Source of the DNA: Lachnospiraceae bacterium
GTDB lineage: Bacteria; Bacillota; Clostridia; Lachnospirales; Lachnospiraceae
DNA length: 62,260 nt
Direction of reading: 5' to 3'
NCBI GenBank assembly: GCA_017433725.1
Contig: JAFRGQ010000073.1
Span: forward strand, 1 to 62,260
Shown here: piece after piece, positions 1 to 62,260 of the stretch
Numbering within the stretch: position 1 is the first letter of the stretch
Layout of the letters: each line of letters opens with the position of its first letter
Notes under the pieces: model-generated
Seen by the model: the letters and a program-made list of their open reading frames with translations, nothing else
Told to the model about the DNA's origin: nothing
Database searches by the model: none
Position numbers and translations under genes: made by a program

Positions 1-1719
1 ATACTTCTCCTGTACCCAGTCCTGAATCTCCTGATAAGTCGCCTTGCTCTCCGCTGCTGTCAGATCCATTTCATCCATTTCGACCTTCACACTGATGTGA
101 TTCTTCGCTCCAGAAAGTTTGGACAACAAACATACAGTCTCGACATGCATAGTCTGAGGAAACATATCCACCAGACACCACCTCTTCACTCTCCATCCAT
201 GCTCCCTGAGCATAGCCATATCCTTCTTAAAACTCGATGCCTTGCAGGAAATATAGACCATCTCACCGACGCCATACTCTATGATCTGGCTGAGGGCCCG
301 CGGATTCACACCCTCCCGCGGCGGGTCGAGAATAATATAGTCCGGTCGCTCCTCAATTTCCTGAAGCTGCTCAAGCACATCTCCCGCTATAAAGGTGCAG
401 TTCGTTATGTCGTTCAAAGCAGCGTTCTCCTCGGCTGCCTTCACAGCCTCGGGGATCAATTCCACGCCATACACATGCCCGGCGACCGGTGAAAGCATCT
501 GCCCGATCGTACCGGTCCCGCTGTAAAGATCATAGAGAACCGGTGCATGAACCACCTCGGCATCCCTTTGCGGAGCCTGAGTCGTCCCATCTATCTCTTC
601 ATCCGCAGAAAGACTGTTCGTGGAAATTTCTGTATCCATGCCCGCCCCGTTCAACTGATTTTTATCAGTCCAAATTTTCTGCACTGAATCAGCCTTGTGT
701 GCAAGCTCATCATTCGATACTGTATCGTCTTCTTGCTCAAACCCAACTTTCGAGACCGTATCAGCCTCATGCGCGAACCGTCCTCCCTCCGGGATCTTCC
801 CGGTGACATATCGACGAACCGCATCATAAAGAACTTCCGCTCCGAGAGTATTAGTCTGGAAAAATGAAAACGCTGTTACTTTGAACTTCAGCCCGAGCAA
901 CTCCTCGTAAAAATAATCCTTTCCGTAAAGCGTATGAAGCACATCCACATTGACGGCATCCGCCATCTTATCGTCCTCGGCATGGAAAATTCCTGCAAAT
1001 GTCCCGCTGATCTCGAGTTTCCTCAGCCTGTCTGCCCAGGTCGAAAAATCATGCTGCATCTGAGATGACGTAATCAGATAGACGAGCAGCTCTCCAGTCG
1101 TCTGCGAGCGTCGAACAAGCAGGAAACGCAGAAATCCCTCATGAATTCTCTTATTATACTTCGGAAGATTATTCTCCTTGCAATAGTCAAGTGTTGCCCT
1201 GACGATTTTTCGAATGTCCTTGTGCACAAGTCTGCAGGAATCCGCGTCCAACACCGTGTATGTGGTGGCGCGCTTATGAAGGCCCAACGTGAGCGGACCA
1301 TCAAGGACCTCGTCTCCGAAGGAGAATTCCATCTTATTCCTGTATTCAAATTCATCGGGGCTCCCGAGAATACCATCATAGGCTGCTCCGTCCAGCACCT
1401 CTTCCAAAAGCCGGTTGACCATGTCAGACTTCATAGCCAGCTGCATCTCATAGGGCATCGTCTGGCACAGGCATCCCCCGCAGTCAGGAAAAATATCACA
1501 GACTTTTTCCCGGCTCTCCAGAGGAGATTTTTCCAAAAGCTCCAGAAGATTACCCTCCACACGATCCTTATGCTTCTTAAAAACACGGAAACGTATCTTT
1601 TGACCCGGTATCGTGTTCTTTACAGTCACTTTCTGCCCTTCTTCGGTATATATGCGGCCTCTGTTAGGATAATCAACTCTTTCTATTATACCCTCGGCTA
1701 TATCTTTTCTCTTCAGCAT
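1..1719 (-). CDS. rlmD: 23S rRNA (uracil-5-)-methyltransferase RlmD/RumA, 3' end off window
   Basis: SAM-dependent methyltransferase of the RumA/TrmA family, which makes m5U in 23S rRNA. The ATG at 1719 is the only ATG before an in-frame upstream stop. An N-terminal TRAM-like region is followed by clustered cysteines (CDIFPDCGGCLC) that fit the family's 4Fe-4S site. Near residue 395 is the SAM motif LYDLYSGTGTIGQ, then LDPPREGVNPRAL and the catalytic-cysteine motif VYISCKASSF. After the catalytic core the frame runs into KVEMDEMDLTAAESK, a C-terminal extension I associate with clostridial members, and leaves the window. Odd feature: about 80 acidic, Ser/Thr/Gln-rich residues (about 309-388) are inserted just before the SAM motif. 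The family call is firm; the exact target uridine is inferred from the family. Confidence 0.93.
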   Translation of the reverse strand, partial: MLKRKDIAEGIIERVDYPNRGRIYTEEGQKVTVKNTIPGQKIRFRVFKKHKDRVEGNLLELLEKSPLESREKVCDIFPDCGGCLCQTMPYEMQLAMKSDMVNRLLEEVLDGAAYDGILGSPDEFEYRNKMEFSFGDEVLDGPLTLGLHKRATTYTVLDADSCRLVHKDIRKIVRATLDYCKENNLPKYNKRIHEGFLRFLLVRRSQTTGELLVYLITSSQMQHDFSTWADRLRKLEISGTFAGIFHAEDDKMADAVNVDVLHTLYGKDYFYEELLGLKFKVTAFSFFQTNTLGAEVLYDAVRRYVTGKIPEGGRFAHEADTVSKVGFEQEDDTVSNDELAHKADSVQKIWTDKNQLNGAGMDTEISTNSLSADEEIDGTTQAPQRDAEVVHAPVLYDLYSGTGTIGQMLSPVAGHVYGVELIPEAVKAAEENAALNDITNCTFIAGDVLEQLQEIEERPDYIILDPPREGVNPRALSQIIEYGVGEMVYISCKASSFKKDMAMLREHGWRVKRWCLVDMFPQTMHVETVCLLSKLSGAKNHISVKVEMDEMDLTAAESKATYQEIQDWVQEKY

Positions 1720-1817
1720 GTATTTATCTCTATTCTCTCCTATATGATGAACAAATCAGCTACCCTTATAATCGTCTCCTGAATGATAGACGATTACTCA
1801 CTCAACGTATAATACAC

Positions 1818-1844
1818 AAAAAATACCCCGGCGTAAAGCCGGGG
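1818..1844 (-). terminator. Rho-independent terminator
   Basis: On the minus strand CCCCGGC-tttac-GCCGGGG is followed by TATTTTTT. It sits just after the stop of the acidic-tail membrane protein gene and before rlmD. Confidence 0.85.
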
Positions 1845-1875
1845 CACCATATTGTACTATTCAATTCGGTATGAT

Positions 1876-2220
1876 TTATTCTTCTACTGCCTCTTCTGCA
1901 ACTTCAGCCGGAGCGTCATCTTCAGCCGGTGCTTCTTCAGCAGCTTCCTCTGCCGGAGCTTCCTCTGCAGGAGCCTCTTCCTCGTCCTCAAAGTAATCAT
2001 CATCTTCGAAGTAATCATCGAAGTCGTCATCAAAATCGTCTTCGAAGTCTTCAAGATAATCCGGTGTGAAGAAACGGTATACAGCATAAGCAATCGCTGC
2101 AACAGCTGCTACACAGCCGATGATCGCGAGTATCCAAAGGACAGTTTTGCCCTTTTCCTGTTTTCTGGCTTCATCCTGCAATCTCACACGGGCGAGAATC
2201 TCATCAACCTTATTATTCAT
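1876..2220 (-). CDS. small single-pass membrane protein with long acidic tail
   Basis: Protein of 114 residues, function unknown. Residues 1-25 are charged, about 26-47 form one hydrophobic membrane segment (TVLWILAIIGCVAAVAAIAY), and the rest is an extreme Asp/Glu tail that turns into an Ala/Pro/Glu-rich end (repeats of EEAPAE). Start choice: a nearer upstream ATG at 2232 directly abuts the AAAGG Shine-Dalgarno, so the ATG at 2220 is used. Lachnospiraceae often carry such proteins; the tail may face either side of the membrane. It stands alone between a promoter and a terminator, so it is probably monocistronic. Confidence 0.75.
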   Translation of the reverse strand: MNNKVDEILARVRLQDEARKQEKGKTVLWILAIIGCVAAVAAIAYAVYRFFTPDYLEDFEDDFDDDFDDYFEDDDYFEDEEEAPAEEAPAEEAAEEAPAEDDAPAEVAEEAVEE

Positions 2221-2252
2221 AAATAGCACCATCCTTTCCGAATACTGTTGTC

Positions 2253-2262
2253 ATTATATCAC
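2253..2262 (-). promoter_or_regulatory. extended -10 promoter for the acidic-tail protein gene
   Basis: The minus strand reads TGATATAAT, an extended -10 (TGn-TATAAT), about 30 nt ahead of the gene's ATG. No good -35 hexamer is visible 17 bp upstream (GTGCAA), as expected for an extended -10 promoter. Confidence 0.5.
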
Positions 2263-2377
2263 GATATAATCTAAATTGCACTAAAAACCGGTAATTTTTA
2301 TTCTTTTTTATATCATATTTTTTCCTATATCACTCTTTTTCATAGATACGGATATTATTCATGCACAATAGCTTTTC

Positions 2378-4714
2378 TCACTCTTCGACTTTTTCCAGTT
2401 TTGCAAATGCCGCAAACATCTTTTTGACCCCCCATGCCGGGAAATCGACCGTGACCTCAAAGTCACGCCCACCCTCACGGATAGCTTTGACCGTACCCAC
2501 ACCGAACTTTTTGTGGATTACACTGTCTCCAACCTCATAACCGAGCATTTCATTAGTTGAGCCTGTCTGTTTTGTCGAGGTGCCGTCATAAATACGCGGA
2601 CCGGTTTTCGTATGCGCATCTGTCCGAGAGTTTGAATTGCTGCTCGTATACGGATTCGTGAACATTTTCGAAGGCGGCTTCGGCGCAAATGCCTTCGTCT
2701 GAATCGCATCCCGCATATCTTTTCCGAATCCGCCCTTCAGGTTATCGATCGTCGACTTTGCAGGAGCCTTTCTCCCCTGATCAAGTTTATCCCTCGCAAT
2801 TTCACGGACAAAACGGGATACCGAGTGCGGCTCGATCTGTCCCCGTGTCATTCGCTCATAGGCACAGGTGAGAGTCAACAATTCTTTGGCCCGGGTGATT
2901 CCGACATAGCAGAGCCTTCTTTCCTCCTCGATCTGTTCGTCGGAATCCTCCGCATTCAGGGACATCGAACTCGGAAACAGTCCCTCCTCCATACCTGCCA
3001 TGTATACGATAGGAAACTCAAGACCTTTAGCCGAGTGCAGCGTCATCAGAAGGACACGGTCATCCCCGTCATCAACCGTATCAATATCGGCGATCAGTGC
3101 GACCTCTTCAAGGAAACCTGAGAGTGTAGGGTGGTCTGCATTTGTCTCATATTGTACTGCCTTGGAAATCAATTCATCGATGTTCTGCATGCGCTCTCTG
3201 GCTTCGTCCGTATCCTCTGCCTCCAGGGCATCCTTGTATCCCGAATCGATGACCACGGTCCTGACCAGCTCGGATACGGTCTGATGGAGCGCCTCATTGC
3301 GGAGTTCCTCGATAAAGCCAGTGAATGTGCCCACTTTCTTAGCGGTCGCTTTTGAGAGACCGGGTATCTGTTCCGCCTCTTTTGCCGCATCGTAGAAAGA
3401 CATGCCTGCGTCCTGCGCATAAGCACTGATCTTATTCACTGTCGTCTGACCGATTCCTCTTTTCGGTATGTTAACAATACGCATCGATGCCAGACTGTCC
3501 ACGGCATTATCAATCGTCTTCAGATAAGCTAAAATGTCCTTAATCTCTCGTCTCGCATAGAAGTTCACACCGCCCACAAGCTTATAAGGTATGTTTAGGA
3601 ACAGGCATTTTTCTTCGAACAGACGTGACTGGGCGTTGGTTCTGTACAGAACAGCAAAATCCTTATAATTCCGTTCACCGCTCCGGACCATCCTCCCTAT
3701 CTCGGCTGCAACATATTCCGCCTCGTCAAAACCGGTCTGGAATCTCCTGAATCTGACCTTCTCTCCCGACCCTTTTTCCGTCCAAAGTTTTTTGCTCTTG
3801 CGGCCGCGGTTGTTCCGGATCACTTCATTTGCGGCGTCCAGTATATTGGAAGTCGACCGATAGTTCTGCTCGAGTCTTACAACCTTCGCATCCGGAAAGA
3901 TCTGTTCAAAGTTGAGAATATTCCGGATATTTGCACCGCGGAATTTATAGATACTCTGATCGTCGTCACCGACGACACAGAGATTGCGATGGCGTGCGGC
4001 AAGCCGGCTCACGAACTCGAACTGGACAGTGTTCGTATCCTGATATTCATCGACCATCATATAGAGGAAGCGTTCCTGATAGAGCTCCAGGACATCGGGG
4101 TGCTTGTCAAACAGCTCGACCGCGTTCACCAGCAGATCATCGAAGTCCATCGCATTGTTCTCTTTGAGCTGTTTCTGGTACTCCTCGTAGAAATCCGAAA
4201 CAAGTCCTCCCCAGTAGTCATGACTGTTCATACGGGCAAATTGCGCAGGACTCACATGCTCGTTCTTAGCCGAAGAAATCGCATGCAGCACCGCTCTTTC
4301 CTTGATCCGCTTGGTATCGACATTTTTACGGCGGAATATCTCTTTCATGATCTGAAGAGAATCGTCCGTATCATAAATCGTAAAGTAGCGGTCATATCCG
4401 AGAAGTTCGGCATGTCTGCGAAGAATCCTCACGCAGCATGAGTGGAAGGTCATGACCCAGATCTGGCTGGCACCGAAGCCGATCATGTTATCCACACGAT
4501 TCCGCATTTCATCTGCAGCTTTGTTCGTAAAGGTTATGGCCAGAATCTGCGACGGCATCACATCGAGAACATTCACAAGATACGAGATCCTGTGGACAAG
4601 AACTCTTGTCTTGCCTGATCCGGCACCCGCGAGGATCAGGACAGGACCTTCTGTCTGCAGGACCGCTTCTTTCTGTTCATCGTTCAAACCGGCTGTAATC
4701 TCATTTACATTCAT
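2378..4714 (-). CDS. pcrA: ATP-dependent DNA helicase PcrA (UvrD/Rep superfamily I)
   Basis: A 778-residue 3'-5' DNA helicase for repair and for clearing replication and transcription conflicts. Superfamily I motifs appear in order: Q-motif LNDEQKEAV, Walker A GAGSGKT (about 31-37), Walker B DEYQDT, motif III GDDDQSIYKFRGA, motif IV NYRST, motif V TLHSAKGLEFP and motif VI YVGITRAKE. The C-terminus has the PcrA/UvrD Tudor-like tail (VIHKKFGVGTVKAI), which in relatives binds RNA polymerase. Length is about 40 residues over the usual range through a low-complexity linker (about 655-700, rich in Ser, Asn and Thr). The gene follows yerC on the same strand, an arrangement like yerC-pcrB-pcrA in Bacillus but without pcrB. 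Confidence 0.97.
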   Translation of the reverse strand: MNVNEITAGLNDEQKEAVLQTEGPVLILAGAGSGKTRVLVHRISYLVNVLDVMPSQILAITFTNKAADEMRNRVDNMIGFGASQIWVMTFHSCCVRILRRHAELLGYDRYFTIYDTDDSLQIMKEIFRRKNVDTKRIKERAVLHAISSAKNEHVSPAQFARMNSHDYWGGLVSDFYEEYQKQLKENNAMDFDDLLVNAVELFDKHPDVLELYQERFLYMMVDEYQDTNTVQFEFVSRLAARHRNLCVVGDDDQSIYKFRGANIRNILNFEQIFPDAKVVRLEQNYRSTSNILDAANEVIRNNRGRKSKKLWTEKGSGEKVRFRRFQTGFDEAEYVAAEIGRMVRSGERNYKDFAVLYRTNAQSRLFEEKCLFLNIPYKLVGGVNFYARREIKDILAYLKTIDNAVDSLASMRIVNIPKRGIGQTTVNKISAYAQDAGMSFYDAAKEAEQIPGLSKATAKKVGTFTGFIEELRNEALHQTVSELVRTVVIDSGYKDALEAEDTDEARERMQNIDELISKAVQYETNADHPTLSGFLEEVALIADIDTVDDGDDRVLLMTLHSAKGLEFPIVYMAGMEEGLFPSSMSLNAEDSDEQIEEERRLCYVGITRAKELLTLTCAYERMTRGQIEPHSVSRFVREIARDKLDQGRKAPAKSTIDNLKGGFGKDMRDAIQTKAFAPKPPSKMFTNPYTSSNSNSRTDAHTKTGPRIYDGTSTKQTGSTNEMLGYEVGDSVIHKKFGVGTVKAIREGGRDFEVTVDFPAWGVKKMFAAFAKLEKVEE

Positions 4715-4837
4715 CTGTCTGAAAACTCCTTCTATATGTCAACGGCGATACTATCAAGCAGCCGGTTCGTCGGACCGTTTCTGCGATACTATCGGCGGGT
4801 CTTCTCTGTCGAATATCTATGATACAATTTTTCGTCA

Positions 4838-4880
4838 GAAAAAGAAAGAGGCAGAGCTTGGCAATGCCTCCCTCTGCCTT
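4838..4880 (-). terminator. Rho-independent terminator after yerC
   Basis: Minus strand: stem AGGCAGAG/CTCTGCCT with an interrupted loop, then CTTTCTTTTT. It lies between the yerC stop and pcrA, suggesting pcrA also has its own transcription start. Confidence 0.7.
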
Positions 4881-4908
4881 AAGATGTCTCATCTGTTATC
4901 GCTCGGTT

Positions 4909-5223
4909 TTATTCTTCATTCTCCTGTGCGTTCTTCTTTTCAGCAAGCCTGTTCCAGACAATATCGTATCCGTTATTGCCGTAATTGAGGGAACGGTTCA
5001 CGCGACTGATTGTAGCGGTCGACGCGCCCGTCTTCTCAGAGATATCAAGATAAGTCTGCTTGTTCCTGAGCATCCCGGCTACCTCATACCGCTGGGATAG
5101 TGAAAGAATCTCGTTTATCGTGCACACATCTTCAAAAAAATCATACGCCTCTTCTCTGGTCTCCAGGCACAGAATCGCGTCAAACAGACTGTCAACCGCC
5201 TCTGTATGAAGCTTCTTGTTCAT
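4909..5223 (-). CDS. yerC: YerC/YecD family TrpR-like DNA-binding protein
   Basis: A 104-residue TrpR-superfamily protein. The family signature is clear: EEAYDFFEDVCTINEILSLS, then a helix-turn-helix around DISEKTGASTATISRVNRSL (about 60-80), where the SxATISRxxR element is the recognition helix of the TrpR fold. It lacks a recognisable effector domain. The start is supported by AAAGGAG 9 nt upstream. It lies directly upstream of pcrA, as is common in Firmicutes. Target genes cannot be read from the sequence. Confidence 0.9.
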   Translation of the reverse strand: MNKKLHTEAVDSLFDAILCLETREEAYDFFEDVCTINEILSLSQRYEVAGMLRNKQTYLDISEKTGASTATISRVNRSLNYGNNGYDIVWNRLAEKKNAQENEE

Positions 5224-5276
5224 CTTCCATTTCTCCTTTACCTTATGTCACCAAACAAATACTTTACATAAATAAT

Positions 5277-5365
5277 ATCATCAGAACCGCTTCGCGAACC
5301 CGATAATCATAATTCAGGCGATTTCACCGCCTTTTATCGGGAATTGCTGCACAACTTCCGATAAG
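5277..5365. repeat. interspersed three-stem-loop repeat, family A, copy 1
   Basis: About 89 bp containing three hairpins in a row: a stem around CCGCTTCGCG closed by ATC(A/G)G/CCGAT, a GGCG/CGCC stem, and a stem with ATCGG...CCGAT ends. It is followed at once by a second copy and matched by a third at 55787-55878. The 5224-5668 interval holds no gene; it contains these repeats and an inverted repeat at 5544-5589. Confidence 0.8.
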
Positions 5366-5369
5366 ATAT

Positions 5370-5456
5370 ATCATCGGAACCGCTTCGCGAACCCGATAAT
5401 CGAATGACGGCCGTAAACGGCCTTTTATTGGGAGTTCCTTACGGAACTTCCAATAA
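5370..5456. repeat. interspersed three-stem-loop repeat, family A, copy 2
   Basis: Same first hairpin as copy 1 but altered second and third stems. The second is GGCC/GGCC rather than GGCG/CGCC. The third is ATTGGGAGTTCC/GGAACTTCCAAT rather than an ATCGG-ended stem. The changes are compensatory, so pairing is kept. Confidence 0.8.
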
Positions 5457-5543
5457 ATTATACTATATCCTGACCATAATTATCTACTGTTTCACTTTAA
5501 TTTTTTAAAATTTTGCAGTACAGAAGCACACAGAGTATAGACA

Positions 5544-5589
5544 TGCCCGGATTGGAGCCTCCCACCGGTATGGGAAACTGATCCGGGCA
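5544..5589. other. nested inverted repeat, possible small structured RNA
   Basis: Outer arms TGCCCGGAT (5544-5552) and ATCCGGGCA (5581-5589) are perfect complements. They enclose TCCCA...TGGGA (5560-5564, 5571-5575). There is no T-run on either side, so it is not an ordinary terminator. Function unknown. Confidence 0.5.
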
Positions 5590-5668
5590 GGATGATATAT
5601 CCTATATCTTCGGGAAAAACTTGCAATAATGCTGAACTGTTAATCTACGGGACCGATTTCAGTAATCA

Positions 5669-6196
5669 TCAATTGTCGATCTTCAGGAGCAGCTTTTCCA
5701 TGATGTACATATATATTTCCTGAGACTTGGACGGCCAGCGCGCGCATACACGCTCTGCCTCCTCCTCTGTCGGAACATTGAAGGTCAGGTCAATGAGCTT
5801 CTCCTTCCCCTCCTGGACATAACACCTTACCGCATACTCCCGTGTCTCAGTGCGCACATAATCCGCTCTGGTGCAACTTTCGTTCCGCATCTCAAAGGCA
5901 TTTTCCAGCAGGTACTCATCTATATCGGCCTTGATGGCATCCGAAATCATATAAGAAAAATACTCAAGCGTCTTCTCTCCTGCCTGCGTCGCCTGATACG
6001 TCGAAGTATTGCGGATCTTCTCTCCTTTGATCAGATCAGCTTCCAGAAGATCGTTGATGACTTCCTGAACATGAAAATAATCCGTGTATTCCTTACCGAC
6101 GATGAACTCGGTAATCTGGGCGTTGGTGAGCGGAAACGTCACCTTGCGAAGCATGTAAAGAATAATCAGTTTGTACAGTGTAGAAGCCTCAGCCAT
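5669..6196 (-). CDS. DUF4364 family winged-helix protein
   Basis: A 175-residue protein of the DUF4364 family, seen widely in Clostridia. The N-terminal half (about 1-90) reads as a winged helix-turn-helix: LYKLIILYMLRKVTFPLTNAQ, YTDYFHVQEVINDLLEADLI, then a wing-like segment ending in TQAGEKTLEYF. The C-terminal half (about 95-170) is an alpha/beta segment ending in a helix (QEIYMYIMEKLLLKI). The start overlaps the rarA stop by 8 bp, so the two are translationally linked. It is probably a transcription factor or nucleic-acid-binding accessory; no target is known to me. Confidence 0.85.
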   Translation of the reverse strand: MAEASTLYKLIILYMLRKVTFPLTNAQITEFIVGKEYTDYFHVQEVINDLLEADLIKGEKIRNTSTYQATQAGEKTLEYFSYMISDAIKADIDEYLLENAFEMRNESCTRADYVRTETREYAVRCYVQEGKEKLIDLTFNVPTEEEAERVCARWPSKSQEIYMYIMEKLLLKIDN

Positions 6197-7520
6197 TGTT
6201 TTCCTCCATCTCCTTTAAAAACCGCAAATGCTCGCTGATTGTTTTTTCATAACCGATATCCGTCGGTTCATAGAATCGCTCGTTGATGATCTCATCCGGC
6301 AGGTACTGCTGTCTTACATAGTGATTAGGATAATCATGCGCATATTTATAACCAACAGCCTGCGGCACATCGCCTTCACCGTTGGCATGAATATTCTTCA
6401 GGTGTCCAGGCACGGAAGTCTTGACCTGCTGCACATTCTCCAGAGCCTTACCGATCGCCATATACGATGCATTGCTCTTGGGAGCACACGCCACATATAT
6501 AGCTGCCTGAGCCAGAAGAATCCTTGCTTCCGGCATTCCGACCCGCTCCACGGCAAGGCATGCCGATGTAGCCAGAGTGAGCGCCATCGGATCGGCGTTT
6601 CCTACATCTTCGGATGCACAGATCATGATCCTTCTGGCGATGAACTTGATATCCTCACCCGCTGTCAGCATCTTTGCCAGATAATAAGCCGCCGCATCCG
6701 GGTCGGAACCGCGCATGCTTTTGATAAAAGCAGAGATCGTATCGTAATGCTGTTCACCCGTCTTATCATAATGCACGGCTCTCCTCTGAATACAGTCCGC
6801 TGCCGTATCGAGGTCAATTATAATCTGTCCGTTCTCATCCGGTTCCGTGGTCATGACTGCCAGCTCTATCGCATTCAGCGCAGTTCTCGCGTCTCCTCCC
6901 GCCGTATCCGCAAGAAAGTCTCTTGCGTCGGGCATAAGAACGGCGTGCAGAGCTCCGAGTCCTCTGACCCGGTCTGACATTGCGCGGTCAAGAAGCTTAG
7001 CAATATCCTCTTTCGACAGAGGATGCAGTTCAAATATTGTAGACCGTGAAAGCAGAGCGGAGTTCACTTCAAAGTACGGGTTCTCCGTCGTTGCTCCGAT
7101 CAGGATAACCGTTCCATCCTCGACATAAGGAAGCAGGTAGTCCTGCTGGGCTTTATTGAACCTGTGGATCTCGTCGATGAACAAAATAGTTCTTCTCCCG
7201 AATCCGCCCAGTGCCTCCTTCGCATCCTGCACAGCTGCTTCCATATCTTTTTTTCCCGAAGTCGTAGCGTTGAGCTGCCTGAAGGACGCGTTAGTCGTGT
7301 TGGCGATGACCTGTGCGAGTGTAGTCTTCCCTGTCCCGGGAGGACCGTAAAAAATCACACTGGTAAGCTTATCCGCCTTGATCGCACGGTACAGCAGCTT
7401 ACCCCTGCCGATAATATGCTGCTGCCCCACAACTTCCTCGAGCGTCGTCGGACGCAGCCTGCTGGCCAGAGGCGATTCGCTCTCCTGCTTCTTCTGTTTC
7501 ATATAATCAAATAGGTCCAT
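6189..7520 (-). CDS. rarA: replication-associated recombination protein A (RarA/MgsA), AAA+ ATPase
   Basis: A 443-residue clamp-loader-like AAA+ ATPase that acts at stalled replication forks. Order: N-terminal PLASRLRPTTLEEVVGQQHI, Walker A GPPGTGKTT (about 59-67), Walker B LFIDEIHRF, sensor 1 GATTENPYFEV and arginine-finger region SRSTIFEL. The C-terminal tetramerisation region contains RGSDPDAAAYYLAKML, ASEDVGNADP and GYKYAHDYPNHYV. All are family signatures. Only 32 bp separate it from the SGNH gene upstream, so read-through from the O-acylation genes is possible. A single-gene stress or replication function is expected from the family. Confidence 0.96.
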   Translation of the reverse strand: MDLFDYMKQKKQESESPLASRLRPTTLEEVVGQQHIIGRGKLLYRAIKADKLTSVIFYGPPGTGKTTLAQVIANTTNASFRQLNATTSGKKDMEAAVQDAKEALGGFGRRTILFIDEIHRFNKAQQDYLLPYVEDGTVILIGATTENPYFEVNSALLSRSTIFELHPLSKEDIAKLLDRAMSDRVRGLGALHAVLMPDARDFLADTAGGDARTALNAIELAVMTTEPDENGQIIIDLDTAADCIQRRAVHYDKTGEQHYDTISAFIKSMRGSDPDAAAYYLAKMLTAGEDIKFIARRIMICASEDVGNADPMALTLATSACLAVERVGMPEARILLAQAAIYVACAPKSNASYMAIGKALENVQQVKTSVPGHLKNIHANGEGDVPQAVGYKYAHDYPNHYVRQQYLPDEIINERFYEPTDIGYEKTISEHLRFLKEMEENNG

Positions 7521-7552
7521 ACGTTTCTCCGCTCGTATCGGTTTTTTTGTTA

Positions 7553-8497
7553 TTATCCTTCGTCAAAAGATAACATATCATACAGTTCGGTTCCTGCATA
7601 TATGTCCTTGATCAGTCGATCATAGTTGTCATCATTGGCATATTTGCCCGTGAAATGCGTTCCGTCCCCGGCCTGTTCTGCCGGATAATAGGTGACCATA
7701 TCTAAATAGTCCGGACTGATTTCTCGAATCTTCGACTTTTCGAAATCGCTTCTGAGAGCCTGTACTTTATCGGCACTTGCTTCCGAAACCGGACAAGGAT
7801 AGAGGTGAAATGCGACGTTTCTCTCTTTGCACATCGTATATATCTTATATACATACTGATCCGCCAGTTCAAGCTGATTTGAAGGAATATACCCCTCCGA
7901 ATGTTCTTTCAACATATTCAGATAAATTTTCCTGTTAATGGGAGAACGGTCTATAAATTGAACAACTGATGGATTCAGGAACAGCTTTCCGTAAACATCC
8001 CCGAGGCAGTCGATTGTCTCCTGATCAAGATATTTCAAAGTGTCGGTCTCCACAAACGGCATCACTACATACAGGTATCCCCAGTTCGTATCGAATGTCC
8101 GCACCAATGATTTCGGCAGCATCAATAGAAATACATCAGTAGTATCAGGATGATGTTCGAGGTATTCCTTAGCCATTATATACTGACCCGCAGCTGTAAG
8201 TCCCGCGTTGGATCCTAACATTGCAATGTGGGTATTCCGTGACTGCAGATGAGAGAATAACTGTCTGCACACGCTGTCTCCGATTATTAGCTTCGTAGTG
8301 CCGTCAGGGTAATGCGTTCTTTCTAAATAAGGCTTGATTTCATCCGGCCCTCTGTCCTGTGCAATATACTCTGTGCTGTCAGTCAGTTCTGCCAGAATGG
8401 TCCGTGTCGGCTCACGCATAGATAAAAAATCCACGAAGATGAGCACGGAGAACAGCACAATTATAAAAAGCAATACATTTAAGTAAAATTTTCTCAT
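7553..8497 (-). CDS. membrane-anchored SGNH-like acyltransferase partner (DltD/AlgJ-like)
   Basis: A 314-residue protein with one N-terminal membrane segment (about 4-26) and an extracytoplasmic domain. The catalytic triad expected of SGNH esterases/transferases is visible: GDS at 73-75 and DGTH at 278-281. The ATG at 8497 has AAGGAG at good spacing; an earlier ATG at 8560 has none. It follows the MBOAT gene by 71 bp. By analogy with DltB/DltD, AlgI/AlgJ and PatA/PatB, the MBOAT carries an acyl group across the membrane and this protein transfers it to a surface polymer. The actual acceptor (polysaccharide, teichoic acid or peptidoglycan) is unknown. Confidence 0.75.
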   Translation of the reverse strand: MRKFYLNVLLFIIVLFSVLIFVDFLSMREPTRTILAELTDSTEYIAQDRGPDEIKPYLERTHYPDGTTKLIIGDSVCRQLFSHLQSRNTHIAMLGSNAGLTAAGQYIMAKEYLEHHPDTTDVFLLMLPKSLVRTFDTNWGYLYVVMPFVETDTLKYLDQETIDCLGDVYGKLFLNPSVVQFIDRSPINRKIYLNMLKEHSEGYIPSNQLELADQYVYKIYTMCKERNVAFHLYPCPVSEASADKVQALRSDFEKSKIREISPDYLDMVTYYPAEQAGDGTHFTGKYANDDNYDRLIKDIYAGTELYDMLSFDEG

Positions 8498-8568
8498 GAG
8501 CGAAACTCCTTCTCTACGTTGAGCAGGGTATCTATCTTTTACTGTTTTCCGATGAAACATCGAAAATT

Positions 8569-10032
8569 TTAAAATTGTGCATAAATAAAGGTAGAGGCGT
8601 CCAATCCGTAATCATGAATCATCCCGATCAGCAGTATCAAAACACAGGATAAATAGAGAATCCATCGGAACAATTTATTCTGTCTGTTCAGCCAGCCCAT
8701 GATACTTATTTTGCTTTCGTGCAGCAGATCTACCAGTAGCAAGGCAAGGAGTTCTACGACCAGAATTGTAAGCATCCTCTGGTCACATCCAACGAGAAAC
8801 AGCTTTTCTGTAACACTGGACTGAAACTGAAAATTGCCGGCTATCTGCTTTATTATGGCAACAGCATCCTGAGCGGATGGGCTTCTGAAAAAGAGCCAGG
8901 CGAAATCGACCAGAATGAAAGTCGGAATGGCATGGAAGAATCTGTAACTGAAACAATCGGTCTTGATATGAGATTTATCAAGGAACGCCTTCCTAAGAGG
9001 ATAAATCAGTCTTTCCAAGACCTGGTACAAACCATGAATGCATCCCCATATCATATATGTCCATCCATTCCCGTGCCATATGCCGCTCACGAGGAACGTT
9101 ATGAACAAATTCAGGTATTGTCGCACCTTACCTTTTCTGTTGCCACCGAGGGGAATATATACATAATCTTTAAGCCAGGTGGACAGGCTTATATGCCATC
9201 GGCTCCAGAAATCTTTCATGTCCAGAGCGAAATATGGCTGCCTGAAGTTGACAATCAAGTGATAGCCAAAAGTTTCGGCTATACCGAGCGCGATATAACT
9301 GTATCCCGCAAAATCGGCATAAAGCTGAATCCCATAGAGAAAAACGGCAAAGAGCATCGTGAAGCCTGTCTGCTCAACATAGGAACCAAATGCAGCGTCT
9401 ACAATGACCGCTGCCCTGTTCGCGATCAGGCATTTCAGAAAATAGCCCCACAGCATGAGCATCAGACCGTGCTTTACAGTATCATATTCAAATGATATAT
9501 CGGATTGAATCTGCTTTAGCAGGTTACTGCCTCTCTCGATAGGTCCCGACATAATGTTCGGAAAGAAGGATATGAATAGCGCATACCTTATGCAATTCGA
9601 TTCCGGCTCGTATTTTCCCCGGTATACATCAACCATATACCCGATAGCCGTCAGAACAAAAAAAGACAGGCCGATTGGCGCTGCGATACTAATAATCCCC
9701 CCTGTCGCGGGATCTGAGATACCGAAGATGGTTCTTAAGCCGTCCATCCAAAATTCCCAGAATTTGAACACGCAAAGTGTTACAAGGGAAACAGCGATAC
9801 CGAGAGAAAGAAGCCGTTTCCTGCCTTTTCGCATCCGTGGCAGTGTCAATGCCGTTGCGTAAGAAATCAAAGTTATGAATAATAATACTGCTGAATATTT
9901 CAGGTTCCAGCTCGCATAGAAAACATAGCTTGCTATCAGGAGCCAACTGTTCTTAAGCCGTTTGGGTATGATGTAATAAATGATAAAAACGATTATTAAA
10001 AAAATCAGGAATTTAAACGAAAAGAACGACAT
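8569..10032 (-). CDS. MBOAT family membrane O-acyltransferase (DltB/AlgI-like)
   Basis: A 487-residue polytopic membrane protein with about ten hydrophobic segments. The MBOAT core is intact: PNIMSGPIERGSNLLKQ, then ALDMKDFWSRWHISLSTW, YIPLGGNRKG and the catalytic histidine in VSGIWHGNGWTYMIWG. Family members move acetyl or alanyl groups across the membrane for O-acylation of envelope polymers. The ATG at 10032 was chosen because AAGGAG lies 11 nt upstream and the protein then begins directly with the first membrane segment (MSFFSFKFLIFLI). Its partner SGNH protein is immediately downstream. Confidence 0.92.
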   Translation of the reverse strand: MSFFSFKFLIFLIIVFIIYYIIPKRLKNSWLLIASYVFYASWNLKYSAVLLFITLISYATALTLPRMRKGRKRLLSLGIAVSLVTLCVFKFWEFWMDGLRTIFGISDPATGGIISIAAPIGLSFFVLTAIGYMVDVYRGKYEPESNCIRYALFISFFPNIMSGPIERGSNLLKQIQSDISFEYDTVKHGLMLMLWGYFLKCLIANRAAVIVDAAFGSYVEQTGFTMLFAVFLYGIQLYADFAGYSYIALGIAETFGYHLIVNFRQPYFALDMKDFWSRWHISLSTWLKDYVYIPLGGNRKGKVRQYLNLFITFLVSGIWHGNGWTYMIWGCIHGLYQVLERLIYPLRKAFLDKSHIKTDCFSYRFFHAIPTFILVDFAWLFFRSPSAQDAVAIIKQIAGNFQFQSSVTEKLFLVGCDQRMLTILVVELLALLLVDLLHESKISIMGWLNRQNKLFRWILYLSCVLILLIGMIHDYGLDASTFIYAQF

Positions 10033-10223
10033 CGTCTCTATGACTCCTTTTGCTTTTCTGTATTTCGAAAATCCTGATTCTGCACGCAGAATCTGTCGTT
10101 CCGACATGTTGAATTATTTTTGGGAATCTCTTTTCAATTCTCTTAATCTTTTCATCTCGCAAAGACATTATATAAGAAAAGAGCCTGCCGCAAAAGTATA
10201 AACTCCACAAAATCCATCAGGGT

Positions 10224-10389
10224 TTCAAGAACGCCTCGGCGTTCTTGCCGCGACGTGCGCGGCGCGTAAGCGCCTTCCACTGCGCACGTCTGCGATCCGC
10301 CGTGCCTAAGCATGCGTAACAATGCTCCAGTGGAGCATTGTGCAGCTGAGGCTTTTCTTCTTCATCGCGAGATTGTACTCACGATGAAG
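10224..10389. repeat. interspersed multi-hairpin repeat, family B, copy 1
   Basis: A chain of hairpins in this order: AAGAACGC/GCGTTCTT; GACGTGCGC/GCGCACGTC enclosing GGCGC-gtaa-GCGCC; the near-perfect palindrome ACAATGCTCCA-G-TGGAGCATTGT; and CTTCATCGCGAG/CTCACGATGAAG around ATTGTA. A second full copy is at 55939-56109. The whole 10033-10541 interval has no gene; it holds this repeat, a family D copy (10403-10446) and the rplT terminator. Confidence 0.85.
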
Positions 10390-10402
10390 CCAGATTTCAC
10401 TT

Positions 10403-10446
10403 GCGCGCGTATCATAGACTCACGTCACGATTATTGCGCGATGAAG
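10403..10446 (-). repeat. family D repeat, inverted copy
   Basis: The reverse complement of this stretch matches 58995-59040 closely. Shared segments, read in the + orientation of that copy, are CATCGCGCAATA, TGACGTG and TGAGTCTATGAT followed by CGCGCG. Both copies are rich in short inverted repeats. Confidence 0.6.
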
Positions 10447-10454
10447 AATAAAAC

Positions 10455-10495
10455 TCTGAAAATAATATAGAGCTGTTGCACTTACGCAACAGCCC
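10455..10495 (-). terminator. Rho-independent terminator after rplT
   Basis: Minus strand: GGGGCTGTTGC-gtaagt-GCAACAGC then TCTATATTATTTT, about 50 nt past the rplT stop. Confidence 0.75.
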
Positions 10496-10541
10496 CTTAA
10501 AATTCACATTCATTCTGCTTTTGACAGGTCTCTGTCAGAAA

Positions 10542-10898
10542 TCAGCCAAGCTTGCTCTTAGCAAGTTCTGCAAGTGTAGCAAATGCCTCTGCATCATTAA
10601 CAGCGAGGTCAGCGAGCATCTTACGGTTCATGTCTACGCCTGCAAGCTTGAGACCATGCATGAAATTGCTGTAGTTGATACCGTTGATTCTTGCAGCAGC
10701 ATTGATACGAGCGATCCACAGTCTGCGGAAATCTCTCTTCTTCTGCTTGCGGCCGGCAAAAGATGCTGTGAGTGCACGCATAACAGACTGCTTAGCGATT
10801 CTATACTGTTTTGATCTTGCGCCATAGTAACCCTTGGCGAGCTTCAGTACACGATTATGTCTTTTTCTGGCGTTTAAACCGCCCTTAATTCTTGCCAT
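10542..10898 (-). CDS. rplT: 50S ribosomal protein L20
   Basis: A 118-residue ribosomal protein, the usual L20 length, starting [23 protein letters not shown]. The 23S-binding basic N-terminal helix is followed by the conserved [16 protein letters not shown] segment. It is the last gene of infC-rpmI-rplT, 22 bp after rpmI. L20 is the known autoregulator of this operon in Firmicutes, where it binds the infC leader. Such a leader with an early terminator is present here (11653-11855). Confidence 0.98.
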
Positions 10899-10920
10899 CT
10901 TTTATTCCTCCCAATCCTTC

Positions 10921-11118
10921 TTATTCGTACGGCAGCAGCTTCTTCATAACCTTAGCATTGGTATGATCTGTAATCGTAGCCTGGCGAAGGTTTCTCTTGG
11001 TCTTGCGGGATTTCTTGGTAAGGATATGGCTCTTATAAGCTTTCATTCTCTTAAGCTTACCGGATCCAGTTACATGAAAGCGCTTCTCAGCTGCTCTCTT
11101 GGTCTTCATCTTAGGCAT
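10921..11118 (-). CDS. rpmI: 50S ribosomal protein L35
   Basis: A 65-residue, very basic protein: [20 protein letters not shown] and [17 protein letters not shown] are diagnostic of L35. It sits between infC (21 bp upstream) and rplT (22 bp downstream) in the standard order and shares their leader-controlled transcript. Confidence 0.98.
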
Positions 11119-11139
11119 GGTGTATTTCTCCTCTCTGTT

Positions 11140-11652
11140 TTACTTCCTGCTCTTTTCAGCCAGGAACATAGTCATGAAACGTCCTTCCATCTTCGGGGCT
11201 TTTTCGACTACTGCAATGTCCGAAAGTTGTGTGGCAAACGCGTCCATCATCGGGCGGCTTGCGGATGTATGCGCCATCTCGCGTCCACGAAAGCGAATGC
11301 TGACTTTAACTTTGTTGCCTTTTTCAATGAACTTACGGGCAGCGGCTACCTTGGTATTGAGGTCATTTTCGTCGATGTTAGGAGACATGCGGACTTCCTT
11401 GACTTCAACTATCTTCTGTTTTTTTCTGGCTTCTTTTTCTTTTCTGGCCTGCTCATACCGATACTTTCCGTAGTCGATGATTTTGCAGACTGGCGGCTGA
11501 GCTTTCGGTGCAATCTTGACCAGGTCAAGACCGGCTGAATCAGCCATCTGTTGAGCCTTAAATGTCGGCATAATGCCGAGCTGTTCACCGTTCTCGCCGA
11601 TCAGGCGGATCTCTCGATCTCTGATCTGCTCATTAATCATTAAGTCGCTAAT
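11140..11652 (-). CDS. infC: translation initiation factor IF-3, AUU start
   Basis: A 170-residue IF-3. The N-terminal domain begins LMINEQIRDREIRLIGENGEQLGIM; a helical linker rich in Lys/Arg/Glu (about 80-95) joins the C-terminal domain with VKVSIRFRGREMAHTSASR. Start choice: the nearest ATG (11640) has no Shine-Dalgarno at usable distance. An in-frame ATT at 11652 lies 8 nt after a strong AAGGAGG (11661-11667) and extends the protein by the conserved residues ISDL. AUU starts are the rule for infC and allow IF-3 to repress its own translation. Transcription is probably also controlled by the leader upstream. Confidence 0.95.
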   Translation of the reverse strand: MSDLMINEQIRDREIRLIGENGEQLGIMPTFKAQQMADSAGLDLVKIAPKAQPPVCKIIDYGKYRYEQARKEKEARKKQKIVEVKEVRMSPNIDENDLNTKVAAARKFIEKGNKVKVSIRFRGREMAHTSASRPMMDAFATQLSDIAVVEKAPKMEGRFMTMFLAEKSRK

Positions 11653-11855
11653 CGCTTTTCCCTCCTTTAAAGAATGACTTTCATCTGTCCCATAAACTGA
11701 CTGTCCAAAGGCTTATTCATATAACAAAAGAAAAAAGAGTGACGCAGTCACTCTCAATCACACACGCAAACTAAACCAACCACATTTGCGGAATATGAAC
11801 GCCCGGTCACAGACTGCATGCCGGGGTGAGAGCAAAGCTCTGCTTGCTTTTGAAC
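11653..11855 (-). ncRNA. infC leader RNA, L20-type ribosomal protein leader
   Basis: About 200 nt of leader between a promoter (11862-11890) and infC. The minus strand shows AGAGC-ttt-GCTCT and an adjacent CCCGG...CCGGG stem. These are followed by a complete terminator hairpin, AGAGTGAC-tgc-GTCACTCT, with TTTTTTCTTTTG. A terminator inside the leader fits the known Firmicute mechanism in which excess L20 stabilises premature termination. Assignment to the L20 leader family is by position and architecture, not by covariance search. Confidence 0.75.
11725..11754 (-). terminator. attenuator hairpin in the infC leader
   Basis: Eight perfect base pairs (AGAGTGAC/GTCACTCT) followed by six T and a further T-rich run on the minus strand, about 70 nt before the infC AUU start. 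Confidence 0.85.
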
Positions 11856-11861
11856 TTCTAT

Positions 11862-11890
11862 AAGTTATCATGAATCGATTTTTCCGTCAA
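11862..11890 (-). promoter_or_regulatory. sigma-A promoter for infC-rpmI-rplT
   Basis: Minus strand TTGACG, 17 bp, then TAACTT preceded by TGA (extended -10). The predicted start near 11855 gives a leader of about 200 nt. Confidence 0.6.
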
Positions 11891-11932
11891 GTATTTTTTT
11901 ATTTTTTTCTTTCACCTGGCTTCTTTTGCTTC

Positions 11933-12060
11933 CGCCGCATTTTTTATTGTTCTTTCACCGGAGTTTTTTCTTCTTTCGCTGCATTTTTTATTGTTTTTTC
12001 ACCGGAGTTAATTTCGCCTTACGTTGTATTTTTTATTGTTCTTACTCTGTGTTTTTATTT
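11933..12060 (+). repeat. degenerate T-rich tandem repeat upstream of a lipoprotein gene
   Basis: Three imperfect units begin at about 11933, 11977 and 12015. Each holds a CGC(C/T) start, then ATTTTTTATTGTT and, in the first two, TTTCACCGGAGTT. The block fills the space between the infC promoter and the lipoprotein promoter. Confidence 0.6.
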
Positions 12061-12068
12061 TTTCTTCT

Positions 12069-12100
12069 TTCACACATTTTTCAGTATTTTATGCTATACT
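12069..12100 (+). promoter_or_regulatory. probable promoter of the DUF4352-like lipoprotein gene
   Basis: TATGCTATACT at 12090-12100 gives overlapping -10 candidates (TATACT best). The -35 is poor (TTCACA or TTTCAC at non-ideal spacing). A strong AAAGGAGG follows at 12119-12126. Confidence 0.45.
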
Positions 12101-12133
12101 CAATTATCCTAATACTATTAAAGGAGGTCTGCA

Positions 12134-12925
12134 ATGAGAAAAAATATGAAATATGCAGCCGTTCTTGCCCTGATGCTTGCTGTGGCCACGGGTTGCGGCA
12201 ACAAGGGACAGACGATCCTGACCAGCGATGTTTCCATCGAGGAGGATTCCTTCTCTGTCAGCGACGATGTTGCTTACTTAGGTAACGACAATATCGGAGC
12301 AGATGAGTCTATGACGGAATCGGAAATGACAGCCACAGCCGGTGATACAGAAAGTACAAAAGGCAATATAAAGGAAGAATTGCCGGATTATCTGAAAGGT
12401 GATGCATCTGGCAGCGGTTCCGCATCAAAAGCTCAGGATGATTCCGCGATTCCGAGTGACGTCGGTGAAGGACGCAATATTGAGACAGGAGCGCAGATCA
12501 CGGCTGCTGAGAACGCTGAGTCCTGCAAGTTAGGTGAGACCTACACGATCAACACACGTTACGGGGACATGGAGCTTACTGTTCTGTCGGTCGATGTCGT
12601 CAAGAATAAAGACAAACTCTCCTCTGCTCCGAAGATCGTACGCGTGAACTACAGCTATTCCAACGTAGGAGCTGTATCAGGCGTTATGATCACAGATCTT
12701 TTCTTCCGCATGGCTGATGATGGAGGAAAAGCGCTCCCCGTTTATATTCCGGATTACATGTCGGATGAGAATCCCGAGCCTCAGGTCGTCGAGAAGGGTG
12801 AATCCTGTGATGCGGTGATCTGCTATGAATTGTACGATGATCCCGATGAATTCACGCTGTTCTTTGACGATCAGACGACCGGTGCTGTGGAACCGCAGGA
12901 GCTTTTCTGGGTAATCAAAAATTAA
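12134..12925 (+). CDS. lipoprotein with C-terminal DUF4352/DUF5067-like domain
   Basis: A 263-residue predicted lipoprotein. Signal peptide 1-20 ends in a lipobox with Cys21 (AVATGC). Residues 22-130 are acidic and Ser/Thr-rich, probably an unfolded spacer across the wall. About 130-263 form a beta-rich domain (LGETYTINTRYGDMELTVLSV, IVRVNYSYSNVG, VEKGESCDAVICYEL) resembling the immunoglobulin-like DUF4352/DUF5067 folds common in Firmicute lipoproteins. Strong AAAGGAGG at 7-8 nt from the ATG. It is one of few plus-strand genes here and is convergent with the SEC-C gene. Ligand or partner unknown. Confidence 0.8.
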   Translation: MRKNMKYAAVLALMLAVATGCGNKGQTILTSDVSIEEDSFSVSDDVAYLGNDNIGADESMTESEMTATAGDTESTKGNIKEELPDYLKGDASGSGSASKAQDDSAIPSDVGEGRNIETGAQITAAENAESCKLGETYTINTRYGDMELTVLSVDVVKNKDKLSSAPKIVRVNYSYSNVGAVSGVMITDLFFRMADDGGKALPVYIPDYMSDENPEPQVVEKGESCDAVICYELYDDPDEFTLFFDDQTTGAVEPQELFWVIKN

Positions 12926-13042
12926 ACCGAAGGAAATCAAATCGTCCGGAGATATTCGAGCCCGTGGCGCGAAACCCGGCTCGGAAATTATCTCGATATC
13001 AGCTGACATAAATCCAAACCATAGAAATCTACAGAAAACTTT

Positions 13043-13068
13043 AGGGCTGCCGCAAATACGGCAGCCCT
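13043..13068. terminator. bidirectional hairpin between convergent genes
   Basis: Perfect 10-bp stem AGGGCTGCCG/CGGCAGCCCT with loop CAAATA, between the lipoprotein (+) and SEC-C (-) stop codons. T-runs are weak on both sides, so termination is inferred mainly from position. Confidence 0.6.
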
Positions 13069-13092
13069 TCTCCATGCTCATTACTTATTTCT

Positions 13093-13662
13093 TTATTTAT
13101 TTCTTCCGCAGCACTTCTTATACTTCTTGCCGGAACCGCACGGACACGGATCATTGCGTCCGATCTTCTTCGGCTTTACGATCGTACCGGACTTCTTCTG
13201 CTCAAGGTAAAGCTCATGAAGCTTCTCCTCCGAGAAGATATCCTTCCATGCCGGGATTTCGTACAGCCAGTCTGCTTTTGCGTCGACCATATTCTTGTAC
13301 AGAAGTTCCTTATCAAAACCGAGATTTACTACCGTATCCTCATCCATCGTCTCAATAGGGTTCTTCTCGATCAGACTGTCGTTGATTCCGTCAAGGAAAC
13401 CTGTCATGGTTTCAACGGAAATATCATATTTCTCTGCAAGTTCTCTGACTGTTCCGCTGACTACTTCATCCGGGTTCTGAAGGAGCTGCTCATAGATGCT
13501 CTTCTCGATCTGGAAATACTCATTCCAGAACTGTCTGAGGGATTCCTTCTCGGCATTCTGATTGTAAGCTTTTTTTCTCCATTGGCCAAGAAGTGTTTTT
13601 TCGTCAACTTTCAGTTCATTTTCAATAGTGGTAGCTGCACCACCTGTAATAGCGTCTGCCAT
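13093..13662 (-). CDS. SEC-C metal-binding motif protein
   Basis: A 189-residue protein ending in a perfect SEC-C zinc motif: [19 protein letters not shown] (about 169-187), with Cys pairs CxC and CC. The same motif occurs at the SecA C-terminus, where it binds zinc and SecB or ribosomes. The N-terminal part (about 30-165) is helical and acidic and reads like a clostridial stand-alone SEC-C protein without a SecA core. It uses GGAG 7 nt from the ATG. Function unknown; ribosome or SecB-like chaperone association is possible by analogy only. Confidence 0.85.
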
Positions 13663-13870
13663 TGTCTCACTCCAATCATTTTCAAAAATTGCAAAATATC
13701 AAAATTTAATGCCAAGCAATGATAACACAGTGACGAGCATTTTACAACCCGCGCAGTTTCTGTTTTATTATCTGTTTAGTCTTCAGGAACGCCTCGGCAT
13801 TCAGCGGCGCCGCACAGAGTACGAAGCACTTTCTCTTTCGTTTTAAACGCAACTGACACGGGCTGCGGCA

Positions 13871-16800
13871 TTATTTATTGTTAAAGAAGTTCGCGTTGAA
13901 TCCGTTGATCTGGGACTTCCAGTTGCTGCCGATATGCGCATTCATGTAATGCGATACATGGCTGTTCCAATTCTTGGTATCCATGTACTTGAATACATCT
14001 GCGGACGGTTTTGCCGAACCGTTGCTGTGATATATACCAAGCCACCAGCCGCCTGATGTCTCGCCGGAATTGTCATAATCGCGATGTATAGCGAGCATAT
14101 CAATATTCGGGTCGAACTCCGCGAGATAGTAGGCAAATGCCACCGAAGCCGCCTGCTGTCCCTCGAAATTATGTCCCTGATAAACAGATGACAATCCGGT
14201 CTCGGACATAATGACACGCGTGGCGGACCCGTATGTACTCTTAATGTAAGCTGCAAAATATCTCGCATTCAGCATTGTGATCTGCTGAGATGAACCGGAA
14301 TTCTCGATGGTGAACACGCGATTCCAGAAACGGCAATCCTGCTCAGGCGACGGATAAGGATGCATCGCCATATCCCAGTGAACGAGTCCCTGTCTCCTCA
14401 GGTCTGTGTTGAAGTCTGCCGTGAGCTTCATTCCGTTGTACGAGCCGGCCAGACTCCACGAGAGATTCCAGTTGTGATCAAGAGAAATATAGGTTCTCGC
14501 ATTGCTCCATCTACTCTTGATGGATGCATTGAACATACGGAATCCTTCAGCCATTGCCTCATGGAACTCACTGTATGATACATCACCGGTATAATTATAC
14601 GTATTATACTGCTGCAGCTCATTGCCGTAGATCCAGTTCGCAAGCGTTATACCGTTGGTACTCCATTTCTCTGCCAGGCACGCGAACAGTGCTTCGAGAC
14701 GTTTTCTGTGACTGTTCTTTGTATTCAGCGCATAAAGCGTAGCAGAATTCTTTCTGCTTCCGGTTACGGCAGCCGGATACATATAATTCGTGTTTGAACC
14801 GTCATACAGGTAGAAGATACCCGTCACAACAATTCCGGCGTTGTTATAGGACTTAATCCTATCGCCGTATACATTGATGATACTGCTGAAATGATATGTC
14901 TTTCCTTCATATTGGTAGGCAAGATCGTTGCCTGCAAGGAAACCGTCAATCGGAAGATCAAGAACCACATGGCTGCAGTTGAGATTCTTAGCAAGGCCCA
15001 CAGAATCCGCACTCGTCTTAATACCTTTCTTGGTGCCGTGTGCAGGCTTCGGGAAAGCTTTCGTGTTCGTTGCCGCAGCCTGAGGATTCTGAATATAATA
15101 TGCATTACTGATAATGCGGTAGATTCCCCGGTTCACCGTAGCTATGTAGAATTTCTTCTGAAGAAGACTGTTCGCACTGTTCTTATTCAACTTAACATTA
15201 AATGTGTATTCTGTCGCCATAGGAGCATGCGCAAGCGGCGTATGATCCCTGACAGTCGTTTCATACGGTTCGACCGCAAAAAGATAAGCATAACCTGTGT
15301 CTGAAGCCTGTTTACCGCCTTTGGCAGTAACCGTGACCGTATTGTGATCTGAGGCAGAAACCGTATTCTTGTTGATGCGGACACATGTGAGATACCATCT
15401 CTGCCTTTGGGCTGCTTCATATGTCGCAAGACGGACGTTGGCACCGTACGCTTCGGAGCCGGTACTCTCAATGACCATCTTTGTATTCAGACAAGATCTC
15501 AGTACGAAACTGCCGTCACCTCTGATCACAGGATCCCAAAGCTGAGCTTTCGTTCCCTTATATGTACCCAGCTCGATATTTGCGTGCTCATGGGCTGAGC
15601 CGCCGGCGACCTGAAGCACCTTGCCTGATGCGGTAGCAGTGATCTTATACCAGGTATTTGTCGTATTGCCGTATGCTACAGGCTCCATCTTGAATTTCTG
15701 GGCAGCAGTCTCATTCCAGTCATACAAATCGATGTTCGTTCCATCCGCCGTTCCGGCTGCGCTGACATCGAGAACACGGTCCGTGTTTTTGACTGAACGG
15801 ATATAGACCGCATTGGTCGGAACGAAATCCGGAGTGTAAACGCTCTTCACGAATTTCTGACAGCCCAGATTCCTGAATGTATTCACAATCATCGTGGTCC
15901 CGGCACTGACTCCGCCGCCCTTGGCACAGAGCGAAATGCTGGAATTGGAGCGCGGAAGATAAGCAAACGTTCCGTCAGAATATCTTCTGATCAGCCACTG
16001 CTGCGCGAACTTATTGGTACGCTTTTCCTGAATGACATTGCATCCCGACTTACTGCCGTTGTTTTCGACTGTAAGTGCCATTCCGTTGCTCTTATTGACC
16101 AGAATATAGTAACCGGCTATATGATGAACCGCAGTATACTTCAGGATGTCCTTATTATCTGCATTTGCAAGCTGTACGTCTGCTCCGCTCGCTTTTGAAT
16201 TCTTGGCCGGGGCTACACATTTTGTCAGCGCATTTGTCGGTCTCAGCTGAATGACGCCCGCATAATTCGGAATCGGCGCCTCGGTAAAGATAAACTTCTG
16301 CGCATTTGTATTATTGCTCTTATATACCTGCAGATTGGAGTTCTCAGCTATTGCCCCTGCATATACGTCAAATACGATGCTTGAATTCAGCATGGATGCA
16401 AGGCGATAAGATCCGTCAGCGTTCTTAATAGGCTTCCAACGTCCCGATCTCGCACCGCTGAACTCGTACTGCCAGAGGTTCGCATAATTCTTGGCAGTAT
16501 TTCCCTCTATACGGATAGCTTTGCCGCTGTGAAGATTGGTGAACACATATGTTCCGTCGGACAGTTTGCGGCACATGAATTTCTGCTTCAGGCTGTTGGT
16601 GAGCTTTGAAATAATCATGTTTGCCCCGTTGGATACAGAACTCGCATTGACCGTGACGCAATAGTTCTTGTTCGTGGCACAACGGATATAGTAGGTCTTT
16701 CCATCGACCGGTACGGCGGAAGTATACTTCGCACCTACAAGGACTTCCTGCTCCTTGCTCAGATCGCTGAGACTGGAATCTGTCAGAGAATCCGTCTTGC

Positions 16801-17182
16801 TCTCTGTTTTCGCACTCGAATCAGTGCTCTCGTCAGAAGAAAGGGAGCCCGCAGAAACGCTCGAATCTGCAGTTTCCGCTTCCGATACGACTGCACTCTC
16901 AGCCCCGGTCGCGCTTTCAACATTCTCCGGAACGGCGTCCGTTTCCGCACCGGTATTTTCTTCATTTCCCTCGTTTTGGATTTTCTCCGCTTCAGCTAAG
17001 GCAGCAAGAGACTCGTCTCTCAGCTCTTCCCGCGTCTTGTCTCCCTCCACAAGACCGGCAACATTCGCTGCTCCTACAACTGTCTCCGCGGCCGTATCGA
17101 GCTCTGCAGCGTAGACAGGCGTCAGAAGCCCCGCTATCAGCAATGCGGAAATAATACATGCTATCAGTTTCTTTCCTTTCAC
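13871..17182 (-). CDS. large secreted protein: ricin-type lectin repeats plus glycosidase-like DUF5722 domain
   Basis: An 1103-residue secreted protein with a GTG start (GGGAGG at 7 nt) and signal peptide 1-25 ending VYAAE. Residues about 60-145 form a Ser/Glu/Thr-rich spacer. About 155-600 carry three ricin-like beta-trefoil blocks with repeated Q-x-F/W motifs (QKFMCR, QKFIFT, QQWLIR, QKFVKS, QKFKME, QLWDPV, QRWYLT). About 600-700 is a beta-rich connector. About 715-1095 resembles DUF5722, a TIM-barrel glycosidase-like domain. It keeps a GNE motif (Glu about 855) and SETG (Glu about 994) that could be the acid/base and nucleophile of a clan GH-A enzyme. No cell-wall anchor is seen. Substrate unknown. 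Confidence 0.85.
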   Translation of the reverse strand: MKGKKLIACIISALLIAGLLTPVYAAELDTAAETVVGAANVAGLVEGDKTREELRDESLAALAEAEKIQNEGNEENTGAETDAVPENVESATGAESAVVSEAETADSSVSAGSLSSDESTDSSAKTESKTDSLTDSSLSDLSKEQEVLVGAKYTSAVPVDGKTYYIRCATNKNYCVTVNASSVSNGANMIISKLTNSLKQKFMCRKLSDGTYVFTNLHSGKAIRIEGNTAKNYANLWQYEFSGARSGRWKPIKNADGSYRLASMLNSSIVFDVYAGAIAENSNLQVYKSNNTNAQKFIFTEAPIPNYAGVIQLRPTNALTKCVAPAKNSKASGADVQLANADNKDILKYTAVHHIAGYYILVNKSNGMALTVENNGSKSGCNVIQEKRTNKFAQQWLIRRYSDGTFAYLPRSNSSISLCAKGGGVSAGTTMIVNTFRNLGCQKFVKSVYTPDFVPTNAVYIRSVKNTDRVLDVSAAGTADGTNIDLYDWNETAAQKFKMEPVAYGNTTNTWYKITATASGKVLQVAGGSAHEHANIELGTYKGTKAQLWDPVIRGDGSFVLRSCLNTKMVIESTGSEAYGANVRLATYEAAQRQRWYLTCVRINKNTVSASDHNTVTVTAKGGKQASDTGYAYLFAVEPYETTVRDHTPLAHAPMATEYTFNVKLNKNSANSLLQKKFYIATVNRGIYRIISNAYYIQNPQAAATNTKAFPKPAHGTKKGIKTSADSVGLAKNLNCSHVVLDLPIDGFLAGNDLAYQYEGKTYHFSSIINVYGDRIKSYNNAGIVVTGIFYLYDGSNTNYMYPAAVTGSRKNSATLYALNTKNSHRKRLEALFACLAEKWSTNGITLANWIYGNELQQYNTYNYTGDVSYSEFHEAMAEGFRMFNASIKSRWSNARTYISLDHNWNLSWSLAGSYNGMKLTADFNTDLRRQGLVHWDMAMHPYPSPEQDCRFWNRVFTIENSGSSQQITMLNARYFAAYIKSTYGSATRVIMSETGLSSVYQGHNFEGQQAASVAFAYYLAEFDPNIDMLAIHRDYDNSGETSGGWWLGIYHSNGSAKPSADVFKYMDTKNWNSHVSHYMNAHIGSNWKSQINGFNANFFNNK

Positions 17183-17226
17183 GATTTATCCTCCCGTTTC
17201 TGCAAATTATCCTGATGTCATTTTTT

Positions 17227-17242
17227 GTTACATTCATGTAAC
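17227..17242. promoter_or_regulatory. 16-bp palindrome, possible operator
   Basis: GTTACAT-TC-ATGTAAC lies about 8-24 nt downstream of the predicted start of the lectin/DUF5722 transcript, a position where a bound repressor would block elongation or initiation. Confidence 0.5.
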
Positions 17243-17256
17243 ATATACTTAACCAA

Positions 17257-17285
17257 ATTATACAAGATATTACGTTCCAGTTCAA
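17257..17285 (-). promoter_or_regulatory. sigma-A promoter of the lectin/DUF5722 gene
   Basis: Minus strand TTGAAC, 17 bp, TATAAT; about 75 nt upstream of the GTG start. Confidence 0.8.
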
Positions 17286-17381
17286 CTTTTGGTTTTATAC
17301 ACTTCATATTTTGTAAACGTTACCAAGAAATACAGCATTATGTCAACACTTAATAGGAATAATTACGCTAAATACGCACGC

Positions 17382-17409
17382 TTGACTTTTTAAGTTCCAT
17401 ACATATAAT
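17382..17409 (+). promoter_or_regulatory. sigma-A promoter of the HAD phosphatase gene
   Basis: TTGACT, 16 bp, TATAAT on the plus strand, giving a leader of about 75 nt before the ATG at 17490. With the lectin promoter it makes a divergent pair about 100 bp apart. Confidence 0.8.
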
Positions 17410-17489
17410 AATTAAGATGCTGAAAGTCGATTGGGGATTGTTCCGTGCTTACGCACCTGATTTCGATATAGAAAAGAGGAGAAGAATTT

Positions 17490-18302
17490 ATGAACAGACT
17501 GAAACAAATCGTTGCCCTTACCGGGGTAGTGCTGCTTCTCGGCATATATGTGATCACATTTATATCCGCGCTGTCAAGCAGCCCGGCTGCGCAGGCCCTG
17601 TTCCGCGCTTCACTCGGCTGCACGATCCTGGTACCGGTCGTATGCTACGCCTTTCTCATGACGATAAAAATGGTTGCACCTTCAAAATCGCCGGTCATCG
17701 ATACAATTATCTTCGATGTCGGAAATGTACTCTGCGATTTTCCTTGGACAGACTATGCAAAAAACATGGATATATCCGAGGATGCAAAAACATTCATTCT
17801 GGAACATGTCATCGACCATCCGCTCTATGCCGAGTGTGACGTCGGACTGAAGTCCTTTGAGGAAATAGTCGAAGAATTCTGTGCCATCGGTCCTCAATAC
17901 GAAAAGGAAATCCGGGAGCTGATTGAAAATATGTACACCTGCGTTACAACATATCCGTACACGGAGCCCTGGCTTTTGGATCTGAAAAGCAAAGGCTATC
18001 GGTTATACATACTTTCGAACTGGTCACTTCATGCTTACGAAAAGCTGAAGGAAAACGGGGTTTTCGCATTTGAAGAATACATGGACGGTGCGATGTGGTC
18101 CTTCCGCGAGCATTGCAGAAAGCCCGAAAAGGAGATCTTCGAGAGACTTCTGAAGAAATACGGCATAGATCGGGAAAGAGCCGTATTTATCGATGATTCG
18201 GAGAAGAACGTCAGAGCAGCGAGAACGATCGGAATCCGCTCCATTCTCTTTACGGATATAGAGGGCGCTAAAGAAAAGCTGAGCGCTCTGGGCGTACGCT
18301 AG
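17490..18302 (+). CDS. membrane-anchored HAD-family phosphatase (YihX-like)
   Basis: A 270-residue protein. Residues about 7-27 and 44-62 are two membrane segments, and about 70-265 is a haloacid-dehalogenase domain. Motif I is IIFDVGNVLCDF: nucleophile Asp76 followed by GNV, the variant seen in YihX-type sugar phosphatases, where the usual second Asp is Gly. Motif II is YILSNWS, motif III the Lys in RKPEKEIF, and motif IV VFIDDSEKNV. All four are intact. Strong promoter and Shine-Dalgarno (AGGAG). The fusion of a two-helix anchor to this cytosolic-type phosphatase is unusual. Substrate unknown. Confidence 0.88.
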   Translation: MNRLKQIVALTGVVLLLGIYVITFISALSSSPAAQALFRASLGCTILVPVVCYAFLMTIKMVAPSKSPVIDTIIFDVGNVLCDFPWTDYAKNMDISEDAKTFILEHVIDHPLYAECDVGLKSFEEIVEEFCAIGPQYEKEIRELIENMYTCVTTYPYTEPWLLDLKSKGYRLYILSNWSLHAYEKLKENGVFAFEEYMDGAMWSFREHCRKPEKEIFERLLKKYGIDRERAVFIDDSEKNVRAARTIGIRSILFTDIEGAKEKLSALGVR

Positions 18303-18357
18303 AAAGATAACGGAAAGTCGTTTTACGGTAAGCGTCAGCTTGCATCTTCACCTGCTC

Positions 18358-18440
18358 ACCAATCGCATCCTCGCGTACCTATGCAAGCGTAACATTGCTC
18401 CAGTGGAGTATTGTATAGCTGAGCGTTTTTATGTCGTAGG
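18358..18440 (+). repeat. partial copy of family B repeat
   Basis: Retains the palindromic core ATTGCTCCA-G-TGGAGTATTGT with flanking GCGTAAC and AGCTGAG as in 10224-10389; the outer hairpins are lost or changed. Confidence 0.6.
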
Positions 18441-18463
18441 GAACGATGTTTCCTATGATATAC

Positions 18464-18560
18464 AAAGGGGCCGGCTCAACAGGCACCGCCGCATAGCAGG
18501 CATTTGCAGAAAGCATCTGCTATGTAAAGCGGTCAAGGCCTGTTGCGTCAGCCCCTCTTT
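18464..18560. terminator. long hairpin between convergent genes (bidirectional terminator type)
   Basis: About 97 nt imperfect hairpin. Arms AAAGGGGC/GCCCCTCTTT, then CTCAACAGGC/GCCTGTTGCG, CCGC/GCGG and GCATAGCAG/CTGCTATG. It lies between the HAD gene (+) and a lipoprotein gene (-). The same architecture recurs at 54434-54529, also between convergent genes. Confidence 0.65.
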
Positions 18561-18595
18561 ATATGCTTCTCATATTTTGCAAGTCTTTCTTAACG

Positions 18596-19366
18596 TCAGA
18601 AGACCGTAAATGTATTGACGACCGCGTCAAATGTAGCTTCCGCCGCATTTCTGAGCCCGGCCGGAGCCCAGCAGCAGAACTGATGGTAACTGGTCGCTCC
18701 CTCAACAGCGTAGATGAAGAAAACCACGTCCTGTCCGTTACTTGTTCCCTCAAGCACTGTCTTTTTTCCATCCATGGTACTCTGCGTAAGACGGATATCC
18801 GATTTTCCGATAACCTTCGCATTCTGCAGAGGAGATTCGACAGAAGTAGCATACAGTACAAGCCATCCGCTGTAATCATCGATCGATGTAATCGGCGAAT
18901 TTTCCGCGTCTGACTTTGCCTCGGATGTATATGTCAGGAAGAGCGCTTCGCTCGTGCTGCCCGTCTGAATCGAATATCCTTCCAAAGCCCCGGTAGCGTC
19001 TATCTGCCCCTTGAGATCTGTCCATGTCCCGGGCACTTTGATCTGCACATTTCCGTCCGGTGTAGACATGGTCTGGGAAAGAGCCGGAACACTCACTGCG
19101 GCTGTCTTCGTAGTGATATCCGTCGTCGGGATCTCCACATCGCCAAGTTCAGCCTGAACCTGCGCCGCATATGATTCGTTCGGATCAATTTCCGGAATAA
19201 TCTCTGCGGGTATCGCCTCCGTAGAATCATCCATCGCGAACTCTACTACTGAATCCGTTTCGACAGGCTGTTCGTCTTTCTTCGCTTTTTTTCCGCACGC
19301 TGAAAAAATCAGTGCCGCCGAAAGTGTAACTGCAAGAGCCATGCCCGTATACTTCATACCTGACAT
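18596..19366 (-). CDS. lipoprotein of unknown function
   Basis: A 256-residue predicted lipoprotein. Signal peptide with lipobox ending at Cys24 (LIFSAC), then a Lys-rich stretch and an acidic spacer up to about residue 95. About 95-256 form one domain containing VQIKVPGTWTDLKGQI, ALFLTYTSEAKSD, TVLEGTSNGQDVVFFIYAVEG and a C-terminal helix AEATFDAVVNTF. The late layout recalls PsbP/Mog1-like folds, but I cannot assign it. AAGGAG is 7 nt from the chosen ATG. It sits 15 bp upstream... of nothing but follows purA on the same strand, so it is probably co-transcribed with purA. Confidence 0.75.
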   Translation of the reverse strand: MSGMKYTGMALAVTLSAALIFSACGKKAKKDEQPVETDSVVEFAMDDSTEAIPAEIIPEIDPNESYAAQVQAELGDVEIPTTDITTKTAAVSVPALSQTMSTPDGNVQIKVPGTWTDLKGQIDATGALEGYSIQTGSTSEALFLTYTSEAKSDAENSPITSIDDYSGWLVLYATSVESPLQNAKVIGKSDIRLTQSTMDGKKTVLEGTSNGQDVVFFIYAVEGATSYHQFCCWAPAGLRNAAEATFDAVVNTFTVF

Positions 19367-19381
19367 ATCTTCTCTCCTTGT

Positions 19382-20656
19382 TTATCTGTAAATGATATCC
19401 GTACGTTTCGGTCCGTTCGATACTATCGTGATCGGATAACCGAGTCTCTCCTCGATGAACTCTACATACTTCCTGCAGTTCTCCGGAAGATCCTCATATT
19501 TTCTGATTCCTCTGATGTCACATTTCCAACCCGGAAGCACTTCATAAACCGGTTTTGCCTTCTTGAGCAGAGCTGTCGGCGGGAAATCCGTCACTTTCTT
19601 TCCGTCGATCTCATAGGCAACGCATACCGGAATCTCATCCAGATATCCCAGGACGTCAAGAACAGTGCACGCAACATCGGTCGTGCCCTGCAGACGGCAA
19701 CCGTAACGCGAAGCAACAAGATCATACCATCCCATTCTTCTCGGACGTCCGGTCGTTGCACCGTATTCTCCGCCGTCTCCGCCGCGACGTCTCAGTTCAT
19801 CCGCTTCTTCTCCGAAAATTTCAGAGACGAACTCACCTGCACCGACAGCACTTGAATAAGCCTTGGACACTGTCACGATCTTTTTGATCTCATACGGAGG
19901 AATTCCTGCACCGACTGCACCGTATCCCGCAACTGTAGGACTCGATGTGACCATAGGATAGATACCGTGATCCGTATCTTTCATTGTTCCCAGCTGGCCT
20001 TCAAGGAGAATGTTTTTACCTTCCTTGATTGCAATTGAGAGGTAAAGAGCTGTATCACAGACATAAGGCATAATCATTTCCTTATACTCTTCAAGCTCTT
20101 TCATTACATCCTGCACGGTAAGTTCCGGCTTATTGTAAAGGTACTTCAGCATGATGTTCTTCTTAAGAACAATATTTTCGACTTTCTCACGGAGCGCTTC
20201 CATATCCAGAAGCTCACTGACCTGAATACCTATCTTTGCATATTTATCAGAATAGAAAGGAGCTATACCTGACTTTGTGGAACCGAAAGATTTGCCCGCA
20301 AGTCTCTCCTCTTCATACTGATCAAAGAGTATGTGATAGGACATAACGATCTGTGCCCTGTCGGAAACCAGGATCTTCGGCTTCGGTACACCGCGGCTTG
20401 TGATTTCATTGATTTCTCCGATCAGCTTAGGAATGTTGAGAGCAACGCCGTTTGCAACGATGCTCGTCGTATGCTGATAAAAAACACCGGACGGAAGAGT
20501 GTGAAGAGAAAACTTGCCATACTCATTGACAATCGTATGACCGGCGTTGGCTCCACCCTGAAAGCGAACAACTATGTCTGCCTTCTCTGCCAGTGTATCG
20601 GTAATCTTTCCCTTACCTTCATCTCCCCAGTTCGCTCCGACTACTGCTGTAACCAT
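19382..20656 (-). CDS. purA: adenylosuccinate synthetase
   Basis: A 424-residue enzyme that converts IMP, aspartate and GTP to adenylosuccinate. The start region GANWGDEGKGKITDTL has the P-loop and catalytic Asp. The IMP-site histidine is in GGANAGHTIV. GSTKSGIAPFYSDK, GQLGTMKDTDHGIYP and TTGRPRRMGWYD are all diagnostic. GDEGKGK and the TGRPRR loop are intact, so it should be active. It follows purB on the same strand (135-bp gap) and precedes the lipoprotein gene by 15 bp. With purB it forms the AMP branch of purine synthesis; the IMP-forming steps are encoded near 56-58 kb. Confidence 0.98.
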   Translation of the reverse strand: MVTAVVGANWGDEGKGKITDTLAEKADIVVRFQGGANAGHTIVNEYGKFSLHTLPSGVFYQHTTSIVANGVALNIPKLIGEINEITSRGVPKPKILVSDRAQIVMSYHILFDQYEEERLAGKSFGSTKSGIAPFYSDKYAKIGIQVSELLDMEALREKVENIVLKKNIMLKYLYNKPELTVQDVMKELEEYKEMIMPYVCDTALYLSIAIKEGKNILLEGQLGTMKDTDHGIYPMVTSSPTVAGYGAVGAGIPPYEIKKIVTVSKAYSSAVGAGEFVSEIFGEEADELRRRGGDGGEYGATTGRPRRMGWYDLVASRYGCRLQGTTDVACTVLDVLGYLDEIPVCVAYEIDGKKVTDFPPTALLKKAKPVYEVLPGWKCDIRGIRKYEDLPENCRKYVEFIEERLGYPITIVSNGPKRTDIIYR

Positions 20657-20791
20657 TCTTTAAATGTCCTCCAACCTTTAATACATTCACTCAACTTAAG
20701 TTCGTCATGCTTGAAACACCACCGCCTTAGTGGCGGGTTCTTCTCCCACTTGGATAAATGGAATATGACGTATTCTCGCTCATACGTTGCT

Positions 20792-22243
20792 TCAGACGTT
20801 GATCTCGGATTTCCACCCGAGAACATCCTCGTTCTCCCTGAGCATGGGATTTACGACATCGTTAAGATATGCCGTCACCTGCTGCGGTGCTCTTCCGACA
20901 TATTTTGACGGATCAAGAGCCGCCTCCAGTTCCTCTCTGCCGAGTGGGAATGCGGGATCCTCAGCGATCAGATCGAAGAGGTTATTATCCCTGCCCTCGA
21001 CTTTGACATTCCTGCCGGCTTCCATCGAGAGCTGTCTGATCCTTTCATGCAGCTCCTGTCTGTCTCCTCCTGCCTTGACGGCATCCATCATGATATTTTC
21101 CGTCGCCATGAACGGCAGCTCAGCCATCATATGCTTACGGATAACTTTCGGATATACAACGAGTCCGTCAACAACATTGACCACAAGGTCAAGGATTCCG
21201 TCTGTCGCGAGGAATCCTTCCGGGACGGAAAGTCTCTTATTTGCAGAATCATCCAGAGTACGCTCGAACCACTGTACGGAAGAGGTAATCGCCGGATTCA
21301 GCGCATCTGCAATAACATAGCGTGAAAGGCTGGCGATTCTTTCGGAGCGCATCGGATTTCTCTTATAAGCCATAGCGGAAGATCCGATCTGACTCTTTTC
21401 GAACGGTTCTTCCACTTCCTTCAGATGCTGAAGGAGTCGAATATCGTTGGAAAACTTGGTCGCACTCGCCGCGATTCCGGCGAGAACATTCAGAACTCTG
21501 GTGTCCACCTTTCTGGAATATGTCTGTCCGGATACAGGATAGCAGGATTCAAATCCCATCTTCTCGGCTATCATGGCATCCGCCTTCACGCATTTCTCGT
21601 GATCTCCGTTAAAAAGCTCAAGGAAAGACGCCTGAGAACCGGTCGTACCCTTTGAACCCAGAAGCTTCAGCGAACCTGCAACATATTCGAGATCTTCAAG
21701 ATCCATCATGAACTCGTTGATCCAGAGAGTAGCACGCTTACCGACCGTTGTCGGCTGTGCGGGTTGAAAATGTGTGAATGCGAGAGTCGGCAGATCTTTG
21801 TATTCGTCCGCGAACTTCGCCAGTTCCGCAATCGCATTGATCAGCTTTCTCCTGACGATACCGAGCGCTTCGCGCATAAGGATAATATCCGTATTGTCTC
21901 CGACATAGCACGATGTGGCACCGAGATGGATGATTCCCTTTGCTTTCGGGCACTGAAGACCGTATGCATATACATGGCTCATGACATCGTGACGGACTTG
22001 TTTCTCACGGGCTTTTGCGTCCTCGTAATTGATATCGTCCGCATGCGCTTTGAGTTCAGCGATCTGCTCATCTGTGATATCAAGTCCGAGTTCTTTTTCT
22101 GTCTCTGCCAATGCGATCCATAGTTTTCTCCAGGTCCGAAATTTCCTGTCCGGTGAAAAAACTTCCTGCATCTCACGGCTCGCATAACGCTCCGAGAGCG
22201 GGCTTACATATCTGTCTGTGACTCCGTTCCTGTTTTCTCCCAT
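20792..22243 (-). CDS. purB: adenylosuccinate lyase
   Basis: A 483-residue member of the fumarase/aspartase superfamily. It acts twice in purine synthesis: SAICAR to AICAR, and adenylosuccinate to AMP. HLGATSCYVGDNTD, THFQPAQPTTVGKR and the signature loop GSSAMAYKRNPMRSE are intact; the Ser in SSAM is the catalytic base of the family. The size matches the longer, eukaryote-like subgroup that is common in Clostridia. GAGGAG sits 5-6 nt from the ATG. It is 92 bp downstream of the TPR-like gene with no clear terminator between, so read-through from the DUF5717 operon is possible. Confidence 0.97.
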   Translation of the reverse strand: MGENRNGVTDRYVSPLSERYASREMQEVFSPDRKFRTWRKLWIALAETEKELGLDITDEQIAELKAHADDINYEDAKAREKQVRHDVMSHVYAYGLQCPKAKGIIHLGATSCYVGDNTDIILMREALGIVRRKLINAIAELAKFADEYKDLPTLAFTHFQPAQPTTVGKRATLWINEFMMDLEDLEYVAGSLKLLGSKGTTGSQASFLELFNGDHEKCVKADAMIAEKMGFESCYPVSGQTYSRKVDTRVLNVLAGIAASATKFSNDIRLLQHLKEVEEPFEKSQIGSSAMAYKRNPMRSERIASLSRYVIADALNPAITSSVQWFERTLDDSANKRLSVPEGFLATDGILDLVVNVVDGLVVYPKVIRKHMMAELPFMATENIMMDAVKAGGDRQELHERIRQLSMEAGRNVKVEGRDNNLFDLIAEDPAFPLGREELEAALDPSKYVGRAPQQVTAYLNDVVNPMLRENEDVLGWKSEINV

Positions 22244-22335
22244 TTTTACTCCTCTTCATCGCAAGGTTTTTATGTTCGACCAAAATGAATATACACTATT
22301 CATCGGGATTATTCAACATTTCTTATCTGTGCAGA

Positions 22336-23148
22336 TCACGCACCCGTCGCAGCATGATACTCATCTGCCAGGTCCTGAACGTAAGTGTATATATCTGCAG
22401 GAATGTCTACTTCGATCCCGCTGCGGGCGACCCGCAGGATCTCCTCGGCTTCGCTGATCACATTTTCATCAAAGTCCGTTTCCTCGGGAAGCTCCGCAAG
22501 GAACTTGCGAAGGCGCACAATCTCTTCATCATACTTTTCCTTCGGTCTGGTGATTCCGAGGGCTTCCACATAGCTCATCACATGTCTTCTGATCGGCCGC
22601 ATCTCCATGGATTTTCTGAAAGATGAAAGTCCTTCGTCGAACAACATGAGCTTCATCTCGGCAACGCCGCGGTTATGCCACACAGCACCCAGAAAAGCAC
22701 CCTTGAAACCTATATCGTCGGCTTCGTCGATAATCTGCCGGTATACTCGGGAAGCTGCCATATATTTGCCTACACGGCAGAGCGAATCCCCCTTGAGCTT
22801 CATTCTGAGCGGTGCAGGAAGATCAAGGAATGCTTTCAGATTCTCCGCGTAATGTGTCAGTTCATTCTGATTGAGATATCCGATCTCCTGGAATGCAGCT
22901 GATACGAACTCTATGATACTGTTCTTTCTGGTCAGAGCATGTTCCATCTTAAGTGCCAGTCTGGGCAGATCCAGCTCAGAGGCCACCCACGCCGTTAGCC
23001 GGTTATTCATGACAGATGCATCAATCAGCGGAACATTGCCGACAAAGAAATAGCAAAGTTCCTCAATAGAATATATATTAGTATTTATATTTTCAAGAAA
23101 GAACGGATTCTCCGCGGTCTTAACGCGGCACAGTCGATATCCGGCCAT
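22336..23148 (-). CDS. TPR-like protein of the DUF5716/DUF5717 unit
   Basis: A 270-residue soluble protein of unknown function. The N-terminal part reads YRLCRVKTAENPFFLENINTNIYSIEELCYFF, a sequence style I associate with the third gene of the clostridial DUF5717/DUF5716 cluster. The middle (about 110-190) is helical and TPR-like: LKGDSLCRVGKYMAASRVYRQIIDEA, then WHNRGVAEMKLMLFDEGLSSF and RKSMEMRP. The C-terminus (about 200-270) is acidic and helical. A strong GGAGGAGG precedes the ATG. It lies 57 bp after DUF5716 on the same strand and probably works as an adaptor in that unit. Confidence 0.8.
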   Translation of the reverse strand: MAGYRLCRVKTAENPFFLENINTNIYSIEELCYFFVGNVPLIDASVMNNRLTAWVASELDLPRLALKMEHALTRKNSIIEFVSAAFQEIGYLNQNELTHYAENLKAFLDLPAPLRMKLKGDSLCRVGKYMAASRVYRQIIDEADDIGFKGAFLGAVWHNRGVAEMKLMLFDEGLSSFRKSMEMRPIRRHVMSYVEALGITRPKEKYDEEIVRLRKFLAELPEETDFDENVISEAEEILRVARSGIEVDIPADIYTYVQDLADEYHAATGA

Positions 23149-23205
23149 ATTTCCTCCTCCGGAAAAATGCTTTAACAGTCTTGTCTATTCAGAAGATGGC
23201 CGCGC

Positions 23206-24468
23206 TCATTTCGGGAACGCAATACCATATCTCCATATTTTATGTGTAGCGGGGAAAAATCCTCCGAACCCCAGATCTTCCGCCTTAACGACACAGCCTT
23301 CCGATGAACTGCAATAGAGCTCCAGCCTGAGTCTGGTCGTTCTGGACGGACGCTTCGGGAGCCCCGGAAGTTCCATTCTGACCAGCTTTCTGGTACTCCC
23401 ATCCATCGGTGCAAGGACAAATGTCAGATCGTCTTTACCGTCAAGAATGATCTCACAGACCCCTGATTCCTCGAACCAGTTCTTTCCGGCCTGAAGAAGA
23501 GGTATGAACATAAGCTTTCCGTCGACGAGCATATCCATGCCCACATCAGTCTTCAGAAGGTCCGGACTCATGTAGACCCTGCCCTTCATGGCTTTCTTTT
23601 CACTGATCTCGAGCGCAGCATAACATGCGCCTTTCACGAACAGATTGTCCCCGTAGAAAATGCGCCTTTTTCCCTTATTAAGAAAACGGATCGTTTTTTC
23701 CGGCCACTCTGTATCGAACCCGTCACCGGTTATGAGAACACCGGAATAGATATCTTCCTTCATATGCTTTGCTGCATATTCCAGGAATTGCTCATCCCTC
23801 CGTTCCGGGTCATCGGAAAGCTTACAGCACGAAGCAGTTTCCACCGTAACGGGTGCAGGTCTGACTGCCTTTTCCTCGTGCATCTCATGGTAGGTCACAT
23901 ATCCGTTGTCAAACGTGAACAGTGCAATATTCCTCATCCAGAAATCCGGTCTCTGGCTGTAGGTATAATAATAGAAGCTTTCCATATAATCCTGAAGCGA
24001 ATACTGTTCCGGTGCAAAACCGACAGCTGCCAGCGCCATCCTCAGATTCTCGACAAGAATAACATCCAGTTTTCCGGTGGTCACCATGATTTTTGACACG
24101 CCGGCCACGATATCCTTAAGTCCGGTGAGCCTGAGCGACTCCCTGAAAAAGAATGCAAGAAGCTGCCATGCCTGCGGAATCTCGTCTTCCCCCGGCGGTT
24201 CGTCCTTCGGTGCCTCGGTAATAGCCCTGTCATAGAGGTCAGCCAGATAGATACCGCCCATCTTCTTTCCGAAATACTCTGCTTCAAGGCCGAAATGCCA
24301 TTCGTTCTTGTTCGGTTTTCTGCCGATCGCAGTCGGAAAACGATACAGATTGGTCCCGACTTTGGTGGGAATACACACCGGCTCCTCAGCCTTACGGTCG
24401 TAGTAACAGATCTGCGAAAATTCCCTGTTAAATTCAAATCCTATCAGCACATTGCGAACTTCGTTCAA
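23206..24468 (-). CDS. DUF5716 family protein, degenerate Hsp70/actin-fold candidate
   Basis: A 420-residue protein with a TTG start (GGAGG at 7 nt) that overlaps the DUF5717 stop as TTGA, so translation is coupled. The N-terminus NVLIGFEFNREFSQICYYD resembles the phosphate-1 loop of actin/Hsp70 ATPases. About 183-190 (LFTFDNGY) is placed like phosphate-2. About 243-250 (GVLITGDG) with NLFVKGACYAAL (275-286) matches the adenosine-binding motif layout. The usual GGG of Hsp70 is absent, so nucleotide hydrolysis is uncertain. The C-terminal third is beta-rich (LRLELYCSSSEGCVV). The family name is from memory; the fold is inference. Confidence 0.82.
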   Translation of the reverse strand: MNEVRNVLIGFEFNREFSQICYYDRKAEEPVCIPTKVGTNLYRFPTAIGRKPNKNEWHFGLEAEYFGKKMGGIYLADLYDRAITEAPKDEPPGEDEIPQAWQLLAFFFRESLRLTGLKDIVAGVSKIMVTTGKLDVILVENLRMALAAVGFAPEQYSLQDYMESFYYYTYSQRPDFWMRNIALFTFDNGYVTYHEMHEEKAVRPAPVTVETASCCKLSDDPERRDEQFLEYAAKHMKEDIYSGVLITGDGFDTEWPEKTIRFLNKGKRRIFYGDNLFVKGACYAALEISEKKAMKGRVYMSPDLLKTDVGMDMLVDGKLMFIPLLQAGKNWFEESGVCEIILDGKDDLTFVLAPMDGSTRKLVRMELPGLPKRPSRTTRLRLELYCSSSEGCVVKAEDLGFGGFFPATHKIWRYGIAFPK

Positions 24469-27400
24469 AATTTTTCCTCCAGTACGAACAGTGTATCGAC
24501 CAACTGCTCTGTCTGCCTATACTGCCTTATCTTCTCGATCAACAGCTCCGGCTCCTCCGATTCACAAAGCTCCAGCATCTGATTGATCATCTGATACTGG
24601 CTTCTTCCGTCCATATCGCAGGAATCGGCTTTGGCAGAGAAGTCTTCGCTTCTCCATTCCTGACCTTCCCTGCTTATTGTAATATAGTATTCCAGTGTTT
24701 CTCCGTAGAACAGAACGAACTCACGAGTGAAAATACCTTTGTAGATGCGCTCAAGGGGCACGGTATCATACGGTTTTTCCATCTCTCCCGCAGCAAGAAG
24801 ACGATAGTGCAGAATAACCGTGTCGTCCTGCCGTGCGTGCTGCTCGACGAAGATCTTGTCGTCCAGTTCATATTGCGTAAGGAACGATATCGGAAACTCC
24901 TTAAAGAAAGCGAATCTGTACCCGCGCATGACACATTCATCCAGGATCGAGTCGATCAGGGCTTCCTCATGAATCGTGTACTCGTCTTTCTTTGAATAAT
25001 AGAGAAGAAGGGCCATTCTCCAGATCTGTTCGGTCTCCTCCCCGTCGTCGATACACCGGACAATATAGTCAGCCGAATATGTATCGATAGCCGTTCCGTT
25101 CGCGAAACACTGATCCGCCTCGAACGTGAGATAGTTCCGTATTACCTTTTCCTTCCCCTCGTGTTCCGCATAATACTTGAGGATCTCTCCGCCTTCCGGC
25201 AGGATTCTTCTTACGAAAATGCACCTGTTAAGAATTCTCTCGTCCAGCTCGTCCGTCCTGACGAACATTGCGTCCGCCGCATCCCGTATTCTGACCATCT
25301 CATCGAGATCTCCCTGGTAATTCGCAACGAGATACTCGAGCATATCGACATCATACTTATCCTGTCTGAAAACAACGCATACGAGAACAAGGAGTTCTTC
25401 GTCGTAACGTCCCTCCTTTTCTTTTATCATATAGCTGGCAAGTCTCACGAGTCGCCCGGCGTCCATGTTCTCGTAACCGAACTTGCCGAGCAGGGCAAAC
25501 GCCTCTTTATAGAATTCTCTGGAAATCATCGCGTTGGCAAGCAGGACCTTGTCCTCACCCACGAACGTGCGGTAATCGACTCTCTTCAGGTATTGATCAA
25601 GAGATTCATTCTCCGCATGCTCCGCAATGTATTTCAGAATCTCGCTTCTTACCTGAGATCGGAAAGCGGGCGTAAATTCCTCGGAACTCTCGATACGTCT
25701 CATCGCATCAAAATTTTGGACAGATATCTCCTCCAGCGAACCGCTTCCCATTGCTGTATTAAGCAGGAACCCCATGGTATCACAGTCTCTTGCCCTGCAT
25801 ATTCCGATCAGTTCACTTCTGTCCATGAGCGGCGTCTCGGAAAACGGAACGCCTGCAACAAAGCGGCTTCCCCTGCCGTCGGAGAAGAGAACTCTCGCGT
25901 TGGGGGTATACCGGCTCACATAGGCGACGCCCTGTCTGATCGGATATATATCCTCTTTCTGAAGTTCATCGTGGCACATGATGACTTCACGTACCCTCTG
26001 ATCATCCGTGTAGACACGGTTCGTAAACATGACTTCCGCGATCTCCTTTTCAAGATCGAGGCGGGCAAACTCGTCACTGAACGTCTGGTAGAGGACCGCG
26101 TAGGAGCTGTCGATCCGCTTCATTTCCAGTGCTTTGACGGCAAATTCAGACATTGCGCTCTCATAGCGCCCATACGTTGCGGGATCCTTTTCCCGGTTCC
26201 GGATGACATTTGCATAAATAAATGCTCTTTTCCTCTCGGAAAGCATTGTATTAAGAGCAAAATACTTGAGGATCTGCCGCGGCAGCAATTTCTGATATGT
26301 CTCAGGCATCGTCTCAACATAGAGCTCGTATAACCTTGTTATGCGGTAATCACTCTCCACTGCGAGCGAATACCATTTGAAGTACTCCGGATTGACCGGA
26401 TTTCCTTTCATAAGAAAGCGGATGATTGCCTCGAGAAGCTCCGGCAGCGGATGCATCTCATAAGCACCTGTCAGCATCCGGTAGACAGGCTGTGTAAAGG
26501 CTTTTTCATTTTCGGACAGATGCGCCATGCGGCTGGCAAGGTCTTTCGGAAGAACTTCATGTTTTACCGCAAATGTTAGCACATGTCTCATGAACGGATT
26601 AAGACGTCTCAGGTAGGACCCGTCACGCCTCAGAAGGCTGAGTGCCTCAATATAGAGCAGAGGACTTCTGCATCCGGTCTTGAAAAGTTCATCCATTGCA
26701 TAGATTTTCTTAGCCGGAGAGCGGAGATAGTCCGGGTCGATGCGGAAAAGGATCCACATAAGTATGAAGCTTTCCCGGTTTTTCCGCTGCCACTCGCGCA
26801 CATGACCCACGATGTCCATCTGCTGCGGATCCAGAAAGCCGGTAATATGCCCCATATAAAGAAACATTGCCTTGGCCTCGGCAGACTCACTCCTGAAGTC
26901 GCGTTGAGACATCTCTTTCATGATAAATCTTGCAGACTGACGATTGCCGGCCGTCTCCTCAACATATGCCTCATATAACTCGTAGAGGGTCGGATAGTCG
27001 CCCATCTCACGGATTGCCGTGAGAAGACTTCTTGTGCCGGTACAGTAAGCTTTGCGCTCGATTTTGTCCGTCTCATAATCTACATATAAGCGGGTCAGCT
27101 TGATCAGATTCTTTCTGGAGATCGTGCCCATATCTACACGGACCGGGCCGCTCTTCGATGCGACGACAGGAATCTCGATGATCTGATCCAGCGTGCGGAT
27201 CGTTACCTTTCCGTAATAGCGCCCTTTTCCGAGTCGTTCGTAACGGATAATATAATTGAATTCGCAGACAGATCCGACAAAGTCCTCACTAAGAATTCTT
27301 CTTCGCGGAATCTCGATAAAGTCGCTGTCCGACTCCGCGCGTACATCAAGGAAACCCCAGCCGCTCCGGTGAAGAGTGACCGTATTCTGCAGCGGTCCTT

Positions 27401-28025
27401 CCAGATTGAAGAATTGTCCTTCTTCCGCATCTGCCGAAATAGAGACCGGTTTTTTGTGCCCGGTCGCGACGAGGAATTCTTCAACACGCTGATAAGTGAC
27501 AGGATTTTTCGCCAGACCTCTGTATAGCGATTTTGTCTCCTCGTCACAGCCGGAAAGAACAAGCGGGAATGCAGGACTGGTAAATACCCTGTACGCTTCC
27601 TCGTAGTTTCCCCTTGCGAGCTGCGTGAAATCGTCAAGGTTCCTGATCGTTCCGTATGCGGATTCCAGCGGAAGGACCACAACGGAAACTGAGACAGGTA
27701 TGGAATACTCCCCCATGTTCGTTGCCAGAAGGATGTTTCCGGTCACACGTTCTCCTCCCCGGAGTCCGGTCGTAAAGACTCCGAAATGAATCTGGAGAGT
27801 GGAACCGCTGTAACGCTGCTTCTCCGGGACGATACGAGCAGAGTCGGTCGAGACATATGCCCGCATCTTTATATTTTCAGCATTGCTGACAATGAGATCA
27901 GCTTCAAAATTTTCCCCTTCGCTCACACCGGCTTCGAAGTACTCCGTCGAGAATGTGAGAGCATTCTGGGTGCTGTCATAAATGTCATCATTTTCGTAGA
28001 TCGTGCGAATCAAATCTGCTTCCAT
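24465..28025 (-). CDS. DUF5717 family giant protein
   Basis: An 1186-residue protein, first gene of a three-gene unit. Residues about 30-125 look like a beta-sandwich domain (FEAGVSEGENFEADLIVSNA, GGERVTGNILLATNMGEYSI). A second beta segment is near 205-310. From about 330 to 1000 the protein is a long run of helical, TPR-like pairs with many Tyr/Leu/Glu. The C-terminus (about 1000-1186) returns to a mixed fold. No membrane segment or signal is seen. Start: the upstream ATG at 28073 lies inside the predicted -10 box, so the ATG at 28025 is preferred; a TTG at 28013 is also possible. Function unknown; probably a scaffold or client-binding partner of DUF5716. Confidence 0.82.
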   Translation of the reverse strand: MEADLIRTIYENDDIYDSTQNALTFSTEYFEAGVSEGENFEADLIVSNAENIKMRAYVSTDSARIVPEKQRYSGSTLQIHFGVFTTGLRGGERVTGNILLATNMGEYSIPVSVSVVVLPLESAYGTIRNLDDFTQLARGNYEEAYRVFTSPAFPLVLSGCDEETKSLYRGLAKNPVTYQRVEEFLVATGHKKPVSISADAEEGQFFNLEGPLQNTVTLHRSGWGFLDVRAESDSDFIEIPRRRILSEDFVGSVCEFNYIIRYERLGKGRYYGKVTIRTLDQIIEIPVVASKSGPVRVDMGTISRKNLIKLTRLYVDYETDKIERKAYCTGTRSLLTAIREMGDYPTLYELYEAYVEETAGNRQSARFIMKEMSQRDFRSESAEAKAMFLYMGHITGFLDPQQMDIVGHVREWQRKNRESFILMWILFRIDPDYLRSPAKKIYAMDELFKTGCRSPLLYIEALSLLRRDGSYLRRLNPFMRHVLTFAVKHEVLPKDLASRMAHLSENEKAFTQPVYRMLTGAYEMHPLPELLEAIIRFLMKGNPVNPEYFKWYSLAVESDYRITRLYELYVETMPETYQKLLPRQILKYFALNTMLSERKRAFIYANVIRNREKDPATYGRYESAMSEFAVKALEMKRIDSSYAVLYQTFSDEFARLDLEKEIAEVMFTNRVYTDDQRVREVIMCHDELQKEDIYPIRQGVAYVSRYTPNARVLFSDGRGSRFVAGVPFSETPLMDRSELIGICRARDCDTMGFLLNTAMGSGSLEEISVQNFDAMRRIESSEEFTPAFRSQVRSEILKYIAEHAENESLDQYLKRVDYRTFVGEDKVLLANAMISREFYKEAFALLGKFGYENMDAGRLVRLASYMIKEKEGRYDEELLVLVCVVFRQDKYDVDMLEYLVANYQGDLDEMVRIRDAADAMFVRTDELDERILNRCIFVRRILPEGGEILKYYAEHEGKEKVIRNYLTFEADQCFANGTAIDTYSADYIVRCIDDGEETEQIWRMALLLYYSKKDEYTIHEEALIDSILDECVMRGYRFAFFKEFPISFLTQYELDDKIFVEQHARQDDTVILHYRLLAAGEMEKPYDTVPLERIYKGIFTREFVLFYGETLEYYITISREGQEWRSEDFSAKADSCDMDGRSQYQMINQMLELCESEEPELLIEKIRQYRQTEQLVDTLFVLEEKF

Positions 28026-28071
28026 CCTTATCTCATATTTATGCCCGGATGCGGGCAGTAACACAAAATGC

Positions 28072-28100
28072 ATTATACATCATAAAAAATGTCCATGCAA
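28072..28100 (-). promoter_or_regulatory. promoter of the DUF5717-DUF5716-TPR unit
   Basis: Minus strand TTGCAT (28095-28100), 17 bp, TATAAT (28072-28077). It overlaps the polC terminator and sits about 45 nt before the chosen DUF5717 start. Confidence 0.6.
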
Positions 28101-28125
28101 CGCTTCATAACCGTCACATGGACAT
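28083..28125 (-). terminator. Rho-independent terminator after polC
   Basis: Minus strand ATGTCCATG...CATGGACAT followed by TTTTTATG, about 30 nt past the polC stop. Part of it doubles as the -35 region of the next promoter. Confidence 0.75.
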
Positions 28126-28154
28126 AGTTCTTCTCTATCCGGGACGTTTACAGG

Positions 28155-31100
28155 TCATCCCAACATATCAAAAAGAGATATCTGATTGGATTCCGGAATA
28201 TCTCCGAGGATGTCGTACTCGTCGAAAAGGTCGATAATTGTCTGGGACACTTTAGTCCTCTGCCGGAAATCATCCTTCGAAAGGAACGGGCCCTTCTTCG
28301 CAGCCTCCTCGATCGATTCCGCCGCGGAATCTCCGAGTCCGGCAATGGAGTTAAAGGACGGCATGAGCTTTCCGTCCAATATGGTGAAGCGCTTCGCCGA
28401 CGCCTTATAAAGGTCGAGCCGGTGAAACTCAAAACCTCTGGCATACATTTCCCGGACGATCAGCATATCCTTCAGCATTTCCTCCTCTTTCTGGGATTTG
28501 TCCGGTTTCTTTTCCAGTTCGGCGGCATGGTTTTCCATGACATCGCGTCCCTGTGCCATGATAACATAGTCAAATGTCGTAACGCGGATCGAGAACATGG
28601 CAGCGTAATATGCCAACGGATAATTGATCTTATAGTAAGCTATGCGGAAAGCATTCATTACATACGCCGCCGCATGCGCTTTCGGGAACATGTACTTAAT
28701 CCTCTTGCACGATTCAATATACCAGTCTGGAACATTGTGCTCCCGCATTTCTTTTTCCTGATCAGGTTTGAGCCCTTTGCCCTTTCGGACGGCTTCCATG
28801 ATCTTGAAGGAGTGTTCCGGCTCAACGCCCCACGCTATCAGGTTCAGCATGATGTCGTCTCGCGTACATATAGCAGTCGAAAGCGTGCAGTCTCCGTTTC
28901 TGATGAAATACTGCGCATTGTCCAGCCATACATTTGTCCCGTGGGAAAGACCAGAGATACGTATAAGTTCCGACAATGTCGCGGGCTTCGTATCCCGAAG
29001 CATCCCCATGACGAAATTCGTCCCGAATTCCGGAACCCCAAGCACGCCGAGATCGATGCCGCCCATATCTTCCGGCTTCACGCCCAGGGCTTCTGTACCT
29101 GTGAAAAGTGAGAGTACGCCGGGATCATCAAGCGGCACCTCAAGCGGATTTGTGCCGGTCAGGTCCTCAAGCATACGAATAATCGTCGGATCATCGTGTC
29201 CCAGAATATCCAGTTTCAGAAGATTCCTGTCAATCGAGTGGTAATCGAAATGCGTCGTGATAATATCGCTCGTCACATCGTTTGCAGGATGCTGCACCGG
29301 CGTGAACCAGTTGATGTCCATGCCTTTGGGCAGTACGATGACTCCGCCCGGATGCTGACCGGTCGTTCTACGAACGCCGACGCAGCCCTGCGCAAGTCTC
29401 TCCAGTTCACAGTTCTTTTTGGGAACGCCTTTATCCTCAAAATAATGTCTGGCCAGTCCGTATGCCGTCTTCTCCGCGACCGTACCGATCGTTCCGGCCT
29501 TAAAAGTCTGCCCTTTTCCAAAGATGACCTCGGTGTATGCCTGCGCGACTCCCTGCTCATCCCCGGAGAAATTCAGGTCTATATCCGGCTCCTTGTCACC
29601 CTTGAATCCCAGGAATGTCTCGAAAGGTATATCGAATCCCATCTTCTTGAGGGGAGCGCCGCAGACCGGGCAATTCTTATCCGGCATGTCCGCGCCGCAT
29701 CTGCCTCCGTAAGCCCGGACCTCGTCAGAATCGAAATCCACGTAGTGGCATTCCGGGCACAGGTAATGCGGCGGAAGCGGGTTGACCTCCGTGATATTTG
29801 ACATTGTTGCCACAAGCGAGGAACCGACAGATCCCCGGGAACCGACCAGATAACCGTCCTCTCTGGACTTCTGCACAAGCCTCTGCGCGATTATGTACAT
29901 GACCGCGTAACCGTTCTTAATAATAGAAGTCAGTTCCTTATTCAGTCTTGACGTGACCTGTTCCGGGATCGGCTCGCCGTATATTTTTCTCGCCGTCTCA
30001 TAACACATGTTCTGCAGATCCTCGTCGGAATTCTCAATGACAGGCGGGCATTTGTCCGGATGGATCGGAGAAATGTGCTCGATCATATCCGCGATCTTGT
30101 TCGTATTTGTAACGACCACCTCATAGGCCTTCTCCTGGCCGAGGTAGGCGAATTCCTCCATCATCTCCTCTGTCGTGTGCAGATATAGAGGCGGCTGCCC
30201 CTCATCCTTGAAACCGTGGCCGGACTGGATGATAGTCCTGTAGATCGCGTCCTCCGGATTCAGGAAATGAACGTCACAGGTCGCCACGCACGGCTTGCCG
30301 AAGTCTTCGGCGAGACGAACGATTTTCCGGTTGATTTCGCGGAGCTCGTCGAAAGATGTGATTCCGCGCACATGCTCCCTTACCATATACTCATTGTTCC
30401 CGACCGGCTGGACCTCAAGATAATCGTAAAAGTTCACGATTTTGGCGATCTCCGACGCCGGCTTTTCATTCAGTATGGCGTGATAAAGCTCTCCGGCAGA
30501 GCATGCCGAACCGATCACGAGACCGTCCCTGTGCTTCATGAGCAAGGATCTGGGAATTCTCGGCCTCTTCTTAAAATATCTGAGATGTGACTCGGAAACA
30601 AGCGTGTACAAATTGCGCCTTCCCGCCTCGTTCTTTGCAAGCAGGATAATATGATAATAGGGCAGGTTCCGTATTCTCTCCTCGGAAACCATTCCCCTCT
30701 CGTTCAGATCCGCGTACGTCAGGATATTCTGTTTCTTCATAGCATCCCTGATCTGCAGCCATGCATGAGCCATAGCCTGCGCACGATCCTCTGCCCGTTC
30801 CGGCGTTTGACACTGAATCTTCAATGACTTGCAGAGCCTCTCCATGGTTCCTCTGCTGACATGCGGCATGAGATAACGGACGCAGGACGGGATATCGACG
30901 ATCGTCCTCTCTCTCCGGCTGATCTCGCCTTCTTCATTTTCGGAAACAATGTCCCATGTAAGGTCCGCCTTGCGAACGGCTTCTTCTACGAACGCCGCCT
31001 CATTTTCAGCATCGAACGAGACCAGCGTCATGTCCCCTGCAAAGGCAAGAAAACGCTCCATAGCCGAACGCACATCCGGTGCTTTCGAGACCATATCGTC

Positions 31101-32585
31101 ATTGATCTTCGTCTCTCTCGTAAATGCGAACGGGAGCGGCCTGCCCGGATTGATGAGCGTTGTGAATCTCTCCGTGAGGTTGCCCTTCTCGACCTTCTGT
31201 GCGGATATCTCCACAAGATCATGCCGGACTGCACTCGGTCCGGTGGTGACTGTCTGGAAAATGATGACCGGCTCCGAGGTATCCCTCTCCGCAGGTCCCT
31301 TGACCAGGCTCACCATATCATCGACCAGATATCCTTCGCAGCCGTAGATGACCTTAAAGTCCGGATCTTTTTCATCGGATGCGTGGTGCGCTTCCGGAAA
31401 AGCCTGCACCACACCGTGGTCGGTGATAGCCAGCGCCTTCATTCCCCAGCCTTTGGCCTGCTTTATAATATCCTTAGCTGAAGATACAGCATCCATGTCG
31501 GACATTTTGGTATGACAGTGCAGCTCCACACGCTTTTCGGGTGCGTGGTCGGCACGTGTATTCTTGAAAGAGCCTATTCTCTTAATACAATAGACGGTCT
31601 TGATCATGAGTTCCTTCTCGAACTGGTCGAAATCCATCATGCCCTTTACCAGGAAGAACTGCCCGTTTTTGATCTGGTCGGTATACGCTCCGAGTTCTTC
31701 CGGCAGCAGCCATAGTTTAAAGCGTATACTGTCCGTATAATCTGTCAGAGCTGCGGTGAGGATGATCTTTCCGTTTCTCGTCTCGTGGCTCTCCACGCCG
31801 AACACTTCCCCGCGCACGACAACTTCATGCGGGTCTTCTCCGAGAGTAGCGATCGGCGTCGGGTCTTCGAAGATACCCTTTCCGAGAATGACGTCGGGAT
31901 CTTTCGAGACAAAGGCTTTCTGCTGCTTGTACTTCTTCTCTGAAGCATTCGGAAGCTTCTGCGCAGGTTCCTCCTCCTTCTTCTCCCTTCGTGTTCTGTT
32001 TCTCCTGACCACGTCGGATACCTTATTCCGGATCTTTTCGTCATCTGCCTGGAACAGCTCCTGCACGTCATTCGATACGATCTCGCCGTCGACGCGTACA
32101 TAGGACAGTCCGGCGCGCTCGCAAAAGACCTTCTCAAGATAATCAAGAAGGTCATCCTTTCTCTGACGGGCTATCATACTGTCCGGAATTTTCGCGTAAA
32201 TCTTGCCGTCATCCTGAAATTCAAGCGCGGTGTGGGCAAATACCTGATAGAGAAGCGGACTCACCTCCATGAGTTCCTGATTCATGCTGGTCCGATACAC
32301 CCGATAGAAATACTTCGGCGTATACTGAGATGAAAGATGAAATCGTTCAATGACCTTCACCTCCATATCCACTTTTCCGAATATCTGCTCCCTGATCGCA
32401 TTTTCTATTTCGTATATGAATTTTTTCCTGATCCAATTGTCCGAATAAATATAAACATGCAGGCGAGTCTTACTCTGATTGACTGTCACTCTGGTAACAG
32501 TGACATAGTCGAGGAGATCCCTGATCTCCTTCTCCACTTTCAGAGACGGAAAAGCCTGCATGAAAGACATTTCTCTGTTATTCAT
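28155..32585 (-). CDS. polC: DNA polymerase III alpha subunit, Gram-positive PolC type, with degenerate exonuclease domain
   Basis: A 1476-residue replicative polymerase. Order: N-terminal domain; OB fold (about 215-330, EVVVRGEVFGVESHET); PHP domain starting ELHCHTKMSDMDA (about 352); an inserted DEDDh-type exonuclease region (about 437-610); PHP remainder; then the polymerase core (GSRGSVGSSLVATMS, a Cys zinc knuckle with LCPECHY and CPVCGAP, DIDLNFSGDEQ) and tail. The polymerase aspartates in PDIDLNF are intact. In the exonuclease, exo I reads FQTVTTG (Q444, V446 where DxE is expected), exo II ends NE (E529 for Asp), and exo III has E596 and R601 where His and Asp are expected. It follows ispG by 2 bp. 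Confidence 0.97.
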   Translation of the reverse strand: MNNREMSFMQAFPSLKVEKEIRDLLDYVTVTRVTVNQSKTRLHVYIYSDNWIRKKFIYEIENAIREQIFGKVDMEVKVIERFHLSSQYTPKYFYRVYRTSMNQELMEVSPLLYQVFAHTALEFQDDGKIYAKIPDSMIARQRKDDLLDYLEKVFCERAGLSYVRVDGEIVSNDVQELFQADDEKIRNKVSDVVRRNRTRREKKEEEPAQKLPNASEKKYKQQKAFVSKDPDVILGKGIFEDPTPIATLGEDPHEVVVRGEVFGVESHETRNGKIILTAALTDYTDSIRFKLWLLPEELGAYTDQIKNGQFFLVKGMMDFDQFEKELMIKTVYCIKRIGSFKNTRADHAPEKRVELHCHTKMSDMDAVSSAKDIIKQAKGWGMKALAITDHGVVQAFPEAHHASDEKDPDFKVIYGCEGYLVDDMVSLVKGPAERDTSEPVIIFQTVTTGPSAVRHDLVEISAQKVEKGNLTERFTTLINPGRPLPFAFTRETKINDDMVSKAPDVRSAMERFLAFAGDMTLVSFDAENEAAFVEEAVRKADLTWDIVSENEEGEISRRERTIVDIPSCVRYLMPHVSRGTMERLCKSLKIQCQTPERAEDRAQAMAHAWLQIRDAMKKQNILTYADLNERGMVSEERIRNLPYYHIILLAKNEAGRRNLYTLVSESHLRYFKKRPRIPRSLLMKHRDGLVIGSACSAGELYHAILNEKPASEIAKIVNFYDYLEVQPVGNNEYMVREHVRGITSFDELREINRKIVRLAEDFGKPCVATCDVHFLNPEDAIYRTIIQSGHGFKDEGQPPLYLHTTEEMMEEFAYLGQEKAYEVVVTNTNKIADMIEHISPIHPDKCPPVIENSDEDLQNMCYETARKIYGEPIPEQVTSRLNKELTSIIKNGYAVMYIIAQRLVQKSREDGYLVGSRGSVGSSLVATMSNITEVNPLPPHYLCPECHYVDFDSDEVRAYGGRCGADMPDKNCPVCGAPLKKMGFDIPFETFLGFKGDKEPDIDLNFSGDEQGVAQAYTEVIFGKGQTFKAGTIGTVAEKTAYGLARHYFEDKGVPKKNCELERLAQGCVGVRRTTGQHPGGVIVLPKGMDINWFTPVQHPANDVTSDIITTHFDYHSIDRNLLKLDILGHDDPTIIRMLEDLTGTNPLEVPLDDPGVLSLFTGTEALGVKPEDMGGIDLGVLGVPEFGTNFVMGMLRDTKPATLSELIRISGLSHGTNVWLDNAQYFIRNGDCTLSTAICTRDDIMLNLIAWGVEPEHSFKIMEAVRKGKGLKPDQEKEMREHNVPDWYIESCKRIKYMFPKAHAAAYVMNAFRIAYYKINYPLAYYAAMFSIRVTTFDYVIMAQGRDVMENHAAELEKKPDKSQKEEEMLKDMLIVREMYARGFEFHRLDLYKASAKRFTILDGKLMPSFNSIAGLGDSAAESIEEAAKKGPFLSKDDFRQRTKVSQTIIDLFDEYDILGDIPESNQISLFDMLG

Positions 32586-32587
32586 CT

Positions 32588-33655
32588 TTACCTTTCGCCG
32601 ATCCAGTTCCTGAGTTCTGCTTCCAGCGCGCCGAGCAGTTCACTTTCCGGAACTTTCCTGATGATCTCGCCATGCCTTATGAGAAGTCCCGTTCCCTTGC
32701 CGCCGCATATTCCGAGATCTGCCTCGGCCGCTTCGCCGGGACCGTTCACTACGCAGCCCATGACCGCGACTTTTATATCGAGCGGTATACCTTCGACCAG
32801 TCTCTCCACATCATTCGCGAGGCTGATCAGATCGATCTGCGTCCTTCCGCATGTCGGGCAGGAAACAACTTCAATATTACCGCGGCGCAGACCGAGCGTC
32901 TGCAGGATTCTCTTGCCGACGCGTACCTCCTCGACCGGATCTCCGGTCAGTGAAACACGGATTGTATCTCCGATTCCCTGCGCTAATATGACGCCGAGAC
33001 CCACCGAAGACTTGATTGTGCCGGAATAGACCGTGCCGGCTTCGGTGATGCCGACATGCAGCGGATAATCCGTCTGTTCGGCTATCAGTTCGTGTGCCCG
33101 GATGCACATCAGAACGTCGGAAGACTTGATGCTGATGACCATCTGATCATAGCCGAGTTCCTCGATGATGCGGACCTTGTCCAGGGCGCTCTCGACCAGA
33201 CCTTCCGCTGTCACGCGTCCGTACTTCTGAACGATTTCTTTCTCAAGAGATCCCGAATTGACGCCGACGCGGATCGGAATCTGACGCTCTTTGGCCATAT
33301 CTACAACAGCCTTAATGCGCTCCGCTCCGCCGATGTTACCCGGATTAATGCGAATCGCATCAGCACCGTTCTCCATAGCTGCCAGTGCCATACGATAGTC
33401 AAAGTGGATATCCGCGACGATCGGAATGTGGATATTCTTTTTGATCTTGGAAAATGCCTCCGCTGCCTCCAAAGTCGGCACCGTCGAGCGGATGATCTCA
33501 CATCCCGCTTCCTCAAGCCGAAGGATCTGCGCGATCGTCGCATCGGCGTCCTCCGTAGGGGTATTGGTCATCGACTGCACGGTGATGGGATTTCCTCCGC
33601 CTATGAACCTGTTTCCGATACGAATCTCTCTGGTTCTTTCCCTGTATGTACTCAA
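32588..33655 (-). CDS. ispG: 4-hydroxy-3-methylbut-2-en-1-yl diphosphate synthase (flavodoxin)
   Basis: A 355-residue 4Fe-4S enzyme of the MEP isoprenoid pathway. It converts MEcPP to HMBPP. The TIM-barrel start is TREIRIGNRFIGGGNPITVQSMTNT. The cluster-binding motifs CPTCGRTQIDL and GCVVNGPGEAAEAD are intact. Start: the open frame extends further, but a TTG at 33655 has AGGAGG at about 6 nt and gives the usual family length; no ATG fits. Two bp separate it from polC, so the two are in one transcript, as is often seen with ispG-polC in Firmicutes. Confidence 0.96.
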   Translation of the reverse strand: MSTYRERTREIRIGNRFIGGGNPITVQSMTNTPTEDADATIAQILRLEEAGCEIIRSTVPTLEAAEAFSKIKKNIHIPIVADIHFDYRMALAAMENGADAIRINPGNIGGAERIKAVVDMAKERQIPIRVGVNSGSLEKEIVQKYGRVTAEGLVESALDKVRIIEELGYDQMVISIKSSDVLMCIRAHELIAEQTDYPLHVGITEAGTVYSGTIKSSVGLGVILAQGIGDTIRVSLTGDPVEEVRVGKRILQTLGLRRGNIEVVSCPTCGRTQIDLISLANDVERLVEGIPLDIKVAVMGCVVNGPGEAAEADLGICGGKGTGLLIRHGEIIRKVPESELLGALEAELRNWIGER

Positions 33656-33768
33656 AATATGCCTCCTGCCTGTCTGTTCTAAACGACTGCATAAATCAGG
33701 CTTGAACTCCCGCTTCATATCCGGAGTGCAGCCGCAATCATAAAATATATCTTATCGGAAGTTCAGCT

Positions 33769-34260
33769 CTATCCTCTCTTCCGATATGTCAAAAAGCGGA
33801 AAGTCATCTCTCCCGCTGTCTTTGTCTCACTCTCCTCGGCAATTTCCCATTCCGGGTCCGAATCAAGATCCGGATACCATGTATCCGCCTCGAATTCGTA
33901 ATCGATCCTGGTCACATAACACGTATTGCAATAAGGAAGAAATGCTTCGTATACGGTACTGCCCCCTATCACAAAAACATTGTCAGGCTCCTCGCCCTGT
34001 ATCATGGTGAGGGCTTCCTCTATAGATGCAGCTCTCTCGGCTCCCTTCAGGTCACACGCCGTCTGTCTTGTAAGGACAATGTTCCTTCTGCCTTTCAGCG
34101 GATTTCCTCCCGGAAAGGATTCCAGTGTCTTGCGTCCCATAATGACTGTTTTTCCTTTTGTCATAGTGCGGAAAAACTTCATATCCTCGGGAATGGAAAC
34201 CAAGAGTTCGCCGTCCTTGCCGATTGCCCAGTTCCTGTCCACTGCTACAATCTGATTCAT
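33769..34260 (-). CDS. folA: dihydrofolate reductase
   Basis: A 163-residue NADPH-dependent enzyme that regenerates tetrahydrofolate. Motifs: IVAVDRNWAIGKDGELL, IPEDMKFFRTMTKGKTVIMGRKT (the cofactor region), NIVLTRQ and VFVIGGSTVYEAFLPY. Start: an upstream ATG (34278) overlaps the Shine-Dalgarno AAAGGAG, which serves the ATG at 34260 with 8-nt spacing. It follows thyA (106-bp gap), and the two together recycle the folate oxidised by thymidylate synthase. Length and motifs are normal; I see nothing plasmid- or resistance-like. Confidence 0.95.
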   Translation of the reverse strand: MNQIVAVDRNWAIGKDGELLVSIPEDMKFFRTMTKGKTVIMGRKTLESFPGGNPLKGRRNIVLTRQTACDLKGAERAASIEEALTMIQGEEPDNVFVIGGSTVYEAFLPYCNTCYVTRIDYEFEADTWYPDLDSDPEWEIAEESETKTAGEMTFRFLTYRKRG

Positions 34261-34366
34261 AAAGTAAGCTCCTTTCATGGCACGGCTGTGAGAGTCGGCC
34301 GAAATATTTGCCTGTATTCTCCTTCAGGATGCCACTCGTCTGTACTCTCCGATGCGATCGGCAACA

Positions 34367-35215
34367 TCAGATCGCAATCGGTATATTTTTGATCTGCTCA
34401 CCGTGCTGATAATTCTCAACGATCAGGTCATCCGTGGTAAATGCGTAAAAATCCTTTACATCGGGATTCAGTGTGACCTTCGGTGCGTCGTACGTCGGGC
34501 GGGAAATCAGCTCCTCGATGATCGGCACATGTCTGTCATAAATATGTGCATCGGCAATCATATGAACAAGCTCACCCGGATACATGTCGCAACTCTGCGC
34601 AAACATCATAAGAAGGATTGCATACTGACATACGTTCCAGTTGTTCGCCGCGAGAACGTCCTGCGATCTCTGGCTGAGGACCGCATTGAGCGTCAGTTTA
34701 TCTTCACCCTTCCGCTGTGTGACATTGAATGTCATGGACCACGCGCACGGATAAAGGTTCATCTCGTGCAGGTCCTGATGATTGTAAATGCTGCTTATGA
34801 TGCGGCGGCTGAACGGATTGTTCCTGAGATCATAAAGGATTCTGTCCGTCTGATCGAACATGCCTTCCTTGTACTGACTCTTGACGCCGATCTGATAACC
34901 GTAGGCCTTGCCGATGGACCCGTCCGCATCAGCCCACTCGTCCCAGATATGCGGCTTTAAATCATGAATATTGTTAGATTTGCGCTGCCAGATCCACAGG
35001 ATTTCATCCATGCAGCTCTTTAAGGCCGTGCGTCTGAGCGTAATAGCAGGAAATTCTTCTCTGAGATCATACCTGTTGCATACGCCGAATTTCTTGATCG
35101 TGTAGGCCGGCGTTCCGTCTTCCCAGTGCGGACGCACTTTTTCCCCGCGTGTATCGGTACCGTTATCCAGAATATCTCTGCACATTTCAATGAAAATGTC
35201 ATCTGCGCGGCTCAT
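34367..35215 (-). CDS. thyA: thymidylate synthase ThyA, Bacillus/phi3T-like variant
   Basis: A 282-residue enzyme that makes dTMP from dUMP using methylene-tetrahydrofolate. The catalytic cysteine is in NLYPCAWS; the dUMP-binding RSxD element is QRSQDV; HIYDRHVPIIEE and the C-terminal NYQHGEQIKNIPIAI fit the family. The N-terminal half (DGTPAYTIKKFG, LKSCMDEILWIWQRKSNNI) is like the B. subtilis ThyA/phage phi3T branch rather than E. coli ThyA. Odd: the substrate loop after RSQD is VLAANNWNV instead of the common LGxPFN. It is preceded by a leader with two hairpins and followed by folA. Confidence 0.94.
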   Translation of the reverse strand: MSRADDIFIEMCRDILDNGTDTRGEKVRPHWEDGTPAYTIKKFGVCNRYDLREEFPAITLRRTALKSCMDEILWIWQRKSNNIHDLKPHIWDEWADADGSIGKAYGYQIGVKSQYKEGMFDQTDRILYDLRNNPFSRRIISSIYNHQDLHEMNLYPCAWSMTFNVTQRKGEDKLTLNAVLSQRSQDVLAANNWNVCQYAILLMMFAQSCDMYPGELVHMIADAHIYDRHVPIIEELISRPTYDAPKVTLNPDVKDFYAFTTDDLIVENYQHGEQIKNIPIAI

Positions 35216-35230
35216 ACTTCCTCCTTAAGA

Positions 35231-35273
35231 AAAAGCTGCTGCATATGATGAGAGAATAAATATACGCAGCAGC
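35231..35273 (-). terminator. terminator hairpin directly ahead of the thyA Shine-Dalgarno
   Basis: Minus strand GCTGCTGCGTAT...ATGCAGCAGC then TTTTTCTT, which runs straight into AAGGAGG and the thyA ATG. It either terminates malQ transcripts or works as an attenuator for thyA. Confidence 0.65.
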
Positions 35274-35280
35274 CAAAACA

Positions 35281-35309
35281 CCGAAGAAGCCAGTTCCCGG
35301 CTCCTTCGG
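35281..35309 (-). terminator. hairpin after malQ
   Basis: CCGAAGGAGCC/GGCTTCTTCGG around GGGAACT, followed only by TGTTTTGG. It is weaker as a terminator than the hairpin just downstream. Confidence 0.5.
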
Positions 35310-35321
35310 CAGTATTTTCTT

Positions 35322-35350
35322 AGTTTACAATGTTTTTTACCTGAATTCAA
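35322..35350 (-). promoter_or_regulatory. candidate thyA promoter
   Basis: Minus strand TTGAAT, 17 bp, TAAACT. A start near 35315 would place both hairpins (35281-35309 and 35231-35273) in the thyA leader. Confidence 0.5.
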
Positions 35351-35403
35351 ATGGTAATCCGGTTATTTCCGGTCAGCTTCCCGGCGGCCGGGGTAAAATC
35401 ATG

Positions 35404-36951
35404 TTATTTTTCGGATGCTTTCTTCTGAACCCCGCCCTCGACATCCGCTGTCTCTTCTTTTGCCGGCTTCGGGATGCGGCAATACAGCTCCGTCATATCG
35501 TGAATGCTGCGCGCAAGCTCCTTTGAAAGGTAATTCGGTATGATTCTCCACTGCCAGTTGGTACCGAGTGTGGAGGGGTGATTAATTCTGGCCTCGTTGC
35601 CTTTGACCAGATAATCCTGAATCGGAACAATGCAAAGATCTGCGCAGGAAGCCTGAGCACATCTTATGAAATCCCAAGTAAATGTACCGTAATCCGTGTA
35701 TATGGAATTGATGTATCTGCGGGCAAAATCACGATCCTGATTATTGAGATCTTCAATCCATCCGCGCGTCGTCTCATTGTCATGCGTTCCGGTGTAGACT
35801 ACGCAGTTATGGTCGTAATTGTGCGGAAGATAATCGCTCTCCTCTCTGGAGTCGAATGCGAACTGCAGGACCTTCATTCCCGGATATCCGGTATCCTTGA
35901 CGAGCTTCCTTACGCTGTCGGTGATATAGCCAAGATCCTCAGCGATGATGGAAACATCTCCGAGTTCTTTCTTGATCGCCTTGAAGAGCGCGATGCCCGG
36001 TCCTTTGACCCATTTTCCGTTCCGGGCTGTCTTTTCACCGTACGGAATCTCATAAAACTCATCAAATGCACGGAAGTGATCGACACGAAGAACATCGCAG
36101 AACTCTAGATTGTGCTTAATGCGGGCAATCCACCATTCATACTTTGTCTTCTTGATGTATGACCAATTGTAAATCGGGTTGCCCCAAAGCTGTCCGTCTG
36201 CAGAAAAGGCATCGGGCGGGCATCCTGCGACCTTAGTCGGTCTGTTTTCCTTGTCGAACAGATACATCTTCGGGTTGCCCCATGTATCCGCGCTGTCAAA
36301 CGCTGTATAGAACGGAATATCGCCGATGATCTTGATGCCGTTCTCATTGGCGTATGCTTTCAGCTTTCTCCACTGTTTCATGAACTCATACTGCTGGAAA
36401 GCATAGAATCCGACAACATCGGCGTACTTCTCGTGCGCCTCTTTGAGAGCCTCGGGGTCGCGCGTGCGGAGAGAATGATCCCAATCGACCCATGCCTTTC
36501 CTTCGTTGGCGTTCTTGAGCGCCATAAAGAGTCCGTAGTCGTCAAGCCAGTCCTTATTCTCCTCGCGGAAAGTCTTAAACTCGGGATCCGGATTCTCTTT
36601 GAATCTGTCATAAGCAACTCTGAGCATCTTAAAGCGGTTGTTGTACAGGGCGCCGTAATCCACAGCTTCAACATTGCCGCCGAAATCATACTGACCAAGT
36701 TCATGCTGAGCAAGGAGACCATCCTTCACAAGATCATCCGGACTGATAAAATACGGATTTCCCGCAAATGTGGAAAAACTCTGATATGGGGAATCGCCAA
36801 ATCCGGTCGGTCCGAACGGAAGCACCTGCCAATAGCTCTGACCCGCTTCTTTCAGGAAATCCACAAAGTCATATGCTTCCTTCGAAAAACATCCGATACC
36901 ATAGCGGGACCAGATCGAAGAAATGGGACACAAAATACCACTCTCTCTCAT
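35404..36951 (-). CDS. malQ: 4-alpha-glucanotransferase (amylomaltase, GH77)
   Basis: A 515-residue cytosolic enzyme that transfers maltosyl or longer units between alpha-1,4-glucans. It acts in glycogen or maltodextrin use. The GH77 catalytic residues are visible: nucleophile Asp in LRVDHFRAFDEF, acid/base Glu in IIAEDLG, and the third acid in GTHDNETTRGW. Other signatures are SPYQSFSTFAGNPYFI, GDIPFYTAFDSADTW and QLWGNPIYNW. Length is normal. The C-terminal 20 residues are Lys/Glu-rich and of no known role. No other glycogen genes are adjacent. A candidate promoter is at 36990-37018. Confidence 0.97.
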   Translation of the reverse strand: MRESGILCPISSIWSRYGIGCFSKEAYDFVDFLKEAGQSYWQVLPFGPTGFGDSPYQSFSTFAGNPYFISPDDLVKDGLLAQHELGQYDFGGNVEAVDYGALYNNRFKMLRVAYDRFKENPDPEFKTFREENKDWLDDYGLFMALKNANEGKAWVDWDHSLRTRDPEALKEAHEKYADVVGFYAFQQYEFMKQWRKLKAYANENGIKIIGDIPFYTAFDSADTWGNPKMYLFDKENRPTKVAGCPPDAFSADGQLWGNPIYNWSYIKKTKYEWWIARIKHNLEFCDVLRVDHFRAFDEFYEIPYGEKTARNGKWVKGPGIALFKAIKKELGDVSIIAEDLGYITDSVRKLVKDTGYPGMKVLQFAFDSREESDYLPHNYDHNCVVYTGTHDNETTRGWIEDLNNQDRDFARRYINSIYTDYGTFTWDFIRCAQASCADLCIVPIQDYLVKGNEARINHPSTLGTNWQWRIIPNYLSKELARSIHDMTELYCRIPKPAKEETADVEGGVQKKASEK

Positions 36952-36989
36952 GTTCTACACCTTCCTATAGTAAGATTTTGTTGATATTT

Positions 36990-37018
36990 AATAAAATGCA
37001 CGGTCTTTCGCACGTCAA
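36990..37018 (-). promoter_or_regulatory. candidate malQ promoter
   Basis: Minus strand TTGACG, 17 bp, TTTATT, about 40 nt before the ATG. The gene-free 36952-37264 interval holds this and the GT2 terminator. Confidence 0.4.
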
Positions 37019-37204
37019 ACTGTGCATTTACAAAAAACACTAAACCTTATAATACCACATAACCGGTCATTATGCTACTTTTTTACCTTCATCCGGGTCC
37101 CAGTTCCACATTACTGACAATCCTGATATACAATTCCCGCTCGCGACACCCGGCATAAGACCGAAGATTATCAGATGTCCGTTACAGAATCCGCCCCTGC
37201 TAAA

Positions 37205-37258
37205 GAAAAACACTGTGCCCTGCGGATAATCCGAACCGGATATCCGCAGGGCACAGTG
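37205..37258 (-). terminator. strong Rho-independent terminator after the GT2 gene
   Basis: A perfect 18-bp stem: CACTGTGCCCTGCGGATA (37211-37228) pairs with 37241-37258. On the minus strand it is followed by TTTTTCTTTA. Confidence 0.92.
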
Positions 37259-37264
37259 CCATTT

Positions 37265-38215
37265 TCATTTCTCACTCTGAGATAACATCTCTCTCTCCTG
37301 CCTCATGGCCTTGTAAAGATCCATCTCGAACTGCCGCCTTGTGTTCTGATAGATGGACTGAAGAATCATTCCCGCAAAGAAGGATACGATTGCCGCCAGA
37401 ACAACGAACCCGCACACAATCAGCGTAGGAAATCTGTCGACGAGTCCCGTCTTCGCGTAATCTATCATGATCGGTACAAAGAATACGACCGCCAGCAGGA
37501 TAAGGAAGGCGCAGATTGCTCCGTAAAATGACATTGGCCTGTAATTTCCGAACAGCCTTCTGATCGTTCCGAGCACTTTCATCCCATCCGAATAGGTATT
37601 CAGCTTGGATTCGCTCCCCTCGGGTCTGTCTCTGTACTGGATGATGACATTTTCGACCTGAAGGTTCTTATCGATCGCATGTATGCTCATCTCCGTTTCG
37701 ATCTCAAATCCCTTGGAGAGCACCGGAAATGTCTTCACGTATCGGTAACTGAATGCGCGATACCCGGTCATGATGTCCTTTATGTTGTTCTTGAAGAGGA
37801 GATTGATGCTGGCCCTGACGATCGTGTTTCCGAAATTGTGGAAAGGACGCTTATTCTCCTCAAAGTAGGTCGAGGAGAGCCGGTCGCCGACGACCATATC
37901 CGCATTATGGTTCAGTACTCTGTCCACCATTTCCGGAGCGTTTTCCGCAGGATACGTGTCGTCACCGTCAACGATCAGGTAGCACTGTGCATCGATCTCG
38001 CCGAACATTCTCCTAAGGACGTTTCCCTTGCCCTGCTGATACTCATGACGTACAACAGCTCCAGCCGCCTGTGCGATCTCTGCAGTTCGGTCTTTAGAAT
38101 TGTTGTCATATACATAAATGACAGCTTCCGGCAGGACATTTCGGAAATCCCGGATCACCTTCTCAATTGTCTGTTCTTCGTTGTAGCAAGGAATAAGCAC
38201 TGCTACTTTATCCAT
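37265..38215 (-). CDS. family 2 glycosyltransferase, polyprenyl-phosphate type (GtrB/DPM-like)
   Basis: A 316-residue GT2 enzyme. Residues 1-230 form the GT-A domain: LIPCYNEEQTIEKVI, VYDNNSKDRT, and the DXD-like metal site VDGDDTYPA, then MTGYRAFSYRYVKTFP. Two membrane segments follow (about 233-255 and 268-292), then a charged tail. This layout is that of enzymes charging polyprenyl phosphate with a sugar at the membrane. It is downstream of a DUF2142 protein (158-bp gap), a GT-C-like family, suggesting they act in one pathway for envelope glycan decoration. Donor sugar unknown. Confidence 0.9.
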   Translation of the reverse strand: MDKVAVLIPCYNEEQTIEKVIRDFRNVLPEAVIYVYDNNSKDRTAEIAQAAGAVVRHEYQQGKGNVLRRMFGEIDAQCYLIVDGDDTYPAENAPEMVDRVLNHNADMVVGDRLSSTYFEENKRPFHNFGNTIVRASINLLFKNNIKDIMTGYRAFSYRYVKTFPVLSKGFEIETEMSIHAIDKNLQVENVIIQYRDRPEGSESKLNTYSDGMKVLGTIRRLFGNYRPMSFYGAICAFLILLAVVFFVPIMIDYAKTGLVDRFPTLIVCGFVVLAAIVSFFAGMILQSIYQNTRRQFEMDLYKAMRQEREMLSQSEK

Positions 38216-38373
38216 TATCCAATACTCCTTAGGTTCTCATATAAATCTATGGCTGTCATACCCCTGTCCTTACATGATTCTCAGGGGCAGCCGTCGGAAT
38301 CCGGCGCCTGCCTGTGCAGGCGCTGTCCAAAACAGTTTACACCAGTTATTACTTTTCGTAAAGTACTCAAACC

Positions 38374-40311
38374 TCAATAAAGGCACGCGTACGCCGCTCC
38401 AAGAAAGTTAAGTACAATCATTACATATGCGTATCGACTCGTGTAAAAACGCATTTTCCCTTCGACGGGAAGTTTCGTCAGCGTAATGCACACAAGCGGA
38501 AGTATAGGCAGAAGATACCTGTTCTGCACCCCGTCGATCCTTGTCTGACCTACCGGCGTGAAGCCGACGTAGAGAGCTCCCATGACCAGAAGGAAGACTA
38601 TCAGCACGATCAGAAAAGCGACCGTATGGAAGATCGCCGACTTCTTTCTGTTCGAGAACTCATATTTGTCCTGCGAGAAGAAAGAACCAGCAATGACCCA
38701 TATTCCCACCAGATACCCGACTGCGGCAGGTGTATACCAGGCGAACTCCATCATATCCCTGACAAAATTGTTCAGGAAGAAGTCGCCGAAGTTCCTGTAC
38801 GTCAGATACGGATTCGAGAGGACGAATTTGATCTGCTCCTGCACATCCACATTTCCGTTCCGATTTTCCGTGAACGGGAATTTATCAAGCAGATACATCT
38901 GATAGCGCAGACACAGACCTGCTATGATCAGAAGGAGGAGGAACATCAGGAACTTGCCGAAGCGTATCCTGAATTTTTTGCGCGGCACGAAAATCAGAAG
39001 TATGAGCAGCGGGATATAAATCAGATACTTGATCGACGCGATGAAGACGAACACGACAGTAAGTACGAGCATATCTCTGACTCTGATGACTTTATCCTCG
39101 TCAAAAATCCAGGAAATCATCATAGCGATGAATAACAGGCATGCACCGATCAGAACGGAGTCCTGCGTACAGGATCCGGCAAGGTACATTCCTGCGGGCA
39201 TGAGTGCGCATCCGAACAGGACCGATTTATAATACGGTGCAGTCCGAATTGCCAGATATCCCAGCACAACATAGAAGAGAAGGTCTGACAATCTCGATAG
39301 AAAGATTACAGCCCATGCCGGTAGGTTCAACTTCAACCCGATGAGGATGCCGAGTGACGCGACCGCATGATCGATCGGAATGACCGAGGACATGTAGGGA
39401 TTTTTTGCAAATGCGAGACTCTTCGCATACGGCTCATTGAACAGTTCCGGGTTAGCATACCAGTTGGCAAGCGAGAACTCCGTGTTGATCACATCATCAT
39501 AATTCGACGAAAGCCTGGCTCCTATCTCTTTTTTGGAGCTGATCTGGTCATGCCAATGTCCCTCTGCAATCGCAAACGATCTGAAGTAGTGGGTAGATTC
39601 ATCCAGCGGATGAGGGAAAGTATGGCATACGGAAAATATCAGTCCGACTGAGATTGCGATAACAAGAAAATTTCTGTGCCACTGATCTCCCACTAACAGG
39701 GCGCAGACAAAGGAAAGGACAATGGCAATTCCCCACATGATAAGATAGAGCTGCTTCACTGTCTCATCACAGAAGAATGTGTCCATCATGATGCTGCCTT
39801 CTGCGGACTTTTCTTCTCTCACCGCGGGCACCGTTAAGTCGCTCAGATCCGCGAGCTGTACGAACAGGCCGCTGCCGCTCGCTGCAGCATTCTTTATTGT
39901 GAGCAGATAGGTTTTTCCGGCAGAAGCTTTCTGTTCATCAAAGCTTATTCGGTAAGCTTTATTGTTTTTGATTATATTCGCAGAATATACGGTATCCTTG
40001 AAAATTGTCTTCCCGCTCTGTACTTCTTTCAAGTTGATCAGAAGCTTGTTATTGACAGATCTGGTCTGAGTCAACCAGATTTCGAGGCCCTTGAATCCGT
40101 CATATTCATAGCGGATCTCCTGGGAAACCGTGACGCCTCCCGAAAGATCCAGAGATTGCGTCCACGTATTTCCGAGTGCCCTGACTGCATGCACATCATC
40201 CAGCAACGGATTGTATATACTGAGAAAGACTGCCCAGAAAACGGCAAGGAGGAGCAGTGCTCTCATCTTTCGTTCTCTGGCCAGTCTTTTTCTGATTCGC
40301 GGATTTTCCAT
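38374..40311 (-). CDS. DUF2142 family polytopic membrane protein (GT-C-like)
   Basis: A 645-residue membrane protein with about 11-12 hydrophobic segments. The first helix (about 17-33) is followed by an extracytoplasmic beta-rich region (about 40-165). The helices around CHTFPHPLDESTHYFRSFA carry the conserved acidic pair (PxDE) that marks DUF2142 and is placed like the catalytic acidic residue of GT-C glycosyltransferases. Members occur in surface polysaccharide or wall teichoic acid clusters. AGGGGAG is 7 nt from the ATG. A second family member is at 45047-46663. Donor and acceptor are unknown. Confidence 0.87.
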   Translation of the reverse strand: MENPRIRKRLARERKMRALLLLAVFWAVFLSIYNPLLDDVHAVRALGNTWTQSLDLSGGVTVSQEIRYEYDGFKGLEIWLTQTRSVNNKLLINLKEVQSGKTIFKDTVYSANIIKNNKAYRISFDEQKASAGKTYLLTIKNAAASGSGLFVQLADLSDLTVPAVREEKSAEGSIMMDTFFCDETVKQLYLIMWGIAIVLSFVCALLVGDQWHRNFLVIAISVGLIFSVCHTFPHPLDESTHYFRSFAIAEGHWHDQISSKKEIGARLSSNYDDVINTEFSLANWYANPELFNEPYAKSLAFAKNPYMSSVIPIDHAVASLGILIGLKLNLPAWAVIFLSRLSDLLFYVVLGYLAIRTAPYYKSVLFGCALMPAGMYLAGSCTQDSVLIGACLLFIAMMISWIFDEDKVIRVRDMLVLTVVFVFIASIKYLIYIPLLILLIFVPRKKFRIRFGKFLMFLLLLIIAGLCLRYQMYLLDKFPFTENRNGNVDVQEQIKFVLSNPYLTYRNFGDFFLNNFVRDMMEFAWYTPAAVGYLVGIWVIAGSFFSQDKYEFSNRKKSAIFHTVAFLIVLIVFLLVMGALYVGFTPVGQTRIDGVQNRYLLPILPLVCITLTKLPVEGKMRFYTSRYAYVMIVLNFLGAAYACLY

Positions 40312-40385
40312 GACATACTCCCCTTCCCCATGAATAATAGAATTATATCATAAGAAACAGGATTGTACGACTTTTTCGGAGTTTC

Positions 40386-42743
40386 TCACTCCGTCTCTTC
40401 CGGCGCAGCCGGGATCGGCATGATCTTCTTCTCCGGCAATTTTATACGGAGAGCCTCGCGTGCTACGTCACGGATCGTCGCTACCGGAACGATCTCGAGT
40501 TTCTCCTTTGTCTCCTCCGGAACATCTTCAAGATCCGGCATATTCTCTTTCGGAATCAGGACTTTTCTCACGCCTGCCCTCACTGCGGCCATAAGTTTCT
40601 CCGGCAATCCTCCGATCGGAAGGACCTGACCGCGCAGGGAAATCTCCCCGGTCATTGCCAGATACTGACTCACTTCTTTTCCTGTCACAAGCGATGTGAT
40701 AGCTGTAAACATAGTTATGCCGGCCGACGGACCGTCTTTCGGTACTGCCCCCTCCGGAATGTGAATATGAATATCATAATGCAGGAAGTCAAAATTTCTG
40801 TCTACAAATGTCGCCTTGACCAGGCTCACCGCAGTCTCCGCAGATTCACGCATGACGTCGCCGATCTGACCTGTCAGACGGATCTGGCCGGTACCCTTCA
40901 TGGCGACCGTTTCGACGAACAGGATCTCTCCTCCCGCCTGCGTCCACGCGAGTCCTGTCACGACGCCCGGAGGATTCATCTTCAGCACCTTGTCATGCAT
41001 CACCTTTTTCCTGCCGAGATATCCCTCGACATCCCGATCCTTCACAATGACCGGCTTTTTATCCTCCTCGACGATCTGGACAGCCGCTTTGCGGCAGACG
41101 GCGAGAAGCTGCTTCTTCAAACCGCGCACTCCGGCTTCCATGGTGTATTCTTCTATGATCTTCTTGATTGCACCGTTTGTAAAACGGATATCCTCTTTCT
41201 TCAGCCCTGTCTCCTCAATAGCCTGAGGAACCAGATGCCTCTTTGCGATCTGGAAATGCTCAACCGGTGTATATCCCGGCAGGTCTATGATTTCCATTCG
41301 ATCAAGCAGCGGTTTCGGAATCAGATCCCAGCTGTTCGCCGTGCAGACAAAAAATACATGGCTCAGATCATAAGGAAGGTCTACATAGTGATCCGTGAAC
41401 GTTGTATTCTGCTCCGGATCAAGCACTTCAAGGAGTGCTGCGGACGGATCTCCGTTGTAGCTCGCCTGCAGCTTATCTACTTCATCCAGCACGACGACCG
41501 GATCCATGACGCCGCTCCTCTTGATACCCGTCATGATGCGGCCCGGCATTGCCCCGATGTACGTTCTCCTGTGACCTCTTATCTCCGCCTCATCGCGGAT
41601 TCCGCCGAGAGAAATCCTCACATATTTTCTGCCGAGAGCCTCAGCGATACTCTTTCCCATAGAAGTTTTCCCGGTACCAGGTGCACCCACGAGCAGAAGG
41701 ATCGATCCGTTCTGCCTGCCGTTCAGAGAGACAACGGCAAGATGCTGCAGGATACGATCCTTGACTTTCTGCAGACCGTAGTGGTCACGGTCAAGTATCT
41801 TTCTCGCCTTTTTAAGGTCGATCTTTTCGGGTTCCCCGACGGTCCATCTGAGCGATGTTATGAAATCGAGATAGTCATACAGGGAATTGTACTCCGCGCC
41901 GTTGGACGGTTCCTGCTCGAAGCGGCGAAGGACCCTTTTTACCTCCTTCTCCACGTCCTCCGGCATACCGCAGTGCTCTATCCTGTATTTGAAGCTGGTC
42001 TCATCCTCCTCGCTCTCCGGATTCATCTCATCGAGTTCTTTCTGGAGAATACCGATCTGCTTCTGGATTGCCGCTTTCTTATAATTATTGTTCTCCTCAT
42101 CGTCGCGGCTTGCCATATCAATCTGAAGATCGATTGTACTCTTGAACTTGAGCAAAGCGTCGTGAATCAGTGAACCTCTTTCCTTAAAGGAATTCGTAGC
42201 CAGAAGGGCATACTTCTCCTCCTCCGTCATATCGAAGAACTGGCAGAAAGCAGACGCAAATTCATTCACGGTTTTAATCGACCTGATGAACTCAATCGCA
42301 TACTCGCCTCCTCTTATGTTCGAGGCCAGCTCCGTTGTCTTTTTGCGCAGTTCCTCAAGTAAACGCTTCTCTCCCTCCGAAGTGATGTCCATGACTTCAT
42401 CGACGATCTCAACGCAACCGTCAATCAGCCCGTCCGTATTTCGGATATCATACACACGAACCTTTTCGTGTGTCATGAGATGGATGACAACGCCCATCCT
42501 TCCTTCAGCAATCTCGATCACATCCGCCATGACTCCGTATTCATGGCATACATCCGCCGTGACTTCCTCCATCGGTTTTTCTTCGGCCAACGGCATGATC
42601 ACTATATTTTTTCCGCTCTTCTCGAGAGTTTCTTTTTCGATGTCATCGAGGGCACCGACATTCAGTCTGTAATCTACATCAGGCAATATAACGGTATCGT
42701 AAACAGGGAGCAATAGTCTTCTTTCTTCAGCATGTGTATCCAA
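40386..42743 (-). CDS. lon: ATP-dependent protease Lon (endopeptidase La)
   Basis: A 785-residue AAA+ protease for damaged and regulatory proteins. The N-terminal Lon domain (LLLPVYDTVILPDVDYRL, about 11-190) and coiled coil lead to Walker A GAPGTGKTS, Walker B VVLDEVDKL and sensor residues. The protease domain has the catalytic Ser in PKDGPSAGITMF and the Lys in GGLPEKLMAAV. The start is TTG (42743), supported by GGAGG at 7 nt. The promoter has a perfect TTGACA -35 and overlaps a CIRCE operator, so it is probably under HrcA heat-shock control. Confidence 0.97.
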   Translation of the reverse strand: MDTHAEERRLLLPVYDTVILPDVDYRLNVGALDDIEKETLEKSGKNIVIMPLAEEKPMEEVTADVCHEYGVMADVIEIAEGRMGVVIHLMTHEKVRVYDIRNTDGLIDGCVEIVDEVMDITSEGEKRLLEELRKKTTELASNIRGGEYAIEFIRSIKTVNEFASAFCQFFDMTEEEKYALLATNSFKERGSLIHDALLKFKSTIDLQIDMASRDDEENNNYKKAAIQKQIGILQKELDEMNPESEEDETSFKYRIEHCGMPEDVEKEVKRVLRRFEQEPSNGAEYNSLYDYLDFITSLRWTVGEPEKIDLKKARKILDRDHYGLQKVKDRILQHLAVVSLNGRQNGSILLLVGAPGTGKTSMGKSIAEALGRKYVRISLGGIRDEAEIRGHRRTYIGAMPGRIMTGIKRSGVMDPVVVLDEVDKLQASYNGDPSAALLEVLDPEQNTTFTDHYVDLPYDLSHVFFVCTANSWDLIPKPLLDRMEIIDLPGYTPVEHFQIAKRHLVPQAIEETGLKKEDIRFTNGAIKKIIEEYTMEAGVRGLKKQLLAVCRKAAVQIVEEDKKPVIVKDRDVEGYLGRKKVMHDKVLKMNPPGVVTGLAWTQAGGEILFVETVAMKGTGQIRLTGQIGDVMRESAETAVSLVKATFVDRNFDFLHYDIHIHIPEGAVPKDGPSAGITMFTAITSLVTGKEVSQYLAMTGEISLRGQVLPIGGLPEKLMAAVRAGVRKVLIPKENMPDLEDVPEETKEKLEIVPVATIRDVAREALRIKLPEKKIMPIPAAPEETE

Positions 42744-42764
42744 TGAATCACCTCCCAGGTATTG

Positions 42765-42791
42765 TTAGCAATCAATCTTATTGAGTGCTAA
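42765..42791. promoter_or_regulatory. CIRCE operator (HrcA binding site)
   Basis: TTAGCAATC, 9 bp, GAGTGCTAA. It differs from the consensus TTAGCACTC-N9-GAGTGCTAA at one base. It covers the predicted transcription start region of lon, just past the -10. Confidence 0.9.
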
Positions 42792-42820
42792 TATCTTATC
42801 ATATTGAATCAATTTGTCAA
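42792..42820 (-). promoter_or_regulatory. sigma-A promoter of lon
   Basis: Minus strand TTGACA, 17 bp, AAGATA, immediately upstream of CIRCE. Its -35 shares bases with the -35 of the divergent promoter. Confidence 0.7.
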
Positions 42821-42842
42821 GTCGATTTCTTAATGATACAAT
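42814..42842 (+). promoter_or_regulatory. divergent sigma-A promoter for the DUF6020 gene
   Basis: TTGTCA, 17 bp, TACAAT on the plus strand. It overlaps the lon -35 region and supports a downstream start codon at 42911. Confidence 0.7.
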
Positions 42843-42910
42843 GCCTTTGGAGACTCTGCCATGCATATGTCTCGCGAACGATAACGAAATCTGAAAGGAC
42901 ATCTTGTCAC

Positions 42911-44509
42911 GTGAATATTAAAGGACGTCACATATTTCTGATATTTCCATCTGCCGTCGAAGGATTTCTTCTGTCGCTCGGACGAATCTTATCATCCGGC
43001 AGAAATTTTCTCAGCTTCGGACCGCTTGATCTCGCCGTGCTTCTCGCAGGTTTTTCCGGGGCTTATCTCCTGAACTTTCTGATTCTGCTCTATGTTTCCG
43101 GCTCTGCGGATCGAGTGATCCGAGACCGCTTTTCCGTGGTCCGTTTCCTTGTCCGAGCCGTGGTCATATTTGCTCTCTGGTTCCCTGTTTTTCTCGCCTA
43201 TTATCCCACGATCTGGTCCTATGACATCTGGGCACAGCTTCCCTATACGTCCCACAGTCTCTTTGACGGGACACATCCGATTCTCCACACGCTGTTCATT
43301 GAGCTTTTTATGCATATCGGAAAACTGTTCGGATCGTATGAGATCGGAATGGCAATGCTCTCAATCATTCAAATGATCCTGCTGTCCCTCATCTTCTCTT
43401 ACTGTGTCGAAAAAACTGCGGTACGTGGAGCAGGTTTACCTGCCCGCATCCTGCTCACAGCCTTTTATGCAATCACGCCTTTCTGTTCCATTCTCTCGAT
43501 CAGCATGACCAAGGACGTGCTGTTCACCGGCGTGTTCATGCTGATGGTCGATGCGGCATTTGACATGATTTGGTTCGATCCGGATCAGCTGTTCACACGC
43601 GGCTTCATGATTCGCTTTGTATGCGTCTGTATTCTCCTCGCCCTGCTGCGCAGCAACGGCATATATATTCTGGCAGGATGGGCGGTCTTCGGTACGATAT
43701 TTGCCGGTAGAAAGCGCCGTCTCCGCTTCCTTCTTCTGTGCCTCCTCTCGGTCGGTATCGCGTTCGGAGCTGACAAGGGGCTTCGCAGGCTGGTCCATGC
43801 AACCGATATTCACAGAAAAGAAGCTCTGTCCGTACCGATTCAGTGCATGGTGGGAACCGCTCTCAGGCATCCGGAACACATACCGCCGTACGGCACAGGA
43901 GGGATGCTCTTCGACATTTTCCCGAGAGACCTCTATCCCGAAAATCTCCGTGATGCCTTCAAACCCTGCCTGGCGGACCCCGCCAAACACTACTGGGGGC
44001 TTTATCCCTCCGACCAGATCGACATGGGCAACGTGGTGCGCACATGGCTCCGCGTCGGTGCTGCATACCCATCGGACTACATCGATATCTGGGGGACACT
44101 CACGCTCGGAGCCTGGTACCCGTTCGACACTTCGCACGCTGCTATCTACAAGGAAAACGAATACCTGCTGACCGACTTTAAGGAAAATGCCGATCTGGGC
44201 ATAACGGCATGCAAGAGCAGGCTTCCGGCATTAAAAAATGTGCTGGAGCAGGTCTCCTCGTATCACATTCAACAGAAGTTCCCTGCTTTGAACTTCCTCT
44301 TCGCCCCTGCTACCTACGTATGGATACTCGTTGCTTTCCTCGTAGCATTCATAGCGCTTCTGCGAGGCAGCGACCTCTTTCCGCTGATCCCGGCGGCGCT
44401 GCTCTTTGCGACGGTCCTGCTGGGACCCTGCGTGCTTGTGCGCTATATGTTCCCGTTCATGACGTTGGCGCCGTACTGTCTGGCGGCCTACAGCGGCCGC
44501 CGGGGCTGA
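42911..44509 (+). CDS. DUF6020 family polytopic membrane protein
   Basis: A 532-residue membrane protein with about ten hydrophobic segments. Near residues 100-130 is the loop PTIWSYDIWAQLPYTSH followed by DGTHPILHTLF, which I associate with DUF6020. Its acidic residue after the first helices is placed like that of GT-C transferases. About 290-430 is extracytoplasmic. Start: upstream in-frame ATGs (42785, 42833) fall inside CIRCE or the promoter, so the GTG at 42911 (AAAGG 12 nt upstream) is preferred. It is probably an envelope glycan transferase acting with the nearby GT2 and DUF2142 proteins. Confidence 0.75.
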   Translation: MNIKGRHIFLIFPSAVEGFLLSLGRILSSGRNFLSFGPLDLAVLLAGFSGAYLLNFLILLYVSGSADRVIRDRFSVVRFLVRAVVIFALWFPVFLAYYPTIWSYDIWAQLPYTSHSLFDGTHPILHTLFIELFMHIGKLFGSYEIGMAMLSIIQMILLSLIFSYCVEKTAVRGAGLPARILLTAFYAITPFCSILSISMTKDVLFTGVFMLMVDAAFDMIWFDPDQLFTRGFMIRFVCVCILLALLRSNGIYILAGWAVFGTIFAGRKRRLRFLLLCLLSVGIAFGADKGLRRLVHATDIHRKEALSVPIQCMVGTALRHPEHIPPYGTGGMLFDIFPRDLYPENLRDAFKPCLADPAKHYWGLYPSDQIDMGNVVRTWLRVGAAYPSDYIDIWGTLTLGAWYPFDTSHAAIYKENEYLLTDFKENADLGITACKSRLPALKNVLEQVSSYHIQQKFPALNFLFAPATYVWILVAFLVAFIALLRGSDLFPLIPAALLFATVLLGPCVLVRYMFPFMTLAPYCLAAYSGRRG

Positions 44510-44567
44510 ATAAAGAAGAACGCTGACTACCCACTTTTTATACATGGGCAGTCTTGTCAAAATAGAG

Positions 44568-44618
44568 AAAATAGCAACACCGGACAGGACCCTCGAGTCC
44601 TGTCCGGTGTTGCTATTT
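44568..44618 (+). terminator. very strong terminator after the DUF6020 gene
   Basis: Perfect 23-bp stem: 44568-44590 (AAAATAGCAACACCGG...) pairs with 44596-44618, loop CCTCG. It is followed by T and CACTC, with Ts in the stem end. Confidence 0.9.
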
Positions 44619-44677
44619 TTCACTCTTTAGATAATTACTCACACTTCCCACTTTTCACTTTAAGGCAAGCCGGAATC

Positions 44678-44830
44678 GAAATTATTGCTTAAGCAGGGCG
44701 TCGCCGAGCGGCCGGTACTTAAGCAGCAATAATTATCCTTCATTCATGAAGGATAATTTGCTCAGCATGGATAAAATCCATGCTGAGTTGCCGCTGAAAG
44801 CGGCGGCTGCTTATGAGCAAGTAGCGAAGC
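44678..44830. other. cluster of four strong stem-loops in a gene-free interval
   Basis: The interval 44619-45046 has no credible gene. In order it holds: AATTATTGCTTAAG pairing with CTTAAGCAGCAATAATT, ATCCTTCATTCATGAAGGAT, the perfect CTCAGCATGGAT-aaa-ATCCATGCTGAG, and GCCGCTGAAAGCGGC. The rest (44830-45046) is mixed sequence with weaker inverted repeats. It may be a structured RNA or a non-coding mobile element. Confidence 0.55.
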
Positions 44831-45046
44831 GGATTGCGAATGACCTTTACAGCCGAAAGCGCCGAAAATTTTTTAGTACCGCTGCCAGCGAGACCGAGCA
44901 GGATAAGTGAGATAGGAAATCTTCGATTTCCGTGATCGAACTTATGCTGTGCAGCGTCCCTGCGAAGCAATATTTCGATGAGGCGTTCTAAAGCACCGTG
45001 ATTCGGAAGTGTTTGTAATTATATAAAACTTCCCGCATAAGCCGCA

Positions 45047-46663
45047 TCACATTAGCTGCACAAGATTCGTCACCAACATCGTAAGCACAGAAAATATCGT
45101 CATGTAGCCGACAAACCCCTCGTAATCCCTCATGTTACCTCTGATCGGCAGATGTACCAACGTCGTATAGAGGAGCACAAGGAGCGGGAGCATATATCTG
45201 CTCTGTACCCCGATGATCTCCGTACCGCCCACATCCGTCGATATGACATAAAGTGAAAGGATGAGCAACAGCACTTCCGCCACATAAATCAGACTGCAGA
45301 AGACCACGAGTTTCGTATGCTTCCGATTCCCGATCGGCCTCTTGTCTGTCAGGAATACCGTAAATATCGGAAGGATAGCGCACAGCCGCGCGAGTCCTTC
45401 TACGCCCGCACCCATCTGCATTGTTTTCACACTGCCTGTCAGATAATAGATATGCTGATCAAGATAATTCATAACCAGTCGAAGCGTTATGATCGGATGT
45501 TTGAGCACGTAGGAGATCTGACCCGCCGTATCTGTAGACGTCGCAAGCCTTGTATCGTTATACGTGAAGGCAGACAGAAGGCCCGCCTGCAGCACACCCA
45601 AAGCAACAAGTACCGCAATGCATCCTATGAGCGTACCGATTCTCTTCGTCATGCTCATACTGCCGTTCGGAATCAGGAAGAACAGAAGAAGGATCGGCGT
45701 GTAGGTAAACGTCTTCATCGATGCGATGAATGCGGTCGTTATGATAAGGAGCGTAATATCGCCGCCGCCGATAATTTTCCTTTTCCGGATTGCCCTGTCA
45801 TTTTTGCCGAGCCGTTCCATGGCATAGGCCACATCCTCTGCAAAATAGTACTTCAGACAGATTGACACAAAAAGCAGAATGCTGCATATCAGGATACCGT
45901 CTGTCGAGTAAGTGCACGCAAGATATATCGCACCGGGATTCAGCGCTGCAAGAAAGAAAATATTCTTGTAAAACGGAACCTTCCGATATGCGATAAGACT
46001 TACTACCAGATAAACAAGAAAATTTGTGAATCGTCCCACATAAACCATCAGAAACAGCGGAAGGTTCATGATTCTTGCAATGAGCAAGCCGATTGCAGCC
46101 GGGAAATATCCGATTGGCAGATAATATCCCGCATAGCCATTTTCATAAAACGCGTTGCTTCTGCCGCTGAGCCTCTCACTCCACTCCGCCATATTGAGGT
46201 AAAGCGCCCTGAGATTCATACTGTCGGCCGGTTTGTTCATGACGTAATACAGTTTCTCCGGCACGTAATCCCCCACAAGACCGCTGGCGGTCTTTACCTG
46301 CACAAGGTGTCCCGAGCTGATGGACCATGCCCGGAAAAAATGTGTCACCTCATCGATCGGCATTGCAAACGGCACCAGCACAATAGTCGCAAGCCCCGTA
46401 AGGAGACCGATTACCAGAAAATCTTTGGTACCGCACCCGTCCACGATCCCGCAGAGCACAACACTGATTAAAAGGATCACAGCCCACACGATCAACAGGA
46501 ACGCGAACAGACCGGGAGCTTTCGCCCCGGTCTGAAGTCTGTCTGAGAGTTTGATGATTCCGCTCGATGCATCCAATATATGATTTTCAAAGAGAACAAT
46601 CACCCAGAAAAAGGTGAGCAGGAGAAATACCCATCTCTTTTCAATATATGTCTTTGCTTCCAC
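45047..46663 (-). CDS. DUF2142 family polytopic membrane protein, second member
   Basis: A 538-residue membrane protein with about 11 hydrophobic segments, shorter than its relative at 38374-40311 because it lacks the N-terminal beta region. The diagnostic loop is LVPFAMPIDEVTHFFRAW with the PxDE acidic pair. GTG start with GGAGG at 7 nt. The start lies 18 bp after the thrS stop, so it is probably part of the T-box-controlled transcript, an unexpected partner for an aminoacyl-tRNA synthetase. Likely role: glycan transfer outside the membrane. Confidence 0.87.
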   Translation of the reverse strand: MEAKTYIEKRWVFLLLTFFWVIVLFENHILDASSGIIKLSDRLQTGAKAPGLFAFLLIVWAVILLISVVLCGIVDGCGTKDFLVIGLLTGLATIVLVPFAMPIDEVTHFFRAWSISSGHLVQVKTASGLVGDYVPEKLYYVMNKPADSMNLRALYLNMAEWSERLSGRSNAFYENGYAGYYLPIGYFPAAIGLLIARIMNLPLFLMVYVGRFTNFLVYLVVSLIAYRKVPFYKNIFFLAALNPGAIYLACTYSTDGILICSILLFVSICLKYYFAEDVAYAMERLGKNDRAIRKRKIIGGGDITLLIITTAFIASMKTFTYTPILLLFFLIPNGSMSMTKRIGTLIGCIAVLVALGVLQAGLLSAFTYNDTRLATSTDTAGQISYVLKHPIITLRLVMNYLDQHIYYLTGSVKTMQMGAGVEGLARLCAILPIFTVFLTDKRPIGNRKHTKLVVFCSLIYVAEVLLLILSLYVISTDVGGTEIIGVQSRYMLPLLVLLYTTLVHLPIRGNMRDYEGFVGYMTIFSVLTMLVTNLVQLM

Positions 46664-46681
46664 GGGTCACCCTCCATGAAC

Positions 46682-48472
46682 TTACTCGGCAATCAACTCC
46701 TGAGAATGCTCCTCATTCATTGTATTGCACATCTCGAAGAATCTGTCTAATGCAATGCCGTGAAGCTGCTTCTTTACGCCGCGAACGTTGATAGATACTG
46801 TCCGCTCCTCTTTCTCCTTATCACCGACAACGATGATATAAGGTGTCTTCTTGACGCGGAATTCCTTGATCTTTTCGTTCATATTCTTTTCTTCGTAATC
46901 AGCTTCAACGCGTACGCCCATATCCATAAGTTTATCTTCGATCTGCTTTGCGTACTCGTTATGTTCTTCACGAATCGGAACTATACCCACCTGTGTCGGT
47001 GCAAGCCAGAACGGGAAAGCTCCCTTATAATTCTCAATCAGGATACCCATGAAGCGCTCGAGAGATCCGAAAATGGCACGATGCAGAACGACCGGCTCTT
47101 TCTGAAGACCGTCACTGTCACGGTATGTAAGTCCGAAGTTATGCGGCAGCTGGAAGTCGAGCTGTACGGTACCGCACTGCCATTCGCGTCCGAGAGCATC
47201 CTTGATCTGGAAGTCGATCTTCGGTCCATAGAAAGCGCCGTCACCCTCGTTGATCTCATAGTTACCTTCGCCATACTTGTTATCCAGAATTCTCTTCAGC
47301 GCAGCTTCCGCACGGTTCCAGACTTCGATGTCGCCCATAAAGTCATCCGGACGTGTGGAAAGCTCGCAACGGTAAGTGATACCGAATGTATTGTAGATCT
47401 GGTCGGCGATGTTCATGATATCGGCAATTTCGGACTCAATCTGGGATTCCATTACAAATGTATGGCAGTCATCCTGTCTGAACGCCTGCACGCGGAAAAG
47501 ACCGTTCAGCTGACCGCTCTTCTCTTTACGATGTACAACGTCGAGTTCGTTGTAGCGGATCGGCAGTTCCTTGTAGGAATGAACTTTTCTCTTATATGTC
47601 AGCATCGCATTCGGGCAGTTCATAGGCTTGGCAGCATAAACATCCACAGCGCCCTCTTCGATCGTATAACCATCCTCGCCCTTCTTTGCCGGAATGACAA
47701 ACATATTATTCTGATAATGAGCCCAGTGGCCGGAAATCAGCCAGAGCTTTCTGTTATTGATGACCGGAGCGGAGATTTCATAATATCCGTGACGGGCGTG
47801 TACGCCTCTCCAGAAAGCAATCAGAGCCTGATATACTTTCCAGCCGTCCGGCAGCCAATACGGCATGCCCGGTGCAGTCTCGTTGAACATAAAGAGGTCA
47901 AGCTGTGGTCCGAGTTTTTTGTGATCGCGCTCCATAGCTTCCTTAACAAGGTTTAGATGTGCTTTGAGCTGTGCTTTGTCCGGGAAAGCGTAGACATAAA
48001 TTCTCTGCAGGGAATCACGGCTCGAGTCGCCTCTCCAGTACGCGCCGGATGCCGATTTGACCTTGAACGCTGCCGGCATGAGTTCCTGAGAGTTGGAGAC
48101 ATGCGGTCCGCGGCACAGATCGACAAAATCTTCACCTGTGTAGTAAATCGTCAGAGCTTCATCCTCCGGAAGATCCTGAATCAGCTCTGTCTTGAATTTC
48201 TGATCCTTGAAAAGCTCGAGAGCCTCTGCTCGGCTGATTTCTTTCCTTGTCCAGTCTTCACGACGCTTGATGATCTCATGCATTTTATCCTCGATCGTCT
48301 TGTAGTCGTCCTCTGTAATCGAACGCGGAAGGATGAAGTCATAGTACATACCGTCAGCGATCTGCGGACCGATTGCATACTGGACGTTTTCCTTGCCGAA
48401 AATTTCGATTACAGCCTTAGCCAGAATGTGAGCCAGCGAGTGTCTGTAAACTTCGAGAATTTCCTGTGTCAT
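46682..48472 (-). CDS. thrS: threonyl-tRNA synthetase, short form without TGS domain
   Basis: A 596-residue class II synthetase. It begins directly with the N2 editing domain: HSLAH (HxxxH) and CRGPH, both intact, so Ser-tRNA editing should work. The catalytic core carries the zinc ligands Cys (KPMNCPNAM), His (QDDCHTF) and His (VVLHRAIFGS), with motif 2 around VVHRKEKSGQL. The anticodon-binding domain runs about 490-590. Start: the ATG at 48472 has AGGAGG 10 nt upstream; longer in-frame sequence overlaps the T-box terminator region. The usual N-terminal TGS domain (about 60 residues) is absent. It is controlled by the upstream T-box. Confidence 0.96.
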   Translation of the reverse strand: MTQEILEVYRHSLAHILAKAVIEIFGKENVQYAIGPQIADGMYYDFILPRSITEDDYKTIEDKMHEIIKRREDWTRKEISRAEALELFKDQKFKTELIQDLPEDEALTIYYTGEDFVDLCRGPHVSNSQELMPAAFKVKSASGAYWRGDSSRDSLQRIYVYAFPDKAQLKAHLNLVKEAMERDHKKLGPQLDLFMFNETAPGMPYWLPDGWKVYQALIAFWRGVHARHGYYEISAPVINNRKLWLISGHWAHYQNNMFVIPAKKGEDGYTIEEGAVDVYAAKPMNCPNAMLTYKRKVHSYKELPIRYNELDVVHRKEKSGQLNGLFRVQAFRQDDCHTFVMESQIESEIADIMNIADQIYNTFGITYRCELSTRPDDFMGDIEVWNRAEAALKRILDNKYGEGNYEINEGDGAFYGPKIDFQIKDALGREWQCGTVQLDFQLPHNFGLTYRDSDGLQKEPVVLHRAIFGSLERFMGILIENYKGAFPFWLAPTQVGIVPIREEHNEYAKQIEDKLMDMGVRVEADYEEKNMNEKIKEFRVKKTPYIIVVGDKEKEERTVSINVRGVKKQLHGIALDRFFEMCNTMNEEHSQELIAE

Positions 48473-48551
48473 TTCTTTTTCTCCTCCTTGCTTCTCGTCG
48501 TCATGTGCCTTGGCACATTTATCAGTATCTGCTGCCGGTGGGACAGCACCA

Positions 48552-48889
48552 TTTCCGTAACAATAAGAAACCCCTCGCCTTCCTGTTACGGAAAACGAGG
48601 GACGTAATATACGCGGTTCCACCCTGTTTGCAGTCACGAATCCTTTCGGAAATCCTTATCCAGACTGCCACTTCATTTACGATTATCACGGAATCACCGG
48701 GCCTGATTGGGGCCTCTCCGAGTTGGTCTTCGGAAAGAAACTGCACAGGGACGGTCATGACCGTCTGCTACAGTTCCAAAGTTTCGTGACCGGAACACTT
48801 CCAGCACCCGATTGGGGTGTTCCTCTCTGGGATCGTCCACTTCCTACTCTTCTCATCAACGATTTATATGAGCCGGCGAGCGACTGTTT
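48552..48889 (-). ncRNA. T-box riboswitch, threonine, ahead of thrS
   Basis: On the minus strand the leader begins about 48889, with GATGAGAAGAGTAGGAAGTG of Stem I near 48842-48861. It ends with the conserved T-box AGGGTGGAACCGCG (48612-48625) that pairs with the uncharged tRNA acceptor end. A terminator CCCTCG...CGAGGG with TTTCTT follows (48565-48603). ACU threonine triplets occur in the proximal Stem I region; I could not place the specifier loop with certainty. Uncharged tRNA-Thr should favour the antiterminator and thrS expression. Confidence 0.93.
48565..48603 (-). terminator. T-box terminator hairpin
   Basis: Minus strand CGTCCCTCG, loop, GGCGAGGGG followed by TTTCTTATTG. Its loop holds one arm of a second inverted repeat (48584-48594 with 48552-48562). 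Confidence 0.8.
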
Positions 48890-48896
48890 AAATGAG

Positions 48897-48925
48897 ATTG
48901 TATAACAGATCAGGCTAAAAGTAAA
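48897..48925 (-). promoter_or_regulatory. promoter of the thrS T-box transcript
   Basis: Minus strand TTTACT, 17 bp, TACAAT, placing the start about 48889 at the 5' edge of the T-box. Confidence 0.6.
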
Positions 48926-48989
48926 GTGCTAAAACTCTACACATGCAGTTTCTGAGTATTGCTAAGTATGAAATTATGCATCTCCTATG

Positions 48990-49080
48990 CACCGGTATAT
49001 GGATTTATCTCCCACGACACCGGTATACGGATTTATCTCCTACGGCACCGGTATACGGATTTATCTCCTACGGCACCGGT
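48990..49080 (+). repeat. 28-bp tandem direct repeats, about 3.3 copies
   Basis: Units start at 48990, 49018, 49046 and, partial, 49074. The consensus has CACCGGTATACGG then ATTTATCTCCTACGG. Copies 2 and 3 are identical. There are no spacers. The CGGTATAC core equals the end of the inverted repeat that follows. Confidence 0.9.
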
Positions 49081-49244
49081 ATACGTATTCATCGGTAAAC
49101 TCTTGTCCTGCCTTGCGAAACGAAAAACCATATCTGCACTCTGTGTTCCCGCGTGTCGCTTGCAGCATACACTTAGTCACACAGAGTGCAATGGTTTTTG
49201 TTTCTCGTCAGGACTGCGAATGTTTACCGATCGAATAGTATACC
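49076..49244. repeat. about 169-bp imperfect inverted repeat element
   Basis: Outer arms CGGTATACGTATTC-ATCGGTAAAC and GTTTACCGATCGAATAGTATACCG pair almost fully. Inside, GTCCTG/CAGGAC, GAAACGAAAAACCAT/ATGGTTTTTGTTTC and TGCACTCTGTGT/ACACAGAGTGCA continue the pairing to a short centre. It could fold as one long hairpin. No open frame. A half copy of the left arm is at 61190-61245. Confidence 0.85.
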
Positions 49245-49309
49245 GTTTGCCTTATAAATGCTTATACTGAAAGGCAACTGATGGGAACGTCTGTGAACCG
49301 TCGTAGTTT

Positions 49310-50275
49310 TTACCTGCCTAGTTGCCAGAATGCCACCGCACTTGCAGCCGCCACGTTGAGAGAATCCACCCCGTGAGACATGGGGATTTTTACGGTGTAG
49401 TCGCAGGCGTCTATCGTCTCCTGCGTAAGACCGTCACCCTCCGCACCGAGAATTATTGCGAGCTTTTCTTCCGTGCAGACATTAGGATCGTCTATACTGA
49501 CCGAGCGGTCTGTGAGAGCCATAGCCACAGTCTTAAATCCCAGTTTCTGAAGCAGCACAACATAAGAAGTCTGCTCCCGGTCCCCTGCCTGCTCTGAGCC
49601 GCTGTCCGGCAACTCTGATGACTGCTTAGCACAATCTGTCGCTTGTTCCGACGCCTCACCTGAAAGCATAGAAGCGCGCTCCTCCTGCCACATCTCAAGG
49701 CGGGTCTTCTTATGTCGAGATGCTTCCGTATTCTCCACATACGTCCAAGGGATCTGGAAGACTGTCCCCATACTCACCCGGCTTGCCCGCCGGTAAAAAG
49801 GATCGCTGCAGGCATAGTTCAGGAGAACAGCCTCCATACCGAGAGCTGCTGCCGAGCGAAAGATCGCTCCGACATTTGTCGGGTTGGTCACATTTTCAAG
49901 CACTGCTATGCGGCGCTTCCCCATGCAGATCGATTCCACTGTCGGAAGCTCAGGACGCTTAAAGCATGTCAGGATACCGCGCGTCATGGGAATATTGGTC
50001 AGTTTCCGGATCGCATCCGAGACGCCGATAAAGACCGGTATGTCGCCGAGGCGTTCAAGGACTTCGGCCGCTTCGCCCTCCGCCTGCGACCTTTCGACGA
50101 GGGCTGCCACCGGAACGCAGCCTGCACCGAGCGCCCGCTCCGTAACCTTCGGACTCTCAGCGATAAAAAGACCTCCGTTCGGCTCATAATAGTGCCGAAG
50201 CTGGTTCTCGTTCAGGCGTGCAAAGACATCGAGCCGCGAATCATTAAAATCTGTGAGTTCAGAATATGCTGGCAT
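49310..50275 (-). CDS. SpoU/TrmH-family RNA 2'-O-methyltransferase
   Basis: A 321-residue SPOUT-class methyltransferase. The N-terminal substrate-binding region (about 1-100) resembles the L30e-like domain of rRNA enzymes (FIAESPKVTERALGAG). The knotted SAM domain carries the three motifs: NVTNPTNVGAIFRSAAALG, ILGAEGDGLTQE and IPMSHGVDSLNVAAASAVA. Odd: about 50 residues rich in Glu, Ser and Gln are inserted between the first and second motifs (about 190-240). The target, rRNA or tRNA ribose, is not certain. It stands upstream of the thrS region with the repeat block between. Confidence 0.9.
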   Translation of the reverse strand: MPAYSELTDFNDSRLDVFARLNENQLRHYYEPNGGLFIAESPKVTERALGAGCVPVAALVERSQAEGEAAEVLERLGDIPVFIGVSDAIRKLTNIPMTRGILTCFKRPELPTVESICMGKRRIAVLENVTNPTNVGAIFRSAAALGMEAVLLNYACSDPFYRRASRVSMGTVFQIPWTYVENTEASRHKKTRLEMWQEERASMLSGEASEQATDCAKQSSELPDSGSEQAGDREQTSYVVLLQKLGFKTVAMALTDRSVSIDDPNVCTEEKLAIILGAEGDGLTQETIDACDYTVKIPMSHGVDSLNVAAASAVAFWQLGR

Positions 50276-50365
50276 ACATTTTCTCCGGGTGTGAAATTTT
50301 CAGGGTAGGAGGCCCTGTGATATTATGACATAAAGTTTCCTATAACATAAAAATTCTTATAACAT

Positions 50366-50397
50366 GAAAAAAGACATATCCTCTTCGTAGATATGTC
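50366..50397 (-). terminator. Rho-independent terminator after tRNA-Gly 1
   Basis: Minus strand GACATATC-tacgaagag-GATATGTC then TTTTTTC. The gene-free 50276-50682 interval holds this, the tRNA and a family B-type hairpin. Confidence 0.85.
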
Positions 50398-50497
50398 CAT
50401 GGCATTCTTGATTATTCTTACTCATAGAAGAATAAAGAGCCGCATCCCCGCACAGCTTTAAACATAGTGATTATCATCTTCTATGAAATAAAAAAGA

Positions 50498-50568
50498 GCG
50501 CGAGACGGGGATCGAACCCGCGACCCCCACCTTGGCAAGGTGGTGCTCCACCGCTGAGCCACTCGCGC
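50498..50568 (-). tRNA. tRNA-Gly (GCC), copy 1
   Basis: 71 nt on the minus strand without an encoded CCA. Acceptor GCGCGAG/CTCGCGC, D-arm GGCTCAGCGGTGGAGC, anticodon loop TTGCCAA (anticodon GCC) on stem CCACC/GGTGG, T-arm with GGTTCGATCC. Identical to the tRNA at 52137-52207. Confidence 0.96.
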
Positions 50569-50638
50569 ATTGTGTCGTTTGACGACAAAGAGAATAATAC
50601 ACTATTCATCTGCGTCTGTCAACACAATTTTATATTTT

Positions 50639-50677
50639 TATTCTTCATCGTGAGTACAATCTCACGGTGAAGAATAA
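50639..50677. repeat. stand-alone terminal hairpin of repeat family B
   Basis: TTATTCTTCATCGTGAG, loop TACAAT, CTCACGGTGAAGAATAA. The same stem-loop ends both full family B copies, with the loop there as ATTGTA, so it is present here in inverted orientation. Confidence 0.65.
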
Positions 50678-50682
50678 ATACA

Positions 50683-51981
50683 TCACTTATCTGTAATGAT
50701 CGAGAATGCCACAAAGACAGCCAGCAGGTACGGATAGAACAGGAACGGCATGATCTGGACAGAGGATATACCGGCCAGACTTGCAGCAATCAGGAGCTGC
50801 GCGCCGTAAGGGATGATACCCTGTGCGATACAGGAGCATGTGTCGAGAAGCGATGCTACCTTGACCGGCTCGATCTCGTATTCCTCGGAAATATTTTTGG
50901 CGATCGGAGCCGCGATTACGATCGCGACCGTGTTGTTGGCCGTCGCCACATCCATGAGCATCGTCAGCATACCGATTCCGAACATTCCGCCGCGCCTTCC
51001 GTCAAAGTGATTCCGGATGAAGTCCAGAATTGCCTCGAACCCGCCGTTCTCTTTCATGAGTGCGCCTATAGAGGCTACAAGAATCGTGACGATAATGGTC
51101 TCGAACATACCGCTTGTACCGCTTCCCATAGCGGAAAAAGCTGTGGCAAATGTCAGAGAACCGGTAATCGCTCCGGCAACCATAAACAGCAGGATGCCGA
51201 CGCCTAGGACTACAAACACATTGATGCCTATGATGGCAAGCACAAGAACGATAAAATACGGCAAAGCCTGAATGATATTGTAATCATAGGCTCCGATTCC
51301 GGCTGATGTTCCGCGAAGGGACATCACCACCAGAAGAATAAGCGTGATGACAGCTGCCGGCAGGGCGATTCGCAGGTTCGTGAAGAACTTATACTTCATC
51401 GCTACGCCCTGCGTCTTTGTGGCTGCAATCGTCGTATCAGAGATAAAGGACAGGTTATCTCCGAACATGGCTCCGCCTACCACGGTACCGATGCAGAGCG
51501 GGAGGAAGAGACCTGCATTTGCAGAAACCTGCGCTGCAATCGGGACAAGCACGGAAATTGTTCCTACGGAAGTTCCCATCGCCATGGAAATCAGGCAGGC
51601 GATGACAAAGAGACCGGGGACAGCCAATCTGTCCGGAATGATCGTAAGGAGCAGGTTCGCTGTGCTTGATGCACCGCCGGCCTGACTGGCGATACCGCTG
51701 AATGCACCTGCCATCAGGAAGATGAAAATCATGATGGTAATGTTGTCATCACCGATTCCCTGTGCACAGAGATGCATTTTCTGATCGAAGGTTAGATGCT
51801 TTGTCTGAATAAGCGCAACGATAAGCGCAATCATGAAAGCGACTACAACGGACATGATATAGAATCCCATCTGACCTTCTTCATGAGCGATGTATTCGAA
51901 ATAGATGCCGCTGCCGAGATAGAGCACCAGAAAGACAAGGATCGGGATGAGTGCTAAGCCGCCAAGACGTTTGTTCTTCAT
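50683..51981 (-). CDS. nhaC: NhaC-family Na+/H+ antiporter
   Basis: A 432-residue membrane protein with about 12 hydrophobic segments. NhaC-superfamily features: FIFLMAGAFSGIASQAGGA, MAMGTSVGTISVLVPIA, the conserved GAMFGDNLSFISDTTIAAT and DVATANNTVAIVIAAPIA. Polar GDN and SDT residues within helices are the expected ion path. Relatives exchange Na+ for H+, or in some cases organic acids such as malate for lactate, so the substrate is not certain. It lies alone between two identical tRNA-Gly genes on the same strand. Confidence 0.9.
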   Translation of the reverse strand: MKNKRLGGLALIPILVFLVLYLGSGIYFEYIAHEEGQMGFYIMSVVVAFMIALIVALIQTKHLTFDQKMHLCAQGIGDDNITIMIFIFLMAGAFSGIASQAGGASSTANLLLTIIPDRLAVPGLFVIACLISMAMGTSVGTISVLVPIAAQVSANAGLFLPLCIGTVVGGAMFGDNLSFISDTTIAATKTQGVAMKYKFFTNLRIALPAAVITLILLVVMSLRGTSAGIGAYDYNIIQALPYFIVLVLAIIGINVFVVLGVGILLFMVAGAITGSLTFATAFSAMGSGTSGMFETIIVTILVASIGALMKENGGFEAILDFIRNHFDGRRGGMFGIGMLTMLMDVATANNTVAIVIAAPIAKNISEEYEIEPVKVASLLDTCSCIAQGIIPYGAQLLIAASLAGISSVQIMPFLFYPYLLAVFVAFSIITDK

Positions 51982-52093
51982 TGTTTTTCCCCTTTAAAGC
52001 ATTAATATTGCCATTATACCACCACAAAAAGGGACATCATCATGAAATTGAACATTTTGCACGAATTGCTATTTTTGTGCAGAACACAAGTCA

Positions 52094-52125
52094 CAAAAAA
52101 ACCGAATCACCCTCAGGTAATTCGG
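52094..52125 (-). terminator. Rho-independent terminator after tRNA-Gly 2
   Basis: Minus strand CCGAAT...ATTCGG followed by TTTTTTTG, just downstream of the tRNA. The gene-free 51982-52352 interval holds this and the tRNA; I see nothing else in it. Confidence 0.85.
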
Positions 52126-52136
52126 CTTTTCATAGA

Positions 52137-52207
52137 GCGCGAGACGGGGATCGAACCCGCGACCCCCACCTTGGCAAGGTGGTGCTCCACCGCTGAGCCA
52201 CTCGCGC
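52137..52207 (-). tRNA. tRNA-Gly (GCC), copy 2
   Basis: 71 nt, sequence identical to copy 1 at 50498-50568, anticodon GCC, same strand, followed by its own terminator. Confidence 0.96.
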
Positions 52208-52352
52208 AGTTTTCGTTGCATCAGCAACAAAAGCATATTACACCCAAAAAAAGGATCTGTCAACTATTTTTTTCTCTTTGTTACTCAAGTCACAAGTAAT
52301 ACGCGATGAAGAATAAAAATTGAAGTTTAAAGTTGATAATAGTCTTTTATTC

Positions 52353-53120
52353 TTACTCCACCTTTATGATAGCTGACAGCACATACTGACTCATCTTAAA
52401 ATTCTTCTGACTGATATTCTCCAGCCTGATAAGGTCGACATCGAGCCACAGCTCATCCGCCGCAATCAGTACATGCGCGAAAAGGCATCCGAAATCGAAT
52501 TCATCCCATTTTCCCGGATGCGTAAAATCTTTCTTTTTGGAGAAAAAATGTATTCTGCTCCCCGTAGCCACGAAGCGCCACGGCTGGGCATTATAGGCTG
52601 ACGGAGCCAGTCTGGCAACCTCCAGAATGCTCTGGGTCCAGTGCTTCGGCTCCTCGCGAATGCTGCAGAGCTCCTGCATGGAAAGACGCTTTGCCTCCGC
52701 TGCGCGCCTAGTCAGAGGACCGTTCACTTTTCCGAAAGCAATCACGATGACAAATTCCATATCGCCTCTCGTGCGCGCATCCTTCTTATAGCTGACGCTC
52801 CCCAGAAAACAGCTGCCGAGACCCAGTGTGAGCATGTAAAGGCTAAGCTGTTCACAGATACACCCGGCATTCATCATGTAACGGTCTTTCTTCTCGGAGT
52901 ACATAGTCAGATAATACGGTGCCTTTACCCCAAAAAATCCTTTCGGCGCATGTTTGCCGTCTGTATTATCCGTAATGCCGATTTCCGTTTTAATGCCCGG
53001 AAAAAGTGAAGGTGCCTCCTCATAAAATGCACCGATTTCGGCAAGAGTCTCCGGTTCGATTTCTTCCATCAAAAAATTTCTATGTGATTTTCTAAGAGAA
53101 ATTGCTTCATATAAATTCAT
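52353..53120 (-). CDS. nitroreductase-family protein
   Basis: A 255-residue flavin-dependent oxidoreductase of the nitroreductase fold, TM1586-like. The N-terminal SLRKSHRNFLMEEI holds the FMN-phosphate-binding Arg/Ser residues. A second lobe has LGLGSCFLGSVSY, and ILEVARLAPSAYNAQPWRFV is the classical nitroreductase signature, here in the C-terminal half. That order, two half-domains in one chain, fits the TM1586 subfamily. No membrane segment. It is divergent from ilvE. Substrate unknown. Confidence 0.88.
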   Translation of the reverse strand: MNLYEAISLRKSHRNFLMEEIEPETLAEIGAFYEEAPSLFPGIKTEIGITDNTDGKHAPKGFFGVKAPYYLTMYSEKKDRYMMNAGCICEQLSLYMLTLGLGSCFLGSVSYKKDARTRGDMEFVIVIAFGKVNGPLTRRAAEAKRLSMQELCSIREEPKHWTQSILEVARLAPSAYNAQPWRFVATGSRIHFFSKKKDFTHPGKWDEFDFGCLFAHVLIAADELWLDVDLIRLENISQKNFKMSQYVLSAIIKVE

Positions 53121-53261
53121 AACATGAGTTTAACTCTTTTTTAATACTTTTGCAACAAAAAGGAGTGATGTGCCTGAGAATATACATTTCGCTCTTTCGC
53201 CAGGCAAAGTCATTCTACGGTCCTTAATACTTTTGAAATATTTGTCAGGTTCAGTTCATTA

Positions 53262-53289
53262 TTGACATCCAAAACTTCAGGCTTATAAT
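53262..53289 (+). promoter_or_regulatory. sigma-A promoter of ilvE
   Basis: Perfect TTGACA, 16 bp, perfect TATAAT; leader of about 80 nt before the ATG at 53376. One of the strongest promoters in the window. Confidence 0.88.
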
Positions 53290-53375
53290 AACTATTAAAA
53301 ATAATGTAAAACATTATAGGAAACTTTTTCATTTGCATGAAAATGCACAATCTTTAATGTTTGGAGGAGCATGTT

Positions 53376-54398
53376 ATGGAAAAAAAGAACATCGACTGGG
53401 GCAGCCTTGGTTTCGGTTACATTCCAACCGACAAGAGATATGTTTCCAACTATAAGAACGGTGCCTGGGATGAAGGTGCGCTGATAGACGATCCGTACGT
53501 AAAGATCACAGAGTGCGCAGGCGTTCTGCAGTATTCACAGTCCGTATTCGAAGGTCTGAAGGCCTACACAACGGAAGACGGCAGCATCGTATGCTTCCGC
53601 CCGGACCTGAACGCATCCCGTATGGCAGACTCCGCAAGACGTCTCGAGATGCCGCCTTTCCCGGAAGACAGATTCGTTGAGGCAGTAAAGCAGGTCGTTG
53701 CAGCCAACGAAGCATGGGTACCGCCCTACGGCTCAGGAGCAACACTTTACATCCGCCCGTTCATGTTCGGTTCTGACGCCGTCATCGGTGTTAAGCCGGC
53801 TACCGAGTATCAGTTCCGTATCCTTGTAACTCCGGTCGGCCCGTATTTCAAGGGCGGCGCAAAGCCGATTTCCATCAAGATTGCCGACTATGACCGTGCT
53901 GCACCACGCGGAACCGGCCATATCAAGGCAGGTCTGAACTATGCAATGAGCCTTCACGCAATCGTTGAAGCACACAAGCAGGGCTTCGCCGAGAATCTGT
54001 ACCCGGATTCAGCTACACGCACAAAGGTCGAGGAGACCGGCGGTGCAAACATCATCTTCATCAAGGGCAACAAGTTCATCACGGTAGGTTCCCCGACGAT
54101 TCTTCCGTCCATCACAAGACGTTCCCTTGAATATGTCGCTGAGAAGTATCTCGGCCTTGAAGTCGAGGAGCGCGACGTTCCGCTGACAGAGCTGCCTGAA
54201 TTCGATGAGGCCGGTCTCTGCGGTACAGCTGCTGTTATCTCCCCGGTCGGCAAGATCACGAACGGCGATCAGGAAATCTGCTTCCCGAGCGGTATGGAAA
54301 AGATGGGTCCGACGATCCAGAAGCTGTATGACACTCTGACAGGCATCCAGATGGGCCGCATCGAGGCTCCGGAAGGATGGATCTGCAAGATCAAATAA
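53376..54398 (+). CDS. ilvE: branched-chain amino acid aminotransferase
   Basis: A 340-residue fold-type IV PLP enzyme that interconverts Leu, Ile and Val with their keto acids. Motifs: VLQYSQSVFEGLKAYTTEDG, LYIRPFMFGSD, the PLP lysine in GTGHIKAGLNYAMSL, the cofactor Glu in VEETGGANIIFI, and FDEAGLCGTAAVISPVG. Start: GGAGG 8 nt before the ATG at 53376; the frame opens slightly earlier at a TTG with no ribosome site. Codon use is the most GC-biased and regular in the window, which together with the promoter suggests high expression. It is followed by a long bidirectional hairpin. Confidence 0.97.
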   Translation: MEKKNIDWGSLGFGYIPTDKRYVSNYKNGAWDEGALIDDPYVKITECAGVLQYSQSVFEGLKAYTTEDGSIVCFRPDLNASRMADSARRLEMPPFPEDRFVEAVKQVVAANEAWVPPYGSGATLYIRPFMFGSDAVIGVKPATEYQFRILVTPVGPYFKGGAKPISIKIADYDRAAPRGTGHIKAGLNYAMSLHAIVEAHKQGFAENLYPDSATRTKVEETGGANIIFIKGNKFITVGSPTILPSITRRSLEYVAEKYLGLEVEERDVPLTELPEFDEAGLCGTAAVISPVGKITNGDQEICFPSGMEKMGPTIQKLYDTLTGIQMGRIEAPEGWICKIK

Positions 54399-54433
54399 AT
54401 CCGGCTCTCAAACAGCTCACATAATTTAAGCAT

Positions 54434-54529
54434 AAAGGGGCTGTCGCATTAAGTGAGTGATATCATAGCAGACACTATCTGAAAATGTCTGCTATATAAT
54501 CTCATCACATGATGCGACAGCCTCTCTTT
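54434..54529. terminator. long hairpin between convergent genes (bidirectional terminator type)
   Basis: About 96 nt imperfect hairpin. Arms AAAGGGGCTGTCGCAT and ATGCGACAGCCTCTCTTT, then weaker pairing, then ATAGCAGACA/TGTCTGCTAT at the tip. It lies between ilvE (+) and a small minus-strand gene, and matches the layout of 18464-18560. Confidence 0.75.
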
Positions 54530-54551
54530 CATTCTGAGGAATCAACCTTAC

Positions 54552-54812
54552 TCATTCATTCGGGAACTGATCCTCAGCCATCGATCTTCCGACCTCTCTG
54601 GCCTCAGACATTGCTGCCATATCCTCTGCGGTCAACCGCATATTATAGTGGTAGACCTTTCCCGCCGGATCTGTTACTTTGACGTCGACAATCGTCCCTT
54701 CACCGAATGCAGCAGGATATACGCTGCGCATGAACGGGACCAGTTTCGGGTGGTCCTGTCTCAGCTGATCCCATAATCCCTTGAGCCGAAATAATCCCAT
54801 TGGATTGATCAT
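54552..54812 (-). CDS. small conserved-looking protein of unknown function
   Basis: An 86-residue protein. It begins MINPMGLFRLKGLWDQL, a style I have seen for a small Lachnospiraceae family that pairs an N-terminal amphipathic helix with a short beta segment (GTIVDVKVTDPAGKVYHYNM) and a C-terminal helix (TAEDMAAMSEAREV). AAGGAG is 8 nt from the ATG. The gene starts 12 bp after the aldolase-like stop, so the two are one transcript. I do not know a function and would not infer one from the neighbour alone. Confidence 0.75.
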   Translation of the reverse strand: MINPMGLFRLKGLWDQLRQDHPKLVPFMRSVYPAAFGEGTIVDVKVTDPAGKVYHYNMRLTAEDMAAMSEAREVGRSMAEDQFPNE

Positions 54813-54824
54813 AACACTTGCTCC

Positions 54825-55658
54825 TTACTTATTTTGAAACAGACGGATCTTCTCTGATGCCTGCACTCTCACAGAATACAACTCATACGGAATGATTTCC
54901 GACATCTGTGTGTAACCGCTGTTGATGGCCTGCATAATGCCCTGACCGCATGCGATATTGAGATCCGTGAAAATATTGATTTTACTGATTCCGTTCGTGA
55001 TGGCCTTCCGGAATGCTCTGTCCGACAGGCCGGATCCTCCGTGGAGAACGAGCGGTATCTGTGCTGCCTCCGAAATCGCCGAAATCCTGGCGAAGTCTAC
55101 TTTCGGTGTCTCCGTATAAGGCCCCTGTGCTGTCCCTACCGCGATAGCCAGCGCATCGACCCCTGTTCTCGCCACATAATCTCCGGCCTGGGCCGGTGAT
55201 GTATGATAATCGATTTTTTCGAGTTCTTTGAGTTTCGCTGCGTCGGGCACATGTCCCAGTTCACCTTCCACTGAAGCACCCAGAGCGTGCGCGATCCGTG
55301 CAATCTCACTTACCTGTGCGACATTTTCCTCAAACGAGAGCTCGGAACAGTCAAAGTCTATCGATGTGAAACCTAACTTCAGGGCTTTCATGCACGCATC
55401 AAAAGAATGCGCTCTGTCAAAGTGCACCGCTACCGGCACTTTTGCTCTCTCCGCCATCGGTAATGCGTAGGATGCAAATATCTCGAGCGGGCACAGCTCA
55501 AGCTGCCTCTCCTCAATTCCGATGATGACAGGTGCATTCAGTTCCTCAGCAGCCTGTATCACGCCTCGAGCCAATACTTCGGTAAATGTATTAAAATGCC
55601 CTACCGCGTACTTTCCCTCTCGTGCAGGAGCCAGAATCTCTTTCAGATCAACAAGCAT
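54825..55658 (-). CDS. class II aldolase-like protein (Fba/GatY family) lacking two zinc ligands
   Basis: A 277-residue TIM-barrel protein of the class II fructose/tagatose-bisphosphate aldolase family: YAVGHFNTFTEVLARGVIQAA, APVIIGIEE, VEGELGHVPD, VLHGGSGLSD and ISKINIFTDLN. The catalytic Asp is present in VHFDRAHSF, but the following zinc histidine of the family motif (LDHG) is Arg here. The second zinc histidine (GTxHG) is Gln in GTAQG. The third (LHGGSG) is present. So the metal site looks broken or altered, and the activity may differ or be lost. It is co-transcribed with a small unknown gene. Confidence 0.85.
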   Translation of the reverse strand: MLVDLKEILAPAREGKYAVGHFNTFTEVLARGVIQAAEELNAPVIIGIEERQLELCPLEIFASYALPMAERAKVPVAVHFDRAHSFDACMKALKLGFTSIDFDCSELSFEENVAQVSEIARIAHALGASVEGELGHVPDAAKLKELEKIDYHTSPAQAGDYVARTGVDALAIAVGTAQGPYTETPKVDFARISAISEAAQIPLVLHGGSGLSDRAFRKAITNGISKINIFTDLNIACGQGIMQAINSGYTQMSEIIPYELYSVRVQASEKIRLFQNK

Positions 55659-55786
55659 CTATTCACCGTCCTTCCCTATCTATCCTCTGAAATACCGGTT
55701 CATATATGTTAGAGCCATTCCCGGCAGCTTCCGCCGCCGGAATACAATGGTCCTGTTACCGTACTTCTGACAGAAATTATAATAAG

Positions 55787-55878
55787 ATATCATCGGAACC
55801 GCTTCGCGAACCCGATAATCATAATTTGGCGCATATCTGCGCCTTTTTTATCGAAAGTTGCTGCGCAACTTCCGATAA
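55787..55878. repeat. interspersed three-stem-loop repeat, family A, copy 3
   Basis: Matches 5277-5365: the first hairpin is identical around CCGCTTCGCG; the second is GGCGcatatctGCGCC; the third is ATCG-AAAGTTG/CAACTT-CCGAT. The gene-free 55659-56202 interval holds this, a family B copy and the purH terminator. Confidence 0.85.
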
Positions 55879-55938
55879 GAAGTATTATATCATATTCACC
55901 GCATGATTTTGCTGAAAAGTCTGTAAACTGAAACGAAA

Positions 55939-56109
55939 TTCAAGAACGCCCCGGCGTTCTTGCCGCGACGTGCGCGGTGCCAAGGCACCTTCCACTGCGC
56001 ACGTCTGCGATCCGCCGTGCCTAAGCATGCGTAACAATGCTCCAGTGGAGCATTGTGTAGCTGAGGCTTATATTCTTCATCGTGAGATTGTACTCACGAT
56101 AAAGAATAA
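55939..56109. repeat. interspersed multi-hairpin repeat, family B, copy 2
   Basis: About 90% identical to 10224-10389. The inner stem GGCGC/GCGCC of copy 1 is here GGTGCC/GGCACC, so paired bases change together. The palindrome ACAATGCTCCA-G-TGGAGCATTGT is unchanged. Confidence 0.9.
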
Positions 56110-56173
56110 AAGCTGTCGCTTCAGGCATCGTCGCCGCAATATATTGCGGTCTCAAACCATAAAGCGACAGCTT
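56105..56173 (-). terminator. terminator after purH
   Basis: Minus strand AAGCTGTCGCTT...AAGCGACAGCTT enclosing CCGCAATATATTGCGG, followed by TTTTATTC. Confidence 0.75.
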
Positions 56174-56202
56174 CGCATTACATCGAAGATCTGATCTGAT
56201 TT

Positions 56203-57381
56203 TTAGTGATGGAACAGACGGATTCCTGTGAAGGCCATAGCCATACCATACTTATCGCAGCACTCAATAACTGCATCATCACGGACAGATCCGCCCGGCT
56301 CTGCAATATACTTGACGCCGCTCTTCTTAGCGCGCTCGATATTATCGGAGAACGGGAAGAATGCATCGGAACCGAGAGCGATATTTTCAGCCTGATCAAG
56401 CCATGCTCTCTTCTCTTCAGCCGTGAAGACTTCCGGTTTCTCCTTGAAGATCTTCTGCCATGCGCCGTCTGCAAGAACATCCATGTACTCATCGCCGATA
56501 TATACGTCGATTGCATTGTCACGGTCTGCACGGCGGATATTGTCAACGAACGGAAGGTTCAGAACCTTCGGGCACTGGCGGAGCAGCCAGTTGTCGGCCT
56601 TATTTCCTGCAAGTCTTACGCAGTGCACGCGGGACTGCTGACCGGCACCGACGCCGATTGCCTGTCCGTCATATGCATAGCAAACAGAATTGGACTGTGT
56701 ATATTTGAGTGTGATCAGAGAAATGACCAGATCACGCTTCGCGGAATCCGGAATGTCCTTGTTCTGCGTCACGACATTTGCAAGAATATCGTTGTTAATT
56801 GCAAGCTCATTGCGGCCCTGTTCAAATGTGATACCGAACACTTCCTTGTGCTCAAGCGGCTGCGGAACATATTCCGGATCGATCTTGATCACGTTATAGT
56901 TTCCGTTCTTTTTCGCCTTAAGGATCTCAAGCGCCTCATCCGTGTAACCCGGTGCGATGACGCCGTCGGAAACTTCCCTCTTGATAATCTTCGCTGTGGA
57001 AGCATCGCAGACATCGGACAGAGAAATAAAATCACCGAAAGAGCTCATACGGTCAGCGCCGCGTGCACGCGCATATGCACATGCGAGCGGAGAAAGCTCC
57101 TCCATATCATCCACAAAATAAATCTTTTTCAGCACATCTGTGAGCGGAAGGCCGACTGCTGCACCTGCCGGAGATACATGCTTGAATGATGTTGCGGCCG
57201 GAAGACCTGTTGCGGCTTTCAGATCACGGACAAGCTGCCATCCGTTCAGCGCATCCATAAAGTTAATATAACCCGGACGTCCGTTCAGTACTTCGATCGG
57301 AAGATCACTTCCATCTGAAACAAAAATGCGGGACGGTTTCTGGTTCGGATTGCAGCCGTATTTGAGTGCTAAATCTTTCAT
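56203..57381 (-). CDS. purH: stand-alone AICAR formyltransferase (PurH C-terminal domain type)
   Basis: A 392-residue enzyme that formylates AICAR to FAICAR. It has only the AICAR transformylase part of bifunctional PurH: LKYGCNPNQKP, TSFKHVSPAGAAVG (with the Lys-His catalytic pair), RARGADRMSSFGDFISLSD, TQSNSVCYAYDGQAIGVGAGQQSRVHC and ALGSDAFFPFSDNI. The N-terminal IMP cyclohydrolase (MGS-like) domain is absent, and the protein begins at the transformylase. The next step is supplied by the PurO-type gene 38 bp upstream in the same operon. Both likely belong to one purine-regulated unit with the small XRE gene. Confidence 0.95.
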   Translation of the reverse strand: MKDLALKYGCNPNQKPSRIFVSDGSDLPIEVLNGRPGYINFMDALNGWQLVRDLKAATGLPAATSFKHVSPAGAAVGLPLTDVLKKIYFVDDMEELSPLACAYARARGADRMSSFGDFISLSDVCDASTAKIIKREVSDGVIAPGYTDEALEILKAKKNGNYNVIKIDPEYVPQPLEHKEVFGITFEQGRNELAINNDILANVVTQNKDIPDSAKRDLVISLITLKYTQSNSVCYAYDGQAIGVGAGQQSRVHCVRLAGNKADNWLLRQCPKVLNLPFVDNIRRADRDNAIDVYIGDEYMDVLADGAWQKIFKEKPEVFTAEEKRAWLDQAENIALGSDAFFPFSDNIERAKKSGVKYIAEPGGSVRDDAVIECCDKYGMAMAFTGIRLFHH

Positions 57382-57419
57382 GTAATCTTTAATTTCCTTT
57401 CATTTGTGCTTAACAACAA

Positions 57420-58133
57420 TTATTTGTGTTTATTTACAATTCTGGTCTCGTACTTTCCTGTCTCGACATCAATATATCTGACGAAGAGAGATACCTTATT
57501 CTCTTCATTAAGGCTTGTCCAGATCGTATCCGTAAATTTGTCAATGTCATCCGGAATGGATACCGGAAGCGGTTCTCCCTCAAAGCTCGGAAGCGGGTTT
57601 CCGTCATCGATATATGTGCTGATAAAATGTCCTGTACCAGCTGCCGCCGGTGAATATGTGAATGTAAAGCGATGATCGGTATCCGGATTTCCGTCGGCAC
57701 TCTTCAGGATGGAAAGTGCATAATTGAAATCACCGTCCTTGAGATGAATGACGCCCGAGATCCTCGGTGTGTAATTCGGTCCGTCAGGCTCATATCTGCG
57801 TGAGCGAAGGGACTGTTCAAATGTGAACTGGTGATCAAGACCTTCGTAGATCGTGTCCGTCTGGTCGCCGTTGGAAACAATAGTCTTTGAACCAAGTACG
57901 CGAACCGGCGCATAAATGATCAGACTCGGGTCTTCCATCTTAGACGGGTCATATGCTTCTGTGCGAATGCCCTCTCCATCCTCAACAAAAACTCTGTTTC
58001 TGGAGTTGACACTTCTGCCCATAATGAAGTAAGCGGCTACTGCATACTTGCCATTTGCAGATCTTCCGAGAGCGATGCCCCTACCCGGATAAGACTTGGA
58101 CTGAAGAAGTGTTCCAAGATCCTGCTTTTTCAT
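57420..58133 (-). CDS. purO: PurO-type IMP cyclohydrolase
   Basis: A 237-residue protein of the IMP_cyclohyd family, the archaeal-type PurO that closes FAICAR to IMP. Start LLQSKSYPGRGIALGRSANG, then AAYFIMGRSVNSRNRVF, SLIIYAPVRV, YEPDGPNYTPRISGV and SPAAAGTGHFISTYIDDGNPL; the GRGI, MGRSxNSRNR and PNYTPRISG blocks are the family core. Start: AAGGAGG 7 nt from the ATG at 58133. It lies one base from the XRE gene upstream and 38 bp from purH downstream, completing the two final IMP steps in one operon with separate proteins. Confidence 0.93.
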   Translation of the reverse strand: MKKQDLGTLLQSKSYPGRGIALGRSANGKYAVAAYFIMGRSVNSRNRVFVEDGEGIRTEAYDPSKMEDPSLIIYAPVRVLGSKTIVSNGDQTDTIYEGLDHQFTFEQSLRSRRYEPDGPNYTPRISGVIHLKDGDFNYALSILKSADGNPDTDHRFTFTYSPAAAGTGHFISTYIDDGNPLPSFEGEPLPVSIPDDIDKFTDTIWTSLNEENKVSLFVRYIDVETGKYETRIVNKHK

Positions 58134-58134
58134 T

Positions 58135-58344
58135 TCATTTCCTCCTTGGTGGTACTTCAAGATACTCAATCGGTATTTTATATAGTTCTGAGAGAGCGAT
58201 CAGGTCATGTACTTTAATCTCTGTCACGCCGTTTTCCCAGTTAACTATCGTCTGTTTGTTGCGACCTAATATGTTCGCAACATCCTCCTGCGTCATTTCT
58301 GCATTTACTCGTGCTGCTTTCAGTTTAATCTTTGGTAGCGTCAT
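58135..58344 (-). CDS. small XRE-family HTH regulator
   Basis: A 69-residue protein made of a single Cro/C1-type helix-turn-helix: LKAARVNAEMTQEDVANILG, then NKQTIVNWENGVTEIKVHDL and ALSELYKIPIEYL. Start: the ATG at 58344 follows GAGGG at about 8 nt; a longer open frame upstream lacks a ribosome site. It has no effector domain. It is the first gene of the XRE-purO-purH unit, with purO beginning just inside its stop, so it may autoregulate the operon. A palindrome with XRE-operator form is at 58388-58406. Confidence 0.88.
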   Translation of the reverse strand: MTLPKIKLKAARVNAEMTQEDVANILGRNKQTIVNWENGVTEIKVHDLIALSELYKIPIEYLEVPPRRK

Positions 58345-58387
58345 TATCCATCCCTCATATGGCATTTTCAAGTCTTCTATACAGAAT

Positions 58388-58406
58388 AATCCATTTAAAT
58401 TGGATT
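58388..58406. promoter_or_regulatory. candidate XRE operator palindrome
   Basis: AATCCA-N7-TGGATT just upstream of the small XRE gene. Further half-sites TGGATA (58463) and AATCCA (58508) occur in the 170-bp divergent intergenic space. Confidence 0.45.
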
Positions 58407-58542
58407 TTCAAGCAAATTAAACTGTCTTTCTCCCGGCGATTTGTTCTATTCCATCTTTATATTGGATAAACTGTACTAAATAATGCATAGATTAGTCTCC
58501 GATTATAATCCATAATTATTACATTGACTGGAACAAATACTC

Positions 58543-58962
58543 ATGTTATCCCAAATAATGCTTGAAAGATCACATATTTTGGTGAATAATCTGGTTCGAT
58601 ATATGGCTTCCAACGGTTTTAAGCAGCGTCAGCTTGCAGCTCTGGCCGGGATAAACCCCACTACTTTAAACAACTGGATGCGCAGCTACTCTTATCCCGA
58701 ACACGAAAATCTGCTCAAACTGGCAGCTGCACTGAACTGTGAAGTGTCTGATCTGACGGAGCCGGAAAGTTATCAGGACGAGAGAAAAAGGTATCTTACG
58801 GTAGGACAGGCTTCTCTGCTGAACGCCTACCAAACGGACAGGGAATTCCAAAAAATATGCGATATATCCTTAAGGTTGCTTCGCGAAAAGCGTCTGTCCG
58901 TCTATGCTGCAAAATGGCTGGAATATGTAGAAAGTTCCGACGCGGAGTCGAACATAAAATAA
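58543..58962 (+). CDS. XRE-family HTH regulator, divergent from the purO-purH operon
   Basis: A 139-residue protein. Residues about 14-65 are a Cro/C1-type helix-turn-helix (LVRYMASNGFKQRQLAALAG, INPTTLNNWMRSY, HENLLKLAAALNCEVSDL). About 80-135 form a helical C-terminal part (SLLNAYQTDREFQKICDISLRLL) that could dimerise. It has no known ligand domain. The Shine-Dalgarno is weak. The gene is divergent from the small XRE gene, with a shared regulatory region, and ends inside a strong terminator. A mutual or hierarchical control of the purine genes is plausible but not shown. Confidence 0.82.
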   Translation: MLSQIMLERSHILVNNLVRYMASNGFKQRQLAALAGINPTTLNNWMRSYSYPEHENLLKLAAALNCEVSDLTEPESYQDERKRYLTVGQASLLNAYQTDREFQKICDISLRLLREKRLSVYAAKWLEYVESSDAESNIK

Positions 58963-58996
58963 GGGTTGCCGGTGTGCGGCAACCCTTATTTTATTT
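58958..58996. terminator. bidirectional terminator between convergent genes
   Basis: Perfect 13-bp stem AATAAGGGTTGCC/GGCAACCCTTATT with T-runs on both strands (TTATTT plus side; TTATTTTATG minus side). The stop codon of the XRE gene is part of the stem. Confidence 0.9.
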
Positions 58997-59040
58997 CATC
59001 GCGCAATACTCATGACGTGCGTGAGTCTATGATCCGCGCG
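58995..59040 (+). repeat. family D repeat, forward copy
   Basis: Matches the reverse complement of 10403-10446: CATCGCGCAATA, TGACGTG and TGAGTCTATGAT in order, then CGCGCG. Confidence 0.6.
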
Positions 59041-59055
59041 ATATGATACTCTTCA

Positions 59056-60078
59056 TCAGGCAGTTTTAACTGTTATAATATATCCGTCAACATTATTGCC
59101 GGATATCGTATACTCTCCATCCGGTTCCTCAAGCGTCGTCTCCGTCGTAAAAAACACTTCGTATGTTCCGCTGTCACAGATGATTGTCAGGGGATTATCT
59201 GAGCGGGCATTTGCCCGAAGGTAGTCAATGTATTCCTCAAGACAGAGGTTATTCGTCGCCATATAGGTCGCATGCGGAATCCCCACATATCGGAAGTGCC
59301 ACGCCTCATTGCTGATGCCGGTCACTTCCACCTTATCCTCTGCATATCTGCGGACAAAGCCGTAGTGATAAGAATTTTCGTTCATCCACACAGCGTTCTC
59401 GCTCTCAGAAAAGGTTCCTTCGCTACCGTCCTCGTAATAAATACTCATGTCCACTGAGAGGCCGGTATGGTGCTCGCTGTAACCCGGTACCGCGACGTAG
59501 CTCCTGGCATATTCCTCTCCGTAAAGCTCAGACATCTCATCCCATACACTCTGCTGATATTCCATCGATCTATAGGCCGATGCGACGCCGGTCATCTTGC
59601 TGCCGACCGCACTGTCACACGCATCGACAAGCTGATCAAGATAAGGCATGATCCTGCCGGCAACCTGAAAATCCTCTTTTCCGACCGGATAGCTGAAACT
59701 TTGCGTATCATGAATGTTGGCGAGAGAGATAGTGGATGCATTTGCCTCAAAATCATATGCGTAGGATCCGTTCACAAGTACCAGATCGCCGCTGTGCATC
59801 TGCTCCGCGGTCAAATTCAGCATCTTTACACTCTCCGCCTGTTCCGATGGCTCCGATGTATCCACACTCATCGTAACATCTGAATTTTGTGTTTCTGGTC
59901 CCGCGTTCTGCTTTGTACCTGTATTCTTCCCGTTCTTATTTCGTTCCATCATAAAAAGAATGACAATAAGGATAGCGATGATGACCAGGAAAATCACGGC
60001 AACCCTCTGTTTCTGTTTTCTTTTTTGGGCGAGCCTTCTTCTGGCTTTGGCACGCCTTTTTTTATCACTTTCTGCCAT
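59056..60078 (-). CDS. membrane-anchored D-Ala-D-Ala carboxypeptidase (VanY/M15B)
   Basis: A 340-residue protein. A basic cytoplasmic start (1-25) and one membrane segment (about 26-44) are followed by a Thr/Ser-rich linker and the M15B peptidase domain (about 120-290). Zinc ligands: His203 and Asp210 in SEHHTGLSVD, His261 in ExWH (NEAWHF), with catalytic Glu258. A C-terminal beta-rich tail (about 290-340, GTYEVFFTTETTLEEPDGEY) is less usual. It trims the terminal D-Ala of peptidoglycan stems. Not evidence of vancomycin resistance by itself; no vanH/A/X genes are near. It is co-directional with YjbQ, 21 bp upstream. Confidence 0.93.
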   Translation of the reverse strand: MAESDKKRRAKARRRLAQKRKQKQRVAVIFLVIIAILIVILFMMERNKNGKNTGTKQNAGPETQNSDVTMSVDTSEPSEQAESVKMLNLTAEQMHSGDLVLVNGSYAYDFEANASTISLANIHDTQSFSYPVGKEDFQVAGRIMPYLDQLVDACDSAVGSKMTGVASAYRSMEYQQSVWDEMSELYGEEYARSYVAVPGYSEHHTGLSVDMSIYYEDGSEGTFSESENAVWMNENSYHYGFVRRYAEDKVEVTGISNEAWHFRYVGIPHATYMATNNLCLEEYIDYLRANARSDNPLTIICDSGTYEVFFTTETTLEEPDGEYTISGNNVDGYIITVKTA

Positions 60079-60099
60079 TACATGTCCGGCACAAGCCGT

Positions 60100-60504
60100 T
60101 TATCCCTCCATGATTTTTACATAAAAGTATCTGGTCCTCGGACCGTCGAACTCGCAGAAATACAGATCCTGCCAAATTCCGAGAATCAGACGTCCGTTTT
60201 CAATAATGAGAGACTCGGATACGCCGACCGCAGCGCTCTTAATGTGTGCGAACGAGTTCCCATCCTCGTGCATATACTCATTATCGTTCCGCGGAAAGAC
60301 TTTTTCAAACGCGTACAGCATATCGTGCTGTACATTTGGATCTGTGTTCTCACTGACCGTGATTGCGGCCGTTGTGTGCGGACACATGACAACGACCACG
60401 CCGTCAAATATTCCGCTCTTCTCGATATCGCCCCGGACGATGTCCGTTATGGCAATCATCTTCTCCTCTGAGTCGATATGAAGCTCGTGTTTGAATACTT
60501 TCAT
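60100..60504 (-). CDS. YjbQ family protein (UPF0047)
   Basis: A 134-residue protein of the YjbQ/UPF0047 family, some members of which have thiamine-phosphate synthase side activity. Core: VVVMCPHTTAAITVSENTD, DGNSFAHIKSAAVG and LILGIWQDLYFCEFDGPRTR, which match the family's conserved histidines and metal-binding region. Start: AAAGGAG 6 nt before the ATG at 60504; an earlier in-frame ATG (60537) has no such site. It lies between DUF6106 and the VanY-type gene on the same strand. Physiological role is unclear in the whole family. Confidence 0.93.
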   Translation of the reverse strand: MKVFKHELHIDSEEKMIAITDIVRGDIEKSGIFDGVVVVMCPHTTAAITVSENTDPNVQHDMLYAFEKVFPRNDNEYMHEDGNSFAHIKSAAVGVSESLIIENGRLILGIWQDLYFCEFDGPRTRYFYVKIMEG

Positions 60505-60566
60505 AGGGAACTCCTTTCTTCCGGTCGGTGAAATCATTTCCGGCTCATCCGCTCCTTAGGCAGCCG

Positions 60567-61064
60567 TCAGTCTGTAAAAAATCTTCTCGGGAGCCTGTAT
60601 TTCAGATCCTGTATAAGGCTCTCATCATCGATCTGCATGTAGATAAGGCGTCTTTCCTGGGGCATTACAAATACGTACGGTCTGTTATTCGGATCCAGTG
60701 CAGAGTAATCGGTCACGGTGAAGTCATGCTGGAATGCGTCTAGCTGGTGAGAACCGAGGGGGGCGACACATTCTACATTTGTGACCGAAAAGGTCTCTTT
60801 GTGCTTTCTCTTTGACTTAGAATAGATCACGTCAATGTCAAATTCACCGTTGACATAGGAATATTCGTATTCCACATTGAAGCGCGGAAGTATGAAAAAA
60901 TACTCGACGACAGCAAGAATAATGCCCGGGTAGATCAGGGGTCCGAAGACGAACAGACCGCCGAGTATGAGGAGGGCGGTGAGGGCGATCAGAGCATATT
61001 TGAGGGCTTGCTCGGAGCTTTTGCGGTTGCGTTTGACAAGGTGTTCAGAAAAAATGTCACTCAT
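60567..61064 (-). CDS. DUF6106 family membrane protein
   Basis: A 165-residue protein starting MSDIFSEHLVKRNRK, with two membrane segments at about 20-55 (ALKYALIALTALLILGGLFV and FGPLIYPGIILAVVEYFFIL). The C-terminal part begins VEYEYSYVNGEFDIDVIYSK and continues in a beta-rich domain to PRRFF; this layout matches DUF6106 as I remember it. Start: GGAGG 7 nt before the ATG at 61064; a longer frame upstream has no ribosome site. Common in Lachnospiraceae, function unknown. Confidence 0.85.
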   Translation of the reverse strand: MSDIFSEHLVKRNRKSSEQALKYALIALTALLILGGLFVFGPLIYPGIILAVVEYFFILPRFNVEYEYSYVNGEFDIDVIYSKSKRKHKETFSVTNVECVAPLGSHQLDAFQHDFTVTDYSALDPNNRPYVFVMPQERRLIYMQIDDESLIQDLKYRLPRRFFTD

Positions 61065-61189
61065 GGTGAGGCCTCCAAAACAAAGTATATGTTGTATTTT
61101 AGCATAAGAGGGTGGGGGAGTCATCAGTCTTTTTTTATCCGCATCGAAATGCAGGAGAAGTTCCGGAATCGGCTGTCTGCTGCGCACAT

Positions 61190-61245
61190 GTACGAATATT
61201 CATCGGAAACTCTTGCACTTTCCTGCGAAACTGAAAAGCCGCGTC
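61190..61245 (+). repeat. half copy of the 49076-49244 inverted-repeat element
   Basis: TACG, TATTCATCGG, AACTCTTG, CTGCGAAAC and GAAAA.CC follow the left arm of 49080-49130 in order, with about 80% identity over some 50 bp. The right arm is absent; a different hairpin (GCCGC...GCGGC) follows. Confidence 0.6.
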
Positions 61246-61292
61246 AGCTCACGCTCGCTTCGCTCGCGTTTCGCTGCGGCTGAGCGCCCCAT

Positions 61293-61355
61293 CAAAACGT
61301 AAAAATAGCGCCGTAGGTGAGAGCAAGCTCTCCCCCGGCGCTTAGTTTACGTTTT
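61293..61355 (-). terminator. Rho-independent terminator after groEL
   Basis: Minus strand AAAACGTAAA, then AGCGCCG, GAGAGC-ttg-CTCTC, CGGCGCT, and TTTTTACGTTTT. A nested long stem with T-rich end, 20 nt past the groEL stop. Confidence 0.8.
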
Positions 61356-61374
61356 GGCGCGGCTTTTCTGTAAA

Positions 61375-62260
61375 TCACATCATTCCCATGCCGGGATTTC
61401 CTGCCGGCATCGGCGGCTGCGGCTCCTTAATCTGGGAGACCGCCGACTCCGTCGTGAGCAGCGTCGCCGCCACAGAGTTAGCATTCTCCAAAGCCGATCT
61501 CGTAACCTTCACCGGATCCAGGATTCCCGTTTCGACCATATCAACATACTCGCCCGTCAGAGCATTGTATCCGATACCAACCTTTGCATCACGGACCTTA
61601 TTCACAATAACGGCACCCTCTTCGCCCGCATTCTCAGCGATACGATACAGCGGTGCAGAAAGCGCTCTCTGGATGATCTGAGCGCCCGTCTTCTCGTCGC
61701 CCTCAAGGCCGGCGATAAGGTCATTCAGCTCGTCTGCCGCATGAATATAAGCTGTTCCGCCACCTGCGATGATGCCTTCCTCGACCGCTGCACGTGTAGC
61801 GTTGAGAGCATCTTCCATACGGAACTTCTTGTCTTTCATCTCTGTCTCTGTCGGAGCACCTACGCGGATAACAGCTACGCCGCCGGCGAGCTTAGCAAGT
61901 CTCTCCTGAAGCTTCTCGCGATCGAAGTCAGACTTCGTCTCAGCGATCTGCGCTCTGATCTGGGAAACGCGAGCCGCGATCTCATCCTTAGCGCCGAGGC
62001 CGTCAACGATGACAGTATTGTCCTTGGTCACCTTGACAGACTTGCAACGGCCAAGCTGAGCCATTGTCACATCCTTGAGCTCGATGCCGAGTTCATCGGA
62101 TACGACCGTGCCGCCTGTAAGAACTGCGATATCCTTCAGCATATCTTTTCTTCTGTCGCCATAGCCCGGAGCCTTAACAGCAACAACATTGAATGTTCCG
62201 CGAAGCTTGTTGACGATAAGTGTTGTCAGAGCTTCACCCTCAACATCCTCAGCAATGATG
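61375..62260 (-). CDS. groL: chaperonin GroEL, C-terminal part; 5' end off window
   Basis: About 295 residues of the 60-kDa chaperonin, from the apical domain to the C-terminus. The frame enters the window as [22 protein letters not shown] and continues through [17 protein letters not shown], the equatorial segment [34 protein letters not shown] and the ATP-site region [20 protein letters not shown]. It ends [10 protein letters not shown], a short form of the Gly-Met tail. The ATP-binding and hinge sequences seen are normal. A CIRCE operator for groES-groEL would lie upstream, outside the window. Confidence 0.97.

Follow-up and report, generated by a model that had tools for sequence, protein, structure and literature searches.

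The PolC locus

The window analysed here is a stretch of 62,260 nucleotides from a Lachnospiraceae genome, and its minus strand carries a gene for the replicative polymerase PolC, with ispG adjoining it. The encoded protein of 1476 aa is identified by scores of 1622 bits against PRK00448 (cut-off 873) and 1477 bits against TIGR01405 (cut-off 1043), and it is the sole PolC found in the window assembly (98 contigs, 77% complete). The features relevant to this study are as follows, with codon places computed from the ORF.

28155..32585, minus strand: PolC gene, 1476-aa ORF with PolC profile matches
31296..31550, minus strand: first half of the PHP domain, residues 346-430; H356, H358, D365, H390 and E417 intact
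30696..31268, minus strand: pseudo-exonuclease (DnaQ/DEDDh) domain, residues 440-630
31248..31256, minus strand: Exo I, with Q444 (31254-31256) and V446 (31248-31250) replacing D and E
30999..31001, minus strand: Exo II, with E529 replacing D
30783..30800, minus strand: Exo III, with E596 (30798-30800) and R601 (30783-30785) replacing H and D
30186..30668, minus strand: second half of the PHP domain, residues 640-800; H645, C695, D771 and H773 intact
28158..30185, minus strand: polymerase core to C-terminus; D1001, D1003 and D1126 intact

The DnaQ-like insertion (residues 440-630) thus sits between the PHP ligands E417 and H645, and within it the RNase_T profile matches residues 447-527 weakly (31 bits). 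The C-terminus of the protein reads QISLF, which by its consensus would be a clamp-binding motif.

Loss of the DEDDh catalytic set

The original prediction held that this PolC has lost every catalytic residue of its proofreading exonuclease while keeping the exonuclease fold and the polymerase aspartates, and for the window it proved correct. Where an active DEDDh enzyme has D-E-D-H-D, the window PolC reads Q-V-E-E-R (Q444, V446, E529, E596, R601), and the three polymerase aspartates listed above are in place. The AlphaFold2 model of the dead domain has a mean pLDDT of 94.4 and its first Foldseek matches are PolC, DinG and DnaQ exonuclease structures, which points to a retained fold. The codon of R601 falls just beyond the span 30790..31260 for which the loss had been predicted.

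The possibility that the acids and the His are present at shifted positions was not borne out: the window exonuclease aligns in register with the solved PolC chains 9qpc and 2p1j, the alignment restores none of them, and Exo I and Exo III have no replacement acids close by. Exo II has also lost its HN pair and has a new D525, which is conserved across the clade. E529 is a conservative D-to-E change. Given the DEDDh mechanism, acids confined to a single motif would not be enough to restore the two-metal site.

Extent of the loss in the genus, family and class

The genus of the window (g1) is represented by 42 genomes in our collection, whose named records are Lachnospiraceae, many of them from ruminant gut. 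All five positions are readable in 36 genomes, the window included, and the DEDDh loss is fixed in every one: no catalytic residue is kept in 30 of them, exactly one in six, and two in none. The single kept residue is D444 in G001 and G007, D529 in G026, and H596 in G006, G011 and G035, so that the loss of every residue, true of the window, does not extend to all of its relatives. E446 and D601 are lost in 36 of 36, and Arg occupies position 601 in 33 of the 38 rows readable there. Three partly readable genomes (G003, G009, G005) are dead at their readable positions, the one exception being the Exo III His of G009; in another three (G008, G037, G040) the PolC sites are unreadable.

In a tree built without the exonuclease columns, the 36 dead rows form one side of one branch with support 100 (FastTree local support, not bootstrap; the placement of L062, a long branch, is unsure). 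Most simply, the catalytic set was lost once, before the divergence of the sampled g1 members. This mapping also disposes of the reading of the loss as an artefact of sequencing error or shifted acids, which could appeal to the metagenomic origin of the window assembly and many of its relatives and to the acidic D525 and E529 in Exo II, and which is almost certainly wrong: it is already refuted by the relatives, since independent species agree on the loss, lack E446 and D601 throughout, and mostly share the same Arg.

The family sample consisted of 200 genomes, one per genus, 196 of them with a PolC match; PolC was taken from 100 of these, the best-scoring and others lower among the matches listed, which leans to nearer relatives. 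The DEDHD set is intact in 99 of these 100 genera, as are the PHP ligands in 99 of 100. The exonuclease exception, G199, reads REQHY with an intact PHP site; both of its congeners are intact, and its loss is independent of that in g1. For the class, 293 genomes were sampled and 273 gave a match; 29 loci besides the window and 40 more made 69 rows (12 of the 29 belong to the same family, and some duplicate the family sample), and both sites are intact in all 68 readable ones. The insertion is missing altogether from two further Bacillota PolCs (L060, L064), whose PHP ligands are intact. The full alignment comprised 276 rows, of which 11 with unreadable sites and 39 duplicates were removed before counting; proteins below 700 aa, such as L321 (668 aa), had been excluded.

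Evolution of the dead domain

For eight g1 pairs the dN/dS of the pseudo-exonuclease is 0.06-0.29, with dS high in several pairs and inestimable for some domains. These ratios indicate a dead domain that is kept under purifying selection and is not decaying. Measured against the polymerase core, its rate of evolution is roughly double that of the domain in live relatives: its relative branch length is 3.71 (33 dead rows) versus 1.80-2.02 in eight samples of 33 rows drawn from 97 live rows, from which the other live ranges also come, and by subclade 3.4-4.8 in seven nested dead versus 1.3-2.2 in 21 nested live ones. The OB domain is unchanged in this respect (2.70 dead versus 2.33-2.83 live).

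At eight positions in the domain or directly next to it, dead and live rows are each at least 80% fixed, but for different residues, and the new clade-consensus residues are V446, L477, E491, D525, I565, F581, R601 and N640. As judged by eye from the conservation table, no conserved columns point to a clamp-binding motif gained in the dead domain, as in PolA2. The net charge of the exonuclease domain is -3.6 in dead versus -9.5 in live rows, partly because the catalytic acids are lost.

The PHP site of PolC and reciprocal losses

The nine-ligand pattern HHDHEH[C/H]DH has been used to call a PHP site active (PMC12926913, section 14), and all nine metal ligands are present in the window PolC; the 36 fully readable g1 PolCs all read HHDHEHCDH. 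Such ligands are intact in nearly all sampled PolCs, and therefore their presence does not single out g1.

Among 226 distinct readable PolCs, both sites are intact in 185, the exonuclease is dead and PHP intact in 37 (36 from g1 and G199), the exonuclease is absent and PHP intact in 2, and the exonuclease is intact and PHP changed in 2 (L238/G119 and L062). None of the 226 has lost both. The independent losses are few, and therefore the lack of a double loss is a consistent pattern that is statistically not strong.

The first half of PHP has a shorter relative branch length in the dead clade (0.92 versus 1.27-1.54 live), and the second half is not slower (1.35 versus 1.32-1.55). By subclade, three live values for the first half (0.90-1.04) overlap the dead ones (0.63-1.01), and the subclades are nested, hence not independent; the slower evolution of the first half in the dead clade is a trend only.

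Which site might proofread in the genus

The original prediction left a choice between another proofreader and a mutator state. This choice can be sharpened, as the PHP site with its nine ligands in the same polypeptide may be that proofreader. In Mycobacterium tuberculosis DnaE1 the proofreader is the PHP domain, and the DnaQ insertion of PolC occupies a loop which in that enzyme lines the PHP-site groove (PMC5636811, parts consulted). We propose that in g1 PolC proofreading is carried out by its own PHP site, with the DnaQ domain no longer cutting but retained next to the PHP groove in a structural role, and we consider this reading, with some reserve, the probable one. The dead domain would lie in the loop lining the groove toward the PHP active site, between E417 and H645, and to judge by this position it is probably retained for shaping the groove, guiding the 3' end, or holding PHP and polymerase together. 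Since the insertion is at the groove loop, the path of the primer end may need the domain even when it does not cut. We infer both the PHP activity in g1 and its proofreading role from the sequence.

A separate DEDDh enzyme could instead proofread in trans, and our searches gave a single near-universal candidate, a KapD-like exonuclease some 320-370 aa long. This protein has matches in 39 of the 42 g1 genomes and 34 strong ones, with E values reaching about 1e-60, in 59 other family genomes; DEDDh is retained in all 16 copies (12 from g1) that cover the five sites, and the protein is present in G199, where the second loss occurred. It is, however, also common in family genomes with a live PolC exonuclease and was therefore not gained to compensate; no copy was found in the 97% complete genome of G030, to which the window is most closely related; and its best NCBIfam match, KapD, is far under the cut-off, with DnaQ models matching weakly. 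We regard proofreading in trans by this enzyme as unlikely.

In the window genome (77% complete) the KapD-like protein appears as a 112-aa fragment only. The PF00929 search of the 42 g1 genomes returned this family and sporadic DnaQ-like proteins, other RNase_T proteins being sporadic too, and a direct search recovered the KapD-like protein in both G021 and G025, negative by PF00929. A gained standalone DnaQ was rejected as a substitute, given the sporadic distribution of DnaQ-like proteins across these genomes. The one other above-threshold RNase_T match of the window genome was rejected as a replicative proofreader: it is a Cas2-DEDDh fusion, which adjoins Cas1 and a repeat array (61-base-spaced repeats).

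The partner DnaE could also have taken over bulk synthesis, or could proofread for PolC in trans, with the role of PolC reduced. By the Clostridia rule the partner would be DnaE1; cross-correction itself exists, as the DnaQ domain of Bacillus subtilis PolC is able to proofread for DnaE in trans (PMC12926913, sections consulted). The DnaE PHP pattern HHDHEHCDH is kept in all 20 g1 DnaE proteins examined. Against a reduced PolC, the polymerase core in g1 is strongly constrained (dN/dS 0.014-0.072; dS was estimable in seven of eight pairs), the three polymerase aspartates are kept wherever aligned (the first two are unaligned in L099/L019), and these data give no sign of an altered division of labour between PolC and DnaE, so we regard this explanation as improbable.

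Little weight can be given, finally, to a g1 replicase without any proofreading, the raised mutation rate being tolerated and held down by mismatch repair. MutS-like proteins match in 42 of 42 g1 genomes (37 above the MutS1 cut-off), and polC has a high GC3 in the clade (median 0.73, versus 0.49 for the 99 live rows of the family), which a shift in mutation bias might explain. GC3 is, however, high in both live congeners of G199 as well (0.67 and 0.64) and therefore is no marker of altered mutation bias; and the PHP site of g1 PolC is complete. In B. subtilis, induction of a proofreading-deficient polC allele, a mutL allele or both brought the mutation rate to between several hundredfold and 6000-fold that of the reference, and lines with both alleles showed selection for lower mutation rates (PMC11890065, parts consulted). 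Because the PHP sites of PolC and DnaE, the KapD-like protein and MutS-like proteins are all present, a permanent mutator state seems the less likely option.

Returning to proofreading by the PHP site of PolC, a more specific version would be that it is genus-wide and that the DnaQ domain, without nuclease activity for as long as the clade has existed, was refitted to guide or gate the primer end to PHP, with the conserved Arg at the place of the Exo III Asp; we advance this tentatively, our belief in it falling a little short of our doubt. In the part of the literature covered, we found no PolC described as proofreading through PHP alone. Nor do the titles and abstract openings searched, with most subscription journals outside, describe a wild-type PolC with a retained dead DnaQ domain. 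According to the consulted sections of a 2026 survey, the site that gets inactivated in Pol III alpha subunits is PHP, not DnaQ (PMC12926913), and g1 is a counterexample to this statement. Clostridial PolC has two candidate proofreading sites whose respective shares are unsettled in the literature consulted, and a natural clade with one of them dead offers a direct way to test what PHP contributes in PolC. The retained dead domain also raises the question of what role a proofreading domain has beyond cutting.

Comparison with known systems

One close comparison is with live-DnaQ PolCs of Lachnospiraceae (Butyrivibrio, Roseburia and others), which share the domain order, PHP ligands and polymerase aspartates; DEDHD is intact there and lost in g1. 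In Bacilli PolC (Geobacillus kaustophilus 3f2b, and 9qpc) one of the two nuclease sites is likewise disabled, but in mirror image: there PHP is altered, both chains having N in place of the window's D771, and in g1 DnaQ is altered instead. Exo I of the 9qpc chain reads FAVATTG, which we infer to be an engineered knock-out. In the G. kaustophilus enzyme one PHP ligand is replaced, and its PHP domain has no exonuclease activity (PMC5636811, parts consulted).

About PolCs without the Exo insertion it has been reported that they make up 6% and, with one exception, are all from Clostridia and Negativicutes (PMC3919608, parts consulted). In those of our alignment (L060, L064) the DnaQ function is gone as in g1, with PHP ligands intact, but there the domain is absent, whereas in g1 it appears to be retained as a folded pseudo-enzyme under selection. 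The mycobacterial DnaE1 PHP-exonuclease has the same nine-ligand residue pattern and is the proofreader there, as proposed for g1; it is, however, a DnaE without a DnaQ insertion and its activity has been measured (PMC5636811, parts consulted), whereas for g1 PolC a PHP activity is predicted from the ligands.

Dead exonuclease domains are not peculiar to PolC, and eukaryotic Pol zeta and Pol alpha also retain them. They have been described in PolA2/APEX, PolB2 and about half of PolA1 (PMC12926913, sections consulted). All of these are A- and B-family enzymes, whereas g1 PolC is a C-family replicase.

Composition and gene neighbourhood of polC

Third-position GC of polC is high in the genus of the window, with a median of 0.73 versus 0.49 in the 99 relatives whose PolC has a live exonuclease, and only three of these 99 lie above the median of the dead clade. 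Immediately downstream of polC, and further along the same contig, we find:

23206-28073 (-), DUF5717 and DUF5716 genes
13871-17182 (-), open reading frame of 1103 aa carrying DUF5722 together with multiple ricin-B-type lectin repeats

The product of the latter is taken for a carbohydrate-binding protein. Elsewhere in the same genome there is a CRISPR locus:

L003:128-3465 (contig C98, near 146126), Cas1 gene, Cas2e-DEDDh fusion and repeat array

It has at least 23 repeats at 61-base spacing and carries its own DnaQ-like domain, the DEDDh motifs of the fusion being apparently intact.

Other altered PolC proteins

PolC of genome G047 (L176) reads PEIVLNFSGE where PDIDLNFSGD is expected, so that two polymerase aspartates are changed, which is possibly an error in this 67% complete assembly, and contig C230 of G019 (L118) holds a second, divergent reading frame that resembles PolC and spans about 800 aa, in which an exonuclease start (VVVDIETTG) is fused to shortened PHP and polymerase parts.

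Exonuclease loss has also occurred independently in G199, a genome of another genus of the family, whose PolC (L165 / L243) has the set REQHY; it is seen in one species, and with two intact congeners offers a good set for a before/after comparison. The PolC of G119 (L238 / L245) keeps a live DEDHD exonuclease and has PHP ligands altered to NHDNDRNDH; within the same family, it has lost the opposite site, PHP, to that lost by PolC of the window's genus.
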